From IMG/VR virus record IMGVR_UViG_3300005253_000652, positions 1 through 44,855 of that record: a stretch of DNA of 44,855 nt; one strand, 5' to 3'. The translations under genes and the position numbers were made by a program. Below, one piece after another: positions 1 to 44,855 of this stretch; the first letter of the stretch is position 1; each line of letters starts with the position of its first letter. This DNA is from a virus. The notes beneath the pieces are model-generated. The model worked only from the letters and a program-made list of their open reading frames with translations. It searched no databases and was not told the origin of the DNA.

Positions 1-37
1 GAAGAAACATGCGCGGGTTTTGACCCTGGATTTTAGA

Positions 38-502
38 ATGGGCAAACGAGGACCAGCACGAACCCCCACCAAGGCCTTGAAACTGGCCGGTAGCCGCCGC
101 GCGGACGAGCGCGAGGAGCACGAACCGCAGCCGCCGCCGGGTGCGCCGGACATGCCGGGCGGGTTGAGCGACGGCGCGGTGGCGGAGTGGGACCGGATGG
201 TGGCGGTGCTGGGCGACACGCCCGGGTTACTGACGAAGGTGGACGGCCCGGCGCTGGCGCTGCTGTGCCGGTCGCTGGATCGGGTGGCGAAGCTCTACAA
301 GTGGACGCTGAGGAACAAGTCGGTGGCTCAGGGCACGACTGGGCAGCCGATTCAGCACCCGAAGGTGAAGGAATACGAGCGAGAGCGGGACCACTGCGCG
401 GGTCTGCTGGGGCAGTTCGGGCTGACGCCTGCTGCGCGTTCGCGTGTGGCGGTAGCGGAGCCGAAGCGGACGACGGCCAAGGGGAGGTTCTTCACGGCAT
501 GA
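38..502 (+). CDS. terS: Terminase small subunit, P27-like
   Basis: Small terminase subunit that recognises phage DNA and recruits the large subunit at the start of packaging. The 154-aa product opens with the MGKRGPARTPT segment and a LAGSRR motif and ends with FGLTPAARSR, the signature of P27-type small terminases. ATG 38 fits the usual family N-terminus; an in-frame TTG lies at 20. The Shine-Dalgarno is weak, only a GGA at 28-30. No in-frame stop separates this gene from position 2, so if the contig is circular the HNH gene at 43987-44855 continues into it. It overlaps the next gene by ATGA. Confidence is high for the family and moderate for the start. Confidence 0.9.
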   Translation: MGKRGPARTPTKALKLAGSRRADEREEHEPQPPPGAPDMPGGLSDGAVAEWDRMVAVLGDTPGLLTKVDGPALALLCRSLDRVAKLYKWTLRNKSVAQGTTGQPIQHPKVKEYERERDHCAGLLGQFGLTPAARSRVAVAEPKRTTAKGRFFTA

Positions 503-693
503 GACGAACACTTACGACAATCTACATGGATGGCGGCACGGTGATCGTCACGGCCGACATGTTGACGGACGTAACCATTGTCGAGTTCGCGCCCGATAAG
601 CCGTGTCGGTTAGTCGTGAAGAATCCGGACGGGACCGAGTTCGTCTGCGAGTCGAACCCGGCCAGCGAGGAAGCGGAGGTGGCGGGGGCGTGA
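499..693 (+). CDS. Small hypothetical protein between terminase genes
   Basis: A 64-aa protein starting at the ATG inside the ATGA overlap with the small terminase gene and ending in a GTGA overlap with the large terminase gene. Sequence such as GGTVIVTADMLTDVTIVEF suggests a small beta-rich fold. There are no cysteines in a metal-binding pattern and no membrane segment. Its role is not recognised. Tight coupling on both sides makes it likely to be expressed with the terminase subunits. Confidence 0.7.
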   Translation: MRRTLTTIYMDGGTVIVTADMLTDVTIVEFAPDKPCRLVVKNPDGTEFVCESNPASEEAEVAGA

Positions 694-2351
694 CGATGGT
701 AGCGACGGGGCCAATCAGGGTGCGGCGACCGATGCCGCGCGACGACGCGGAGTGGCGCAAGCTGCTACGGACGCTGCCGGGCTACGACCCGTGGGCTGAC
801 GCTGGCGACTGTGTGTTCAGCCGATCGCACGCGGTGCGGGTCATCGACTTCTTCGAGACGATGCTGACGCACGTGAAGGGTGAACTGGCGGGCACGCCGT
901 TCCTGCTGGAGGACTGGCAACGGGCGTTCCTGGGCAACCTGTTCGGATGGCTGACGCCCGAGGGCGTTCGGCGCTACCAGGAGTGCCTGCTGTACGTGCC
1001 TCGGAAGAACGGCAAGACCCCGATGGCGGCCGGGATCGGGCTCTACATGCTGGCCTGCGACGGCGAGCAGGGGGCTGAGGTCTACAACCTGGCGAGCGAT
1101 CGGGACCAGGCGACGCTGGTGTACGACCACGCGAGCGGCATGGTGCGGAACGAACCCGAGTTGGCAGACCGTTTGCGGGTCTACAAGTCCACCCGTGCGA
1201 TCGTGTTCGAGGCCACGAACTCCAGTTACAAGGTCGTGCCGGCGGACGCGACGGGTGCCCACGGGTTCAACACCCACGCCGCGATCATCGACGAGCTGCA
1301 CACCCAGCCGAACAGCGAGCTTGTCCACGCCGTCACCACGTCGGTGGCGGCCCGTCGTCAGCCACTGGTGCTGTACTTGACGACCGCGGACTACGACCAG
1401 GAGAGCGTGTGCAACGACAAGCACCGCTACGCCTGCTCTGTGCGGGATGGCACGGTCGAGGACCGCCGGTTCCTGCCGGTGATCTACGAGATGCCCCGCG
1501 ATGCAGACTGGACCGACATGGCGGAGTTGGAGAAGGCGAACCCGAACCTTGGCGTGTCGGTGAAGCGGAACTACATCGAGCGTGCGCTTCAGCAGGCCAA
1601 GGACGATCCGGTCTACGAAAACGAGTTCAAGCGGCTGCATGGGAACATGAAGACCGAGCAGGCCGTGCGCTGGATCCAGCTCGACAAGTGGGACGCCTGC
1701 GACGGGGCTGTGGCGGACGAGGAGTTGAAGGGCTGCCCGTGCTGGCTGGGCATCGACCTGTCCAGCACGCACGATATCACGGCCGTCTGCGCGGTCTGGC
1801 AGTTGCCAGAGGAGCAGTTCGCAACCCGCTGGTGGTTCTGGGTGCCGACTGACACGATGGAGCGACGCGCCCGCGACGACCACGCGCCGTACGTGGTGTG
1901 GCAGCGGGACGGGCTGATCGAGCAGACCGAGGGCGCGGTGGTGGACTACGGCCGGGTGCGTGATGTCGTGGTGCAACTCGGCAAGGACCACGCGGTGCAG
2001 TCGATCGCGATCGATCCGTATAACGCGACGATGCTCGCCACCCAGTTGTCCGAGGAGGATGGCTTCGAGGTCGAGTTCTTCCGGCAGGGTTACCTGTCGA
2101 TGAGCCCGGCGTGCAAGACGATGGACCGGATCGTGGGCGCCCGGAGACTGCGGCACGGCGGCAACCCGGTCGCGCGCTGGATGGCGAGCAATGTGGCGAT
2201 CACGATGGACCCGGCGGAGAACATCAAGATGGTGAAGGACAAGTCGTACGGTCGTATCGACGGGATCGTGGCGCTGGTGATGGCGCTGGACCGGGCGGAG
2301 AATGCGGACGCCTGGGTGAACCCGTGGGGCGAGGAGGGTGCGTCATTCTGA
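690..2351 (+). CDS. terL: Terminase large subunit (ATPase-nuclease)
   Basis: Packaging motor that translocates DNA into the prohead and cuts it. The 553-aa protein has an N-terminal ATPase with a variant Walker A PRKNGKT at about 104-110 and Walker B AIIDE at about 198-202. The C-terminal RNase H-like nuclease has candidate acidic metal ligands D356 (in LGIDLSS), D442 (in AIDPYN) and D524 (in GRIDGI). The length and motifs fit the HK97-like, COG4626-type terminases. GTG 690 is preferred because it overlaps the previous stop (GTGA) and lies 10 nt after GGAGG at 675-679; ATG 696 is the alternative. Confidence 0.95.
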   Translation: MTMVATGPIRVRRPMPRDDAEWRKLLRTLPGYDPWADAGDCVFSRSHAVRVIDFFETMLTHVKGELAGTPFLLEDWQRAFLGNLFGWLTPEGVRRYQECLLYVPRKNGKTPMAAGIGLYMLACDGEQGAEVYNLASDRDQATLVYDHASGMVRNEPELADRLRVYKSTRAIVFEATNSSYKVVPADATGAHGFNTHAAIIDELHTQPNSELVHAVTTSVAARRQPLVLYLTTADYDQESVCNDKHRYACSVRDGTVEDRRFLPVIYEMPRDADWTDMAELEKANPNLGVSVKRNYIERALQQAKDDPVYENEFKRLHGNMKTEQAVRWIQLDKWDACDGAVADEELKGCPCWLGIDLSSTHDITAVCAVWQLPEEQFATRWWFWVPTDTMERRARDDHAPYVVWQRDGLIEQTEGAVVDYGRVRDVVVQLGKDHAVQSIAIDPYNATMLATQLSEEDGFEVEFFRQGYLSMSPACKTMDRIVGARRLRHGGNPVARWMASNVAITMDPAENIKMVKDKSYGRIDGIVALVMALDRAENADAWVNPWGEEGASF

Positions 2352-2503
2352 ACAAAGTGGCGAGGCTGGTGTGGGCGGTGGCGGCGGTGGGGCTGATCGT
2401 CGCGGGTGTGTGGCAATGGTCGCCGCCCGCCGCGATGGTCACGCTGGGCTGCCTGATGTTGGCCGACGTGGTTGTGGGGGGTAGACGACATGATTCTGGA
2501 TAG
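2348..2503 (+). CDS. Small membrane protein between terminase and portal
   Basis: An open frame of about 51 residues (LNKVARLVWAVAAVGLIVAG...) with one or two hydrophobic segments followed by a charged GGRRHDSG tail. The start is uncertain: CTG 2348 lies 9 nt after GGAGGG, and GTG 2357 is the first conventional codon. It overlaps the portal start. Function is unknown. The hydrophobic profile and the fit between two virion genes argue that it is real, but the lack of a clear start lowers confidence. Confidence 0.45.
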   Translation: MNKVARLVWAVAAVGLIVAGVWQWSPPAAMVTLGCLMLADVVVGGRRHDSG

Positions 2504-4214
2504 CATCCTGGCGGCGTTCGGCCCGGCGAGCGACTTCGTGAACCCGCAGGCGTGGCTGACGGACTGGTCCGGCGGGCCTCTGTCGGGCGCCGGGGTGAAC
2601 GTGTCGCCCGACTCGGCGATGGCGCTCCCGGCCTACTACGCCTGCGTGCGGGTGATCTCTGAGGACGTGGCGAAGCTGCCGCTGATTACGTACGAGCGGC
2701 TGGAGGGTGGCGGTAAGGACCGGGCGCTGGAGCACCCGAACTACAAGCTGCTGCACGACTCGCCGAACCCAGAGATGACTGCGATGTCGTTCCGCGAGGT
2801 GATGACCTCGTGGGCGATGGGCTACCACGGCGGGTATGCCGAGATCGAAGCCGACAGGCAGGGCCGCGCGCTGGCACTATGGCCGATCCACCCGACGCGG
2901 GTGACGCCGAAGCGGGACGCGAGCGGGGTGCTGTTCTACGAGGTCCGCGTAGCGGATGTCAAGAAGCTGGACGGCACGAGCATGGGGGGCACGCCCGTGC
3001 CGTTCCCGGCTGCGTCGATGCTGCACATTCACGGGCTTGGCAGCAACGGGATCACCGGCTTTCCTATGTCTGCGATCGGCCGCGAGGCGATCGGTATCGG
3101 GCTCGGGCAGCAGGAATACCGCGGCGAGTTCTTCAGGAATGGGGCCATGCCGGGCGCTGCGTACACGCCGCCCAAGATGGTGAGCCATGACGACAAGAAG
3201 ACGATGCGCGCCGCGTGGGCCAGGACGTTCGGGATGGGCGGCGATCGGCAGGGGCTCGCGGTATTGGACCCCGGCTCAACGCTGACGACGTTCTCGATCG
3301 ACCCCAAGAAGGCGCAGATGATCGAGGCGGGCCAGTACACGGTCGAGGACATCGCCCGGCTGTTCCGTATGCCACCGCACAAGATCCAGCATCTGCTGCG
3401 CGCGACGTTCAGCAACATCATCGAACAGTCTTTGGAATATGTAACCGATACGCTGCAGCCTTGGCTGGTGCGGTGGGAGCAAGAGATCGCCCGCAAGCTG
3501 TTCGCACGCTCGGCCGACACGCGGTTCTTTGCAGAGCATCTGGTGGACGGGTTGCTACGTGGTAAGCCATCAGAGCGTGCCGCGGCGAATCAGATCCAGC
3601 TTATGAATGGCGTGCTGACGATCGACGAGTGGCGGGCGCAGGAGAATCGCAACGCGCTCGACGACGATCTGGGTGGCAAGCACTACATTCTGAGCACGCT
3701 GAAGGCCGTGGAGGACGAGGACGACGAGCCCGAGGAGCCGGTGCCACCCCCGTTCGACCCGCCGCAACCGCCACCGGGCGAGGAACCGGACGAGGATGAG
3801 GACGGCGCACAGGACCGGGCCGCGACGTTCGCGCTGTTCGAGGACACGTTCGCGCGCATAATCGGCAAGGAAGTGAAGGCGATGCGGCGTCTGGCGACGA
3901 AGCACGCGGGCGACGCGACGGCGTTCGGCAACGCGGTGACTGCGTTCTACCTTCGTCACAAGGGCATGGTAGCGGCGGAGTGCGGGAAGGTGGCGGACAT
4001 CGAGACGGGGCGGTTCGGGGGTGTAGCCGACCGCGACGCGATCAACTCGTTTGCCGAGTGGCACGCTGACGCGGCATCGCAGCGTATTCGCATCGCGTTC
4101 ACCAATGCCACCGTGGGTAGCGAGTTGGAATTGTGGAACAGCGAGACGGTGGATAGCCGAGCACGGTCACTGTGCTGCCTTATATTCAGGAGACACGACA
4201 ATGGATCGGAATAG
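2490..4214 (+). CDS. Portal protein, HK97 gp3-like
   Basis: Forms the dodecameric ring at the unique capsid vertex through which DNA enters and leaves. The 574-aa protein carries the family's AYYACVRVISEDVAKLP segment near residue 45, then LHDSPNPEMT and the WPIHPTRV region, and the SLEYVTDTLQPWL segment near 315. Residues about 410-440 form a proline/acid-rich linker (PPPFDPPQPPPG followed by a D/E run), and about 130 further residues follow. This tail makes the protein longer than a typical ~400-aa gp3-type portal. ATG 2490 is chosen over GTG 2472 because of the preceding G-rich ribosome site. It overlaps the protease gene by 14 nt. Confidence 0.93.
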   Translation: MILDSILAAFGPASDFVNPQAWLTDWSGGPLSGAGVNVSPDSAMALPAYYACVRVISEDVAKLPLITYERLEGGGKDRALEHPNYKLLHDSPNPEMTAMSFREVMTSWAMGYHGGYAEIEADRQGRALALWPIHPTRVTPKRDASGVLFYEVRVADVKKLDGTSMGGTPVPFPAASMLHIHGLGSNGITGFPMSAIGREAIGIGLGQQEYRGEFFRNGAMPGAAYTPPKMVSHDDKKTMRAAWARTFGMGGDRQGLAVLDPGSTLTTFSIDPKKAQMIEAGQYTVEDIARLFRMPPHKIQHLLRATFSNIIEQSLEYVTDTLQPWLVRWEQEIARKLFARSADTRFFAEHLVDGLLRGKPSERAAANQIQLMNGVLTIDEWRAQENRNALDDDLGGKHYILSTLKAVEDEDDEPEEPVPPPFDPPQPPPGEEPDEDEDGAQDRAATFALFEDTFARIIGKEVKAMRRLATKHAGDATAFGNAVTAFYLRHKGMVAAECGKVADIETGRFGGVADRDAINSFAEWHADAASQRIRIAFTNATVGSELELWNSETVDSRARSLCCLIFRRHDNGSE

Positions 4215-5079
4215 ATGCGGGCACCTGCACATGGGGCCGTGGCTGGTGGAGTGGGGCTGGATGGACCGGGCCGTCGCAGTCTTCAAGGCGGGCGGCACGC
4301 TGGCGGTGGCCGACATAGAGGAGGAGGACGAGGGCGAAGCGCGGACCCAGACTGTGGCGGGTGTCGCCGTCATCGGCATCGTTGGATTCATGTCCAAGGG
4401 CGTCAGTTCAATGGGTGGTACGAGTACACTGGCGGTGCGCGACGCGGTACGTTCGGCCACGAAGGATCCGGCCGTCGAGGCAATCGTGCTGCTTATCGAC
4501 TCGCCCGGTGGGACCGCGGCGGGCAACCAGGAACTAGCGGACGACATCGCGGCTGCTGTTGCGGCCAAGCCGGTGCTGACACACTTCGACGACGTGGGCG
4601 CGTCGGCGGCGTTCTGGGTCGGCGCGATGGCTGGGATCGGCAACGTGTCCGCCAACGCCTCCGCGCTGGTCGGGTCGATCGGCACCATCATGTCAATCGA
4701 GGATACGTCCGGCCAGTTCGAGAAAGAGGGGATCGTGGCGCACCACCTGACGAGCGACGGCGCCAGTATGAAGGCGGCGGGCGGTGAGGGGACCGAGATC
4801 ACCGACGAGCAACTGGCGTACTTCCAAGGGATCATCGACGCCTTTGGTGCGACGTTCGTGAACTCAGTAGCCAACGCCCGCGGTCTGGACCCGGCGGACA
4901 TCCGGGCGCTCGACGGGCGCGTACTGCTCGCGAAGGACGCGCTGGCTGCGGGGCTGATCGACCACGTGCGCTCCTTCGAGGACACGATCGACGCGGCGCG
5001 CGGGCTGGCACGGGCGCGGCAGAACGACCGTCGCCAGCAGCAGTCGAACCGGAACCGGCTGCGGTTGGGCGGGGTATAA
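4201..5079 (+). CDS. Head maturation protease, S49/SppA family
   Basis: Serine protease expected to process the capsid or scaffold during prohead maturation. The 292-aa protein has the SppA/ClpP-like core: DSPGG at 100-104, the nucleophile region GAS with Ser135, GSIG at 158-161, and a candidate general base Lys191 in ASMKAAG. The Ser-Lys spacing of 56 residues is close to that of bacterial SppA. ATG 4201 follows AGGAGA with 7-nt spacing. Capsid residues before about 105 (upstream of the conserved fold) may be its substrate, since no separate scaffold gene is seen. Confidence 0.9.
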   Translation: MDRNRCGHLHMGPWLVEWGWMDRAVAVFKAGGTLAVADIEEEDEGEARTQTVAGVAVIGIVGFMSKGVSSMGGTSTLAVRDAVRSATKDPAVEAIVLLIDSPGGTAAGNQELADDIAAAVAAKPVLTHFDDVGASAAFWVGAMAGIGNVSANASALVGSIGTIMSIEDTSGQFEKEGIVAHHLTSDGASMKAAGGEGTEITDEQLAYFQGIIDAFGATFVNSVANARGLDPADIRALDGRVLLAKDALAAGLIDHVRSFEDTIDAARGLARARQNDRRQQQSNRNRLRLGGV

Positions 5080-5085
5080 TCTGGC

Positions 5086-5280
5086 ATGCCCAAAGCCAAG
5101 CTGAAGAAATGCGAACGCTGTCGTCGGATGGAGGTCTCCTATCCTGGCGATCGCTATTGCTACGGGTGTGGTCAGACTGTTCTGTCGAACCACACGAGGG
5201 CTGGCACGGTTGACCATCGAGGGTGTGTGACACAGCGCGGTGACGGGAGCGTGCTGTACAACTCTCGCCAGCATCGCTGA
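5086..5280 (+). CDS. Small zinc-ribbon protein
   Basis: A 64-aa basic protein with two CxxC pairs (CERC near residue 9 and CYGC near residue 25), consistent with a zinc ribbon, followed by a histidine- and arginine-containing tail. It lies 6 nt after the protease gene and before the capsid promoter. Function is unknown; zinc ribbons of this size often bind nucleic acid or act as adaptors. A TATAAT string at 5075-5080 lies just upstream but has no matching -35. Confidence 0.65.
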   Translation: MPKAKLKKCERCRRMEVSYPGDRYCYGCGQTVLSNHTRAGTVDHRGCVTQRGDGSVLYNSRQHR

Positions 5281-5296
5281 ACCGCTCTGCGGACGC

Positions 5297-5325
5297 TTGA
5301 AACCGGCGACGCGCGCGCCTATACT
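5297..5325 (+). promoter_or_regulatory. Promoter of the major capsid gene
   Basis: TTGAAA at 5297-5302, a 17-nt spacer and TATACT at 5320-5325: five of six matches to consensus in each box. It sits in the only long gap of the head module and points at the capsid gene. Predicted transcription start is near 5332-5333, giving a leader of about 207 nt. Confidence 0.7.
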
Positions 5326-5332
5326 TGGTACG

Positions 5333-5346
5333 GCGGCTTCGGCCGC
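5333..5346 (+). promoter_or_regulatory. UUCG-capped hairpin at the predicted capsid mRNA 5' end
   Basis: GCGGC-TTCG-GCCGC forms a perfect 5-bp stem closed by a very stable UUCG tetraloop. It begins at or within one base of the predicted transcription start, so the mRNA 5' end would be double-stranded. By analogy with known 5' stem-loops it could protect the abundant capsid transcript from 5'-end-dependent decay. Confidence 0.5.
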
Positions 5347-5360
5347 ATTACGAACTTGCT

Positions 5361-5387
5361 CGTCAGGAATAGTAAACTAGCCTGACG
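5361..5387 (+). promoter_or_regulatory. Inverted repeat in the capsid leader
   Basis: CGTCAGG at 5361-5367 pairs with CCTGACG at 5381-5387 around a 13-nt A/T-rich centre that itself contains TAGT/ACTA. It is a 7-bp dyad within the untranslated leader. It could be an RNA hairpin or a protein-binding site; no T-tract follows, so it is not a classical terminator. Confidence 0.4.
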
Positions 5388-5467
5388 GGCTTAGTGCCCC
5401 GGCGCTGGCGGCCCTGAGAGACCGCGAGAGAGTCGGGCTTAGAGCGGGTTGGCGGTCCTGAGCGACC
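5386..5467 (+). repeat. Tandem imperfect direct repeat in the capsid leader
   Basis: Two copies, 5386-5423 and 5434-5467. Both begin CGGGCTTAG and both contain TGGCGG(C/T)CCTGAG followed by (A/C)GACC, with a diverged middle. Each copy can form small hairpins (GGGC/GCCC in the first, GGTC/GACC in the second). The repeat is noncoding. Confidence 0.55.
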
Positions 5468-5494
5468 AAGCGGCCTGCCGAGCTTCGAGTAAGA

Positions 5495-5518
5495 CCAGTC
5501 CCGACATGTCGGGACTGG
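5495..5518. promoter_or_regulatory. Perfect 24-bp palindrome upstream of the capsid gene
   Basis: Each half is CCAGTCCCGACA and its exact complement, with no unpaired centre. It ends 21 bp before the capsid ATG. As DNA it could bind a dimeric regulator; as RNA it could form a 10-bp stem and regulate ribosome access. It lacks the T-run of a terminator. Confidence 0.5.
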
Positions 5519-5539
5519 CGCGGCATTGGGGCATTTCAC

Positions 5540-6925
5540 ATGACATCCCAAGAATTGCGCGAGCGCGCTGTGTGCGCGCACGCAGAGGCTGAGGCCATCC
5601 AGGCCACGGCCGAGGGTGAGGACAGGATCCTCACCGAGGACGAGCAGTCGCAGTTTGACGCCAAGCTTGCCGACCAGAAGGCGCTGTTGAATCGCGCCGA
5701 CCTGTCTGACAAGGTGGCGGCCGGGGCTGCGACCCTGAAGGAATCACAAGGGCGGAGGGTACCGGCCGGTGCCGACCTCCACATCGACGCATCGGGTCTC
5801 GACGACCTGAAGGCGGGCGACATCACGGGCGTGCGAGAGCGACTGGCAGACGATCCCAAGCTGGGCTTCGTCGGGCTGGGCGACTTCGCGACGGCGGTGA
5901 AGTCCGCGTACTCGCCCAACGCTGGGCAGGACATGGACCACCGGCTGCAGATCGGTGCAGCGGTCTCTGGACTGTCGCAGGGCACGGGCTCGGACGGCGG
6001 CTTCCTGCTCCCACCCGAGTTCTCGACCACCATCTGGGACGGGATGAACCGCGAGCCGGACAACATGCTCGCGCGCACGGACCAGTTCACGGTGACCGGT
6101 GAGTCGCTGACGTTCCCGGCCAACGCTGAGACGAGCAGAGCGACGGGTAGCCGTTGGGGCGGCATCCAGGGCTACTGGATCGCCGAAGCGGCACAGGTCA
6201 CAAAGAGCAAGCCGAAGCTGCGCCAGGTCAAGATCGAGCCGCAGCAGTTGGCGGTGCTGGTGTACGCGACGGACAAGTTGCTCAACGCATCCGGTCCGGC
6301 GCTGACCCAGTGGCTGACCCGCGCGGCCACGACTGAGATCAACTTCCTTGTGGGAAACTCGATCCTGGCTGGCGACGGCGTGGGCAAGCCGGTGGGCATC
6401 ATCGGCCACGCCTCGACCGTGAGTGTTGCGAAGGAAACGGCTGGTGGCGCGCAGGGCACCGCCACGATCGTCAAGGAGAACATCGACAAGATGTGGTCGC
6501 GGTGTCACGCGAACGCGCGCGGCAATGCGGTCTGGTTCATCAACCAGGATTGCGAGCCGCAGCTTGAGCAGTTGGCGGCGGACGTTGGCACCGGCGGCGT
6601 GCCGGTCTACCTGCCCGCGGGCGGGATCACGGACACTCCGAACGCTCGGCTGAAGGGCCGTCCGGTCGTGGTGTCTGAGTTCTGCAAGACGGTCGGGACG
6701 GTCGGGGACATCATCCTCGCCGATCTCCAGGCGTACCTCACGGGCGTCAGGGGTGGAATCGACACAGCGATGTCGATGCACCTGCGATTCGACTACCTCG
6801 AATCGGTGTTCCGCTTCGTGTTCGCTGTGGATGGGCAGCCGTGGCTAGCGTCGAAGATCACCCCGTTCAACGGCGGGTCAACCAAAACACTGTCACCGTT
6901 CGTGACACTGGCGACGAGGGCGTAA
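5540..6925 (+). CDS. Major capsid protein, HK97 fold
   Basis: Forms the icosahedral shell. The 461-aa protein has an N-terminal helical, charged region (about 1-105, rich in E, A, Q and K) resembling the HK97 delta/scaffold domain. The conserved region then starts near GTGSDGGFLLPPEF (about 147-160) and continues with the SRWGG..YWIAEAAQVTKSKPK, LLVYATDKLL-like and AGDGVGKPVGI segments typical of HK97-type capsids. The upstream S49 protease probably removes the N-terminal domain. The start codon is preceded only by a weak G-run, so control may lie in the structured leader and the dedicated promoter. Confidence 0.95.
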   Translation: MTSQELRERAVCAHAEAEAIQATAEGEDRILTEDEQSQFDAKLADQKALLNRADLSDKVAAGAATLKESQGRRVPAGADLHIDASGLDDLKAGDITGVRERLADDPKLGFVGLGDFATAVKSAYSPNAGQDMDHRLQIGAAVSGLSQGTGSDGGFLLPPEFSTTIWDGMNREPDNMLARTDQFTVTGESLTFPANAETSRATGSRWGGIQGYWIAEAAQVTKSKPKLRQVKIEPQQLAVLVYATDKLLNASGPALTQWLTRAATTEINFLVGNSILAGDGVGKPVGIIGHASTVSVAKETAGGAQGTATIVKENIDKMWSRCHANARGNAVWFINQDCEPQLEQLAADVGTGGVPVYLPAGGITDTPNARLKGRPVVVSEFCKTVGTVGDIILADLQAYLTGVRGGIDTAMSMHLRFDYLESVFRFVFAVDGQPWLASKITPFNGGSTKTLSPFVTLATRA

Positions 6926-6927
6926 TC

Positions 6928-7440
6928 ATGGGAAAGATCGTAGAACAAATCCAGGTGATTGACTGGACCGGCGTGGGCACGATTGACATCGACACCGACC
7001 GGGTGCTTGATTACATCGACGTGCGCAACTACAGACGTGCGCTGGTGATCTTCAACTCGCCCGCCGGTACAGCCGCGGACGACTGGAACTTCACAGTGCG
7101 GCAGGCGGACACCATCTCGGGTGGCAACGTCAAGGACTACGACGTGATATCGGAGTACTGGACGAAGCAGGCCGCAACGAACCTGTTGAGCACCGAGATA
7201 TTCACGCGCTCGACCCAGACGGCCGACGCGCTGGTGTCGGGCGACGCGACATCTGCGGAGGAGGTCGGACTGCTCTTGCTGGACTTCGACTTCACGCTGA
7301 TGGACACGGCCAACGGGTTTGTGTTCCTTGGCGGCGCCATCACACAGGACGCATCGAACGCGGCCCAGGTATGCGCGTGCAACCTGATGCTGTACGAACC
7401 GCGTTATCCGCAGGCGATCACCGTGACGGCGATCGCGTAA
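6928..7440 (+). CDS. Putative head-associated structural protein
   Basis: A 170-aa protein 2 nt after the capsid gene, with GAGGG at 6916-6920 as ribosome site. It is beta-rich and acidic, with no recognised catalytic motif. The segments RRALVIFNSPAGTAADDW and LLLLDFDFTLMDTANGF suggest a compact beta-sandwich. Placement directly after the capsid gene, and ahead of other decoration-like genes, suggests a capsid-binding or head-completion role. That is inference from position only. Confidence 0.6.
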   Translation: MGKIVEQIQVIDWTGVGTIDIDTDRVLDYIDVRNYRRALVIFNSPAGTAADDWNFTVRQADTISGGNVKDYDVISEYWTKQAATNLLSTEIFTRSTQTADALVSGDATSAEEVGLLLLDFDFTLMDTANGFVFLGGAITQDASNAAQVCACNLMLYEPRYPQAITVTAIA

Positions 7441-7456
7441 CTCTGAACCCTGGAGT

Positions 7457-7480
7457 GCCCGCCTCAATCGTGGGGCGGGC
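7457..7480 (+). terminator. GC-rich stem-loop after the capsid-associated gene
   Basis: GCCCGCC at 7457-7463 pairs with GGCGGGC at 7474-7480 around a 10-nt loop. It is followed by CGCGTTC rather than a T-run, so it may be a partial terminator, an mRNA 3'-end stabiliser or a processing boundary that sets transcript ratios. Confidence 0.45.
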
Positions 7481-7509
7481 GCGTTCAACACAGGAAGGAA
7501 TGCAAGGAA

Positions 7510-8889
7510 ATGGCACGAAGAGCACGCACGGAACTGTTCGTCGGCAAGCACAGCGGCGGCATGTTCTCAATCGAAAACATGGGCATCTCAACCGGCAATC
7601 GGGTGTTTGTCGATTCGGTCTCGGGCACAGACTCGGCCGGACGAGGCAACAACCCCAGCAACCCCGTGGCCACTCTCGATTACGCTGTCGGTCTCACGAC
7701 CGCGAATCAAGGCGACATCATCTACGTGATGGAGAATCACGCGGAAACGATCACAACCGCGGCCCCGGTTGCGATCGACGTGGACGGGGTGACCATCAAG
7801 TGTCTCGGCGAAGGCAGCGATCGTCCGACGTTCACACTCGGCACCAACGCGGCCGCGACGATCACGGTATCGGCGGCCAACGTGAGCATCGACAACATGC
7901 TCGTGTCCAACACCGTCGACAACTGCACGTCGATGATGACGGTATCGGGCGACGACTTCTCGTTCACGAACGGTGAGACGCGCGACACGGGAGCGGTCGA
8001 GGCCGCGCTGGTCTGGACGATCACCGGCGACCGTTGGCACATCAACAACTACACCCACATCGGCGAGGGCTCTGGCGACCAGGCGGTTGCGTGCTTCCAG
8101 CCGACAGGCACAGACCGCGGCATCCTCGAAAACTTCAACGTGGACTCCGCTGGATCGACGGCGGTGTTCAGTTCTTTGAGCACGGCCAATACGCTGATGC
8201 GTATTCACGATGGGTACTTCATTCAGCGCGAGGCTGCGGTCGGCGTAGCGATGTCGCTGCTCTCGGCGGACACGGGGTTCGTTGGTCCGAACATTCACAT
8301 TCGGCTGGTGGACGATAACACCGATCCGTTCGCCGCAATCGACTCCGCTTCCAACGTCAACTTCCTCGGCCCGATCACGGTCGCGGCGGGCGACGACGAG
8401 GCGGGTCTCGACATCTCGCACGGCCTTGCGGTGGCGGCCGATCAGAACTTGGTGCAAACCCCGTGGGGCGCGGCAAGGGAAGTCACCGAATCGTTCCAGC
8501 CGGCGGCGTCGCTGGTTCCGATCTTCACCCCATCGGTGGGCAAGTGCCTGATCGTGGGCCTCTGGTTGCAGATCGATACGACGATGGGTGCGGCTGCGGA
8601 CTTCATTGTGCAGTCCTCAACGACTGCGGCTGGAGCCATGAACATCTGCGCTATCACACAGGTGGACGGCGAAGCGGACGAGACAATCCTTGGCCTGACC
8701 GGGAACGCAGCGGACGTGCTGTCGCTCGGGACGGCTCGGTGCGCCTCTCCGATTGTGGTCGATGGTGCTGATTCAGGGGTCACGATCGGGGTGCTGGGTT
8801 CGGAAGCGAACGTCGCTACCGGCCACGGCATCTGGCACTGTCTCTACATCCCGCTGGAACGCGGGGCTCTCATCACGGCAGCCGCGTAA
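7510..8889 (+). CDS. Parallel beta-helix virion protein
   Basis: A 459-aa protein with an N-terminal FVDSVSGTDSAGRGNNP-type segment and repeating turns of short hydrophobic strands (VDGVTIKCLG, AANVSIDNMLV, NTLMRIHDGYF) typical of right-handed parallel beta-helices. A distinct C-terminal domain of about 130 residues starts near LVQTPWG. This family layout occurs in many environmental phages beside capsid genes. Likely roles are a capsid fibre, decoration protein or glycan-binding factor; enzymatic activity cannot be judged. Ribosome sites AGGAAGG and AAGGAA precede ATG 7510. Confidence 0.7.
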   Translation: MARRARTELFVGKHSGGMFSIENMGISTGNRVFVDSVSGTDSAGRGNNPSNPVATLDYAVGLTTANQGDIIYVMENHAETITTAAPVAIDVDGVTIKCLGEGSDRPTFTLGTNAAATITVSAANVSIDNMLVSNTVDNCTSMMTVSGDDFSFTNGETRDTGAVEAALVWTITGDRWHINNYTHIGEGSGDQAVACFQPTGTDRGILENFNVDSAGSTAVFSSLSTANTLMRIHDGYFIQREAAVGVAMSLLSADTGFVGPNIHIRLVDDNTDPFAAIDSASNVNFLGPITVAAGDDEAGLDISHGLAVAADQNLVQTPWGAAREVTESFQPAASLVPIFTPSVGKCLIVGLWLQIDTTMGAAADFIVQSSTTAAGAMNICAITQVDGEADETILGLTGNAADVLSLGTARCASPIVVDGADSGVTIGVLGSEANVATGHGIWHCLYIPLERGALITAAA

Positions 8890-8901
8890 GGGGGGTGATC
8901 T

Positions 8902-9348
8902 GTGGGTACGAAGTCAAAACAGATTCGCGACACCACCACGCTCCAAGCCGCGACCACGACGGCCGCGGGTGCGATCGACACGACGGGCTCGGCGGTCGGC
9001 ATGGGCATACCGCTGAACGGCTTTGTGTTCGTGCTGGACGTGACTGCGGCGGCAACCGACGTGGGCGATCTGCTCGACGTGTCGGTTGAAACCCGCATCG
9101 ACGACGGGGTGGGGGCAACGTGGCACCAGGTGGTCCACTTCACTCAGGTGCTCGGCGACGGCGGCGCGAAGCAGTTCGTGGAGAAGATCACGTCGGCGAG
9201 GATCGAGGCCGGGTACGAGTCGGGCACGGCGCTGGGCGCTGGCTTGGTTCGGAACCTCATCGGGGACGAATGGCGCGTGGCGTGGGTGCAGGTGGACGCG
9301 GACAGCGACGCCACCTTCACGTTCAGCGTCACGGCCTGTCCAATGTAG
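8902..9348 (+). CDS. Hypothetical head/decoration-region protein
   Basis: A 148-aa protein starting at GTG 8902 after a strong GGGGGTGATC ribosome site. It is alternating beta-strand and Ala/Thr-rich (NGFVFVLDVTAAATDVGDLLDVSVETRI), without cysteine clusters or membrane segments. It resembles small beta-sandwich virion proteins. Position between the beta-helix protein and a decoration-like protein suggests a role on the head surface. Confidence 0.55.
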   Translation: MGTKSKQIRDTTTLQAATTTAAGAIDTTGSAVGMGIPLNGFVFVLDVTAAATDVGDLLDVSVETRIDDGVGATWHQVVHFTQVLGDGGAKQFVEKITSARIEAGYESGTALGAGLVRNLIGDEWRVAWVQVDADSDATFTFSVTACPM

Positions 9349-9354
9349 TTCAAC

Positions 9355-9382
9355 CCCGGCGCGGCGGGAAAACCGCGCCGGG
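9355..9382 (+). terminator. Strong stem-loop with short T-rich tail
   Basis: CCCGGCGCGG at 9355-9364 pairs perfectly with CCGCGCCGGG at 9373-9382 around an 8-nt A-rich loop, followed by TCTTACT. The 10-bp all-GC stem is the best terminator-like structure of the head module and may cap transcripts of the preceding genes while allowing partial read-through to connector genes. Confidence 0.6.
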
Positions 9383-9406
9383 TCTTACTGAATGGGGAAC
9401 TGACCG

Positions 9407-9814
9407 ATGGCAGACATCACCATCACGGTCGCGAACGTCCTTCGGGTGGACGGCACGACCGGGACCGGCACGGCGGGCGCGACCATCACGGCCGGGCAGC
9501 CGCTGTATGCGGACAGCACGGACAGCGGCAAGTTGAAGCTGGCCGACGCCGACGCGGCCGCGAGCGCTGACAGCGTGGGTGTCGCGTTGCACGGATCGCT
9601 GACGGGCCAGCCGGTCAAGTACCAGGCGTCCGGCCAGATCACGATCGGCGGCACGGTGGTGGTCGGGGAGGTGTACTGCGTTTCGACTACGGCGGGCGGG
9701 GTAGCACCTGATGCCGATGTCATCGCGGGCGACTACCGCACGATTCTCGGCGTCGGCACGAGCGCAACGGTCATCACGCTAAAACTCTTTACCTCTGGCG
9801 CGCAGATCCCATAA
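9407..9814 (+). CDS. Capsid decoration-like protein
   Basis: A 135-aa, Ala/Gly/Thr-rich beta protein whose layout (MADITITVANV start, AGQPLYADS, ADSVGVALHGSLTGQPV, then GEVYCVST and ILGVGTSATVITLKL) matches small phage head-decoration proteins of the lambda D/DUF2190 kind. It would bind and stabilise the capsid exterior. Its TAA overlaps the next ATG (TAATG), coupling it to the connector gene. Confidence 0.6.
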   Translation: MADITITVANVLRVDGTTGTGTAGATITAGQPLYADSTDSGKLKLADADAAASADSVGVALHGSLTGQPVKYQASGQITIGGTVVVGEVYCVSTTAGGVAPDADVIAGDYRTILGVGTSATVITLKLFTSGAQIP

Positions 9815-10392
9815 TGATTACTCTCGTCACAGCCGCAACCGACGAGCCGGTGTCGCTGGCGGATGCGAAGAAGCATCTGAACTACGACGACACTGCGGAC
9901 GACGTGTATATCCGTGGTCTGATTGCTGCGGCGCGCGCGCACGCCGAGATGTTCACGCGGCTCAAGTTCATCAATGCGACGTATGACTGGTCGATGCCTG
10001 CGTGGCCAACCTTCCCCATGCGGCTGACCGAGTGGCCGCTAGCGCCGCTGTCGTCCGTCACGTCGATCAAGTACGTGGATGGCGACGGCACGACCCAGAC
10101 GTGGGCAGCGAGCAACTACGTCGTGCAGACCGGACTGAAGCCGGGCGTGATCGAACTGGCGTTCAACGTGACGCTGCCGACCACGCGCAGCCAGCCGAAC
10201 GCGGTGACGGTGCGGTACGTGGCTGGCTACGGCGACATTGACGACGTACCGGCCGACGCGCGGCTCGCGATGCTGATGCTGCTGGGCCATTGGTACGAGA
10301 ACCGCGAGGCGGTTGTTATCGGCACGATCACGGCAGAGGTGCCGAAGGCTGTTGACGCGCTGCTGTGGGGCATTCGGGTAGGGGAAGTGTAG
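9814..10392 (+). CDS. Head-tail connector, gp6-like
   Basis: A 192-aa connector of the phiE125 gp8/HK97 gp6 kind. The N-terminus EPVSLADAKKHLNYDDTADD, followed by the helix YIRGLIAAARAHAE, is the family hallmark; the C-terminus has MLMLLGHWYENREAV. It should form a ring beneath the portal. It starts in a TAATG overlap and ends in a TAGTG overlap, so the connector genes are translated as a coupled block. Confidence 0.85.
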   Translation: MITLVTAATDEPVSLADAKKHLNYDDTADDVYIRGLIAAARAHAEMFTRLKFINATYDWSMPAWPTFPMRLTEWPLAPLSSVTSIKYVDGDGTTQTWAASNYVVQTGLKPGVIELAFNVTLPTTRSQPNAVTVRYVAGYGDIDDVPADARLAMLMLLGHWYENREAVVIGTITAEVPKAVDALLWGIRVGEV

Positions 10393-10733
10393 TGGCGATC
10401 CGGGCCGGGACACTGCGGCACGTGGTCAAGGTCGAGAGCGTGACGGTCGCGCGCGACGACTACGCCGACCCGCTGGAGACCTGGGCCTTGTGGCCTGCGG
10501 GGTCGAGCGGATTCCGCCGCGCGTCGATCACGCCGACCGGCGGCAGCGAGACTGAGATCGGCGGCGCGCGTGTGTTCGTCGGTACGTTCGAGGTTCGGAT
10601 GCGGTATCGGTCTGGGTTCACCGCCGGTATGCGGCTCACGTTCAACTCGCGGGTCATGCACATCACGCAGGTCGTGCACGTGGACGAGATCAATCACGAG
10701 ATCATCCTGCTGTGCGAGGAGGTGGCGTCGTGA
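10392..10733 (+). CDS. Head closure protein, SPP1 gp16/HK97 gp7-like
   Basis: A 113-aa protein from GTG 10392. It starts MAIRAGTLRHVVKVES, matching the opening of head-closure proteins, and has the beta-barrel pattern ending in MRLTFNSRVMHITQVVHVDE. It seals the connector and forms the interface for the tail. An upstream in-frame start at 10365 would overlap the previous gene and lacks support. Confidence 0.8.
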   Translation: MAIRAGTLRHVVKVESVTVARDDYADPLETWALWPAGSSGFRRASITPTGGSETEIGGARVFVGTFEVRMRYRSGFTAGMRLTFNSRVMHITQVVHVDEINHEIILLCEEVAS

Positions 10734-11314
10734 GCACGCTGACTACCAGCACCGCTGGCGGACTTGCCGGCCCAATGGAACTCGTCGGGATAAAGGACGT
10801 GATCGCTGCGCTGGAGGAGATGTCGATCGCCAGTCGCCGCCGCGTGATGCGCCCGGCGATCCGCGAGGGCGCGTCGATCGTCAGCAAGGCGGCGAAGAAG
10901 AACGCAAAGTCTCGCACCAATGTTCTGACATCGCGGGCGAAGAAGGCGCAGGGGCCGGGTCCGCTATCGCTGGGTGCTGGCGAATCAACCGGCGCGCTGT
11001 CGCGCTCCATCGGTATCAAGACCGGCATCGGTAAACACGGCGTGTTTGCGGTGATCGGTGCCAGGGTACGGCAGGGCGATACGCTCGTGCGCGTTGGCGC
11101 TCGTTCAGTTCGCACCCGCCGCCCGTCGCGCTACTCGCACTTGGTCGAGAAGGGCACAAGCCACTCGCGTGCGTTCCCGTTCCTTGGACCGGCGTTCGAG
11201 CAGAACCGGGGGCGTATCAAGGCTGCAATTCTGCGGCGAGCGCGCAAGGAGTTTGTGAAGGAAGCGAACAAGATTGCGGCCAAGGCTGCCAAGCGTGCGG
11301 GGCGTGCGGCATGA
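10730..11314 (+). CDS. HK97 gp10-like neck/tail-completion protein
   Basis: A 194-aa basic protein starting at GTG 10730 in a GTGA overlap, with GAGGAGGTGG upstream. The segment AAIREGASIVSKAAKKNAKSR and the SHLVEKGTSHSRAFPFLGPAFEQNR block are typical of HK97 gp10 family proteins. It is expected at the head-tail joining step. The C-terminus is Lys/Ala-rich. Confidence 0.82.
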   Translation: MSTLTTSTAGGLAGPMELVGIKDVIAALEEMSIASRRRVMRPAIREGASIVSKAAKKNAKSRTNVLTSRAKKAQGPGPLSLGAGESTGALSRSIGIKTGIGKHGVFAVIGARVRQGDTLVRVGARSVRTRRPSRYSHLVEKGTSHSRAFPFLGPAFEQNRGRIKAAILRRARKEFVKEANKIAAKAAKRAGRAA

Positions 11315-11745
11315 GCCTCACCCGCGCACTCATCTACGAACTGGAGCAGGACTCGGGCGTGTCCGGCAAGGTCAGCGACCGCATCTTCATCGGCCGCCCG
11401 TCGCGCGAGAGCCCGACGTACCCGATGCTGATCGTGGACCTGACCGACACGCAGCACGTCACTACGAACGACGGTAAGGCCGGGCTGGCCATGTACACCT
11501 ACGACATCGAGGTAGAGGCGCGGACGTACGAGGAACTGAACGACACGGCCAAGACCGTGCGGATTCTGCTCGACGGCAACACGGGCGACGCGACGTTCGG
11601 CGAGACGGCGAAAACGGTGGACGTGAAAAGTATCACGTTGCAGGGGCAAAGCGATAGCAAGGACGGGCCGGACGACGGAAGCGATCGTCCGGTGTTCGTG
11701 CGGACCATGACGTTCGACATCTGGTGGGCGGAGTCAACGTCGTAA
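11311..11745 (+). CDS. Tail terminator, DUF3168-like
   Basis: A 144-aa protein in an ATGA overlap with the gp10-like gene. YPMLIVDLTDTQHV followed by a beta-strand with AMYTYDIEVEARTYEELNDTAKTVRILLDG resembles DUF3168/lambda gpU-type proteins, which cap the tail tube and dock to the head. Gene order (gp10-like, this gene, tube) agrees. Confidence 0.75.
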   Translation: MSLTRALIYELEQDSGVSGKVSDRIFIGRPSRESPTYPMLIVDLTDTQHVTTNDGKAGLAMYTYDIEVEARTYEELNDTAKTVRILLDGNTGDATFGETAKTVDVKSITLQGQSDSKDGPDDGSDRPVFVRTMTFDIWWAESTS

Positions 11746-11757
11746 AGGGGATTCGGG

Positions 11758-12165
11758 ATGGCCATTACAATCGGAACCGGGCTGGTGATATCAGGGTCGG
11801 TCAGTTCGGCGGACGTGAACGTGATCGACTTGTCGTGGTCAGGCTGGGGACGGCCCGCGATCGACATCACCACCAACGACAGCACGAACGCGCGTGAGTT
11901 CGTAGCGGGCGCGCTGTACGACCCCGGCGAGCTGGCCGTGACCGTGAAGTTCGACGAGAGCGTTGCGAGTGGTGCGGCGTTGCCGCCGATGCTCTCGAAC
12001 GCTACCGAGACATGGACCATCACGCCGCGGTCGGGCGGCAAGGCGTTTATCTGCGACGGCTTCGTGACGGACCTGAGTATGGGGTTCCCGCACGAAGACG
12101 CGAACACGGCAACGTGGACCATCAAACTGACCAGCGAAGTAACCGGCACGTGGGACGACGCATAA
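11758..12165 (+). CDS. Major tail tube protein
   Basis: A 135-aa protein with a tail-tube beta-sandwich pattern: MAITIGTGLVISGSV, DPGELAVTVKFDES, ETWTITPRSGGKAFICDGF and NTATWTIKLTSEVTGTW. It polymerises into the tail tube. Position between the tail terminator and the chaperone pair supports the call. Ribosome site AAAGGGG precedes it. Confidence 0.85.
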   Translation: MAITIGTGLVISGSVSSADVNVIDLSWSGWGRPAIDITTNDSTNAREFVAGALYDPGELAVTVKFDESVASGAALPPMLSNATETWTITPRSGGKAFICDGFVTDLSMGFPHEDANTATWTIKLTSEVTGTWDDA

Positions 12166-12180
12166 ATAAGGAGGGCCGCA

Positions 12181-12606
12181 ATGCCCGCCAGCTTAGGGAC
12201 TGGATACGACAAGCGCGCCTTCGTGACGGCGGCGCAGGACGGCGAGATACAGGCCGTCGCAGACATGCCGAGCGGCGTGCCGTCCGTGTGGGTACGGTCC
12301 ATGCTGCTCGGCCTGCGGGCGCGGATCATGCAGGCCGCGTCGGCCAAGGGCGAGGGCGAACTGTTGTCGGCGGCGGACCTCGCGCCGTTCCAGATCGACG
12401 TTGTGCTGGCGTGCTCGTGCGAGCATGACGGCACACGCATCTTCAACGATACCGACGAGGATCGCCAGGCCGTTGAGGGGATGCTGCCCGAGGTGATTGA
12501 CGCGATCTCAATGGCGGCGCTGGCTGTGTCCGGTATCTCTGGCGATGGCGCCGGGGACATATCGGAAAACTCCGACGCCCCGAGTGCCGTTTCAGCTACC
12601 GCCTAG
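12181..12606 (+). CDS. Tail assembly chaperone, gpG-like
   Basis: A 141-aa protein directly after the tube gene (ribosome site AAGGAGGG), in the place of lambda gpG. It is helical with an acidic segment FNDTDEDRQAVEGMLPEVIDAIS before a Ser/Asp-rich tail. It should coat the tape measure during tail assembly. The zero-frame product stops at 12604-12606; a fraction of ribosomes is predicted to slip -1 at 12564-12570 and make the longer GT product. Confidence 0.8.
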   Translation: MPASLGTGYDKRAFVTAAQDGEIQAVADMPSGVPSVWVRSMLLGLRARIMQAASAKGEGELLSAADLAPFQIDVVLACSCEHDGTRIFNDTDEDRQAVEGMLPEVIDAISMAALAVSGISGDGAGDISENSDAPSAVSATA

Positions 12607-12911
12607 CGTCGCACTTGGGGTACAAGACCGTCGCCGAGATGGAGCGGCGGATGACGAGCCGGGAGTACGCGGGGTGGATGGAGTTCTACAAGCTGGAGCC
12701 GTGGGGCAGCGAGGCGGAGTGGCTGCACACCGCGCAGGTGCTCGCGATGATGGCAAACGTCAACCGCGACGCGAAGCGACGGCCGCAGCCGTACAAGGCC
12801 GCGGACTTCATGCCGAAGTTCGACAGGCCAGCGAGAGTGCCAACCGCGGAGGAACTGGACAAGAAGGTCGGCGCGATCTTCAGAGCGATGAAAGCGGGGC
12901 CTGGTAGCTGA
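12181..12911 (+). CDS. Tail assembly chaperone GT (predicted -1 frameshift product)
   Basis: Predicted fusion of 130 residues of the G frame with 113 residues read in the -1 frame from 12570, about 243 aa in total. The -1 frame gives FSYRLASHLGYKTVAEMERRM, SREYAGWMEFYKLEPWG and LAMMANVNRD, a typical lambda T-type domain. It has no good independent start: TTG 12615 would cut off its N-terminus. A GGAAAAC slip site and downstream stem are present. The T domain is expected to bind the tube protein while G binds the tape measure. Confidence 0.78.
12564..12620 (+). promoter_or_regulatory. Programmed -1 ribosomal frameshift signal
   Basis: Heptamer G GAA AAC at 12564-12570 is in the correct phase (TCG GAA AAC in frame), so a -1 slip reads GGA AAA. 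After a 7-nt spacer, CCCCGAGTG (12578-12586) pairs with CACTTGGGG (12612-12620) in a 9-bp stem with one G-U pair. The 25-nt loop contains an inner GCTA/TAGC pairing. The last -1-frame stop is at 12498-12500 and the zero-frame stop at 12604-12606, which brackets the site. Confidence 0.72.
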
Positions 12912-13807
12912 TGGCGACAACTATGAACCCAGAGAAGGCTCGGCAGCAGAAGCGTGACTGGCGCGAGAAGAACCGCGAGACAGTGACGGAGTGTAATCGC
13001 AAGTACCGCGAGGCGAACCGCGCAATACTGCGAGCTCGCGCTCGCAAGTACCGCGAGGAGAATCTGGACAAGGTACGCGCCGCCAACAGGAAGTGGTTTG
13101 AGGAGAATCCGGACAAGGCGAAACAGTGTTATCGCAACTACTATAGAGCGAACCAAGAGGCTGCGACAGAGTACCAGCGTAACCGTCGTGCGGCGAATCC
13201 GCAACTCGCACATGCGCGTGATCGCAACTACTATGAGAAGAACGCGGCAGTGATTAGCAAGCGCGCGCGTAAGTGGCGCGACGAGCACCCAGAGGAGAGC
13301 CGCGCGAAGGACGCCAGGGGGAGGCATGCCCGCCGCGCACGCGAACGCGGAGTGGAGAGCGAACGGCTAAACCCCTTGGCTGTGTTCGTGTCGGACGACT
13401 ATATCTGCCAACGATGCGGGCTAAACGTGCACCAATACAAGGGGCCGGGCTGGTATCGCGACCGCGCCACCATCGACCACATCATCGCGCTCGCGAACAC
13501 CAATAGGGGTGGTGACAACACGAGCAACAACCGGCAAACTATGTGCAGCATGTGCAATAGCGAGAAAGGGCACGGCGACGATGATCCAACCCGGAGGCCA
13601 TCCGCCGCCCGAGCCGTCCGCGACAAGGCCGCCCGCGATCGTGGCGAACTGTCGCGGGACATTCAGATGAGCGACGAGGCGCAGGCGAAACGGATCCCGT
13701 GGCCGGTGTCGGATCTGATGCTCGAAGCGTTGGGCGCGATCTCACTGGCGGCGCTGGCGGCGACTGGACTTACGTCCAGCGACAACAACAAGAAGGGAGC
13801 GGCGTAG
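12911..13807 (+). CDS. HNH endonuclease with tandem 15-aa repeats
   Basis: A 298-aa protein between the chaperone and tape-measure genes, where lambdoid phages normally have nothing. Residues 15-134 are eight 15-aa charged helical repeats of the form R(K/N)(Y/W)xxxNxxx. The HNH domain follows, with CQRCG, the ATIDHIIAL histidine motif and MCSMCNSEKG. The C-terminus (GAISLAALAATG) resembles the gpG tail at both protein and DNA level. It starts in a TGATG overlap. It may be a homing-type nuclease that invaded the tail operon, or a packaging-related nuclease; the former fits its position better. Confidence 0.8.
   Translation: MATTMNPEKARQQKRDWREKNRETVTECNRKYREANRAILRARARKYREENLDKVRAANRKWFEENPDKAKQCYRNYYRANQEAATEYQRNRRAANPQLAHARDRNYYEKNAAVISKRARKWRDEHPEESRAKDARGRHARRARERGVESERLNPLAVFVSDDYICQRCGLNVHQYKGPGWYRDRATIDHIIALANTNRGGDNTSNNRQTMCSMCNSEKGHGDDDPTRRPSAARAVRDKAARDRGELSRDIQMSDEAQAKRIPWPVSDLMLEALGAISLAALAATGLTSSDNNKKGAA
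12953..13312 (+). repeat. Eight 45-nt repeats encoding 15-aa helical units
   Basis: Eight in-frame units of 45 nt encode diverged copies of a charged 15-residue segment, each starting R(K/N/D)(W/Y/R) with a conserved Asn or equivalent near position 7. The DNA units are diverged, so this is an old protein repeat, not a recent tandem duplication. Confidence 0.6.
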
Positions 13808-13809
13808 AT

Positions 13810-15081
13810 ATTGCCACCACAGTCGCCAAAATGGCAGTCATTCTCTCGGCCTCGACGGGCAAGTTCGAGAAGGGGATGGGCAAGGCGCAGAAGACGACGC
13901 GGACATTCGCGATGAAGTTCCGCTCGTTCGCCAAGGGCGTGGCGATCGGGTTCGCGGTGATCGCTGCGGCGGCTACCGCTATGGCAACTGTCGTGGCCGT
14001 CAAGCTGATCGCAATGACGAAGGCGGGGTTTGCGTCCGCCGACATTCTCGCCAAGACCGCATCCAAGCTGGGGATCTCGACCCAGGCGCTGGCCGCGTTC
14101 CGGCTGGCGGCCGCGAAGGCTGGGGTGAACGTGACCACCTTCGACATGGCGTTGCAGCGTATGACGCGCCGCATATCGGAGGCGGCGGTCGGGACGGGCG
14201 AGGCGCAGGGCGCGCTCAAAGAGATGGGCATCAACGCCAAGAAGCTCGGTGCACTCGGTCTCGACAAGCAGTTCGAGGCGATCGTCGAAGCGTGGGCGGG
14301 CATCTCGCAGAAGGACAAGGTGAGGCTGGCGTTCAAGCTATTCGACTCTGAGGGCGTTGCGCTGAAGAACCTGCTGGACGCGGGCAGCGAGGCGCTTGAG
14401 GATGCGCGGGAAAGAACCAAGCGGTTCGGAACGGCCCTAAGCGCGATCGACACCAAGAAGATCGAGATTGCGAACGACGCCATCTTGGATATTCGGGAGG
14501 CGATGACGGGCTTCGGCCAGCAGCTCGCGCTTCGGGTTGCTCCGTTCGTGTTCGCAATCGCTAAGTGGCTCGGTGACGCCGCGGATATCTCGGCCGTTGT
14601 GGAGGGGATCTGGAAAGGGCTCATGCACGCCGCAGCCTTCATCGCCGAGGTGTGGCAGGCCATCGCGGTGTCGATCAAGGCGACAGAGGTAAGCGCTCGC
14701 GGGCTGTTCGCGATCGCTGGGCTTTTGGGCACGACCAAGTTTGCACGCGCAACGCTTGGTGGCGTGACGAACGCAGAGGCGCTGGACCGCTTCAGGGCGG
14801 TGGGAAGGGCTGGCGAAGAACTGGACGCGATAGCCAATCGCGACTTCGCGGCGGAATTGGCCGCATCGCTTGCGCGGATGCTAACCGACTTCACGGCCCG
14901 CGTGGCTGCCAAGCCAGACTCGGACATTCCTTCATTCAACCTGACGAAGATCGCGGCGGACATCAAGAGTGACGTGGGCGTCATTCGGGAGTCGGTGCAG
15001 CGGCAGGCGACGAACACAGCCGCGCTGCTCCGCAACGTCGCGATTGGCAGCACGCGCAGCATGATCGGAGCGGTGCCCTGA
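13810..15081 (+). CDS. Tail tape measure protein
   Basis: Sets tail length and is ejected with the DNA. The N-terminus ATTVAKMAVILSASTGKFEKGMGKA matches tape-measure openings, followed by a hydrophobic stretch (about 40-65) and long helices rich in Ala and Lys. A second hydrophobic region lies near residue 250. The best start is ATT 13810, 10 nt after GGGAG and 2 nt after the previous stop; ATG 13831 would remove conserved residues. At about 423 aa, and using the common 1.5 angstrom per residue rule, the tail would be near 60 nm. It overlaps the next gene as TGATG. Confidence 0.85.
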   Translation: MATTVAKMAVILSASTGKFEKGMGKAQKTTRTFAMKFRSFAKGVAIGFAVIAAAATAMATVVAVKLIAMTKAGFASADILAKTASKLGISTQALAAFRLAAAKAGVNVTTFDMALQRMTRRISEAAVGTGEAQGALKEMGINAKKLGALGLDKQFEAIVEAWAGISQKDKVRLAFKLFDSEGVALKNLLDAGSEALEDARERTKRFGTALSAIDTKKIEIANDAILDIREAMTGFGQQLALRVAPFVFAIAKWLGDAADISAVVEGIWKGLMHAAAFIAEVWQAIAVSIKATEVSARGLFAIAGLLGTTKFARATLGGVTNAEALDRFRAVGRAGEELDAIANRDFAAELAASLARMLTDFTARVAAKPDSDIPSFNLTKIAADIKSDVGVIRESVQRQATNTAALLRNVAIGSTRSMIGAVP

Positions 15082-15998
15082 TGTCTCAACTGGACCTGCG
15101 CAACCCGGGCGGCACTCTCAGTTATGCGTACTCCGGGGCGCGTCGTCGCACACGCACGATCTACATAGAGAATGTGCGACCGGAGGACATCGTCTGGGGC
15201 GCAAACAGGATGCCGCCGCGGTTCGCGGCGCACCCGCTGGATCCGCCGTGTCGCGCGCGCAGTTTCGACGCGGACCAGCACGGAGACAGTGGCGGCTCGG
15301 CGGTTGTCATCACCTACACGACGCCCGAGATCCGCAACGCCAACACCGAAAATCCAGAGCCGGAACCGATGACGGCGCACCAACTCCTGCATCAGGTCGG
15401 GGTGCGCGAGGAGATCGTTGAGATTCCGTACGCGACACTGACAGAGGTGATAGATAAGGATCCTGTCAGCGGGCTACAGGTCAAGGGCCTGAAGTGGGGA
15501 TGGACGCTCAACCGAATCATCGAGCCGCGCCCGGTCTATCGCGTCAAGTGGAAGCTGACCAGCCCGAGCGCGGCGACCTTCCGCGAGATCTTCGATCAGT
15601 ACAACTACATCCACCAGTTGCCGGACGGCGGCAACCCCCAGGGCCTGTATCGCTTCCTGTTCGCGGACGCCTCGGCGATCAGCACGACGGAGTACGAGGT
15701 GGCGGCCAACTGGGAACTCGACACCGGCACGCGATTCCTGACGGCGCTGCCGGGATCGTATCCACCGTTCACCAATGACAACCCGCGACTGCCGGGGGAT
15801 CTGCCGTATCGCCCCAACTCTGTACCGGCGGTTGGGTTCACCCGCGATCCGTACATGACGCTGGATATCGAGGCCCCGAAAAACAACACCGAACCGCTTC
15901 AACCGAAGCTCCCGATCATGTTGCAGAAGGCCAAGTACGTTGTGGAGCCGTCGCTGTTACAGTCCTGGCAAAACCTGCCGCAGTTCCCCGGATTCTAA
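15081..15998 (+). CDS. Putative distal tail protein
   Basis: A 305-aa protein directly after the tape measure and coupled to it by a TGATG overlap, in the slot of distal tail or tip proteins. It is beta-rich with many aromatic and proline residues (WGWTLNRIIEPRPVYRVKW, YNYIHQLPDGGNPQGLYRF). No family motif was recognised with confidence. It may form the tail-tip hub to which the following proteins attach. Confidence 0.6.
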   Translation: MSQLDLRNPGGTLSYAYSGARRRTRTIYIENVRPEDIVWGANRMPPRFAAHPLDPPCRARSFDADQHGDSGGSAVVITYTTPEIRNANTENPEPEPMTAHQLLHQVGVREEIVEIPYATLTEVIDKDPVSGLQVKGLKWGWTLNRIIEPRPVYRVKWKLTSPSAATFREIFDQYNYIHQLPDGGNPQGLYRFLFADASAISTTEYEVAANWELDTGTRFLTALPGSYPPFTNDNPRLPGDLPYRPNSVPAVGFTRDPYMTLDIEAPKNNTEPLQPKLPIMLQKAKYVVEPSLLQSWQNLPQFPGF

Positions 15999-16363
15999 TG
16001 GCTATACCAGTACCCATCTTCGCCCGCATCATCTCGCCCGACCCGGTGGTCATCGGGCCAGCCGAGTGGACGTACACGCTGGAAGAGGAGACGGAGTTCG
16101 GCGTGCACCCACTGCCCGGCGTTGTGCCGGTAGATGAGCGGCCGCCACTGGAGATCGACGCGCGATCGGTTGCACCGGGCACGGGCGTGCGTGGCTTCAG
16201 GTGGTCGGACGGGCGAGAGGTGTGGTTCTTTCACGAGCAGCCCGCGTTCGCGCCGTGCGAGCCTGGCGGCGGGGATGCGGCCGTGCCGCCCGCCGCGCCC
16301 GGCGGTGCGGAGGGCTCGGGCGTTGGTCTCGGCGGGGACTCTGGAACGGCGGGTGCTGAATGA
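15998..16363 (+). CDS. Hypothetical tail-region protein
   Basis: A 121-aa protein in a TAATG overlap with the previous gene. The N-terminal 80 residues look like a small beta domain (PVVIGPAEWTYTLEEETEFG, GVRGFRWSDGREVWFF), and the C-terminus is low-complexity Gly/Ala/Pro. It is probably a tail-tip component by position; the function is unknown. Confidence 0.55.
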   Translation: MAIPVPIFARIISPDPVVIGPAEWTYTLEEETEFGVHPLPGVVPVDERPPLEIDARSVAPGTGVRGFRWSDGREVWFFHEQPAFAPCEPGGGDAAVPPAAPGGAEGSGVGLGGDSGTAGAE

Positions 16364-16380
16364 CTATCTCCGCGCCAGTA

Positions 16381-16809
16381 CTATCGCAGCTTGAGCCCGT
16401 ATGCCGGTGTGTAGCTACCGATCTTCTTGTTGGTGCGCTCGTCCCTGAGCGTGACCGATCGCGAGGGAGAAGAACCGTCGCAGAACCAGATCCATACGTT
16501 GCTAGCGACGGCCGTCTTGTCGTCGAACGACAGGTCGTAGAAGCCCTCGCGGACAATCGCCCCCTTCCACCCTGTCTCGGACCCGATTTGGGCAAGTATG
16601 CCGCTCTGCTGAAACACCTCCATCACCAACTGCCTAGCGACACGGTCATCGGGCGTGGTGTCAATGCGCTCCATTGTCGGGCTCGGAGGCGCGTTTGCAA
16701 TGCTGTCGCCGACCTTCGCGCACGTGCCCAAGCAGAACGCCACCGACACGGCAAACGCCACCACGCAGAGCAGGCCGAACACCATACCAACCAGTGTCGA
16801 GAATCGCAT
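16381..16809 (-). CDS. Reverse-strand membrane-anchored protein (moron candidate)
   Basis: A 142-aa protein with an N-terminal hydrophobic segment (STLVGMVFGLLCVVAFAVSVAFCLG, residues about 4-28) followed by a soluble domain containing WIWFCDGSSPSRSVTLRDE. ATG 16809 is preferred because the strong ribosome site AGGAGGT lies 7 nt upstream; the ATG at 16815 is too close to it. The LGTC near residue 30 is not a canonical lipobox. It is the only reverse gene inside the tail operon and has its own promoter-like sequence, so it may be expressed in the lysogen, for example as a superinfection or host-surface factor. That role is inference. Confidence 0.65.
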   Translation of the reverse strand: MRFSTLVGMVFGLLCVVAFAVSVAFCLGTCAKVGDSIANAPPSPTMERIDTTPDDRVARQLVMEVFQQSGILAQIGSETGWKGAIVREGFYDLSFDDKTAVASNVWIWFCDGSSPSRSVTLRDERTNKKIGSYTPAYGLKLR

Positions 16810-16828
16810 CGGCATTACCTCCTGTCCC

Positions 16829-16855
16829 ACTATACGCCAACCCCAACCACATCAA
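16829..16855 (-). promoter_or_regulatory. Promoter candidate for the reverse-strand moron
   Basis: Read on the minus strand: TTGATG (16855-16850), a 15-nt spacer and TATAGT (16834-16829), followed by AGGAGGT and the gene start. The spacer is shorter than ideal, but the -10 has five of six matches and the site lies exactly where an independent moron promoter is needed. Confidence 0.4.
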
Positions 16856-16874
16856 GCCGACCAGGATCCGAACA

Positions 16875-17201
16875 ATGGCGATAAATACGAAAACCGTACA
16901 AGAAACCTTCCTGAACGCCGCCGCACTCAACACAACCTTCGAGTGGTCGAACGAAGATTTCGACACCTATGTCGTCGCGGCCGGGAATGTCAGCGGCACG
17001 CCGGACAGCGGTACGGACCCGCAGTTCACCATCGAGGACTCGCACGATCACATCGGGTGGTTCGGCGCCACAACGCTGAACAATGCGGCGCAGAGTTCGG
17101 AGATCACCGTGAAGGCCCCGTGGTCGCGTGTGCGCACCACGACCGAGAACAGCGCGGCCATGCGGGTCGCGATCACCGTAGTGCTGAGGAAAGACACATA
17201 G
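16875..17201 (+). CDS. Hypothetical tail-region protein
   Basis: A 108-aa protein starting at ATG 16875, after the reverse-strand gene. Its pattern is beta-rich with alternating polar/hydrophobic strands (NTTFEWSNEDFDTYVVAAGNV, SEITVKAPWSRVRTTT), with no metal-binding or membrane motif. It probably belongs to the virion module, as the next two genes do. No ribosome site stronger than GGATCCG is visible. Confidence 0.55.
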   Translation: MAINTKTVQETFLNAAALNTTFEWSNEDFDTYVVAAGNVSGTPDSGTDPQFTIEDSHDHIGWFGATTLNNAAQSSEITVKAPWSRVRTTTENSAAMRVAITVVLRKDT

Positions 17202-17217
17202 ACAAGGGGACGGGGCA

Positions 17218-18027
17218 ATGGCAAGTGACAATGTAGAAAACACGGCAACGATCGCGGCGGGCGTGACGGATGGTGACGACATCTTCTTCGTCCAGGGCGC
17301 CACCAACGTCACCGGCAACATCGACAAGTCGGGCCTGGGCGCGAACGGGCTCGGCAAGGTGCACCTGGCGCACCCGTGGGTTGCCGACGTGGGGACCAGC
17401 GGCACGCCGTTCAAGGCCGAGATCAGCGCGGACTCCGATTCGATCTTCGACAACAAAGCGGGCGGCGGCACGTTCTTCTACGCGATCGACGGCAGCGCCG
17501 ACGTGTGCGACCTCGTTCGATCGAGCGGGCCTGGCACCCGCCGCACGGTCCTGCAGACGATCGGCACCGCGACGGTGGTGGAGTGTGCGTCGGGCATCGT
17601 TGACGTGAACACACCTGTCGCCGCCACTACCGTGCGGATCAGTGGGACCGGGCTGGTGAACATGCCGGACTCAAGTTCGACCGACCCGACGCTGGTAGAG
17701 ATCGGCGGCGGCTCGTGGGTGACGGAGCGTGGAGCCACCACGCTGACGGTGTGGGGTGGGGGTGCGGACGTGAACGCGGGCACCAACACGTTCGGCACGG
17801 TCAACCTGCACGGCGGGACAGCCATGTGGCGGCAGAGCGGGACGATCACCGCGCTCAACTGGCTTGGTCCGCTCGGCGTGTTCGACACCTCGAAGCTCGG
17901 CCGCGCGATGACGATCACGACCGTGACGGTCTGGGCGGGCGTGGACCAGAACGCGCTGCACGACCTGATCGCCAACCCGCTCATCACGATCACGAACCCG
18001 GTGGTGTACCGGATGGGCAACGCTTGA
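17218..18027 (+). CDS. Putative beta-helical tail fibre/adhesin-like protein
   Basis: A 269-aa Gly/Thr/Val-rich protein made of short repeated strands and turns (VRISGTGLVNMPD, LTVWGGGADVNAGTNTF, VNLHGGTAMWRQSGTITALNW), a pattern compatible with a parallel beta-helix. AAGGGGACGGGG precedes ATG 17218. In this position it may be a receptor-binding or tail-side protein; no catalytic residues were identified. Confidence 0.55.
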   Translation: MASDNVENTATIAAGVTDGDDIFFVQGATNVTGNIDKSGLGANGLGKVHLAHPWVADVGTSGTPFKAEISADSDSIFDNKAGGGTFFYAIDGSADVCDLVRSSGPGTRRTVLQTIGTATVVECASGIVDVNTPVAATTVRISGTGLVNMPDSSSTDPTLVEIGGGSWVTERGATTLTVWGGGADVNAGTNTFGTVNLHGGTAMWRQSGTITALNWLGPLGVFDTSKLGRAMTITTVTVWAGVDQNALHDLIANPLITITNPVVYRMGNA

Positions 18028-18030
18028 CCC

Positions 18031-18951
18031 GTGCCTGCGCTGCTGCTGAAAGACCGGCGGCTGGTCATTCGCGACCGCAAGCTGTTGACCGACGAGGGCG
18101 GCGCGCCGTGCTGCTGCGACGGGCCGATCATTCAGCCGCCGGATCCGGACGCGATGTGCTGTGGCGATAGAGGAACGCGCGCGAATCCTCGACTCGCGAC
18201 GTGCGGCACACGGACGCGTCTGCACGGGTCGCCGGAAGAACCCTCTCTATTGGTGACGCTCAATGGGTTGCTTCACCTGGAATGGGATCCAAGGCCGCGA
18301 TTTCCGCTCGTGGAGCTCGACGCTGATCTCGTCAACTTGCGAGTTTGGCTGGGGCCTGTGGGGCCGCCTTCGCAATGCGGGTTCTTCGGGGTATTCACGA
18401 GCGAGTTCCCGGGCTCGCAAGACTTCTTGTATCGTATCAGGATCCACGCGTCTTTCCCTACGACAGAGGCGGGCTTTGACCTGATCCATTGGGATCCCAG
18501 CATCGGGGGCTATGTCGGGACCGCAAGCGAGGGTCGATCCGCGATATTCAACCCTGAAGTCTCGACACGCACAGCCCGAGATAATCTCGCCAGCCACGCA
18601 TGGTATATGAACCCGGAAACGGGACAGTCGGCGGCGACAGTAGTGGTCAATCCGGGGTTGCCGATCACAAGGGCGGAGTTGGAGGTTCCGGTTCCACTTC
18701 GACTCGAAACCTGCATACCAGGCATTGCCGCGAACCGGTCCCTTATTGAGGCACCCGGCAGCACGCGGCTACTGTCTATGGCTGAGATCGAGTTCAACTG
18801 GACTGCCAGTATCGGCCGCTGCCCGGGCGACCCCGGCGGCGGCGACTCGCCCCCCACCGCGTGCATCGCGTGCGGCGGGCCGCTGGAGCGACAGAGTGGA
18901 TGCAGGGACAAGTGCACGCAATGCGGGCTGACTACGGGTGGGTGCGGTTAG
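18031..18951 (+). CDS. Cysteine-rich hypothetical virion-region protein
   Basis: A 306-aa protein from GTG 18031. It has unusual cysteine clusters: PCCCDGP and MCCGD in the first 45 residues, and a C-terminal zinc-ribbon-like CIACGG...CRDKCTQCG. Between them lies a beta-rich central domain (LVTLNGLLHLEWD, LRVWLGPVGPP). The family is not recognised. It ends convergently with the reverse gene at 18948. It could be a tail-tip adhesin stabilised by metal or disulfides, but this is uncertain. Confidence 0.55.
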   Translation: MPALLLKDRRLVIRDRKLLTDEGGAPCCCDGPIIQPPDPDAMCCGDRGTRANPRLATCGTRTRLHGSPEEPSLLVTLNGLLHLEWDPRPRFPLVELDADLVNLRVWLGPVGPPSQCGFFGVFTSEFPGSQDFLYRIRIHASFPTTEAGFDLIHWDPSIGGYVGTASEGRSAIFNPEVSTRTARDNLASHAWYMNPETGQSAATVVVNPGLPITRAELEVPVPLRLETCIPGIAANRSLIEAPGSTRLLSMAEIEFNWTASIGRCPGDPGGGDSPPTACIACGGPLERQSGCRDKCTQCGLTTGGCG

Positions 18952-19196
18952 TCGCACACGACGCAGGTGCCGCCGCCCGAGACCCACAAGGTCGTGACCT
19001 TGACGCGTGCAGATGCCGGCGAGTAGGCGACAAGGCGGTAGCCGCCCTCGCGCACTGGCCTGGCCATTACTTTTTGGAATCGCACCCGCGTCGGCAGGCG
19101 GCGATTCGTCAACCGCTTGCGCGCAACCACCGCACCCACCGCCGCCAGCACCGGCAGCGCGATCGCGCGGCGGAAGAGTTCGCGGCGGGAGATCAT
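18948..19196 (-). CDS. Reverse-strand protein with twin-arginine-like signal
   Basis: An 82-aa protein whose N-terminus SRRELFRRAIALPVLAAVGAVVA resembles a Tat signal or signal anchor: twin arginines followed by a hydrophobic stretch. About 55 basic and beta-rich residues follow, ending CVVCD. Its ATG overlaps the stop of the reverse gene at 19193-19405 (ATGA), so the two form a small reverse operon. It lacks an obvious AxA cleavage site. A moron acting in the host envelope is possible. Confidence 0.5.
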   Translation of the reverse strand: MISRRELFRRAIALPVLAAVGAVVARKRLTNRRLPTRVRFQKVMARPVREGGYRLVAYSPASARVKVTTLWVSGGGTCVVCD

Positions 19197-19405
19197 GGCT
19201 CGCGCCACACGATCGCGTCGCCACACGGGTACGCCCTGCCGCCCGGGGCGAGCGGCTGGCCCGCGGCGGTTTCGAGTTGGGCGCGCGAGTAGAACCGACC
19301 AGGGAATATCTGATGAAGCGGCTCATTCTCCCCGACCCAGACAGCCTCGGTCGGCAGGTCTTTGACCGCCGTTAGCCTGATGGTCACTTCCCGCGGTGTC
19401 AGCAT
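19193..19405 (-). CDS. Reverse-strand hypothetical protein
   Basis: A 70-aa protein, first gene of a two-gene reverse operon divergent from the early genes. The sequence is MLTPREVTIRLTAVKDLP... with an FYSRAQLETAAGQPL segment. No helix-turn-helix, signal or metal motif is clear. A TACAAT hexamer lies 6 nt upstream of the ATG, with no good -35. Despite its divergent location it does not look like a typical repressor. Confidence 0.5.
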   Translation of the reverse strand: MLTPREVTIRLTAVKDLPTEAVWVGENEPLHQIFPGRFYSRAQLETAAGQPLAPGGRAYPCGDAIVWREP

Positions 19406-19561
19406 GGCGGATTGTAGGCTGACCGCCTCAGCCCGCCCCTAAGCCACGCCAGCCCGCATGGCACCAGAGCCCCACGCTACCCGCCCAGGCACCGCACGCC
19501 GTACGGAGGCCGCACGAGCAGCGGCCTAACTGGCAGACTGTTCGGCTCCTGTCCGAGAATC

Positions 19562-19616
19562 TGCACGATCTTGCGAATAATCTTGGCGAAGAGGCAACAA
19601 TCCGCACGATGGTGCG
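19562..19616. promoter_or_regulatory. Pair of operator-like dyads
   Basis: CGCAC-GATG-GTGCG at 19603-19616 is a perfect 5-bp dyad. TGCACGATCTTGCG at 19562-19575 matches it at 11 of 14 positions. They are 41 bp apart, close to four DNA turns, and the perfect copy fills the -35/-10 spacer of the rightward promoter, an ideal place for a repressor to act. Confidence 0.5.
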
Positions 19617-19622
19617 TATAAT
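19594..19622 (+). promoter_or_regulatory. Rightward early promoter candidate
   Basis: GCAACA at 19594-19599, a 17-nt spacer and a perfect TATAAT at 19617-19622. The -35 is weak, as expected for a regulated promoter. It points to the 68-aa gene, excisionase-like gene and integrase. Confidence 0.5.
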
Positions 19623-19665
19623 ATGGTAGATGACGAACGCAACCTCAACCCAAAGGGTACAGACA

Positions 19666-19872
19666 ATGGCAAGTAAGAAAGCCGCAAGCAAGGTAGGGCG
19701 GTACAGGGGGCATCATTGGCGATGGTTGCGAGATAAGGACGTATTCCCCCACTTGACGAGCGAGAGCAAGTCTTACCATGTCATAGACACGGACGGGGAA
19801 CCGACCGGGGATCATTTCCTCACGATCGCGGAATTGGAAAACCACATTGACCTTATGATCTATGGAAAGTAA
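19666..19872 (+). CDS. Small early protein, function unknown
   Basis: A 68-aa protein, first gene after the divergent promoter. ATG 19666 follows AAAGGG with 7-nt spacing; the in-frame ATG at 19630 lies too close to the predicted transcription start. The sequence has a basic N-terminus (ASKKAASKVGRYRGHHWRWL) and an acidic C-terminus with ENHIDLMIYGK. The fold is not recognised. First-gene position suggests a regulator or host-takeover factor. Confidence 0.6.
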   Translation: MASKKAASKVGRYRGHHWRWLRDKDVFPHLTSESKSYHVIDTDGEPTGDHFLTIAELENHIDLMIYGK

Positions 19873-19908
19873 ACGAGCCCACGGCCAGGGCCGTACAGGA
19901 GCAACCGC

Positions 19909-20088
19909 ATGAAAGTTCTCATCCGATATACCGTTGAGGCAGATGACAGTCTCCGGCGGTCTATTCTCAATTACTCGGGCGAATGGAAGCCGGGCAAATT
20001 GGCAACGCGAGAACAGATAAAAAACTGGTTCCGTCAGTTTGGAGACACGATGCAAGACGATATGGAAGATCCCCATCCCGATGACTAA
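19909..20088 (+). CDS. 59-aa early protein
   Basis: Begins at ATG 19909 after the strong cassette AGGAGCAACCGC and ends TAA at 20086-20088, overlapping the excisionase-like start. The sequence starts MKVLIRYTVEADDSLRRSILNY and continues with a helix LATREQIKNWFRQFGDTMQ. The alternating beta start and helical end suggest a small alpha/beta fold. No function was assigned. Confidence 0.6.
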   Translation: MKVLIRYTVEADDSLRRSILNYSGEWKPGKLATREQIKNWFRQFGDTMQDDMEDPHPDD

Positions 20089-20281
20089 CATACTCACAAC
20101 CCGCCAGCTCGCCGCCCGGATCGGCATCTCGGTTCGTACCGTCCACGACCGAGCAGCGCAGCTGGGGATCAAGCCCGCCATCGACACTGGCCACGTCAAG
20201 CTCTGGCGTGAATCCGACATCGAGCGGTTCGGCCCGCCACGCCCCGCCGGTCGCCCCCGAATAGGGCTTTCACCCCATTGA
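20081..20281 (+). CDS. Excisionase-like helix-turn-helix protein
   Basis: A 66-aa protein with a MerR/excisionase-type winged helix-turn-helix: TTRQLAARIGISVRTVHDRAAQLGIKP, then a wing VKLWRESDIERFG. It immediately precedes the integrase gene, and small HTH proteins in this position commonly act as recombination directionality factors that bend attachment-site DNA. A transcriptional regulator is the alternative. The start overlaps the previous gene by 8 nt. Confidence 0.7.
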   Translation: MTNILTTRQLAARIGISVRTVHDRAAQLGIKPAIDTGHVKLWRESDIERFGPPRPAGRPRIGLSPH

Positions 20282-20305
20282 CACCCGGCCGGAATCTGTT
20301 AGCCT
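20278..20305 (+). promoter_or_regulatory. Integrase promoter candidate
   Basis: Perfect TTGACA at 20278-20283, a 16-nt spacer and TAGCCT at 20300-20305, preceded by TG at 20297-20298 as an extended -10. The predicted start near 20312 would leave a short leader with GGGGAG before GTG 20334. It could uncouple integrase expression from the early promoter. Confidence 0.5.
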
Positions 20306-20333
20306 CCGCGCGGGTGGCTCGGGGAGCGAGATT

Positions 20334-21713
20334 GTGCGGGTTCGGGTCGAGATGTCCCTTGTGGTGGGCGAATCCGCCTGTATCTCCTTGACCTGCCGGG
20401 AGTTAGACGCTACCGATGAGGCGATGTCAGCCGAGCCCCAATCCGTACAGGGGGTCGTCAGGACGGCGCTCATCCCCACATTGCTCACCGCGTTCGACGG
20501 CGAGCTGGAGCGGCGCAGCGGCTCGACCGTACGCCGGGGCCAGACCGTCCGGCTGATCGGCCGCATGGCGGTGGACTATCGATGGAACGTGGCCGCCGAC
20601 GTGACCCGGGACGACATGCGGGACCACCTCACGCGGCTCGTGCGGGCCGGGCGCAAGTCCGCCACCCACAACGACAACCTCAAGAAGCTCCGGCTGTGGG
20701 GGCGGTTCCTGCACGACGAAGGGTATCTGCCCGTCGATCCGTCCGCCGGCCTGACGTTCGTTCGCAACATCTACGAGAGCGGCAGCCGCCCCTTGAGCCG
20801 CGAAGAGCTACGCGCCCTTTTCGCGCACCTGCGGGACCAGGGCGGGCAGGCGACCAGGCGGCTGGACCTGTACCAGCTCATGCTGTTCTCGGCCCTGCGG
20901 GCGTCTGAGACGCGGCGCCTGCGGGTCGGCGACATCGACCACGAGCACGGGGGAATCGCCCTGCGGGCCATCGATTCCAAGACCGGGCACGCCCGGTGGA
21001 TCAAGCTGCCCGAGGAGGTGATGGACTCGCTGGTCCGCTACACGTCAGGCCGGGCGTCCGAGGATCCGATCTGGTCGCCGTTCACACGGCGGGAGACGTT
21101 CAAGATCGACTGCAGCAAGGCCGGGATCTCGCCGGCAAAGGTGGGCTACAACAGCCTGCGTAAGAGCTTTGTTCAGTTCGCCGACCACGAGGGGTGGAGC
21201 GCCATGCAGATCGCGAAGGTGACCGGCCACCGCGATCCCGGTGCCGTCAGCAAGATCCTCTACCGCCATTATTTCACCCCGCAAGAAAAACTTACCCTCT
21301 CGAAAGTGCGTGATAGCCTGGGTTTAGGCGCGTCCCGGGGTACGGTCGCCGACGAAAATCCGAGAACGGGTGTTGACGAGGGGGGCAAAAAGCCGTATCT
21401 TGGGGTGGATCAATCGGAGGCCCCAATGGTCGCAGCCAACCCCAGCCCGCAACCGGACCCGGAAACGTCGATCGCGGTCGCTCCGATTGATCTTGGCAGC
21501 GACCAAGCCGCGGTCGGCGGCTCCGGGCCTGGGCGGGCGCGTAGCTCAGTTGGTTACAGAGAACCGGACGATGACGAGCCTCCTGCGGGCGCGGGGTACG
21601 CCGGGCGGGACGCTGGGCGCGGGGAACGGGACACACTGAAAGAAGCCGAACTGGCGGGCGTGGCGATCGCCGCGTGGCTGCGCGCCCGGTTCGGGCGAGG
21701 AGGTCGCGAGTGA
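20334..21713 (+). CDS. int: Tyrosine-family integrase
   Basis: Catalyses attP x attB recombination. In the 459-aa ORF an N-terminal SAM-like core-binding domain covers about 50-145. The catalytic domain shows Arg189 (ALRASETRRL), Lys216 (SKTGH), Arg276 in NSLRKSF, His299 (GHRDP) and Tyr310 (YRH). The usual His three residues before Arg276 is Asn273. GTG 20334 follows GGGGAG with 7-nt spacing. The final ~130 residues are low-complexity and run through a tRNA-derived attP candidate. ATG 21426, with GGAGG and an upstream promoter, could start a separate 95-aa product in the same frame. It ends in a GTGA overlap. Confidence 0.88.
   Translation: MRVRVEMSLVVGESACISLTCRELDATDEAMSAEPQSVQGVVRTALIPTLLTAFDGELERRSGSTVRRGQTVRLIGRMAVDYRWNVAADVTRDDMRDHLTRLVRAGRKSATHNDNLKKLRLWGRFLHDEGYLPVDPSAGLTFVRNIYESGSRPLSREELRALFAHLRDQGGQATRRLDLYQLMLFSALRASETRRLRVGDIDHEHGGIALRAIDSKTGHARWIKLPEEVMDSLVRYTSGRASEDPIWSPFTRRETFKIDCSKAGISPAKVGYNSLRKSFVQFADHEGWSAMQIAKVTGHRDPGAVSKILYRHYFTPQEKLTLSKVRDSLGLGASRGTVADENPRTGVDEGGKKPYLGVDQSEAPMVAANPSPQPDPETSIAVAPIDLGSDQAAVGGSGPGRARSSVGYREPDDDEPPAGAGYAGRDAGRGERDTLKEAELAGVAIAAWLRARFGRGGRE
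21373..21401 (+). promoter_or_regulatory. Promoter candidate inside the integrase 3' region
   Basis: TTGACG at 21373-21378, a 17-nt spacer and TATCTT at 21396-21401. It lies 134 nt upstream of the tRNA-like segment and just before a GGAGG-ATG (21416-21428) in the integrase frame. It may drive a downstream short product, or supply transcription to the hybrid tRNA gene after integration. Confidence 0.45.
21535..21561 (+). other. attP core candidate: 5' segment of a tRNA gene
   Basis: 27 nt that read as a tRNA 5' portion: a 7-nt acceptor strand GGGCGCG, then TAGCTCAGTTGGTTA and CAGAG, the universal D-arm pattern. No anticodon arm, T-arm or CCA end follows, so it is not a complete tRNA. Phage attP sites commonly carry a piece of the host tRNA gene used as attB, and this one lies in the 3' part of the integrase gene. 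The isoacceptor cannot be named from this portion. Confidence 0.65.
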
Positions 21714-22057
21714 CCACCTACGGCGTCCCAAGCAACGCGCCCCTCTTCAGCGCCCACGCCCGTGCCCGCCGCGCCGACCCCGCAACGTCGCACCGGGCGG
21801 CGGCCACAGCCGAGTCGAGCGGCAACGCGACTCGCCAGCGCACGGCGTGTCTAGAGGCCGTCCGCGCCACGCCCGGCATGACCGCGGGCGAGATCGACAA
21901 GCGGTGCGGGTTCATGGACCGCTTCGTCGCGGGTCGGCGTCTGCCCGAGTTGCGGGAGATGGGACTGATTCACAACGGCGACGCGCGCGTGTGCTCGGTG
22001 CGCGGGTCGCGCCAGATGACGTGGTATCCGGCTGGACCGACTGGCGGTGGGGGATGA
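21710..22057 (+). CDS. Winged-helix-like DNA-binding protein
   Basis: A 115-aa protein from GTG 21710 in a GTGA overlap with the integrase gene. After an Ala/Arg-rich N-terminus, the C-terminal half (VRATPGMTAGEIDKRCG...RRLPELREMGLIHNGD...TWYP) fits a small winged-helix domain found in phage proteins. It could regulate early genes or integration. It ends before the regulatory stretch with tandem terminators. Confidence 0.6.
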   Translation: MTTYGVPSNAPLFSAHARARRADPATSHRAAATAESSGNATRQRTACLEAVRATPGMTAGEIDKRCGFMDRFVAGRRLPELREMGLIHNGDARVCSVRGSRQMTWYPAGPTGGGG

Positions 22058-22439
22058 CGAACACACACAAGCAAGTCTCCTCCGCCGACCCGCGCACCGA
22101 GCGTTACCGGCCTTCGGGCTTTGGGGCTCCGCGCGGGTCGGTACTTTCGCATCATCGAGCGCCGCACGGACTGCGGCCATGCACGCACCGCGTCGGCGTG
22201 GACCACCGCCGTCGCGGGTTCTGTTTTCTCTTAGCCATGGCGCAGAGCAGCGCGCAGATTACACGACCCGCCCCAACCGGCGCGTGGCCATGGGCCAGCG
22301 ACCACAAAAAGGGCGCAGCGTCACCGTATGGTGGCGAGTTGCGGCGACGGCCGGGTGGGATTCCAGCGTCCCGAAGGCTGGTTGCGCGCTGCGTTCGCCG
22401 ACGGGCGACTGCGCCGTTTTCTTCTCTCTCTCCCTCCAG

Positions 22440-22473
22440 CCCCGCGCTGCCGCAAAACGCGGCGCGGGGTTTT
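22440..22473 (+). terminator. Rho-independent terminator
   Basis: CCCCGCGC at 22440-22447 pairs with GCGCGGGG at 22462-22469, with further short inner pairing around an AAAA loop, and TTTT at 22470-22473 followed by GGGTTT. It closes the integrase transcription unit. Confidence 0.65.
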
Positions 22474-22487
22474 GGGTTTCGTAATCG

Positions 22488-22521
22488 CCCGTCGCGGCTG
22501 CGTAGGCCGCGCGCGGGTTTT
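22488..22521 (+). terminator. Second terminator in tandem
   Basis: CCCG...GCGGC (22488-22498) pairs with GCCGC...CGGG (22506-22517) across a small internal loop, with a 7-nt apical loop and TTTT at 22518-22521. It overlaps the leader of the 22536 gene, so it could also act as an attenuator or antitermination target. Confidence 0.5.
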
Positions 22522-22535
22522 ACAGGAGCAACGCC

Positions 22536-22817
22536 ATGACACCGATCGCAACGATTGACGATCTGCGGGCGGAGTTGGAACGGGTGTCGCAGCGAGTGGC
22601 CCGAGCGCTCAACCTCGCTATCCGAGGAATCGCGTGCGCGCAGGCGTCCGTGTTGGATATGGAGGAGCCACACCCCGGCGCTGAATCTGTCAAGGCCTCC
22701 CTGTACGCCGAGATGGATCGCATCCACGCCGCGGCATGGGAGGCCGAGCGGATGCAGTCCCTCGCCCGCCGGATCCTCGACGCCGAGGACACTTCGCACC
22801 GGCAGGTGGCGTCGTGA
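22536..22817 (+). CDS. Helical early protein
   Basis: A 93-aa, mostly alpha-helical protein (DDLRAELERVSQRVARALNLAIRGI, EMDRIHAAAWEAERMQSLARRIL) with coiled-coil potential. Ribosome cassette AGGAGCAACGCC precedes ATG 22536. It is the first gene of the early operon after the terminators. Function is unknown. It ends in an overlap with the next GTG. Confidence 0.6.
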   Translation: MTPIATIDDLRAELERVSQRVARALNLAIRGIACAQASVLDMEEPHPGAESVKASLYAEMDRIHAAAWEAERMQSLARRILDAEDTSHRQVAS

Positions 22818-23080
22818 AGTGCAACTACCCCAAGTGCGTCGAGGAACTTGAGTATTGGGGGGCAACCGAGGCCGAGCGCGATACCGGCGCGAAGGCCATG
22901 CCGCCCGGGTGGTACTGCCCGAACGGCCATTTCTTCGAGGACGCCAAGTTGGACATGGAGGACCGGCCCAACCCGCGCGAGCTCGCCATCGAGATATACG
23001 GCGACGACCCGCCGCTGGTGCTGCTCGGACCGGGCGGCGACTTTACGCGGCGCTGGCCGCAGACAGGAGCTACGCGATGA
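22814..23080 (+). CDS. Small zinc-binding-like protein
   Basis: An 88-aa protein from GTG 22814. Cys3 and Cys8 near the N-terminus (KCNYPKC) and a later WYCPNGHFF provide C-x4-C ... C-x3-H ligands for one zinc. The C-terminal half is acidic. The family is not recognised. It is coupled on both sides by 4-nt overlaps. Confidence 0.6.
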   Translation: MKCNYPKCVEELEYWGATEAERDTGAKAMPPGWYCPNGHFFEDAKLDMEDRPNPRELAIEIYGDDPPLVLLGPGGDFTRRWPQTGATR

Positions 23081-23388
23081 CACGAGACACCTTCGAGGCG
23101 CGGTGGCACAAGTTGTGTGCCGCGATTATCAAAGAAGATCGCCCGGACGACTATTCGCGCGCACGAAAGACCCGTGAGATATCAGTGCTTATCGGCCTGC
23201 AACTCTGCGACCTCGAAGCCGCGATCACGAAGGCCGGGATAGCAAACGCGGTGGGTCATGGGTTGATCGTGAAGGCGATGGGGGAGATCGCGGAGGCGGT
23301 GAAGGGGAAGACGCTCTACACGCAGGATCTCTACAGGGGTGAGCCGATCGCAAACGCAAAGGATACCGGCCCCGGGAGCGCACTATGA
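23077..23388 (+). CDS. Early protein paralogous to the 26004 gene
   Basis: A 103-aa helical protein starting MTRDTFEARW, with the segment VLIGLQLCDLE and a later MGEIAEAVKGK. The product of 26004-26351 has the same layout (MTRDKFKK, VAIGYQLCDVE, IAKVVKKG). The two therefore look like diverged copies. Function unknown; ribosome cassette AGGAGCTACGCG precedes it. Confidence 0.6.
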   Translation: MTRDTFEARWHKLCAAIIKEDRPDDYSRARKTREISVLIGLQLCDLEAAITKAGIANAVGHGLIVKAMGEIAEAVKGKTLYTQDLYRGEPIANAKDTGPGSAL

Positions 23389-24233
23389 CCACCCCCCCCT
23401 CGCCCGGCGTGTACCCGCACGTGCCGTTTGAGCAGTACCTCGCGTGGGATCTGCCCAGCCAGTCGATCCTGAAGGCCATGCGACAGTCGCCAGCACACTA
23501 CCGCGCGGCCCGCGCTGGCATCGCGACCGTGAAGGTGACGGACGACATGACGCTCGGCAGCGCGCTGCACACGGTGTTTCTCGAACCCGAACTGGCGATG
23601 GAGGCGGTCACGATCTGGCGCGGCAAGGCGCGGCGTGGCGCGGAGTGGGACGGGTTCAAGGACGAGAACGACGGCAAGTACATCCTGACGATGGTGCAGC
23701 ACGAGAAGCTGGTCGGGATGAGCCGCAGCCTGCGCGCCCACCAGTTCGTGCGAGAGTGGACGGGGCGGATGGAGGCGACGGAGGTGTCGGTGGTCGGCGA
23801 GGCGCACGGCCTGCTGATGAAGGCGCGGGTCGATGCGCTGACGGATGAGCCGCTGGTGGACTTGAAGAAGGTCCGGTCGTGCGACGAGCGGACGATCACG
23901 CGGACCATCCTGGACTTCGGCTACCACGTCCAGGCCTACATCTACGCCACGCTGTTCAAGCGAGATCGCTTCGTGCTGCTCTGCGTGGAGGCCGACGAGC
24001 CGTACGACGTGGTGCCGTTCGAGTTGTCGCCCGCGTTTCTGCGCGAGGGCGAGCGAGAGGCGAAGCGGCTGATCGGCAAGGTGCTGGCGTGCGAACGCGC
24101 AAGCAACTGGCCCGGGCGGTCGGACTCGGCCGTGCCCGTGCTGCTGGAGCCGCCGGATTGGTTGATTGAGGATCCTGGAATAACCATCGGTGCTGAATCT
24201 GCGTCTGGAGACGACGACACGCACCATTCCTGA
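23385..24233 (+). CDS. RecE/RecB-like PD-(D/E)XK exonuclease
   Basis: A 282-aa exonuclease of the exodeoxyribonuclease VIII (DUF3799-like) kind. Motifs: GSALHTVFLEP with His62, RVDALTD with Asp150, VDLKK with Asp159 and Lys161, and QAYIY with Gln183 and Tyr187, the RecB-family set. It should digest double-stranded DNA ends for homologous recombination or replication intermediates. An Erf or RecT annealing partner is not recognised nearby, although the following 153-aa gene could be an accessory. Confidence 0.8.
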   Translation: MTTPPSPGVYPHVPFEQYLAWDLPSQSILKAMRQSPAHYRAARAGIATVKVTDDMTLGSALHTVFLEPELAMEAVTIWRGKARRGAEWDGFKDENDGKYILTMVQHEKLVGMSRSLRAHQFVREWTGRMEATEVSVVGEAHGLLMKARVDALTDEPLVDLKKVRSCDERTITRTILDFGYHVQAYIYATLFKRDRFVLLCVEADEPYDVVPFELSPAFLREGEREAKRLIGKVLACERASNWPGRSDSAVPVLLEPPDWLIEDPGITIGAESASGDDDTHHS

Positions 24234-24244
24234 GGAGTTTTGCA

Positions 24245-24706
24245 ATGGCCGACAAAGTGACGCTGGACGGGGAACTGATGTTCCCGAAGGACTATCTGAA
24301 CGCGGTTGAGTTCAAGGGGAAGGACGTGACGCTGACCGTCACGGACGCCCGCTGGGAGGACATGCGCGTCCGTGGGGCGAAAGAGTCGAAGCGCAAGCCC
24401 GTCCTCGCGTTCAAGGAAACCAAGAAGAAGTTTGTGTGCAACACGACCAACGCCGACAGCATCAAGCACCTGCTTGGCAAGTCGGAGGCGAAGGACTGGA
24501 TCGGGCACCGCATCACGCTCTACCCAACGCGAGTGCCGTTCGGACGCGAGACGAAGGACGCGATTCGCGTGCGCGAGAAGATCAATGACGACGCACCGCC
24601 ATTGGCACCAGACGCCCCGCCGACCACCAACACGACCACGACCGACTGCAAGCCCGGCGAGATGGACGACGTGATCTCCGAGATGGACGCGGCCGGGATC
24701 AAGTGA
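24245..24706 (+). CDS. Recombination-associated phage protein, function unknown
   Basis: A 153-aa protein right after the exonuclease gene. The region EFKGKDVTLTVTDARWEDMR...KPVLAFKETKKKFVCNTTNADSIKHLLG...WIGHRITLYPTRV recurs, to my knowledge, in phage early operons near recombination genes. Its beta-rich first 110 residues are followed by a Pro/Thr linker and an acidic DDVISEMDAAGIK end, a layout seen in single-stranded-DNA-binding proteins. A binding role is inference. Confidence 0.65.
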   Translation: MADKVTLDGELMFPKDYLNAVEFKGKDVTLTVTDARWEDMRVRGAKESKRKPVLAFKETKKKFVCNTTNADSIKHLLGKSEAKDWIGHRITLYPTRVPFGRETKDAIRVREKINDDAPPLAPDAPPTTNTTTTDCKPGEMDDVISEMDAAGIK

Positions 24707-24718
24707 GGAGCCGACGCG

Positions 24719-24952
24719 ATGAGCAAACGCAAAGACAAGACGTACTACATGCACACGATGGATGGCAAGCCCGCTGGATTCAGGCGAAGCGAAGGCACCG
24801 TGTTGTTCGCGTGGGCTGGCGTGCCTCTGGCCGCAAGCCTGAAACAAGTACGAACCGAACAACAGCAGTCGCGAGATTGGGACAAAGCTCAAGGCGGCCA
24901 TGTCAGTTATAACTACGGCTACATCCGCGTGCGCGTGGCGGAGGGGGAGTGA
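24719..24952 (+). CDS. Small hypothetical early protein
   Basis: A 77-aa protein with TGAGGAGCC as ribosome site. It is aromatic-rich (TYYMHTMDGKPAGF, VSYNYGYIRVRVAEGE) and predicted beta-rich, with no recognised motif. It overlaps the next ATG, so it is cotranslated. Confidence 0.55.
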   Translation: MSKRKDKTYYMHTMDGKPAGFRRSEGTVLFAWAGVPLAASLKQVRTEQQQSRDWDKAQGGHVSYNYGYIRVRVAEGE

Positions 24953-25149
24953 TGCTCTGCTTGAAGTGCAAACAGGAGTTTCCCGGCCGGTGTCTCTGTG
25001 AGGATCGCGACGAGCGGGTCGCCACACTTCGGCGTTGTACGGGCGTCGTGACGCGAGTCTGCGCGATCTGCGACAAGCACGCCGACCTCTGTAAATGCCC
25101 TGATGGCCCGGTGACGAGGCTCTCTGTTATGCCCAGGGGGGCCACCTGA
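24952..25149 (+). CDS. Small double zinc-knuckle-like protein
   Basis: A 65-aa protein with two cysteine sets: CLKCKQEFPGRCLC near the start and CAICDKHADLCKC in the second half. Each can bind one zinc. ATG 24952 follows GGAGGGGG; GTG 24949 is an in-frame alternative. Possibly nucleic-acid binding; function unknown. Confidence 0.55.
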   Translation: MLCLKCKQEFPGRCLCEDRDERVATLRRCTGVVTRVCAICDKHADLCKCPDGPVTRLSVMPRGAT

Positions 25150-25373
25150 TGCCCAGCCCCGACCCCACGATGGACCTCACCCGCCGCTGCGACGCCATCG
25201 GCGACTACTACGACCGCGGGTTTATGGACGGACGCCTGTCGCGCGGCCGCGGCGGGTGCGAGCACGATTCGTACCGGCAGGGGTACGAACATGGCTGCCG
25301 GTCACTGGCGATGATCGAGCGGATGGAGACGTTCCGGCAAGGCCGCGCGGCGATACTGGAGACAACGCAATGA
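25149..25373 (+). CDS. Small hypothetical protein
   Basis: A 74-aa protein coupled to its neighbours by 1- and 4-nt overlaps. The sequence has a Gly/Arg-rich middle (YYDRGFMDGRLSRGRGGCEH) and a helical end (MIERMETFRQGRAAIL). Its repeated aromatic-Gly pairs resemble small phage proteins of unknown role. Confidence 0.5.
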   Translation: MPSPDPTMDLTRRCDAIGDYYDRGFMDGRLSRGRGGCEHDSYRQGYEHGCRSLAMIERMETFRQGRAAILETTQ

Positions 25374-25663
25374 CGAACGAACCGCAACCGCTGCCGACGA
25401 TGGCTGAGATTCGCAATAGGTACGAGCAGGTCTGCGAGGGCCTTGTCCTCCGAGACGGTCCACTGAACCAGTCCACGGTCTACAAGCGCGACGTGGGCGT
25501 CCTGCTCGACGCGAACGCGGGGCTGCTGGCGGCGCTGAATCGGTGCAGTGAACTGTTCGGCGCTATCCGTCTTGATTGGCAAGACCCGCGTTCTGACTGC
25601 CGGGAAGGGCAAGAGGTAATCACCGCCGCCCTAGCCGCGGCCGAGCCGGGAGACCAGACGTGA
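25370..25663 (+). CDS. Helical hypothetical protein
   Basis: A 97-aa protein starting at ATG 25370 inside the previous gene's stop. Predicted helices include MAEIRNRYEQVCEGLVL and LLDANAGLLAALNRCSELF. No catalytic or metal motif. It ends in a GTGA overlap. Function unknown. Confidence 0.55.
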   Translation: MTNEPQPLPTMAEIRNRYEQVCEGLVLRDGPLNQSTVYKRDVGVLLDANAGLLAALNRCSELFGAIRLDWQDPRSDCREGQEVITAALAAAEPGDQT

Positions 25664-26007
25664 CAGACGCGAGCAGGCGACGGATTGAAAACCTCATCAT
25701 CACAGACAGGGCGATCCCCACCGAGGCCCTGGCAGGAATGCACAGGAGCCACACCATGACCGCACCGCCGTCGATGACGCTGATGGACGCTGTGCGATCC
25801 ATTGTCTCACACTGTCCGACCGACGAGGCCCGCGCCGCCATCAACTGGTACGACGCCCTGATCGACCGGCTGCAAGCAGCAGAACAAGCGCTTCTGAGTC
25901 GCCCCGACAGGCCGGTGCGAAGTCAAGACTTCCTCGACGGTATCCACGAAGCGATCCGCGTGTATCGCACCGCCGCCGAGGCCGCCGCGAAGGGAGCGCA
26001 AACATGA
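25660..26007 (+). CDS. Helical hypothetical protein
   Basis: A 115-aa protein from GTG 25660, predicted helical (DEARAAINWYDALIDRLQAAEQALL). It ends AAKGAQT, and the DNA around this end (about 25986-26003) is nearly identical to the end of the next gene, as if the junction had been duplicated. Function unknown. Confidence 0.55.
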   Translation: MTDASRRRIENLIITDRAIPTEALAGMHRSHTMTAPPSMTLMDAVRSIVSHCPTDEARAAINWYDALIDRLQAAEQALLSRPDRPVRSQDFLDGIHEAIRVYRTAAEAAAKGAQT

Positions 26008-26351
26008 CACGCGACAAGTTCAAGAAAATGCTGCCACCAACCAGTAAGAACAACTTGACCGGAGTGTTCGATGTGCTTGTGGCCATCGGTTATCAACTCT
26101 GTGACGTTGAAGAGACGAACATCGCCTGGCTGGCGGAGATCGCAAAGGTGGTGAAGAAGGGGCCGGATCCTGTGCCATTCCCGGTTCTAGACGAAGGCAA
26201 GCCGAACGCCACCGGGGCTGACGACGATGTGAACGTGAATATGGAAACCGTGCTTCGTCTCGACGCTGGCATTGCTGCGATCAAAGCAGAGCAAGTCGAA
26301 CTACACGCTCAGTTGACGAAGATGGGCGCAGCCGCGAAGGGAGCGCAGTGA
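26004..26351 (+). CDS. Early protein paralogous to the 23077 gene
   Basis: A 115-aa protein starting MTRDKFKKMLPP, with VAIGYQLCDVEETNIAWLAEIAKVVKKG matching the product of 23077-23388 in layout. The C-terminal half adds a coiled-coil-like helix (VLRLDAGIAAIKAEQVELHAQLTKM). Overlaps are ATGA at the start and at the end. Function unknown; the pair may be subunits of one complex. Confidence 0.55.
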   Translation: MTRDKFKKMLPPTSKNNLTGVFDVLVAIGYQLCDVEETNIAWLAEIAKVVKKGPDPVPFPVLDEGKPNATGADDDVNVNMETVLRLDAGIAAIKAEQVELHAQLTKMGAAAKGAQ

Positions 26352-26737
26352 TGGATGATCAGGAACACCCGCTATTTACAGTGGGCACGCTAGAGGACAC
26401 GCCCGTATTGACCAAAGACGCGAGCGGGTACAAGAACATCACCATCGGCCACATCCGCGAACTCCACGAGTATGGCGATGGTGAGTGCGGGCACATGTCG
26501 GTCGAGCGAGCCGAGCGTGTTGCCGCGTGCTGGAACGCCCTCCGCGACATCCCCGACCCGGCGGCGTACGTCAAGCGGGTCGAGCGGCTGGTGGATGCGG
26601 CAGACTTGGCGCAGGCGGATCTCGCTGTCGCGATCGAATTCGACGACTTTGGCCCGCCGCTGGGCGACAACGTAAAGCGGCTTTGTGACGCCCTCATGCC
26701 CCTCCTCGCCGCCGCACGCGAGCCCAAGCCCGACTGA
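26351..26737 (+). CDS. Hypothetical early protein
   Basis: A 128-aa protein; ATG 26351 is used after GGGAGCGCAGTG, with GTG 26348 as an alternative. The N-terminal half has beta character (HPLFTVGTLEDTPVLTKDASGYKNITIGH) and the C-terminal half is helical (AERVAACWNALRDI). No family was recognised. It directly precedes the replication initiator-like gene. Confidence 0.55.
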   Translation: MDDQEHPLFTVGTLEDTPVLTKDASGYKNITIGHIRELHEYGDGECGHMSVERAERVAACWNALRDIPDPAAYVKRVERLVDAADLAQADLAVAIEFDDFGPPLGDNVKRLCDALMPLLAAAREPKPD

Positions 26738-26747
26738 GGAGCCACGG

Positions 26748-27464
26748 ATGGCACGGCGACCCGCATTCCTGTTCTATCCCGGTGACTGGCGCAAGGATCC
26801 GAACCTGCGCCGGTGCAGCCCGACCGCCCGGGGGGTGTTCGTGGACATGCTGTGCCTCATGTTCGAGTCAGAAAAGTGTGGCGTTCTGGAAACGAATCGT
26901 GTCCCCTGGACGATTCCTGAAATAGCACGCGAGTGTTCCTGTAAGCGCAAGTTTATCGACGAGTTGCTGACCAACGGAGTGGTGTTTCGAGACGAAGAAA
27001 CCGGCTCCATTTGCTCTAAACGCATGATGCGCGACGAAGAGGGCCGCGCAGAACATCGCGCACGGGCGCGCAGAACGAGCGCAGAACCGGCGCAGGAATC
27101 GCGCAACGAGGTACGCTCTTCATCTTCATCTTCATCTTCATCTTCATCTTCAGAAGAGAAGATATCTCAGAGCAAGCGCGCCCCAAAAAAGACCTTCGCC
27201 CAGCCCACCGTCGAGCAGGTCCGGGCCTACTGCCGGGAACGCAAGAACGCCGTGGACCCCGAGGCGTGGATGGCTCACTACGAGAGCAACGGGTGGCTGG
27301 TGGGGAAGGTCAAGATGAAAGACTGGATGGCGGCCGTCCGCACGTGGGAAAGAAACAGGGCGGGCGGAAACGCAGGCACGCCGCAACACCGCGCCGACAA
27401 GCGCGCCCGTGAGTTCGCGCAGCCCGAGGTGAAGATCCCAAATCTAATGGAGGACGAGCCGTGA
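26748..27464 (+). CDS. DUF1376-like replication protein
   Basis: A 238-aa putative replication initiator or helicase-recruiting protein. The N-terminus FLFYPGDWRKDPNLRRCSPTARGVFVDMLCLMFES and the following IARECSCKRKFIDELLTNGVVFRDEETG and SICSKRMMRDEEG form a phage winged-helix replication domain. A 13-Ser linker encoded by a perfect TCTTCA repeat separates it from a C-terminal domain (VEQVRAYCRERKNAVDPEAWMAHYESNGW...WMAAVRTW) resembling DnaD-type helicase-loading modules. The DnaC-like ATPase is two genes downstream, forming a replication module. TGAGGAGCC precedes ATG 26748. Confidence 0.78.
   Translation: MARRPAFLFYPGDWRKDPNLRRCSPTARGVFVDMLCLMFESEKCGVLETNRVPWTIPEIARECSCKRKFIDELLTNGVVFRDEETGSICSKRMMRDEEGRAEHRARARRTSAEPAQESRNEVRSSSSSSSSSSSSEEKISQSKRAPKKTFAQPTVEQVRAYCRERKNAVDPEAWMAHYESNGWLVGKVKMKDWMAAVRTWERNRAGGNAGTPQHRADKRAREFAQPEVKIPNLMEDEP
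27117..27152 (+). repeat. Perfect (TCTTCA)6 hexanucleotide repeat
   Basis: Six perfect tandem copies encode most of a poly-Ser linker inside the replication protein. Unit loss or gain changes the linker by two residues without shifting frame, so it tunes domain spacing rather than switching expression. The composition is strikingly A+T-rich against its surroundings. Confidence 0.85.
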
Positions 27465-27796
27465 GCAATGCCATTGTTGGAATCCCAGTACAGCAAGCGG
27501 GCGAACACACCACGCTGCTTGCTTGCCCGGTCTGCGGCGGTTCAAACATCCATCCTGTTCGGCTGGATTGTATTTCTCCAGGGCAGCGCAATGGGTGCGT
27601 TACCATCGACAGCAACGGCGTGGCAATTGACCCACGCTACCCGCCAGCGGGACGTGGTGTGCGAATCGAACTCGCGTTTTCCTGCGAAGACGGGCATGAG
27701 TTTGTTTACGCCCTCCAGTTCCACAAGGGTTCAACCGAAGTCGTATCGCACACTCGTGATATCCACAGCAGCCATGAAACCATTTGGAGAGATTGA
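27461..27796 (+). CDS. Zinc-ribbon hypothetical protein
   Basis: A 111-aa protein from GTG 27461 (GTGA overlap). It has CPVCGG near residue 22 and a later CEDGHEF, giving a C-x2-C ... C-x3-H zinc site, with a beta-rich body. It sits between the replication protein and the loader ATPase, so it may take part in replisome assembly, by position only. Confidence 0.6.
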   Translation: MSNAIVGIPVQQAGEHTTLLACPVCGGSNIHPVRLDCISPGQRNGCVTIDSNGVAIDPRYPPAGRGVRIELAFSCEDGHEFVYALQFHKGSTEVVSHTRDIHSSHETIWRD

Positions 27797-27797
27797 T

Positions 27798-28538
27798 ATG
27801 CCGACCGAGACGGAACCCACCCGGCGGGACGAGCAGACGGCCATAGCCGCCCACGATCTCTTCCAGTTTCGCTTGAGAGGCCCAGGCGAACCAGACGCCG
27901 TGAGCGTAGCCGAGTGCATGATGGATCTGTTCCGCACCCAGCCTGGGTTGGACGTGAGCGACAAGACCGCCTCGCTCTCGCTCGTGCATCGGGCGAACAT
28001 CCCGAAGCGCCACCAGATCCGCGAGCTGCGCGACACAGGAGCTGAGGTCAAGGCCTGGACCCGAGCCCGCGACCGCGTGGTGGGGCAACTCGGCGGCGGC
28101 TTCCTGATCGCCCTGATCGGCCCGAGAGGGACTGGCAAGACCCAGATCGCACAGCAGGCCGTTGTCCGCAGTTCTAGTGTGGGGCGAGCCTCACTGTACC
28201 TCAAGGCGATGGACGTGTTCCTGTGGCTGCGCGCGGCGCTGGGCAACGACGCGCCCCGCACGCAGTTGGAGGCGGTTGCGGAACTGATCCGACCACCGCT
28301 GCTCATCATCGACGAGATCCAAGAGCGTGGCGAGACGCCATTCGAGGACCGGATGCTGACGTACATCATCGACCACCGCTACGACGCGACGGTGGACACG
28401 ATTCTCATTGGGAACCTGACCGACCAGTCGCTAGCCGAGTCGCTGGGCGCGTCGATTGTGGACCGGCTGACTGAAACCGGCGGGATCGTTCGTTGTGACT
28501 GGGGCTCGTTCAGGACGATCATGGAGAAAACACAATGA
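27798..28538 (+). CDS. DnaC-like AAA+ helicase loader
   Basis: A 246-aa AAA+ ATPase with Walker A GPRGTGKT at 108-115, Walker B LLIIDE at 168-173 and a sensor-like GNLTD near 215. This size and layout match DnaC/IstB-type loaders, which place the replicative helicase on the origin. No replicative helicase, polymerase or primase is recognised in the window, so host enzymes are probably recruited. GGAGAG precedes ATG 27798. It ends in an ATGA overlap. Confidence 0.83.
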   Translation: MPTETEPTRRDEQTAIAAHDLFQFRLRGPGEPDAVSVAECMMDLFRTQPGLDVSDKTASLSLVHRANIPKRHQIRELRDTGAEVKAWTRARDRVVGQLGGGFLIALIGPRGTGKTQIAQQAVVRSSSVGRASLYLKAMDVFLWLRAALGNDAPRTQLEAVAELIRPPLLIIDEIQERGETPFEDRMLTYIIDHRYDATVDTILIGNLTDQSLAESLGASIVDRLTETGGIVRCDWGSFRTIMEKTQ

Positions 28539-28876
28539 CCGACACCGCCACGAATCGCGCGATCGCGGAGGCGATGGGGTGGACGGAAATATGCGATGCT
28601 TCCGTATCGCGGCAGGCAACGGGAAAATCGCCGCTGAGCGACCGTCGCAACTGGCTCCCCGACTACCTCCACGACGCGAACGCGGCGCTGGAGGCGGCGA
28701 GGGAGATCCTGCAATGCGGGTTTGAAATGTGGTGGCATCACGACGGGCAGTATTTCGACGCAATGTATGACACAGTGGGGCACCCAACAGCCGAAGGCGA
28801 GGGAGACACGCTGGCCGGTGCGATCTGCGCCATGATCCTCGCGGTGCTGGCGGAGCGGGCGGAGGACAAGCGATGA
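28535..28876 (+). CDS. Hypothetical phage protein, ABA-sandwich-like
   Basis: A 113-aa protein whose start (NRAIAEAMGWTEI), LPDYLHDANAALEAAREIL and final AICAMILAVLAERAE resemble small phage proteins assigned to the ABA-sandwich group. No enzymatic residue is evident. It is coupled to its neighbours by 4-nt overlaps. Confidence 0.6.
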   Translation: MTDTATNRAIAEAMGWTEICDASVSRQATGKSPLSDRRNWLPDYLHDANAALEAAREILQCGFEMWWHHDGQYFDAMYDTVGHPTAEGEGDTLAGAICAMILAVLAERAEDKR

Positions 28877-29085
28877 CCGACACGAAGCCGACTGCGGACG
28901 AGATGCTGACCGAGATTGAGGAACTACTCGGCGATGTGTCGTCGCACCCCGCGCTCAACGGCGCGCGATGCTTCGACGGAACGAAAGAATGCGGTGAGTG
29001 CTACGGCTGTATTGCTCGGCGACTTCGCAAGAACTTGCCGACGCTCGCCGACGCCATGCGCAAGGAGGCCGCCCGTGCCGAGTAA
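28873..29085 (+). CDS. Small cysteine-containing early protein
   Basis: A 70-aa acidic, helical protein with a C-x5-C-x2-C-x2-C cluster (CFDGTKECGECYGC) able to bind zinc. It overlaps the next reading frame by 11 nt. Function unknown. Confidence 0.55.
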   Translation: MTDTKPTADEMLTEIEELLGDVSSHPALNGARCFDGTKECGECYGCIARRLRKNLPTLADAMRKEAARAE

Positions 29086-29176
29086 GCCCGGTGTGAACCT
29101 CCGCTGCCTGCGAGTCGGCCTGCCGGTCGGCGTGGCACTGTGGCTGCTGGCGTGGGCGATCTGGAGGGCGCTGTGA
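29075..29176 (+). CDS. 33-aa single-span membrane protein
   Basis: From GTG 29075, 7 nt after AAGGAGG, to TGA 29174-29176. The sequence has a basic N-terminus and one hydrophobic helix (GLPVGVALWLLAWAIW). Its stop overlaps the methyltransferase start (GTGA). It could be a small membrane regulator or a coupling peptide. Confidence 0.5.
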   Translation: MPSKPGVNLRCLRVGLPVGVALWLLAWAIWRAL

Positions 29177-30654
29177 TCGACACCGGCGACGCGATCGAGG
29201 TGCTGGCGACGCTGCCCGAGCGGCACTTTCATTGCGTGGTGACGAGCCCGCCGTACTTCGGCCTGCGCGACTACGGCACGGCGGAGTGGGAGGGTGGGGA
29301 CGCGACGTGCGATCACAACGATGCACAAAGGTCGTTCGCTGATGGTTGTATTGAGTGCGGTGGGAATATGGACAAGTTCACCGGAGACTGCAAACACTGT
29401 GATGATAGAAAACTGAAGCGGCAACTACGCGGAACACCCGAAAAAAACTATACCGCGAAAGACCCAACACGCCCGGATCTTCCCAACCCTCCGGCGTCAT
29501 GGTCTACCCGTGACGTAACGGTGAAGTCGGTGACAGGGGTTTGCCACAAGTGCGGCGCGAAGCGGATCGACCGCCAGGGCGGGCTCCAGTCCACGCCGGA
29601 CGAGTACGTGGCGTGGCTGGTCGAGGTGTTCAAGGGGGTCAAGCGCGTGCTGCGCGACGACGGCGTGTGCTTTGTGAACTTGGGGGATTCGTACAACGCG
29701 AACCAAGGCGCGGGGTTCAATGCACACGCAAAAACTCGGCCGCACCTTTCGGGCGAGGGCGTTGGGCAGAAAAGGATTCCCCATAGCAGCCGAAATACAG
29801 TGGCGAAGCGCCCCGCAGGTGTCAAGCCGAAGGATCTCATGGGTATGCCCTGGCGGGTCGCGTTCGCGCTGCAGGCGGACGGCTGGTGGCTGCGCAGCGC
29901 GATTATCTGGCACAAGCCTGCGCCGATGCCGGGCTCGCAGCAGGACCGCTGCACGTCGAGTTACGAGTTCGTGTTTCAGTTGACGAAGCGAGCGCGGTGC
30001 TACTTTGACTTGCACGCAATCAGGGAGAAGGGCGCGACCGGATCGTGGGATGCCATGCCACCGATCGGCGGCGTGAAGGCTCCGGGCAACAACGGCAACC
30101 CGGTGTATTCCGGCGATACACCAAGCAGCGATGGGATGAGAACGCCGCGAGATGTCTGGAAGATCGCGCACGACGGGTTCGCGGGCGCGCACTTCGCGAC
30201 GTTCCCAATCGAACTCCCCACCCGCTGCATCAAGGCCGCGACGAGCGAGCGCGGGTGCTGCCCGGCGTGCGGCGCGGCGTGGGTGCGGGTGGTGGAGAAG
30301 GACCGCAAGCCGACGCGACCCGGGCGGAACAACGTGAGCGATGAGACCGGGCGGGCCAACCGCGACGAGCAGCGGCACGTGACCGAGACCAAGACGGTCG
30401 GCTGGATGGCTGCGTGCAACTGCCCGCTCGATACGCGAACCAGGTCCGTCCCCTGCCGCGTCCTCGACCCGTTCATGGGCGCGGGCACGACCGCCATCGC
30501 CGCCAACCGCCTCGGCCGCGACTGGACCGGCATCGAACTCAACCCCGAGTACGTCAAAATGGCCAACGACCGCATCGGCAAGGACGCGAACCCGGCCACG
30601 CACCGGAGCGACGACGCGGGCGACGCGCCGCTGTTTGCGAAGGAGCAGGCATGA
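29173..30654 (+). CDS. DNA N4/N6 amino-methyltransferase
   Basis: A 493-aa DNA methyltransferase that should transfer a methyl group from S-adenosylmethionine to adenine N6 or cytosine N4. Motif IV TSPPYFGL is at 24-31 and the AdoMet-binding DPFMGAGTT at 432-440, the beta-class order. Between them lie zinc-ribbon-like inserts: CIECGG...CKHC and CHKCGAKR in the first 140 residues and CCPACG plus a later CNC near the end, likely target recognition or structural zinc sites. GTG 29173 follows GGAGGGCG. It could shield phage DNA from host restriction or pair with the nuclease at 31075. Confidence 0.85.
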   Translation: MIDTGDAIEVLATLPERHFHCVVTSPPYFGLRDYGTAEWEGGDATCDHNDAQRSFADGCIECGGNMDKFTGDCKHCDDRKLKRQLRGTPEKNYTAKDPTRPDLPNPPASWSTRDVTVKSVTGVCHKCGAKRIDRQGGLQSTPDEYVAWLVEVFKGVKRVLRDDGVCFVNLGDSYNANQGAGFNAHAKTRPHLSGEGVGQKRIPHSSRNTVAKRPAGVKPKDLMGMPWRVAFALQADGWWLRSAIIWHKPAPMPGSQQDRCTSSYEFVFQLTKRARCYFDLHAIREKGATGSWDAMPPIGGVKAPGNNGNPVYSGDTPSSDGMRTPRDVWKIAHDGFAGAHFATFPIELPTRCIKAATSERGCCPACGAAWVRVVEKDRKPTRPGRNNVSDETGRANRDEQRHVTETKTVGWMAACNCPLDTRTRSVPCRVLDPFMGAGTTAIAANRLGRDWTGIELNPEYVKMANDRIGKDANPATHRSDDAGDAPLFAKEQA

Positions 30655-30830
30655 GCACAACAACCACGCAACCTCGCGAGCATCTGGAAGAGCGCATCCA
30701 CATCCTCGAACTGGCTGTGCACGTCGCCGCCGGGTTGATCGGCGATCAGTTGGACAGCGATCTGTATTACCAATGGATCGACTTAAGCACGCGGGCAGAG
30801 TGGCTGCGCGTTCAGGAGTTCCCCGAATGA
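30651..30830 (+). CDS. Small helical protein
   Basis: A 59-aa protein with AGGAGCAGGC before ATG 30651. After a Thr-rich start it is helical (HLEERIHILELAVHVAAGLIGD) and acidic. It is coupled to the next gene by an ATGA overlap. Function unknown. Confidence 0.55.
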   Translation: MSTTTTQPREHLEERIHILELAVHVAAGLIGDQLDSDLYYQWIDLSTRAEWLRVQEFPE

Positions 30831-31078
30831 CCTGGCGCGACCAGCCACCATCGGAACGCGCCATGAATCGAGTCGCGCGCCAAGAACTCGCGAGCTGGCA
30901 GACGTTCGAGACGGGCGAGTGCGTGAAGGTCCAGCAGTACAACCCGCTCGACCCGCCCGCCCCGGCCGTGGTCGAGCGTGTGACGAAATCGCAGTTCTGC
31001 AACGTCGTGCACCTGCTGTTCGCGGACGGGTCGCGGCGCAGGCTTGCCGCGTGCCGGGTCAAGAGGGGGCGGCGATGA
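30827..31078 (+). CDS. Small basic hypothetical protein
   Basis: An 83-aa protein starting MTWRDQPPSERAMNRVARQELASW and continuing as a beta domain (GECVKVQQYNPL...NVVHLLFADGSRRRLAACRV). It ends with RGRR-like basic residues. Located between methyltransferase and nuclease genes. No recognised motif. Confidence 0.55.
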   Translation: MTWRDQPPSERAMNRVARQELASWQTFETGECVKVQQYNPLDPPAPAVVERVTKSQFCNVVHLLFADGSRRRLAACRVKRGRR

Positions 31079-31725
31079 AGTACGAGCACGAGATGACAGC
31101 GCCGATTCAGTCGTGGATCGAAGCGCGCGGCATGGTGGCGTACACCGAAGTGCCGTACTACTACTCGGCGATCGACCATGTGGGCGTGAACTGGGACACA
31201 CGCGGTCTCGTCCTAATCGAGACGAAGCTGTCGCTGAGTCGTGCGGTCGTGTGCCAGGCGAATATCAAGCGGATGCTGGGCGATGCCTACGTGGCTGTTG
31301 CCAGCAGGCCCCGCAAGGCGTCGATTGAATCCGCAACGCAGGCTGGCCTTGGCGTTCTGCGTGTCACAGAGAGCGGATGTGAGGAGCTCGCACCGCCCGG
31401 CGCGAAACTTGAACATCCGGTATATGCCAGCGGCCGCGACACGTTCATTGAGATACTCCGCCAGCTTGAGCCAGGAGGTACGGGCGGCCTGGCCTGCCTC
31501 AAAGGGCGCGGCCCGGCACAGGATGTTCACAAGGCGATCCAGCAGCACCTTGACGAGAACCCCAGTGCGACGTGGAGGGAGCTGTACCGGGATGTCCCGA
31601 ATCACTACGCGAGCTATCGCAGCCTGCAATCGTCGATGAAGGTGTTGGAGAACTTTAGCAAGGCCGAGCCGTTGCGCAGAACCACCATTGACACCGCCCG
31701 CGCAGGGCAAAGGAGCCTCCCATGA
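31075..31725 (+). CDS. PD-(D/E)XK nuclease-like protein
   Basis: A 216-aa protein with a restriction-endonuclease-like core in its first 70 residues: Glu6, Asp34 in AIDHVGV, and Glu49-x-Lys51 in VLIETKL, with Gln61 in the following helix. The C-terminal ~80 residues are helical (AQDVHKAIQQHLDENPSATWRELYRDV) and may bind DNA. It lies 420 nt after the DNA methyltransferase gene, so a restriction-modification pair is possible. A recombination or repair nuclease is the alternative. Confidence 0.65.
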   Translation: MKYEHEMTAPIQSWIEARGMVAYTEVPYYYSAIDHVGVNWDTRGLVLIETKLSLSRAVVCQANIKRMLGDAYVAVASRPRKASIESATQAGLGVLRVTESGCEELAPPGAKLEHPVYASGRDTFIEILRQLEPGGTGGLACLKGRGPAQDVHKAIQQHLDENPSATWRELYRDVPNHYASYRSLQSSMKVLENFSKAEPLRRTTIDTARAGQRSLP

Positions 31726-31937
31726 CAGCCACGAAGCAGATCAGCCCGCAGACCTCGCACCGACTCGTGGTGTTGCAACGGCGGCACGTGCAGGCACTCG
31801 CCGAGCATGACGCACTCAAAGCCGACCTGAAAGCGAAGCGAGAGCAACTGGACGACATCACGATGCAGACTTTCGACCTGATCCGAGACGAGGATCCTGA
31901 CGGAACGCTGTACGCGAAGGGCGACAATGCTGACTGA
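31722..31937 (+). CDS. Coiled-coil early protein
   Basis: A 71-aa protein dominated by a charged helix (LQRRHVQALAEHDALKADLKAKREQLDDITMQ) with heptad-like spacing, ending in an acidic tail. It overlaps the RusA gene by 11 nt. Function unknown. Confidence 0.55.
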   Translation: MTATKQISPQTSHRLVVLQRRHVQALAEHDALKADLKAKREQLDDITMQTFDLIRDEDPDGTLYAKGDNAD

Positions 31938-32400
31938 GCCCGCGATCGCGTTCAGGGTCTACGGGATCCCCAAGCCGCAGCCGCGGAGCAAGCCGTACGT
32001 GCTCAAGGGCACGGGCAAGGCCAGGTTGTACGACCCCGGGACTGCGTTCGCGTGGCGCGCGGCCGTGCGCGACGAGGCGATCAAGGTGTGCCCCGACAAG
32101 CCGATCGTGTGCGGGGTCGAGTTGCGGCTGACGTTCTGGATGCCCCGGCCTCAGCACCACTATCGCACCGGCAAGCGCGCGGGCGAGCTCAAAGCGAATG
32201 CGCCACGATACCACATCGGCATGAACAAGAACGACCTGGACAATCTGGAGAAGGTGGTCATGGACGCGCTGACCGATGCGAATTACTGGCGGGGTGATGG
32301 GCTCGTGTGCCGGAAGTACAGCGAGAAGCAATACGGCGAGCGCCCGGGTGTCGAGATCACGATCTACGAACTGCTGAACGAACAGGAGAACGGAACATGA
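31927..32400 (+). CDS. rusA: RusA-like Holliday junction resolvase
   Basis: A 157-aa resolvase that cleaves four-way DNA junctions, useful before packaging or in recombination. It shows the RusA family pattern: GIPKPQPRSKPY at 13-24, a middle beta region, and the catalytic block KNDLDNLEKVVMDALTD (about 98-114), where the aspartates bind metal, followed by the region around GDGLVC. Length and order fit the family. It works with the exonuclease gene at 23385 as a recombination set. Confidence 0.85.
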   Translation: MLTEPAIAFRVYGIPKPQPRSKPYVLKGTGKARLYDPGTAFAWRAAVRDEAIKVCPDKPIVCGVELRLTFWMPRPQHHYRTGKRAGELKANAPRYHIGMNKNDLDNLEKVVMDALTDANYWRGDGLVCRKYSEKQYGERPGVEITIYELLNEQENGT

Positions 32401-32774
32401 GCGACGTGCTGGAAGCGACAAAGAAGAATCACACGACATGCGCTGGGTGTGGATGCGTGACGTGCCGCGCCTACAACGAGATCGAGGAGCTGCGCGCGGC
32501 GATCTGCGACAGGTTTGGACTCAACAAGATCAGTGGCGAGGTGTTGTACTCGGCGGACGACCCTCCAATAACGTCCGCGGTTTACGCCACCATCCTCCGC
32601 GTCCTCAAAGAAGAACAGGAGCAACGCAATGCAGACTGGCACCCCGGAACTCATGTGCGCATTCGACCCGCGCGAGTACGGACCGGAGACCATCGCGGTG
32701 CTCGCCCGCTACAAGATCCCGCGACTGGAGATCATCTACGCGCGGGACGTGGGCGGGCCAGCGCCGGGCATTGA
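32397..32774 (+). CDS. Small cysteine-rich protein with an extended 3' end
   Basis: An ORF of 125 aa starting at ATG 32397. The first ~78 residues look genuine: CAGCGCVTCRAYNEIEELRAAICDRFGLN, with a C-x2-C-x-C-x2-C-type cluster. The last ~48 residues (from about 32629) are Arg/Gly-rich and lie out of frame with the next gene, as if an original stop near 32630 was lost. Function unknown. Confidence 0.5.
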   Translation: MSDVLEATKKNHTTCAGCGCVTCRAYNEIEELRAAICDRFGLNKISGEVLYSADDPPITSAVYATILRVLKEEQEQRNADWHPGTHVRIRPARVRTGDHRGARPLQDPATGDHLRAGRGRASAGH

Positions 32775-33372
32775 GTTCACGGAGGCTCACCAGCTGTTCA
32801 GGATGCGTCTCCGAGAGGAGGTGCGGAAGCATCCGCCCGGCTCAATGCGCATACTCGACATCGAAGACGCCGACCATTCTGATCTGTTCTACCTGATCTG
32901 CCTGGCCGACATGCAATACGCCGACCCCACGGGCAAGTTCTCGCTCTACAACATCCCAGGCACGCAGCGACCAACATTCCCACCTGTCTACCACGACTTC
33001 TTTACGAACCAGGTCTACATCGGGAAGTGGACCGAGGCGCGCGTGGAGTTCCTACGCGACACCCTGATCCCGCTCGCGAGTGCTATCGGAAACAAGCCGG
33101 TCGTGCTCCTGTCCTGGCACCGGCGTCAGGCTGGCGGCAAGGGCAGTGAGGGCAACGGCGAACAGCTGGAGCCGACTGAGGTCCACGAGCAGTCCGCGAT
33201 CATCCGCGAACTGGGCGGCATTGAGGCCGCGTGGGGCAAGGGGGAGGCGCTTGGCTCTACGTCGTGGCCGGGTCCGCTGGGCGACGAGGGAATCGCGAAT
33301 TACATGGAGATGCTGGCTCGTTCGCACGGGCTGGTGGCGAGCGACACGGGAGACACGGGAGACGTGGCATGA
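32629..33372 (+). CDS. Hypothetical protein, possible TIM-barrel enzyme
   Basis: A 247-aa protein after the strong ribosome cassette AGGAGCAACGCA. Alternating strand-helix units, RILDIEDADHSD with neighbouring acidic residues near 83, KPVVLLSWHRRQ near 157 and a final ANYMEMLARSHG suggest a TIM-barrel-like fold. Acidic strand-end residues would suit a glycoside hydrolase, and no other endolysin candidate is visible. This is low-confidence inference; it could equally be an unrelated enzyme. Confidence 0.55.
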   Translation: MQTGTPELMCAFDPREYGPETIAVLARYKIPRLEIIYARDVGGPAPGIEFTEAHQLFRMRLREEVRKHPPGSMRILDIEDADHSDLFYLICLADMQYADPTGKFSLYNIPGTQRPTFPPVYHDFFTNQVYIGKWTEARVEFLRDTLIPLASAIGNKPVVLLSWHRRQAGGKGSEGNGEQLEPTEVHEQSAIIRELGGIEAAWGKGEALGSTSWPGPLGDEGIANYMEMLARSHGLVASDTGDTGDVA

Positions 33373-33563
33373 AACGAATCCGCCAGCAGCGCATGGTTGA
33401 CGACTTGATGCGTATTGAACGTGAATGGAGGTGTGAGCGCGGTCACTCCCTAATCTCCGATTATCACGCGATGTGGGGGGTGCTCGAACGCATCCGCATC
33501 GAATTAGTGGACGACCTCAATGACACTGACAAGCCCGCGAGCGAGGACGGAGGTGCGGTGTGA
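33369..33563 (+). CDS. Small helical protein
   Basis: A 64-aa protein (MKRIRQQRMVDDLMRIEREWRCERG...) with a basic helix and an acidic tail. Overlaps are ATGA-type at the start and GTGA at the end. Function unknown. Confidence 0.5.
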   Translation: MKRIRQQRMVDDLMRIEREWRCERGHSLISDYHAMWGVLERIRIELVDDLNDTDKPASEDGGAV

Positions 33564-34099
33564 GCAAGCTTGACAACACGAACTACGGACCCGGCACGTA
33601 CCGTCACGAGCGGCACTGCAAGGCGAGCCGGGAGTACTCGCAGGGGAGTCCCGGTTGCACATGCAAGCCCGGCGTCCTCACAGACTTCGAGAAGGGCAAG
33701 ATCGAGCAGGCGCGGCAGGACAAGGTGCGCGTGGACGGGCTGCTGGACGAGATGCGGGGCAGGCTCACCGCCGCGAACGAGCGGGCGGAGGGTCTAAGCG
33801 ACGCCAACGAAGCGCTTGGCTCTGAGCGGGATGGGTGGCTGCGCAAACTCGGCGCCATGACTTTGGCTCGCGACGACTCGACGCGGCACAACACAGAACT
33901 GGCCAAGTTGATCGCCGCCCGCGACGCGACGATCACGCGGCTGGGGAAGGCGTTGCCAGATCCTGTGAAACTGAGACTACTCGCCGACTGGCACGATACG
34001 TATGACCAACCCAGGCAACCACGAGGGCATGAAGTGCAGGACGATCTGAGGCGCTGGGCTGATGAAGCCGAGGCCGCGCGCGAGGGGGCGGGCGACTGA
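33560..34099 (+). CDS. Coiled-coil protein with N-terminal Cys/His cluster
   Basis: A 179-aa protein from GTG 33560. Residues 1-40 carry H-x2-H-x-C and CTC motifs that could bind zinc. Residues about 45-140 form a long coiled coil (QARQDKVRVDGLLDEMRGRL, ANERAEGLSDANEAL). The C-terminus is helical and charged. The layout is shared with the 35859 product. Function unknown. Confidence 0.55.
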   Translation: MSKLDNTNYGPGTYRHERHCKASREYSQGSPGCTCKPGVLTDFEKGKIEQARQDKVRVDGLLDEMRGRLTAANERAEGLSDANEALGSERDGWLRKLGAMTLARDDSTRHNTELAKLIAARDATITRLGKALPDPVKLRLLADWHDTYDQPRQPRGHEVQDDLRRWADEAEAAREGAGD

Positions 34100-34140
34100 A
34101 CCCCAGTGTGGGGGGGCGGGGCTGGAAAAGGAAACAAACG

Positions 34141-34620
34141 ATGACCGACAACGGAATTCGTACCTGCACAGGGTGCGGCGAGCGCAAAAGCGTGAGCAAG
34201 TTCTACAGGGTGGCGAAAGATTCAGACGCCTTCAGGCCTAGGTGCAGGGCGTGCACCGACGACCAGGCGTTGCAATACCGCAAGAAGAACAGGGTCGCAA
34301 TTAGAGACTTGAATCGCTCCTACAGGGCTCGATACCCAGAACGTCAGCGTGCGGCACAGCGTCGATACACCGAATCGCACGGGCCAGAGCGAACCGCTAG
34401 ATCCCGCGCGTGGCGGGCCGAAGACCCCCGCCGCAATCGAGCGCACGCCCTTGTGGATGCCGCAATCCGAAGGGGCACTTTGGTCCGGCCGAAGTGTTGC
34501 AGTGGGTGCGGCCGGGAGGCTGTGATTCATGCGCATCACGACGATTATGCCAAGCCCCTGGTGGTTCGTTGGCTGTGTGCCAGTTGCCACCGCTTCCTGC
34601 ACAACAAGGCCGCCGAATAG
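34141..34620 (+). CDS. HNH endonuclease with 15-aa repeats
   Basis: A 159-aa HNH nuclease. It has an N-terminal zinc finger (CTGCGERK...CRACTD), four 15-aa charged repeats at residues 44-103, and a C-terminal HNH domain with CSGCG, the HAHHDDY metal-binding block, PLVVRWLCASC and a final H. The family often behaves as free-standing homing endonucleases, and this copy is a stand-alone cassette with its own spacer. ATG 34141 follows GGAAAAGGAAAC. Confidence 0.8.
   Translation: MTDNGIRTCTGCGERKSVSKFYRVAKDSDAFRPRCRACTDDQALQYRKKNRVAIRDLNRSYRARYPERQRAAQRRYTESHGPERTARSRAWRAEDPRRNRAHALVDAAIRRGTLVRPKCCSGCGREAVIHAHHDDYAKPLVVRWLCASCHRFLHNKAAE
34270..34449 (+). repeat. Four 45-nt repeats encoding 15-aa units
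   Basis: Four diverged in-frame 45-nt units in the HNH gene, each beginning R or Q followed by aromatic and Arg residues. The 15-aa period equals that of the HNH gene at 12911, although the domain after the repeats belongs to a different HNH subtype. Confidence 0.5.
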
Positions 34621-34637
34621 CGCCATGCGGGCGAGGC

Positions 34638-34674
34638 GGGGCGTGTCGCTACGGCGTGCGCCCCGTCTTTACTT
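34638..34674 (+). terminator. Terminator after the HNH gene
   Basis: GGGGCG at 34638-34643 pairs with CGCCCC at 34659-34664 across a 15-nt loop, followed by GTCTTTACTT. It probably ends the long early transcript. Confidence 0.55.
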
Positions 34675-34696
34675 GACCCGGGGCATGGCATAGAAT
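34668..34696 (+). promoter_or_regulatory. Promoter candidate for the membrane/late block
   Basis: TTTACT at 34668-34673, a 17-nt spacer and TAGAAT at 34691-34696. It overlaps the tail of the terminator and lies 45 nt before the membrane protein gene. Matches are four and five of six, respectively. Confidence 0.45.
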
Positions 34697-34740
34697 CGCC
34701 CACGTCGATTCCGCGACCCGCATGGCCCGGAGTCTGACGC

Positions 34741-35478
34741 ATGGCATGGACGCCCACGGGGCTGGGGGACCGAATCACAACGCTTCGCAGGCGGTGGCCG
34801 CTGGCCCGTGTGCTGTTCAGCGCGCTGTGGACGATCGCGGCCGTGCTGGCTGTGGCCGTGGTGCTGGCGGTGATTGCGGGCGTGGCGACGAGCGTGGGCG
34901 GGTGTGCCGGGCCGGTCTTCCGCGAGCCGCAGATTGAGCCGCCGCCCACAATCGCACTCCCGCCCACGGTCGAGCCCCAACCCGCACCCGAGCCCGAGGA
35001 AGTGCTCGGCTCGGTCATCTACCAACTCCTGTGGCTCATCAAGCCGCTGGCCCTGGTCGTGCTGGCGATCTGGATCCTCGCGGTCTGGAAGCCGTGGCTG
35101 TCCATGCGTGTGGCGTGGGGCGCGTCGCTGGGGCTGGGCGGCCTGATCGTGCTGGCATGGCTCGTGGCGTACCTGGCGAAGTACAGCGACTGGGTGATGA
35201 TCGGCGGCGGGCTGGCCGCTCTGGCGATCTGCGTGTGGTTCTACTGGCCGCTGGTGAAGGCGCTGCGGGCGCGGCGTGTGATGCGAGAGAGCGTCAGGGC
35301 GATCGAACGCGGCGGGCACGGCTTTGACATCGGCATGGCGAGACTCGCGGCGGCCGGGGTCTGGGCTGCGAACGGCGGCGACAAGGTTCGGATCGGCTGG
35401 CCGGTGTCCAAGCGGGTGAAGATCGGGCCGAGTGCCGAGCGGCTGCGGCCGGACGTGGACGTGGGGGAACGCCCATGA
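34741..35478 (+). CDS. Four-span membrane protein with proline-rich loop
   Basis: A 245-aa membrane protein with hydrophobic segments at about 24-48, 92-112, 122-143 and 150-170. A periplasmic- or cytoplasmic-side Pro/Glu-rich loop (PQIEPPPTIALPPTVEPQPAPEPEE) separates the first from the second. The C-terminal ~65 residues are soluble and basic. It starts a new transcription unit with several small membrane genes, so a holin or envelope-modifying role is possible. The family is not recognised. Confidence 0.65.
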   Translation: MAWTPTGLGDRITTLRRRWPLARVLFSALWTIAAVLAVAVVLAVIAGVATSVGGCAGPVFREPQIEPPPTIALPPTVEPQPAPEPEEVLGSVIYQLLWLIKPLALVVLAIWILAVWKPWLSMRVAWGASLGLGGLIVLAWLVAYLAKYSDWVMIGGGLAALAICVWFYWPLVKALRARRVMRESVRAIERGGHGFDIGMARLAAAGVWAANGGDKVRIGWPVSKRVKIGPSAERLRPDVDVGERP

Positions 35479-35585
35479 GCCTCCCCGCCCAGATCATCGC
35501 GTCGGTCTGCCTGGCGTACCCGGCCGCGTTCGTGGCCGCGTGGATCGTGACGGGGTGGCTGCCGAAGCGGCGGAGGGGCGGGTAG
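35475..35585 (+). CDS. 36-aa single-span membrane protein
   Basis: ATG 35475 (ATGA overlap) to TAG 35583-35585. One hydrophobic helix (IIASVCLAYPAAFVAAWIV) and a strongly basic tail PKRRRGG. Such a topology occurs in small holins and spanin-type partners. Coupling with the 245-aa membrane protein suggests they act together. Confidence 0.5.
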   Translation: MSLPAQIIASVCLAYPAAFVAAWIVTGWLPKRRRGG

Positions 35586-35782
35586 TGGCGTACGTCCGCA
35601 CGACATGGCGATGCCCCGAGTGCAATCACCGCTGGTCGCTCTACCACACCTACTGCGGCGCGTGCCTCAAGTACGCCAGACCTATCGAGTTCCGATACGA
35701 GCCGGACCCAGATGATTGCGAGATAACGGTGGTGTACGACCCCGCCACTTGGACCTGCACGCCGGCGGGAGCAACCGCATGA
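35585..35782 (+). CDS. Small zinc-ribbon protein
   Basis: A 65-aa protein from GTG 35585 (TAGTG overlap) with a classical zinc ribbon, CPEC...CGAC, in residues 10-30 and an acidic second half. Function unknown; ribosome signals depend on coupling with the preceding ORF. Confidence 0.6.
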   Translation: MAYVRTTWRCPECNHRWSLYHTYCGACLKYARPIEFRYEPDPDDCEITVVYDPATWTCTPAGATA

Positions 35783-35862
35783 CCGCGCGCGCAACTGTCA
35801 ATCTGAGCCGCATTGTGTTTGGCTATCAGTTGCTGGCCGAGCGGGCGGAGGTGACGGCGTGA
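35779..35862 (+). CDS. 27-aa micro-protein
   Basis: ATG 35779 follows GGGAGCAACCGC, the same initiation cassette seen at other genes here. The peptide MTARATVNLSRIVFGYQLLA... ends at TGA 35860-35862, overlapping the next GTG. It is either a tiny functional peptide or a leader that couples translation. Confidence 0.4.
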   Translation: MTARATVNLSRIVFGYQLLAERAEVTA

Positions 35863-36275
35863 GCGAATACCCCAGCCACGTATGCTCGACGCATCGCAAC
35901 CCGAATTATGACCCGGAGTGTCCGCGATGCAATCCGGTGCTGGGCCGCTTGAAAGCCAAACTCGCCGCGGCGAAAAAGCGAATAGGTGAGTTGGTAACGT
36001 GGAAAAACGTACACTTAGACGACGCCACCGACCTCGCCGCGGCCGCGGCCGAGCGCGACGAGGCGCTGACAGACCTAGAAGCCACGCGGGTGGCGCGCGA
36101 CAAGTTCGTGGCGCACGCCTGCGGGTATCGCGACGAGCGCGACCGGCTGCGGGAGGAGGCGAGGCGCTACGGGCGACACACACTGATGTGCCTGTGGGAT
36201 CCCGATGACGAGACCGACTGTGACTGTGGCTGGCAAGAGATTGAAGACAAGATGAAGATGGAACGCACCAAATGA
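35859..36275 (+). CDS. Coiled-coil protein with zinc-finger-like ends
   Basis: A 138-aa protein from GTG 35859. It starts with C/H residues (HVCSTHRNPNYDPECPRC), has a long helical centre (RLKAKLAAAKKRIGELV, AAERDEALTDLEATRVARDKF) and ends with a CDCGW segment. It resembles the 33560 product in architecture. Function unknown. Confidence 0.55.
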   Translation: MSEYPSHVCSTHRNPNYDPECPRCNPVLGRLKAKLAAAKKRIGELVTWKNVHLDDATDLAAAAAERDEALTDLEATRVARDKFVAHACGYRDERDRLREEARRYGRHTLMCLWDPDDETDCDCGWQEIEDKMKMERTK

Positions 36276-37204
36276 CAACAGCGGCGGGGACAGTGGGCGT
36301 AAGCGGTAAGCGCAATGGCCGAGGCTGCGCCGCCCCCCCGCCGTTCACCTTCGAGCCCGGCAAGTACGACCCCAACGTCGCCATCGTCCACTGCAACGTC
36401 AAGAGCATGACCACCTTCGAGCAGTGGTTCCTCTGCTTCAGCGACCAGCACTGGGACAACCCGTTCTGCGATCGCGAGCTGCTCACCCGCGTGTTCGACC
36501 AGGCGGTCGAGCGCGGCGCGGGCATCATCATCCCTGGCGATTTCTTCTGCGCCATGCAGGGCAAGTGGGATAAGCGCGCCGACAAGTCGATGCTGCGGCC
36601 CGAGCATCAGACCAGCGCGTACCTCGACTCGCTGGTGACGACCGCCGCCGACTGGCTGGCGCCGTACGCCCACAACCTGATCGTGTTCGGCTACGGCAAC
36701 CACGAGACCTCGATCCAGAAGCGGCACGAGACCGACCTGCTGGAGCGGCTGGTGGCAACGCTCAACGACCGCACGGGCTCGCACATCCTCACCGGCGGCT
36801 ACTCGGGCTGGGTCAAGTTCAGATTCAAGCGCGACAAGCAGGCGCTCAGCCGCAACCTGTGGTACTTCCACGGCAGCGGCGGCGGCGGGCCGGTCACGAA
36901 GGACATGATCCAGCGCAACCGGCAGATGCAGTTCGTCGGCAACGCGGACATCATGTGCAGCGGGCACACGCACGACCAGTGGTCGGACATGAACGTCGTG
37001 CTGCACCTGAACGATCAGGGTCGGGTCGAGCGGCGAGAGATGCTGTACTTGAAGCTGGGGTGCGCGAAGGACGACTACGGGTCGGGCGCGAAGGGGTGGC
37101 ACGTCGAGACGGGCAAGCCGCCGAAGCCGCTCGGGGGGTACTGGCTGAGGTTCTATTGGGATGGCAGGCGCGGTCTGTGTATGGAAGAAAGGCGGGCGCG
37201 ATGA
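36272..37204 (+). CDS. Calcineurin-like metallophosphoesterase
   Basis: A 310-aa phosphoesterase with the full two-metal motif set: SDQH (Asp58, His60), PGD (Asp90), GNHE (142-145), a His200 region and GHTH (231-234). Substrates in this fold include nucleotides and DNA ends. The GNHE-to-GHTH spacing and the presence of long inserts around 95-130 are unusual enough that the substrate cannot be named. The start is in an ATGA overlap. Confidence 0.83.
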   Translation: MTTAAGTVGVSGKRNGRGCAAPPPFTFEPGKYDPNVAIVHCNVKSMTTFEQWFLCFSDQHWDNPFCDRELLTRVFDQAVERGAGIIIPGDFFCAMQGKWDKRADKSMLRPEHQTSAYLDSLVTTAADWLAPYAHNLIVFGYGNHETSIQKRHETDLLERLVATLNDRTGSHILTGGYSGWVKFRFKRDKQALSRNLWYFHGSGGGGPVTKDMIQRNRQMQFVGNADIMCSGHTHDQWSDMNVVLHLNDQGRVERREMLYLKLGCAKDDYGSGAKGWHVETGKPPKPLGGYWLRFYWDGRRGLCMEERRAR

Positions 37205-37443
37205 AGGCACCACCGGGCGGGTCCGTGTGGACGATCGAGCAAACCCTGACTGAATACTGGGTCACACTGTACCGCGACGGCCCGCCGGTATTCACCATCA
37301 AGGTGTGGGCAACCTGTCCGGAGGCGGCGGAGGTGTTTCTCAAGCCGCACACACTGGGACCGATGGCGGCGCGTTCGCGGATTGGCGTTGCCGAGTGCGA
37401 ACCAGAACCCGAGGCGGGCGCGATGAACGGGGCGGAAGGTTGA
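37201..37443 (+). CDS. Small hypothetical protein
   Basis: An 80-aa protein with a compact beta domain (VWTIEQTLTEYWVTLYRDGPPVFTIKV), then a helix and an acidic tail. Coupled to the phosphoesterase gene by ATGA. Function unknown. Confidence 0.5.
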   Translation: MKAPPGGSVWTIEQTLTEYWVTLYRDGPPVFTIKVWATCPEAAEVFLKPHTLGPMAARSRIGVAECEPEPEAGAMNGAEG

Positions 37444-37447
37444 CGGT

Positions 37448-38476
37448 ATGCGAATAGGACTCCGAGGCGTCGCGGGCTGCGGCAAGACGACGGTGGCGAA
37501 GATCCTGGGCGTGCGCACGGGCTGGCCGGTGGTGTCGATCGCGGAGCCGATGCGGGCGGCGCTGGAATTGATCGGCGTGCCGAAGGAAGGCAATCCAACG
37601 CTGTACCGTGCGCTGATGCAAGACATCGGCGCGAAGTGCCGCGAGAACGACCCGGATTGGTGGGCGAGTATGTTCCATGAGGCCTACGAGGGGCAAGGAT
37701 GCCTGATCTGTGACGACGTGCGCTACGAGAACGAGGCGGGGCTGTTCGACGCGGTGTTCTATTTGGAACCGCGCGGATGGACGCCGAGCGGCGAGGGCAT
37801 GACACCCAGCCGAGATCGGCATGAGTCTGAAACGTGGAATGCGACTGTGCCCGATTCTGTGATCTTCAACCACGACGGGCGAGTTATGAATGCGGCCGAC
37901 GCGATAATCGCGAAGATTGAGCGGTGGCCGCATAAGCCCGAGCGCCCCACCCGCCACCGCATCTATGTCGCAGGCCCGTACTCGGCCGACAACCACCACG
38001 ATACGGCCGCGCACGTACGCGAGGCGGTCAACGCTGCAGAGCGGTGCTGGGCGAAGGGACACGAGGCGTACTGCCCGCACAGTCACAGCCACGCGATCGC
38101 GTGCCGGTCCACGTACGAGAACAGGTCGATCACGTACGAGCGGTGGATGGCGCACTCGCTCGGGATCATCGACGATTGGGCGACGGCGCTTCTGCATAAC
38201 GCGCAATCACCCGGGGCCGATCGCGAACTTGAGCGCGCGCTCTTTCTTGGCCACACGATCTTTCACAGTGTTGACGAGGTGCCGGATGTTTCAGAACAAC
38301 GGTCGCAGCGGCAGGGGGTGCGGGAAGATGCCGGACGAGAAGGATCCACTGGAGCCGAAGAAGCCCAAGGCGAAGAAGAAGGCGCGCCGCATGATGACGC
38401 CGGAGCGGCAAGTGCAGCGGGCGCTGGCTGTGCTGGCCGAGCACCTGGGGGAGATTGCGCTTGTGTATCGCGATAA
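37448..38476 (+). CDS. dNMP kinase-like / deoxyribosyltransferase-like fusion
   Basis: A 342-aa ORF with two likely enzyme domains. The first ~160 residues form a P-loop kinase with GVAGCGKTT at 7-15 and a CDDVRYENEA block near 88-97, as in phage deoxynucleoside monophosphate kinases. Residues 170-280 (RIYVAGPYSADN, AHVREAVNAAERCWAKGHEAYCPH, SPGADRELERALFLGH) resemble DUF4406/nucleoside 2-deoxyribosyltransferase-like proteins. Residues after ~280 are Gly/Glu-rich and overlap the next gene out of frame, suggesting an original stop near 38286. It probably supplies or remodels nucleotides for phage DNA. Confidence 0.75.
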   Translation: MRIGLRGVAGCGKTTVAKILGVRTGWPVVSIAEPMRAALELIGVPKEGNPTLYRALMQDIGAKCRENDPDWWASMFHEAYEGQGCLICDDVRYENEAGLFDAVFYLEPRGWTPSGEGMTPSRDRHESETWNATVPDSVIFNHDGRVMNAADAIIAKIERWPHKPERPTRHRIYVAGPYSADNHHDTAAHVREAVNAAERCWAKGHEAYCPHSHSHAIACRSTYENRSITYERWMAHSLGIIDDWATALLHNAQSPGADRELERALFLGHTIFHSVDEVPDVSEQRSQRQGVREDAGREGSTGAEEAQGEEEGAPHDDAGAASAAGAGCAGRAPGGDCACVSR

Positions 38477-38609
38477 GACCACCAAGGGCCGCCCGTATTC
38501 GCGCGTGCGTGGGGCGGACGGGGAGGACGAGCGTGCGATGGGCTTAGTGAAGGCGTACGACATCGAGACCCAATCGGACGCGGAGCGCTACGACGTGGAG
38601 AACGCATGA
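38286..38609 (+). CDS. Lysine-rich hypothetical protein
   Basis: A 107-aa protein, ATG 38286 after GAGGTG; ATG 38328 is an internal alternative. It has a KKPKAKKKARR basic stretch, then a helix-strand domain (ERQVQRALAVLAEHLGEIALVYRDKTT) and YDIETQSDAERYD at the end. Overlaps the previous ORF by about 190 nt in another frame. Confidence 0.55.
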   Translation: MFQNNGRSGRGCGKMPDEKDPLEPKKPKAKKKARRMMTPERQVQRALAVLAEHLGEIALVYRDKTTKGRPYSRVRGADGEDERAMGLVKAYDIETQSDAERYDVENA

Positions 38610-38809
38610 TGGAACGCGACGAACACACGGGCCTGTATCTGCCCGCTGGCGTAGACCCGCCCGCGCCGCAGACCGGCGGGTGGCCACCGCGGATCGTCAT
38701 CCCAAAGGACGTGCGGGCGGACGAGGTGAAGGTGCCATCGATCTGGGAGTATCGCGGATTCAGCAACACGAGGAGCAGGGGTGACACGACTACTGGCGGG
38801 GCTGATTGA
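38606..38809 (+). CDS. Small hypothetical protein
   Basis: A 67-aa Pro-rich protein (GLYLPAGVDPPAPQTGGWPPRIVIPKDVRADEV). It starts in an overlap with the previous gene (ATG 38606 or 38609). No motif. The tail overlaps a tiny ORF at 38781. Confidence 0.5.
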   Translation: MMERDEHTGLYLPAGVDPPAPQTGGWPPRIVIPKDVRADEVKVPSIWEYRGFSNTRSRGDTTTGGAD

Positions 38810-38849
38810 CAAGATCGTGCGCGGTTGCGCGGGTTTGGGGGCGGGGTGA
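38781..38849 (+). CDS. 22-aa micro-ORF, possible coupling peptide
   Basis: GTG 38781 after AGGAGCAGGG reads MTRLLAGLIDKIVRGCAGLG... and stops at TGA 38847-38849 in a GTGA overlap with the XhlA-like gene. It may exist mainly to carry ribosomes to the next start. Confidence 0.35.
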   Translation: MTRLLAGLIDKIVRGCAGLGAG

Positions 38850-39061
38850 GGACGACTGACGAGCGGTTGGGCAACATCGAGCGGCACCTGAGCGGCAACG
38901 GCGACCCGCCAGCGGGCGTGCTGTTCAGGCTGTCGTCCATCGAGGACTACCGGCTTCCCGCGATCGAGGGCCGCATGGCGTCGATTCTGAAGTGGGTGCG
39001 GTTCATCGCGGGCGTTGTGGTGGTCGGGGTTGCGAAACTGTTGATCTTTGGAGGCGGCTGA
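38846..39061 (+). CDS. XhlA-like / holin-type membrane protein
   Basis: A 71-aa protein from GTG 38846: an amphipathic N-terminus (ERLGNIERHLSGNGD), then a C-terminal membrane span (WVRFIAGVVVVGVAKLLIF). This layout resembles XhlA/haemolysin-type proteins and phage holin accessories. It is the best holin candidate by topology, but no confirmed endolysin partner is adjacent. Confidence 0.55.
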   Translation: MRTTDERLGNIERHLSGNGDPPAGVLFRLSSIEDYRLPAIEGRMASILKWVRFIAGVVVVGVAKLLIFGGG

Positions 39062-39102
39062 TGCCACTGAAGTCGATCGACGACAAGATCGGGAGTGACT
39101 GA
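39061..39102 (+). CDS. 13-aa ORF bridging two genes
   Basis: ATG 39061 overlaps the upstream TGA (TGATG), and its own TGA 39100-39102 overlaps the next ATG. The peptide is MPLKSIDDKIGSD. GGGAG at 39090-39094 inside it is the ribosome site of the next gene. Probably a coupling ORF rather than a functional protein. Confidence 0.3.
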   Translation: MPLKSIDDKIGSD

Positions 39103-39461
39103 TGGCGGACATCACTGTCCTAGAACGCGACACACACAACCGCTGGCGGGTCGCGATGCACTTCCCGGTCCCGGCGGGCAACAACGCGGCGGGTGTGCCG
39201 TGGCGTGGCGCACTCGTTGCGTCCGGTATCGGCGGCACCACAGTCCTGCCGAACGGCGACGGAACAGGCGGCACGATCAGCGCGGCCGACAAGGCGCTCA
39301 TTCAGTCCGGCGCGCTGCTCGAACACGTCGAGAGCGTGCGGCTGGGTGCTGGCAACCCGCAGGCCGCGGCCGAAGAACTCTACAACTCCCGCAAGGCCGA
39401 CAAGACCGCACAACTCCAAGCCCGTCTGAATCAGTACGGGCGCAATGTGGACGTGCCATGA
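39102..39461 (+). CDS. Hypothetical virion-region protein
   Basis: A 119-aa protein (MADITVLERDTHNRWRVAMHFPVP...) with a Gly/Thr-rich beta segment and a helical, Lys-rich end (AAAEELYNSRKADKTAQLQARL). First gene of a second block with virion-like sequences. The role is unknown. Confidence 0.55.
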   Translation: MADITVLERDTHNRWRVAMHFPVPAGNNAAGVPWRGALVASGIGGTTVLPNGDGTGGTISAADKALIQSGALLEHVESVRLGAGNPQAAAEELYNSRKADKTAQLQARLNQYGRNVDVP

Positions 39462-40063
39462 GCGACTTCACCCAAGCAGCAGTAGCCGACGCGATCGCCC
39501 ACCAGGAGATCACGCACCCCAACAGCGTGTATGGGTCGTCGCTCACGCCGACCGCGGGTGCGTTGTGGGCAATCGTCCACATGCACCACGGGTTCATCGA
39601 GGCGGCGGCGAACACCAACCCCGGCTCGTTCTACGTGCAGACCAACCTGGAGGCAACCGGCGAGAACTGGACGACCGTTGCGCAGTTTACCGTAACAAAC
39701 GCAACGCCGGTCATCGAGAACATGACAGCGACCGAGCCGATCGGCGAGACGGTCATGGCGGTCGCGTCCACAACGGGTTTCGCCGCGAACGACTACGTCT
39801 ACATTCAGGATGTCGGAACCGCCGCGGACAGCGAGTGGCACCAGGTGGACATCATCGTCGGCAACACGTCGATCGACCTCACCGAGGGGCTGGTCGTCGC
39901 AAAGGACACGTCCGACAACATCTTCTCAGACGCCGAGAACTTCGCGATGAAACTCGACCTGTCCGGCGTGGCCCGCTGGCGTGTTATCTACAAGGCCGAG
40001 GGCGGGACGGGCGCGAACGTCGCGATCTGGGTTCGCTTCATCGAAGTGACGGACTTCGAGTAA
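39458..40063 (+). CDS. Putative virion protein
   Basis: A 201-aa beta-rich protein with a helical N-terminus (FTQAAVADAIAHQEITHPN) and a jelly-roll-like body (SFYVQTNLEATGENWTTVAQFTV, WRVIYKAEGGTGANVAIWVRFIEV). This style is common in phage fibre or head accessory proteins. TAATG coupling links it to the LamG-like gene. Confidence 0.55.
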   Translation: MSDFTQAAVADAIAHQEITHPNSVYGSSLTPTAGALWAIVHMHHGFIEAAANTNPGSFYVQTNLEATGENWTTVAQFTVTNATPVIENMTATEPIGETVMAVASTTGFAANDYVYIQDVGTAADSEWHQVDIIVGNTSIDLTEGLVVAKDTSDNIFSDAENFAMKLDLSGVARWRVIYKAEGGTGANVAIWVRFIEVTDFE

Positions 40064-40830
40064 TGCCAGCAACAATCGCCAAGCCGACACCGTGGTGGCC
40101 GGGGATCAACCTGGAGCACCCCCAGGCAAGGGGGCTGGTGGCCGCATGGCTATTCAATGAGGGGGCCGGGTCGTCAGTTCGTGATCTGACAGGTAACGGA
40201 AACGAAGGGGTGCTTACGAGCACCTCGCCGTCAACAAGATGGGTAGGTAGCGATCACGGGTTTGTCTTGGACTTTGACGGGGCGGGCGATTTTGTGTCGA
40301 TTCCTAAACTTGTCAGTCTCGCCCAGCCGTATACGCTCAGTCTGTGGTTCAAGGCAAAAGGCACATCGGCCGCACAGCGATTACTATCGTACTTCAATGT
40401 CGGTGACAGCGAAGGGCATCACCTGTGGATCCAAGCGAATGAGATTGGGTTCACGCTCTTTGACGGTGCGTTCGCGTCGAATAGCGTGGCATTTACAGAC
40501 ACCACAGATTGGCACAACCTAGTTGGCGTACATCACGGTTCCTCTGTCGTCGATTGCTATCTGGACGGCACTTTGCTAACCGGCACCACAGACAGGGGTG
40601 CGTCTGCGGGCGAGTTCAAGATTGGGTCTGGTGCGGATGGCGGGTCGCTGTTCGATGGTCTTATTGACGATGTTCGCATTTACAACAACCGAGGTCTCTC
40701 CGCCGCCAATATCACCCATATGCTTGCCGATCCGTATGCCCTCTACCGCGAGCCCGACCCGGTTGAGTTGTGGAAGACGGCGGCGGCGGGCGGCATCGTA
40801 GTTCTTCGGCGACGAATCGAGGCGGCATAA
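40063..40830 (+). CDS. LamG/concanavalin-like adhesin
   Basis: A 255-aa protein with a LamG-type carbohydrate-binding jelly roll: GLVAAWLFNEGAGSSVRDLTGNGNEGVL, DFDGAGDFVSIP, YTLSLWFKAKG, DCYLDGTLL and GLIDDVRIYNNRGLSA. It begins AATIAKPTPWWPGINLEHPQARG. Such proteins bind host-surface glycans, so this is a strong receptor-binding candidate. Codon usage here is less G+C-biased than neighbours, a hint of transfer. Confidence 0.75.
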   Translation: MPATIAKPTPWWPGINLEHPQARGLVAAWLFNEGAGSSVRDLTGNGNEGVLTSTSPSTRWVGSDHGFVLDFDGAGDFVSIPKLVSLAQPYTLSLWFKAKGTSAAQRLLSYFNVGDSEGHHLWIQANEIGFTLFDGAFASNSVAFTDTTDWHNLVGVHHGSSVVDCYLDGTLLTGTTDRGASAGEFKIGSGADGGSLFDGLIDDVRIYNNRGLSAANITHMLADPYALYREPDPVELWKTAAAGGIVVLRRRIEAA

Positions 40831-41918
40831 TGGCACAGAGCACACACCTGCGCAAGTACGGCGTCCAGACCACCATCGACTTCGAGGTCTACGAAGTGGA
40901 CGGGGTTGACCTGCGCGTTGACTGGGTGCCAGCCGCCGCTGACTGCGAGGTGATGAAGGACGAGGGGGCCAGCACGCAATGCACGAACACCGCCACGGAC
41001 GAGGGCAGCACCTACTCGATCGTGCTGACCGCGACCGAGATGCAGGCCGCAAGGCTGGTGCTGAAGGTCGTGGACGCGGCGACCAAGGTGTTTCTCGATA
41101 AGGTCATCGTCATCGAGACGTACGGCAACGCGAGCGCTCAGCACGCGATGGACTTCGACGATGCCGTGCGTGGTGGCATGACGGCGCTCCCGAACGCCGC
41201 CGCCGACGCGGCTGGTGGCCTTCCGATCAGCGACGCGGGCGGGCTGGATCTCGACGCGATGAACACAGCAGCGGTACGGCTGACAGCGGTTCGCGCGGCT
41301 GTGCTCACCGACTGGATCGATGCTGGCAGGCTCGACGCTCTCCTAGACGCGATCCCGACAACGGCGATGCGCGGGACCGACAGCGCCGCCACCGAGGCGA
41401 AGCAGGACATCATCGACGCCAACGTGGATCAGATCGAAGCCGCGGTCATCACCAACGCCGCTGGCACTGATGTAGCCGCCGACATCATCGCGCTCAAGGC
41501 CGAGACGGCTCTGATCGTCGCGGACACGAACGAGTTGCAGGGCGACGACATCCCCGGGAAACTCGGCGCCGCGGCCGACACAGATACGGCGACCGACATC
41601 GCGAATATCAAGGCCCGTGTGGACGCCCTGCTCGACACTTTCGGGATCATCAAGAACACCGCGCTGACCAACTTCGAGTTCCTCATGGTGGACTCGACGG
41701 ACCACTTCACGCCCAAGACGGGGCTGACCATCACGGCCACACGGTCGATCGACGGGGGCGCGTTCGCGTCAATGGCCAACTCGGCGTCCGAACTGTCGAA
41801 CGGCATCTACAAGATCAACCTCGCGCAGGCCGACACAAACGGCAACGTCATCACGTGGCGGTTCACGGCCAGCGGGGCTGACGACACGTTCGTGACCATA
41901 AGGACCACCAGCACGTGA
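40830..41918 (+). CDS. Baseplate/upper-fibre-like protein
   Basis: A 362-aa protein. The first ~105 residues form a beta domain resembling phage upper-baseplate modules (HLRKYGVQTTIDFEVYEVDG). The middle (about 110-290) is Ala/Asp-rich and helical, likely a fibre or coiled stalk. The C-terminal ~80 residues return to a beta fold (GLTITATRSIDGGAFASMANSA). It is consistent with a BppU-like or fibre-linking protein next to the LamG-like adhesin. Confidence 0.6.
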   Translation: MAQSTHLRKYGVQTTIDFEVYEVDGVDLRVDWVPAAADCEVMKDEGASTQCTNTATDEGSTYSIVLTATEMQAARLVLKVVDAATKVFLDKVIVIETYGNASAQHAMDFDDAVRGGMTALPNAAADAAGGLPISDAGGLDLDAMNTAAVRLTAVRAAVLTDWIDAGRLDALLDAIPTTAMRGTDSAATEAKQDIIDANVDQIEAAVITNAAGTDVAADIIALKAETALIVADTNELQGDDIPGKLGAAADTDTATDIANIKARVDALLDTFGIIKNTALTNFEFLMVDSTDHFTPKTGLTITATRSIDGGAFASMANSASELSNGIYKINLAQADTNGNVITWRFTASGADDTFVTIRTTST

Positions 41919-42142
41919 TACTCCGCTGGGGCAACAACCTGAAGCGGCCTGGGAACGTCTGGGTGACCGACTTCGGCGAGTTCTCGTTTCAGACGGTGGC
42001 AAGGCCGGGCAATGTGGGCGTCGAGGGCATCGAGTTCGCGGCCACGGGCGAGCCGCTGCATTACGAAGCGCCGTTCATGCCGGTGGACTTCGCGGCGGAC
42101 GTGAACCGGCTGCATTTCGCGGCTGACGAGGGGGATACTTGA
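41915..42142 (+). CDS. Small hypothetical virion-region protein
   Basis: A 75-aa protein from GTG 41915 (GTGA-type overlap). Beta-rich (WGNNLKRPGNVWVTDFGEFSFQ) with a short acidic end. The following nuclease gene starts in its stop codon. No motif is recognised. Confidence 0.5.
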   Translation: MILRWGNNLKRPGNVWVTDFGEFSFQTVARPGNVGVEGIEFAATGEPLHYEAPFMPVDFAADVNRLHFAADEGDT

Positions 42143-42810
42143 CCGTAGCGTGCGCCAAGCCGACGCTGTTCGTGCCGCACTTGGCGGAGGAGATGCTGTG
42201 GTGCTGGTCGTGCAAGCAATGGCTGCCGCCCGAAGATTTTACTAAGAACAAGTCGCTGCCACATCGCGAGGGCCGAGCCGAACGATGTCGGGCCTGTGTG
42301 CGCGCGTACGAAGCAACACCGGATCGCAGGGCGAAAGTGCGCGCGTACAAGGCGACGCCGAAGGCTAGGGCGAGTGAGCGCGCGCGCAAAGCAACGCCGG
42401 AGAATATGGCGAAAATGCGCGCGAGCAAGGCTACGCCGGGGTACAAGGCACAACAACGCGCGTACAGAGCGACGCCGAAGGCTAAGGCGCGCCGTCGCGA
42501 GCTCGACGCGACACCGCAGGCTAAGGCGCGACAACGCGCGTACGCCCTGAAAAGCAAGTATGGGATGTCGGTGTCGGACTACAACGACCTGCTCACTAAG
42601 CAGGGGGGGTTATGCGCGGGATGCGGCAAGCCACCGGTCGATGGCAAAGCGTTGTTTGTTGACCACGACCACACAACGGGGCGGGTTCGCGGGCTGCTGC
42701 ACACGAACTGTAACACCGCGCTTGGGATGGCGGCGGACGACCCAAACATGGTGAGGCGATGGGCAGCCTATCTGGAAGCGGCGCAGGAGGTGGTAGATGA
42801 CCCAAGTTGA
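42139..42810 (+). CDS. Endonuclease VII-like HNH nuclease with 13-aa repeats
   Basis: A 223-aa nuclease with three parts: an N-terminal zinc finger (CWSCKQ...CRAC), six tandem 13-aa repeats of ATPxxxAxxRA type (residues 57-134), and a recombination endonuclease VII domain with LCAGCGKPP, the VDHDHTTGRVRGLLHTNCN metal site and a helical end. Start TTG 42139 overlaps the preceding TGA after GAGGGGG; ATG 42193 would cut the zinc finger. Endo VII types resolve branched DNA, but as a stand-alone cassette it may be a homing element. Confidence 0.8.
   Translation: MTVACAKPTLFVPHLAEEMLWCWSCKQWLPPEDFTKNKSLPHREGRAERCRACVRAYEATPDRRAKVRAYKATPKARASERARKATPENMAKMRASKATPGYKAQQRAYRATPKAKARRRELDATPQAKARQRAYALKSKYGMSVSDYNDLLTKQGGLCAGCGKPPVDGKALFVDHDHTTGRVRGLLHTNCNTALGMAADDPNMVRRWAAYLEAAQEVVDDPS
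42307..42540 (+). repeat. Six tandem 39-nt repeats in the endonuclease VII-like gene
   Basis: Each 39-nt unit encodes a 13-residue helical segment with a conserved ATP tripeptide at positions 3-5 and an RA ending. DNA identity between units (for example the recurring GCGCGCGTAC) is high enough to suggest recent expansion or gene conversion. Confidence 0.7.
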
Positions 42811-43060
42811 CTTCGACAACCTACGCGCAGAGCCCTACGAACTTGGCGCGATCGTCACCGTATCGCTGTACAACGGCGAAGAGATGACGGGACAGATCGT
42901 GTGCGCGTCGCCCATGCTGCCTGCGCGCGACCGAGACGGCTTCTACTTTGTCGAGCATCGGAATGCGACATACGCGGGCCACACAATGGTCGCTCGTGCG
43001 CACGAATCGCAGCTTACGCCTGTGGCGGGCAATGGGGGGACGGATGAGCAACGTAGGTGA
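42797..43060 (+). CDS. Hypothetical protein
   Basis: An 87-aa protein (DFDNLRAEPYELGAIVTVSLYNGEEMTGQIVCASP) with an SH3-like beta start, overlapping the endonuclease gene by 14 nt and the next gene by 17 nt. No motif. Possibly a small head or tail accessory. Confidence 0.5.
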   Translation: MTQVDFDNLRAEPYELGAIVTVSLYNGEEMTGQIVCASPMLPARDRDGFYFVEHRNATYAGHTMVARAHESQLTPVAGNGGTDEQRR

Positions 43061-43409
43061 CGCTCCGCAACTGCAGACCATGGTGGCGGGCACGACCCGC
43101 AATATCGCGGTGTCGTTCGCGGCGCAACTCGATTCGGGCGAACTGCTGACAGGAACGCCAACGATCGTCGAAGTCACGTCCACAGACCTGACGCTGGCGA
43201 GCAAGGCGGTGAGCAGCGCGATCCTGACCATCCTCGGCGAGTCGGTAGCGAGTGCGGCCGCGGTGACGTTCAGCGTGACCGGGGCGAGTGCTGGAGGCGG
43301 GCAGACGAGCGGTGAGTTCACGGGGTATTACAAGATCAAGTGCACGGCGACCACGGACGCGACTGTGGCTCAGACGCTGAGTGTGAACGTGTATGTGAGG
43401 GCGGTGTGA
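43044..43409 (+). CDS. Ig-like hypothetical virion protein
   Basis: A 121-aa protein (LQTMVAGTTRNIAVSFAAQLDSGELLTG...VTFSVTGASAGGGQTSGEFTGYYKIKCTATT). The strand pattern is that of a small immunoglobulin-like domain found on phage surfaces. GGGGGG precedes ATG 43044. It ends in a TGATG-type overlap. Confidence 0.55.
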   Translation: MSNVGDAPQLQTMVAGTTRNIAVSFAAQLDSGELLTGTPTIVEVTSTDLTLASKAVSSAILTILGESVASAAAVTFSVTGASAGGGQTSGEFTGYYKIKCTATTDATVAQTLSVNVYVRAV

Positions 43410-43645
43410 TGAACGACAACAGCCTTGTGCTGAGGACGGTCGTGCGGGCGGATGGCACGTTCGGGCTAGAGGACCAGGACGGTCGAGTGGTGACGAACAT
43501 CATCACGGTCAAGCGCGTGTGGGAGGTGGGCTGCGTGGCGCGCATGGAGTTCCAGGTGGTAGACACGGACGTGGACAGCAAGATGTTCCCCGTGCCAGAT
43601 GGATGGCGCGAGGGCGCGGCGAGAGAGCAGGCCAAGCGTGCGTAA
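43409..43645 (+). CDS. Small hypothetical protein before the HNH genes
   Basis: A 78-aa beta-rich protein (LVLRTVVRADGTFGLEDQDGRVVTNI, CVARMEFQVVDTDVDSKMFPV) with a basic tail. It overlaps the HNH gene start by 8 nt. Function unknown. Confidence 0.5.
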   Translation: MNDNSLVLRTVVRADGTFGLEDQDGRVVTNIITVKRVWEVGCVARMEFQVVDTDVDSKMFPVPDGWREGAAREQAKRA

Positions 43646-44012
43646 CGCCCGCATCAAGTCACGCTGCAACCACGCTGGATGCCGCACCCTGTGCACAGGC
43701 CCGCACTGCGACCAGCATAAGGCCGAGCATGTGTGGAGTGGCAAGCGACGCGGCAAGACGACTGAGCGCGGGTATGGGGCGGCGTGGCGTGCGATCCGCA
43801 AGTGCGTGCTGGACGAGAACCCGTGCTGTGAGCAGTGCATGAAGACTGGGCGACCCGTGCCAGCCACCGAGGTGGACCACATCGTGCCGAAAGCACAGGG
43901 CGGGACGGACGACCGCGCGAACCTGCAGGCGCTGTGCGCGCGGTGCCACGACGCGAAGTCACTCAAGGAAGCACAGGAGGCCAGGCATGGATGCCGTTGC
44001 GGTACGGGCTGA
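43638..44012 (+). CDS. HNH endonuclease near terminase
   Basis: A 124-aa HNH nuclease from GTG 43638. It has an N-terminal Cys/His cluster (CNHAGC...HCDQH), then YGAAWRAIRKCVL, CCEQC, TEVDHIVP, GGTDDRANLQALCARCHDAKS. This is the standard terminase-linked phage HNH, which in cos-type phages assists genome cutting with the terminase. It overlaps the following HNH gene by 26 nt. Confidence 0.85.
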   Translation: MRNARIKSRCNHAGCRTLCTGPHCDQHKAEHVWSGKRRGKTTERGYGAAWRAIRKCVLDENPCCEQCMKTGRPVPATEVDHIVPKAQGGTDDRANLQALCARCHDAKSLKEAQEARHGCRCGTG

Positions 44013-44855
44013 GGGGGTATGTGTGTCGTGTGATGGGCCTGCGGGGGTGTTTGAGGGCAATGGGCGAACGCGCAAGCAGTGCAATGCGTGCAGGCACGCC
44101 AACCGTCCAACGCCCAACAGCAAGCGATGGGGTGGGCGGTGTGCCCACTGTGGCAAGGCGTTTACGGCGTACCGGCCGCAGACGTATTGCTCTAGGCGGT
44201 GCGCTCGGGAGGTGAGGCAGAGGCCGCCGTGCGAGTGTAAGCAATGTGGCAGAGAGTTCGTGCCCAAGGCTGTGGACCGAACGACGTATTGTTCGCGGGA
44301 CTGTGCGTTCGACGCCAAGTCGGAGGGGCATAACGAACGAGAGGCGAGGGTGGCGGCTGAGCGTGCGTTGTGGAAGGCGGGTGTGTGCGAGGTGTGTGGG
44401 AAGCCGTTTGAGCGATCTATGCGGCAGTCGCGATTGTGCTCGCGCGAGTGCTGGCTGCAGAGTGGTCGTGACAGATACCACGCAACGTATGAGCCGACGC
44501 CCGAACGTATGGCAGCGTGTCGGCAATGTGGCGAGTCGATAACCTGGCGCGGCAGGGGGAAGCGGAAGTATTGCGGTGCGTGCCGGGCGATGCACGACGC
44601 CGCGGGGAACTCTGTCTGTGCCCATCGTCGGCGTGCGAGGCTGGGCGGTGCGCAGAGCGAGAGCATAGACCCAGTGGTGCTGTTCGAGATTGACGACTGG
44701 GTGTGTCAACTGTGTGGTGGCCTGGTGCAGCAGTATCCAAAGAGCGACCGCTCATGGCACGACGACCGCGCGAACATCGATCACATCGTCCCGCTCTCGC
44801 GGGGTGGTAGCCACACGTGGGGCAACGTGCAGACGGCGTGCGCGCACTGCAACTG
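43987..44855 (+). CDS. Zinc-ribbon HNH protein running into the small terminase (partial at window end)
   Basis: Starts at ATG 43987 and stays open to the last base (289 codons plus TG). It has an N-terminal Cys cluster, then four tandem ribbons of the CxxCGxxF...YCSxxC kind (CAHC/YCSRRC, CKQC/YCSRDC, CEVC/LCSREC, CRQC/YCGAC), and an HNH domain with CQLCGG, NIDHIVPLSRGG and a final CAHCN. Joining base 44855 to base 1 gives TGG, then KKHAR, which completes a CNxxKxxR HNH ending and continues in frame to ATG 38. A 456-aa HNH-small-terminase fusion is therefore predicted if the genome is circular. Confidence 0.8.
   Translation, partial: MDAVAVRAEGVCVSCDGPAGVFEGNGRTRKQCNACRHANRPTPNSKRWGGRCAHCGKAFTAYRPQTYCSRRCAREVRQRPPCECKQCGREFVPKAVDRTTYCSRDCAFDAKSEGHNEREARVAAERALWKAGVCEVCGKPFERSMRQSRLCSRECWLQSGRDRYHATYEPTPERMAACRQCGESITWRGRGKRKYCGACRAMHDAAGNSVCAHRRRARLGGAQSESIDPVVLFEIDDWVCQLCGGLVQQYPKSDRSWHDDRANIDHIVPLSRGGSHTWGNVQTACAHCN

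Follow-up and report, generated by a model that had tools for sequence, protein, structure and literature searches.

Does a tRNA fragment lying inside the reading frame of a phage integrase act as the phage attachment site (attP), and what would integration then do to the integrase? The question arises from a 44,855-base virus record (IMG/VR record IMGVR_UViG_3300005253_000652; the whole stretch is termed the window), in which terminase, portal, capsid and tape-measure genes occupy the left part and a tyrosine integrase gene (int) lies at 20334–21713. We find that the fragment is a genuine tRNA 5′ end, and its position and surroundings suggest that it probably forms the core of the phage's own attP, in a non-conserved tail of Int.

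The integrase gene and its neighbours

Int belongs to the tyrosine recombinases/integrases, with a PF00589 match above the Pfam cut-off (E=1.5e-11, residues 154–312) and a catalytic domain carrying the R-K-(H)xxR-H-Y residues. A PHROG integrase profile matched residues 67–353 (E=2.5e-25). R189, K216, R276 and H299 were invariant in an alignment of four sequences (Int and three distant homologues); box II reads NSLR, and the nucleophile Y310 was assigned by motif only (LYRHY). Close relatives of Int were found neither in IMG/VR nor in phage records, a single weak plasmid match aside, and a search for relatives via neighbouring genes in IMG/VR gave no useful matches. A structure predicted for Int by itself had a pLDDT of 41 and gave no useful information. 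Coordinates of int, its parts and the gene that follows are collected in Table 1, together with the tRNA sequences found near homologous integrases.

Two other regions of the window were recorded. Near the gene 3′ of int lies a 15-nt perfect inverted repeat (21995–22009 / 22086–22100, within window 21995–22141, plus strand), and an additional hairpin-like stretch follows that gene in the same region. A DNA methyltransferase of 504 residues is encoded at 29140–30654 on the plus strand (PF01555, PHROG 67). Its PHROG match runs from residue 16 to residue 484 yet covers only about 220 profile positions, indicating a long insertion or extra domain between the conserved parts.

Table 1. Features of the int region (window coordinates) and tRNA sequences near int in the planctomycete homologues
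Feature	Position	Strand or orientation	Remarks
Tyrosine integrase ORF (int)	20334..21713	+	459 aa; GTG start as listed (putative start)
C-terminal extension after catalytic domain	21330..21713	+	~codons 333–459; open, weakly coding; holds att candidate
Internal in-frame ATG, preceded by GGAGG	21426..21713	+	possible separate 95-aa product spanning att candidate
tRNA 5′ end, attP core candidate	21535..21556	+	GGGCGCGTAGCTCAGTTGGTTA; exact to real tRNA genes
CA insertion relative to tRNAs	21557..21558	+	exact gap placement ambiguous by a base
Possible tRNA-Asp continuation to anticodon stem	21559..21569	+	GAGnACCGGAC; borderline (4% of shuffles reach)
Next gene	21710..22057	+	start overlaps int stop (GTGA at 21710); RBS AGGAGGT; phrog_1123, unknown function
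L090: tRNA-Ala 3′ end, 24 nt		sense	inside int ORF
L091: whole tRNA-Gly(CCC)		antisense	overlaps int end
L092: whole tRNA-Gly(CCC)		antisense	past catalytic domain
L093: tRNA-Gly 3′ end, 34 nt		antisense	inside int ORF
L094: tRNA-Asp		antisense	inside int ORF

A tRNA 5′ end within the integrase frame

The original prediction had placed a tRNA 5′ fragment of 27 nt at 21535–21561, in int codons 401–410. Such a fragment is present there, recognizable as tRNA by its alignment scores and by exact copies in tRNA genes. The predicted extent stood letter for letter over 21535–21556 (codons 401–408), which comprises the acceptor 5′ strand, positions 8–9, the D-stem and the D-loop; it failed at the CAGAG end, which holds the CA insertion. 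The catalytic Tyr310 precedes the fragment by about 90 codons, and the distance to the Tyr codon is less than 300 nt. The rest of the tRNA is missing, as had been predicted: ARAGORN detected no whole tRNA in the window and Rfam no tRNA. A separate Rfam match to gntR-DTE was dismissed (20 bits versus a cut-off of 63.6).

At up to 2 mismatches, TAGCTCAGTTGGTTA occurred once in the window and in none of 100 shuffles. Local alignment of the int tail to 118 tRNAs reached a score of 52, compared with 34 or less for 300 codon-shuffles; 196 other window stretches, under the same scoring with a smaller tRNA set, also remained at or below 34. The int-tail fragment was the only tRNA-like stretch found in the phage. 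With up to 2 mismatches allowed, the 22-mer matched in 93 of 100 genomes related to the metagenome-assembled genome (MAG) described below, against 0 for a reversed control, and the matches inspected were tRNA genes. Exact copies were seen in 11 other IMG/VR contigs, ten of them in tRNA genes (nine Val, one Lys) and the last inside a tRNA-Val 5′ half.

Isotype scores for the fragment were 52 for Asp and 47 for Val, a weak indication that its best match may be planctomycete tRNA-Asp (GTC) or tRNA-Val. The tRNA-Asp of related genomes carries GGGCGCGTAGCTCAATTGGTTA and tRNA-Val(TAC) carries GGGCGCGTAGCTCAGTTGGCTA; in several of these genomes tRNA-Val(TAC) matched the fragment exactly over 19 nt. 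We rejected tRNA-His as the target: it requires a G immediately before GGGCGCG, a position where the phage has C, and tRNA-His of related genomes fitted less well. In its favour, it is the single isotype absent from the tRNAs found in the MAG, as expected if integration had disrupted the gene.

tRNA sequences beside homologous integrases

Among 397 related genomes, five distant planctomycete homologues of Int were identified (26–32% identity). All five have tRNA sequence at most ~400 nt beyond the catalytic domain, whether in, overlapping or just past the end of the int ORF (Table 1). About 78 nt past the int stop, the viral homologues L128–L130, taken as one case (identical score), carry a sense tRNA-Leu 5′ half, whose end falls in the anticodon loop. 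This recurrence of tRNA sequence at the matching place indicates that the fragment occupies the location of an attachment site.

In another phage (L140, 7340–7580), a sense tRNA-Val(CAC) 5′ half lies about 80 nt past a tyrosine integrase gene and has TTGGCCCGGA-type repeats on either side; this region is probably the attP of that phage. L140 and L128, both tRNA-targeting with a 5′ tDNA fragment, resemble the present phage in that a 5′ tRNA half, in sense, follows closely after the integrase catalytic domain. In both, int stops before the fragment, whereas here the int frame reads through it.

A different arrangement was observed in a related genome (G048, L064 1481–2047). There, the 5′ part of tRNA-His occurs twice together with its upstream sequence, the copies lying about 470 nt apart and enclosing a GIY-YIG nuclease ORF (PF01541), and an intact tRNA-His then follows. 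The arrangement resembles the insertion of a small nuclease element into a tRNA gene, with the tRNA restored.

The C-terminal tail of Int

The third-position GC of int drops after 21234 (~codon 300) from 0.90–0.94 to 0.60–0.70, and the C-terminal extension had no PHROG match. Because GGAGG precedes the in-frame ATG at 21426, a separate small product is possible. The att site might then sit in a small gene of its own (21426–21713), in frame with int by accident, and integration would leave the functional integrase unchanged. Such a gene is compatible with an attP and disputes only the alteration of Int. Its ATG has a good RBS, the abrupt shift in codon composition after the catalytic domain fits it, and the L128 and L140 integrases end before their tRNA fragments. 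However, no stop separates it from int and the 95-aa piece has no family match, and we regard a separate gene as doubtful.

A 12-nt perfect inverted repeat (GATCAATCGGAG / CTCCGATTGATC, 61 nt apart, window 21408–21492, plus strand) lies directly left of the att candidate and may represent a site bound by protein or a coincidence. Around the att candidate no significant arm-type repeats were detected, only matches of roughly chance size.

Host and search for integration products

In a collection of 85,000 species, the 23-mer GCGTAGCTCAGTTGGTTACAGAG was found in one genome only, the MAG Phycisphaerae bacterium HyVt-337. There it sits in the phage itself, with an identical integrase, and contigs C67, C87, C9 and C41 of this MAG are 100% identical to the phage and account for most of its length. 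The presence of the phage inside HyVt-337 contigs, together with similar G+C (63%, sampled, versus 64%), suggests a host among the Phycisphaerae (Planctomycetota). Host junctions were absent from HyVt-337, and no phage contig extends beyond the window. The att candidate is spanned continuously in both assemblies, which is what phage DNA in the unintegrated state would show and so favours the attP reading. At the right end, MAG contig C41 (of G001) stops 12 nt short of the window end (44843–44855), and the terminase gene lies at the opposite window end from this shared assembly stop. Two assemblies stopping at nearly the same place may reflect a physical genome end (cos site).

HyVt-337 has 46 tRNA genes, the closest only 85–90% identical to the fragment over 21–27 nt, and neither its tRNA-Asp nor its tRNA-Val has an acceptor stem that would pair with GGGCGCG. 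None of the 397 related genomes yielded a tRNA that contains the 22-mer exactly. A search for host tRNA genes containing the full string had been proposed with the original prediction; strings of 21 to 29 nt (the last at up to 3 mismatches) matched the phage itself only. The proposed comparison of attL and attR likewise yielded neither, nor was an empty site found. The attP candidate thus gains from its position and from the homologues, and not from an integration product.

These searches bear on whether the fragment is a relic no longer in use, derived from a decayed attP or from a piece of captured tRNA, with the phage integrating elsewhere or never. A relic would fit the indel and mismatches seen against every tRNA aligned over a longer stretch, the lack of an exact host tRNA in 397 relatives and the poor match of the MAG tRNAs. 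It is harder to reconcile with 22 contiguous nt that are still exact to real tRNA genes, with intact catalytic residues in Int and with the retention of tRNA at this place in five of five homologues; on balance we consider it unlikely. A chance resemblance within ordinary coding sequence (peptide RARSSVG) would explain an integrase frame open across the fragment, but is scarcely credible against a score of 52 where the shuffles and other window stretches peaked at 34, and against other exact IMG/VR copies that are tRNA genes or a tRNA half in 11 of 11 cases.

We weighed the attP reading on its own evidence. In its favour are the sole tRNA-like place in the phage, near the Tyr codon, the tRNAs of the homologues, and a tail that loses coding composition; as in tRNA-targeting phages generally, a tRNA gene fragment adjoins int. 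Against it stand the missing attL, attR and empty site, the missing exact host tRNA, the poor match to MAG tRNAs and the lack of arm-type repeats. We also counted against it that a 5′ tRNA fragment is the minority form, seen in 159 of 3919 islands (PMC4383910).

Predicted effect of integration on Int

If the fragment is the attP core, Int would recombine this sequence with the 5′ portion of a tRNA gene in the host; the likeliest targets are tRNA-Asp(GTC) and tRNA-Val with the acceptor strand GGGCGCG. The int-side junction would then hold a complete tRNA, composed of the phage 5′ part and the host remainder, and the displaced tRNA 5′ fragment would stay at the other junction. Described crossover subsites are the anticodon loop, the T loop and the 3′ end; a crossover in the D-arm would be unusual, a further point against the attP reading.

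Joining int in silico at TAGCTCA to all the tRNA-Asp (7), tRNA-Ile (12) and tRNA-Val (24) sequences collected gave TAG at codon 408 in every case, because the D-loops of these tRNAs read GG(T/C)TAG or similar. A phage copy without the CA gave the same stop in silico; the CA insertion removes the in-frame TAG expected at codon 408 from tRNA-Asp/Val/Ile. With this stop, a crossover left of the CA would end the prophage int at the in-frame TAG of the tRNA, yielding an Int of 407 rather than 459 residues and no host-coded tail, probably a plain truncation for the likeliest targets. The 52 residues lost after codon 407 agree with the predicted loss of about 50. The accompanying idea that host-encoded sequence would replace them is probably wrong for these targets, given such a crossover. 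Were the crossover further right, the int frame would continue into the tRNA.

Truncation might also work as a switch. Free phage would make the 459-residue Int, since the CA insertion removes the host-type TAG, and integration would restore this TAG to leave a 407-residue Int with different activity in the lysogen, such as a shifted ratio of integration to excision. We regard such a switch as rather improbable.

Relation to known systems

Integration of Mx8, which targets tandem tRNA-Asp genes, has been demonstrated; here it is predicted from sequence. The Mx8 attP is located in int, which acquires a different 3′ end upon integration, and this alters Int behaviour without inactivation (PMC6070905). 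The present attP candidate likewise falls inside the int coding sequence and, as in Mx8, the putative core is in frame downstream of the catalytic domain. Inside the frame of Mx8 int (AF396866, 5085–6809) we located a 27-nt antisense tRNA-Asp-like stretch at record position ~6442–6468. This stretch corresponds to an antisense tRNA 3′ end, whereas the fragment here is a sense tRNA 5′ end, and direct comparison of the two Int proteins detected no similarity.

In archaeal suicidal integrases the site is also inside the gene, with pTN3-like elements using the tRNA 5′ half, and a review describes the class as exclusively archaeal (PMC8371274). The SSV-type and pTN3-type share with our candidate a target site within the integrase gene. 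Their genes are split and no intact integrase is left, whereas in our phage integration would leave the catalytic domain intact (to ~codon 332): judged by position only, all catalytic residues lie upstream of the fragment. An attP inside int is thus an already known principle. The original prediction had presented an altered integrase as a new twist; Mx8 (PMC6070905) and SSV (PMC4383910) precede it, and the Islander method allows integrases that extend across attP, naming both (PMC4383910).

If the attP reading is true, the attP-in-int principle of Mx8 would extend to a Planctomycetota phage, with the less common sense 5′ tRNA part, and would suggest that many planctomycete integrases read through their own attachment site. 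For annotation, it would also be a warning that what looks like the C-terminus of an integrase of this kind may be att sequence and not conserved protein.
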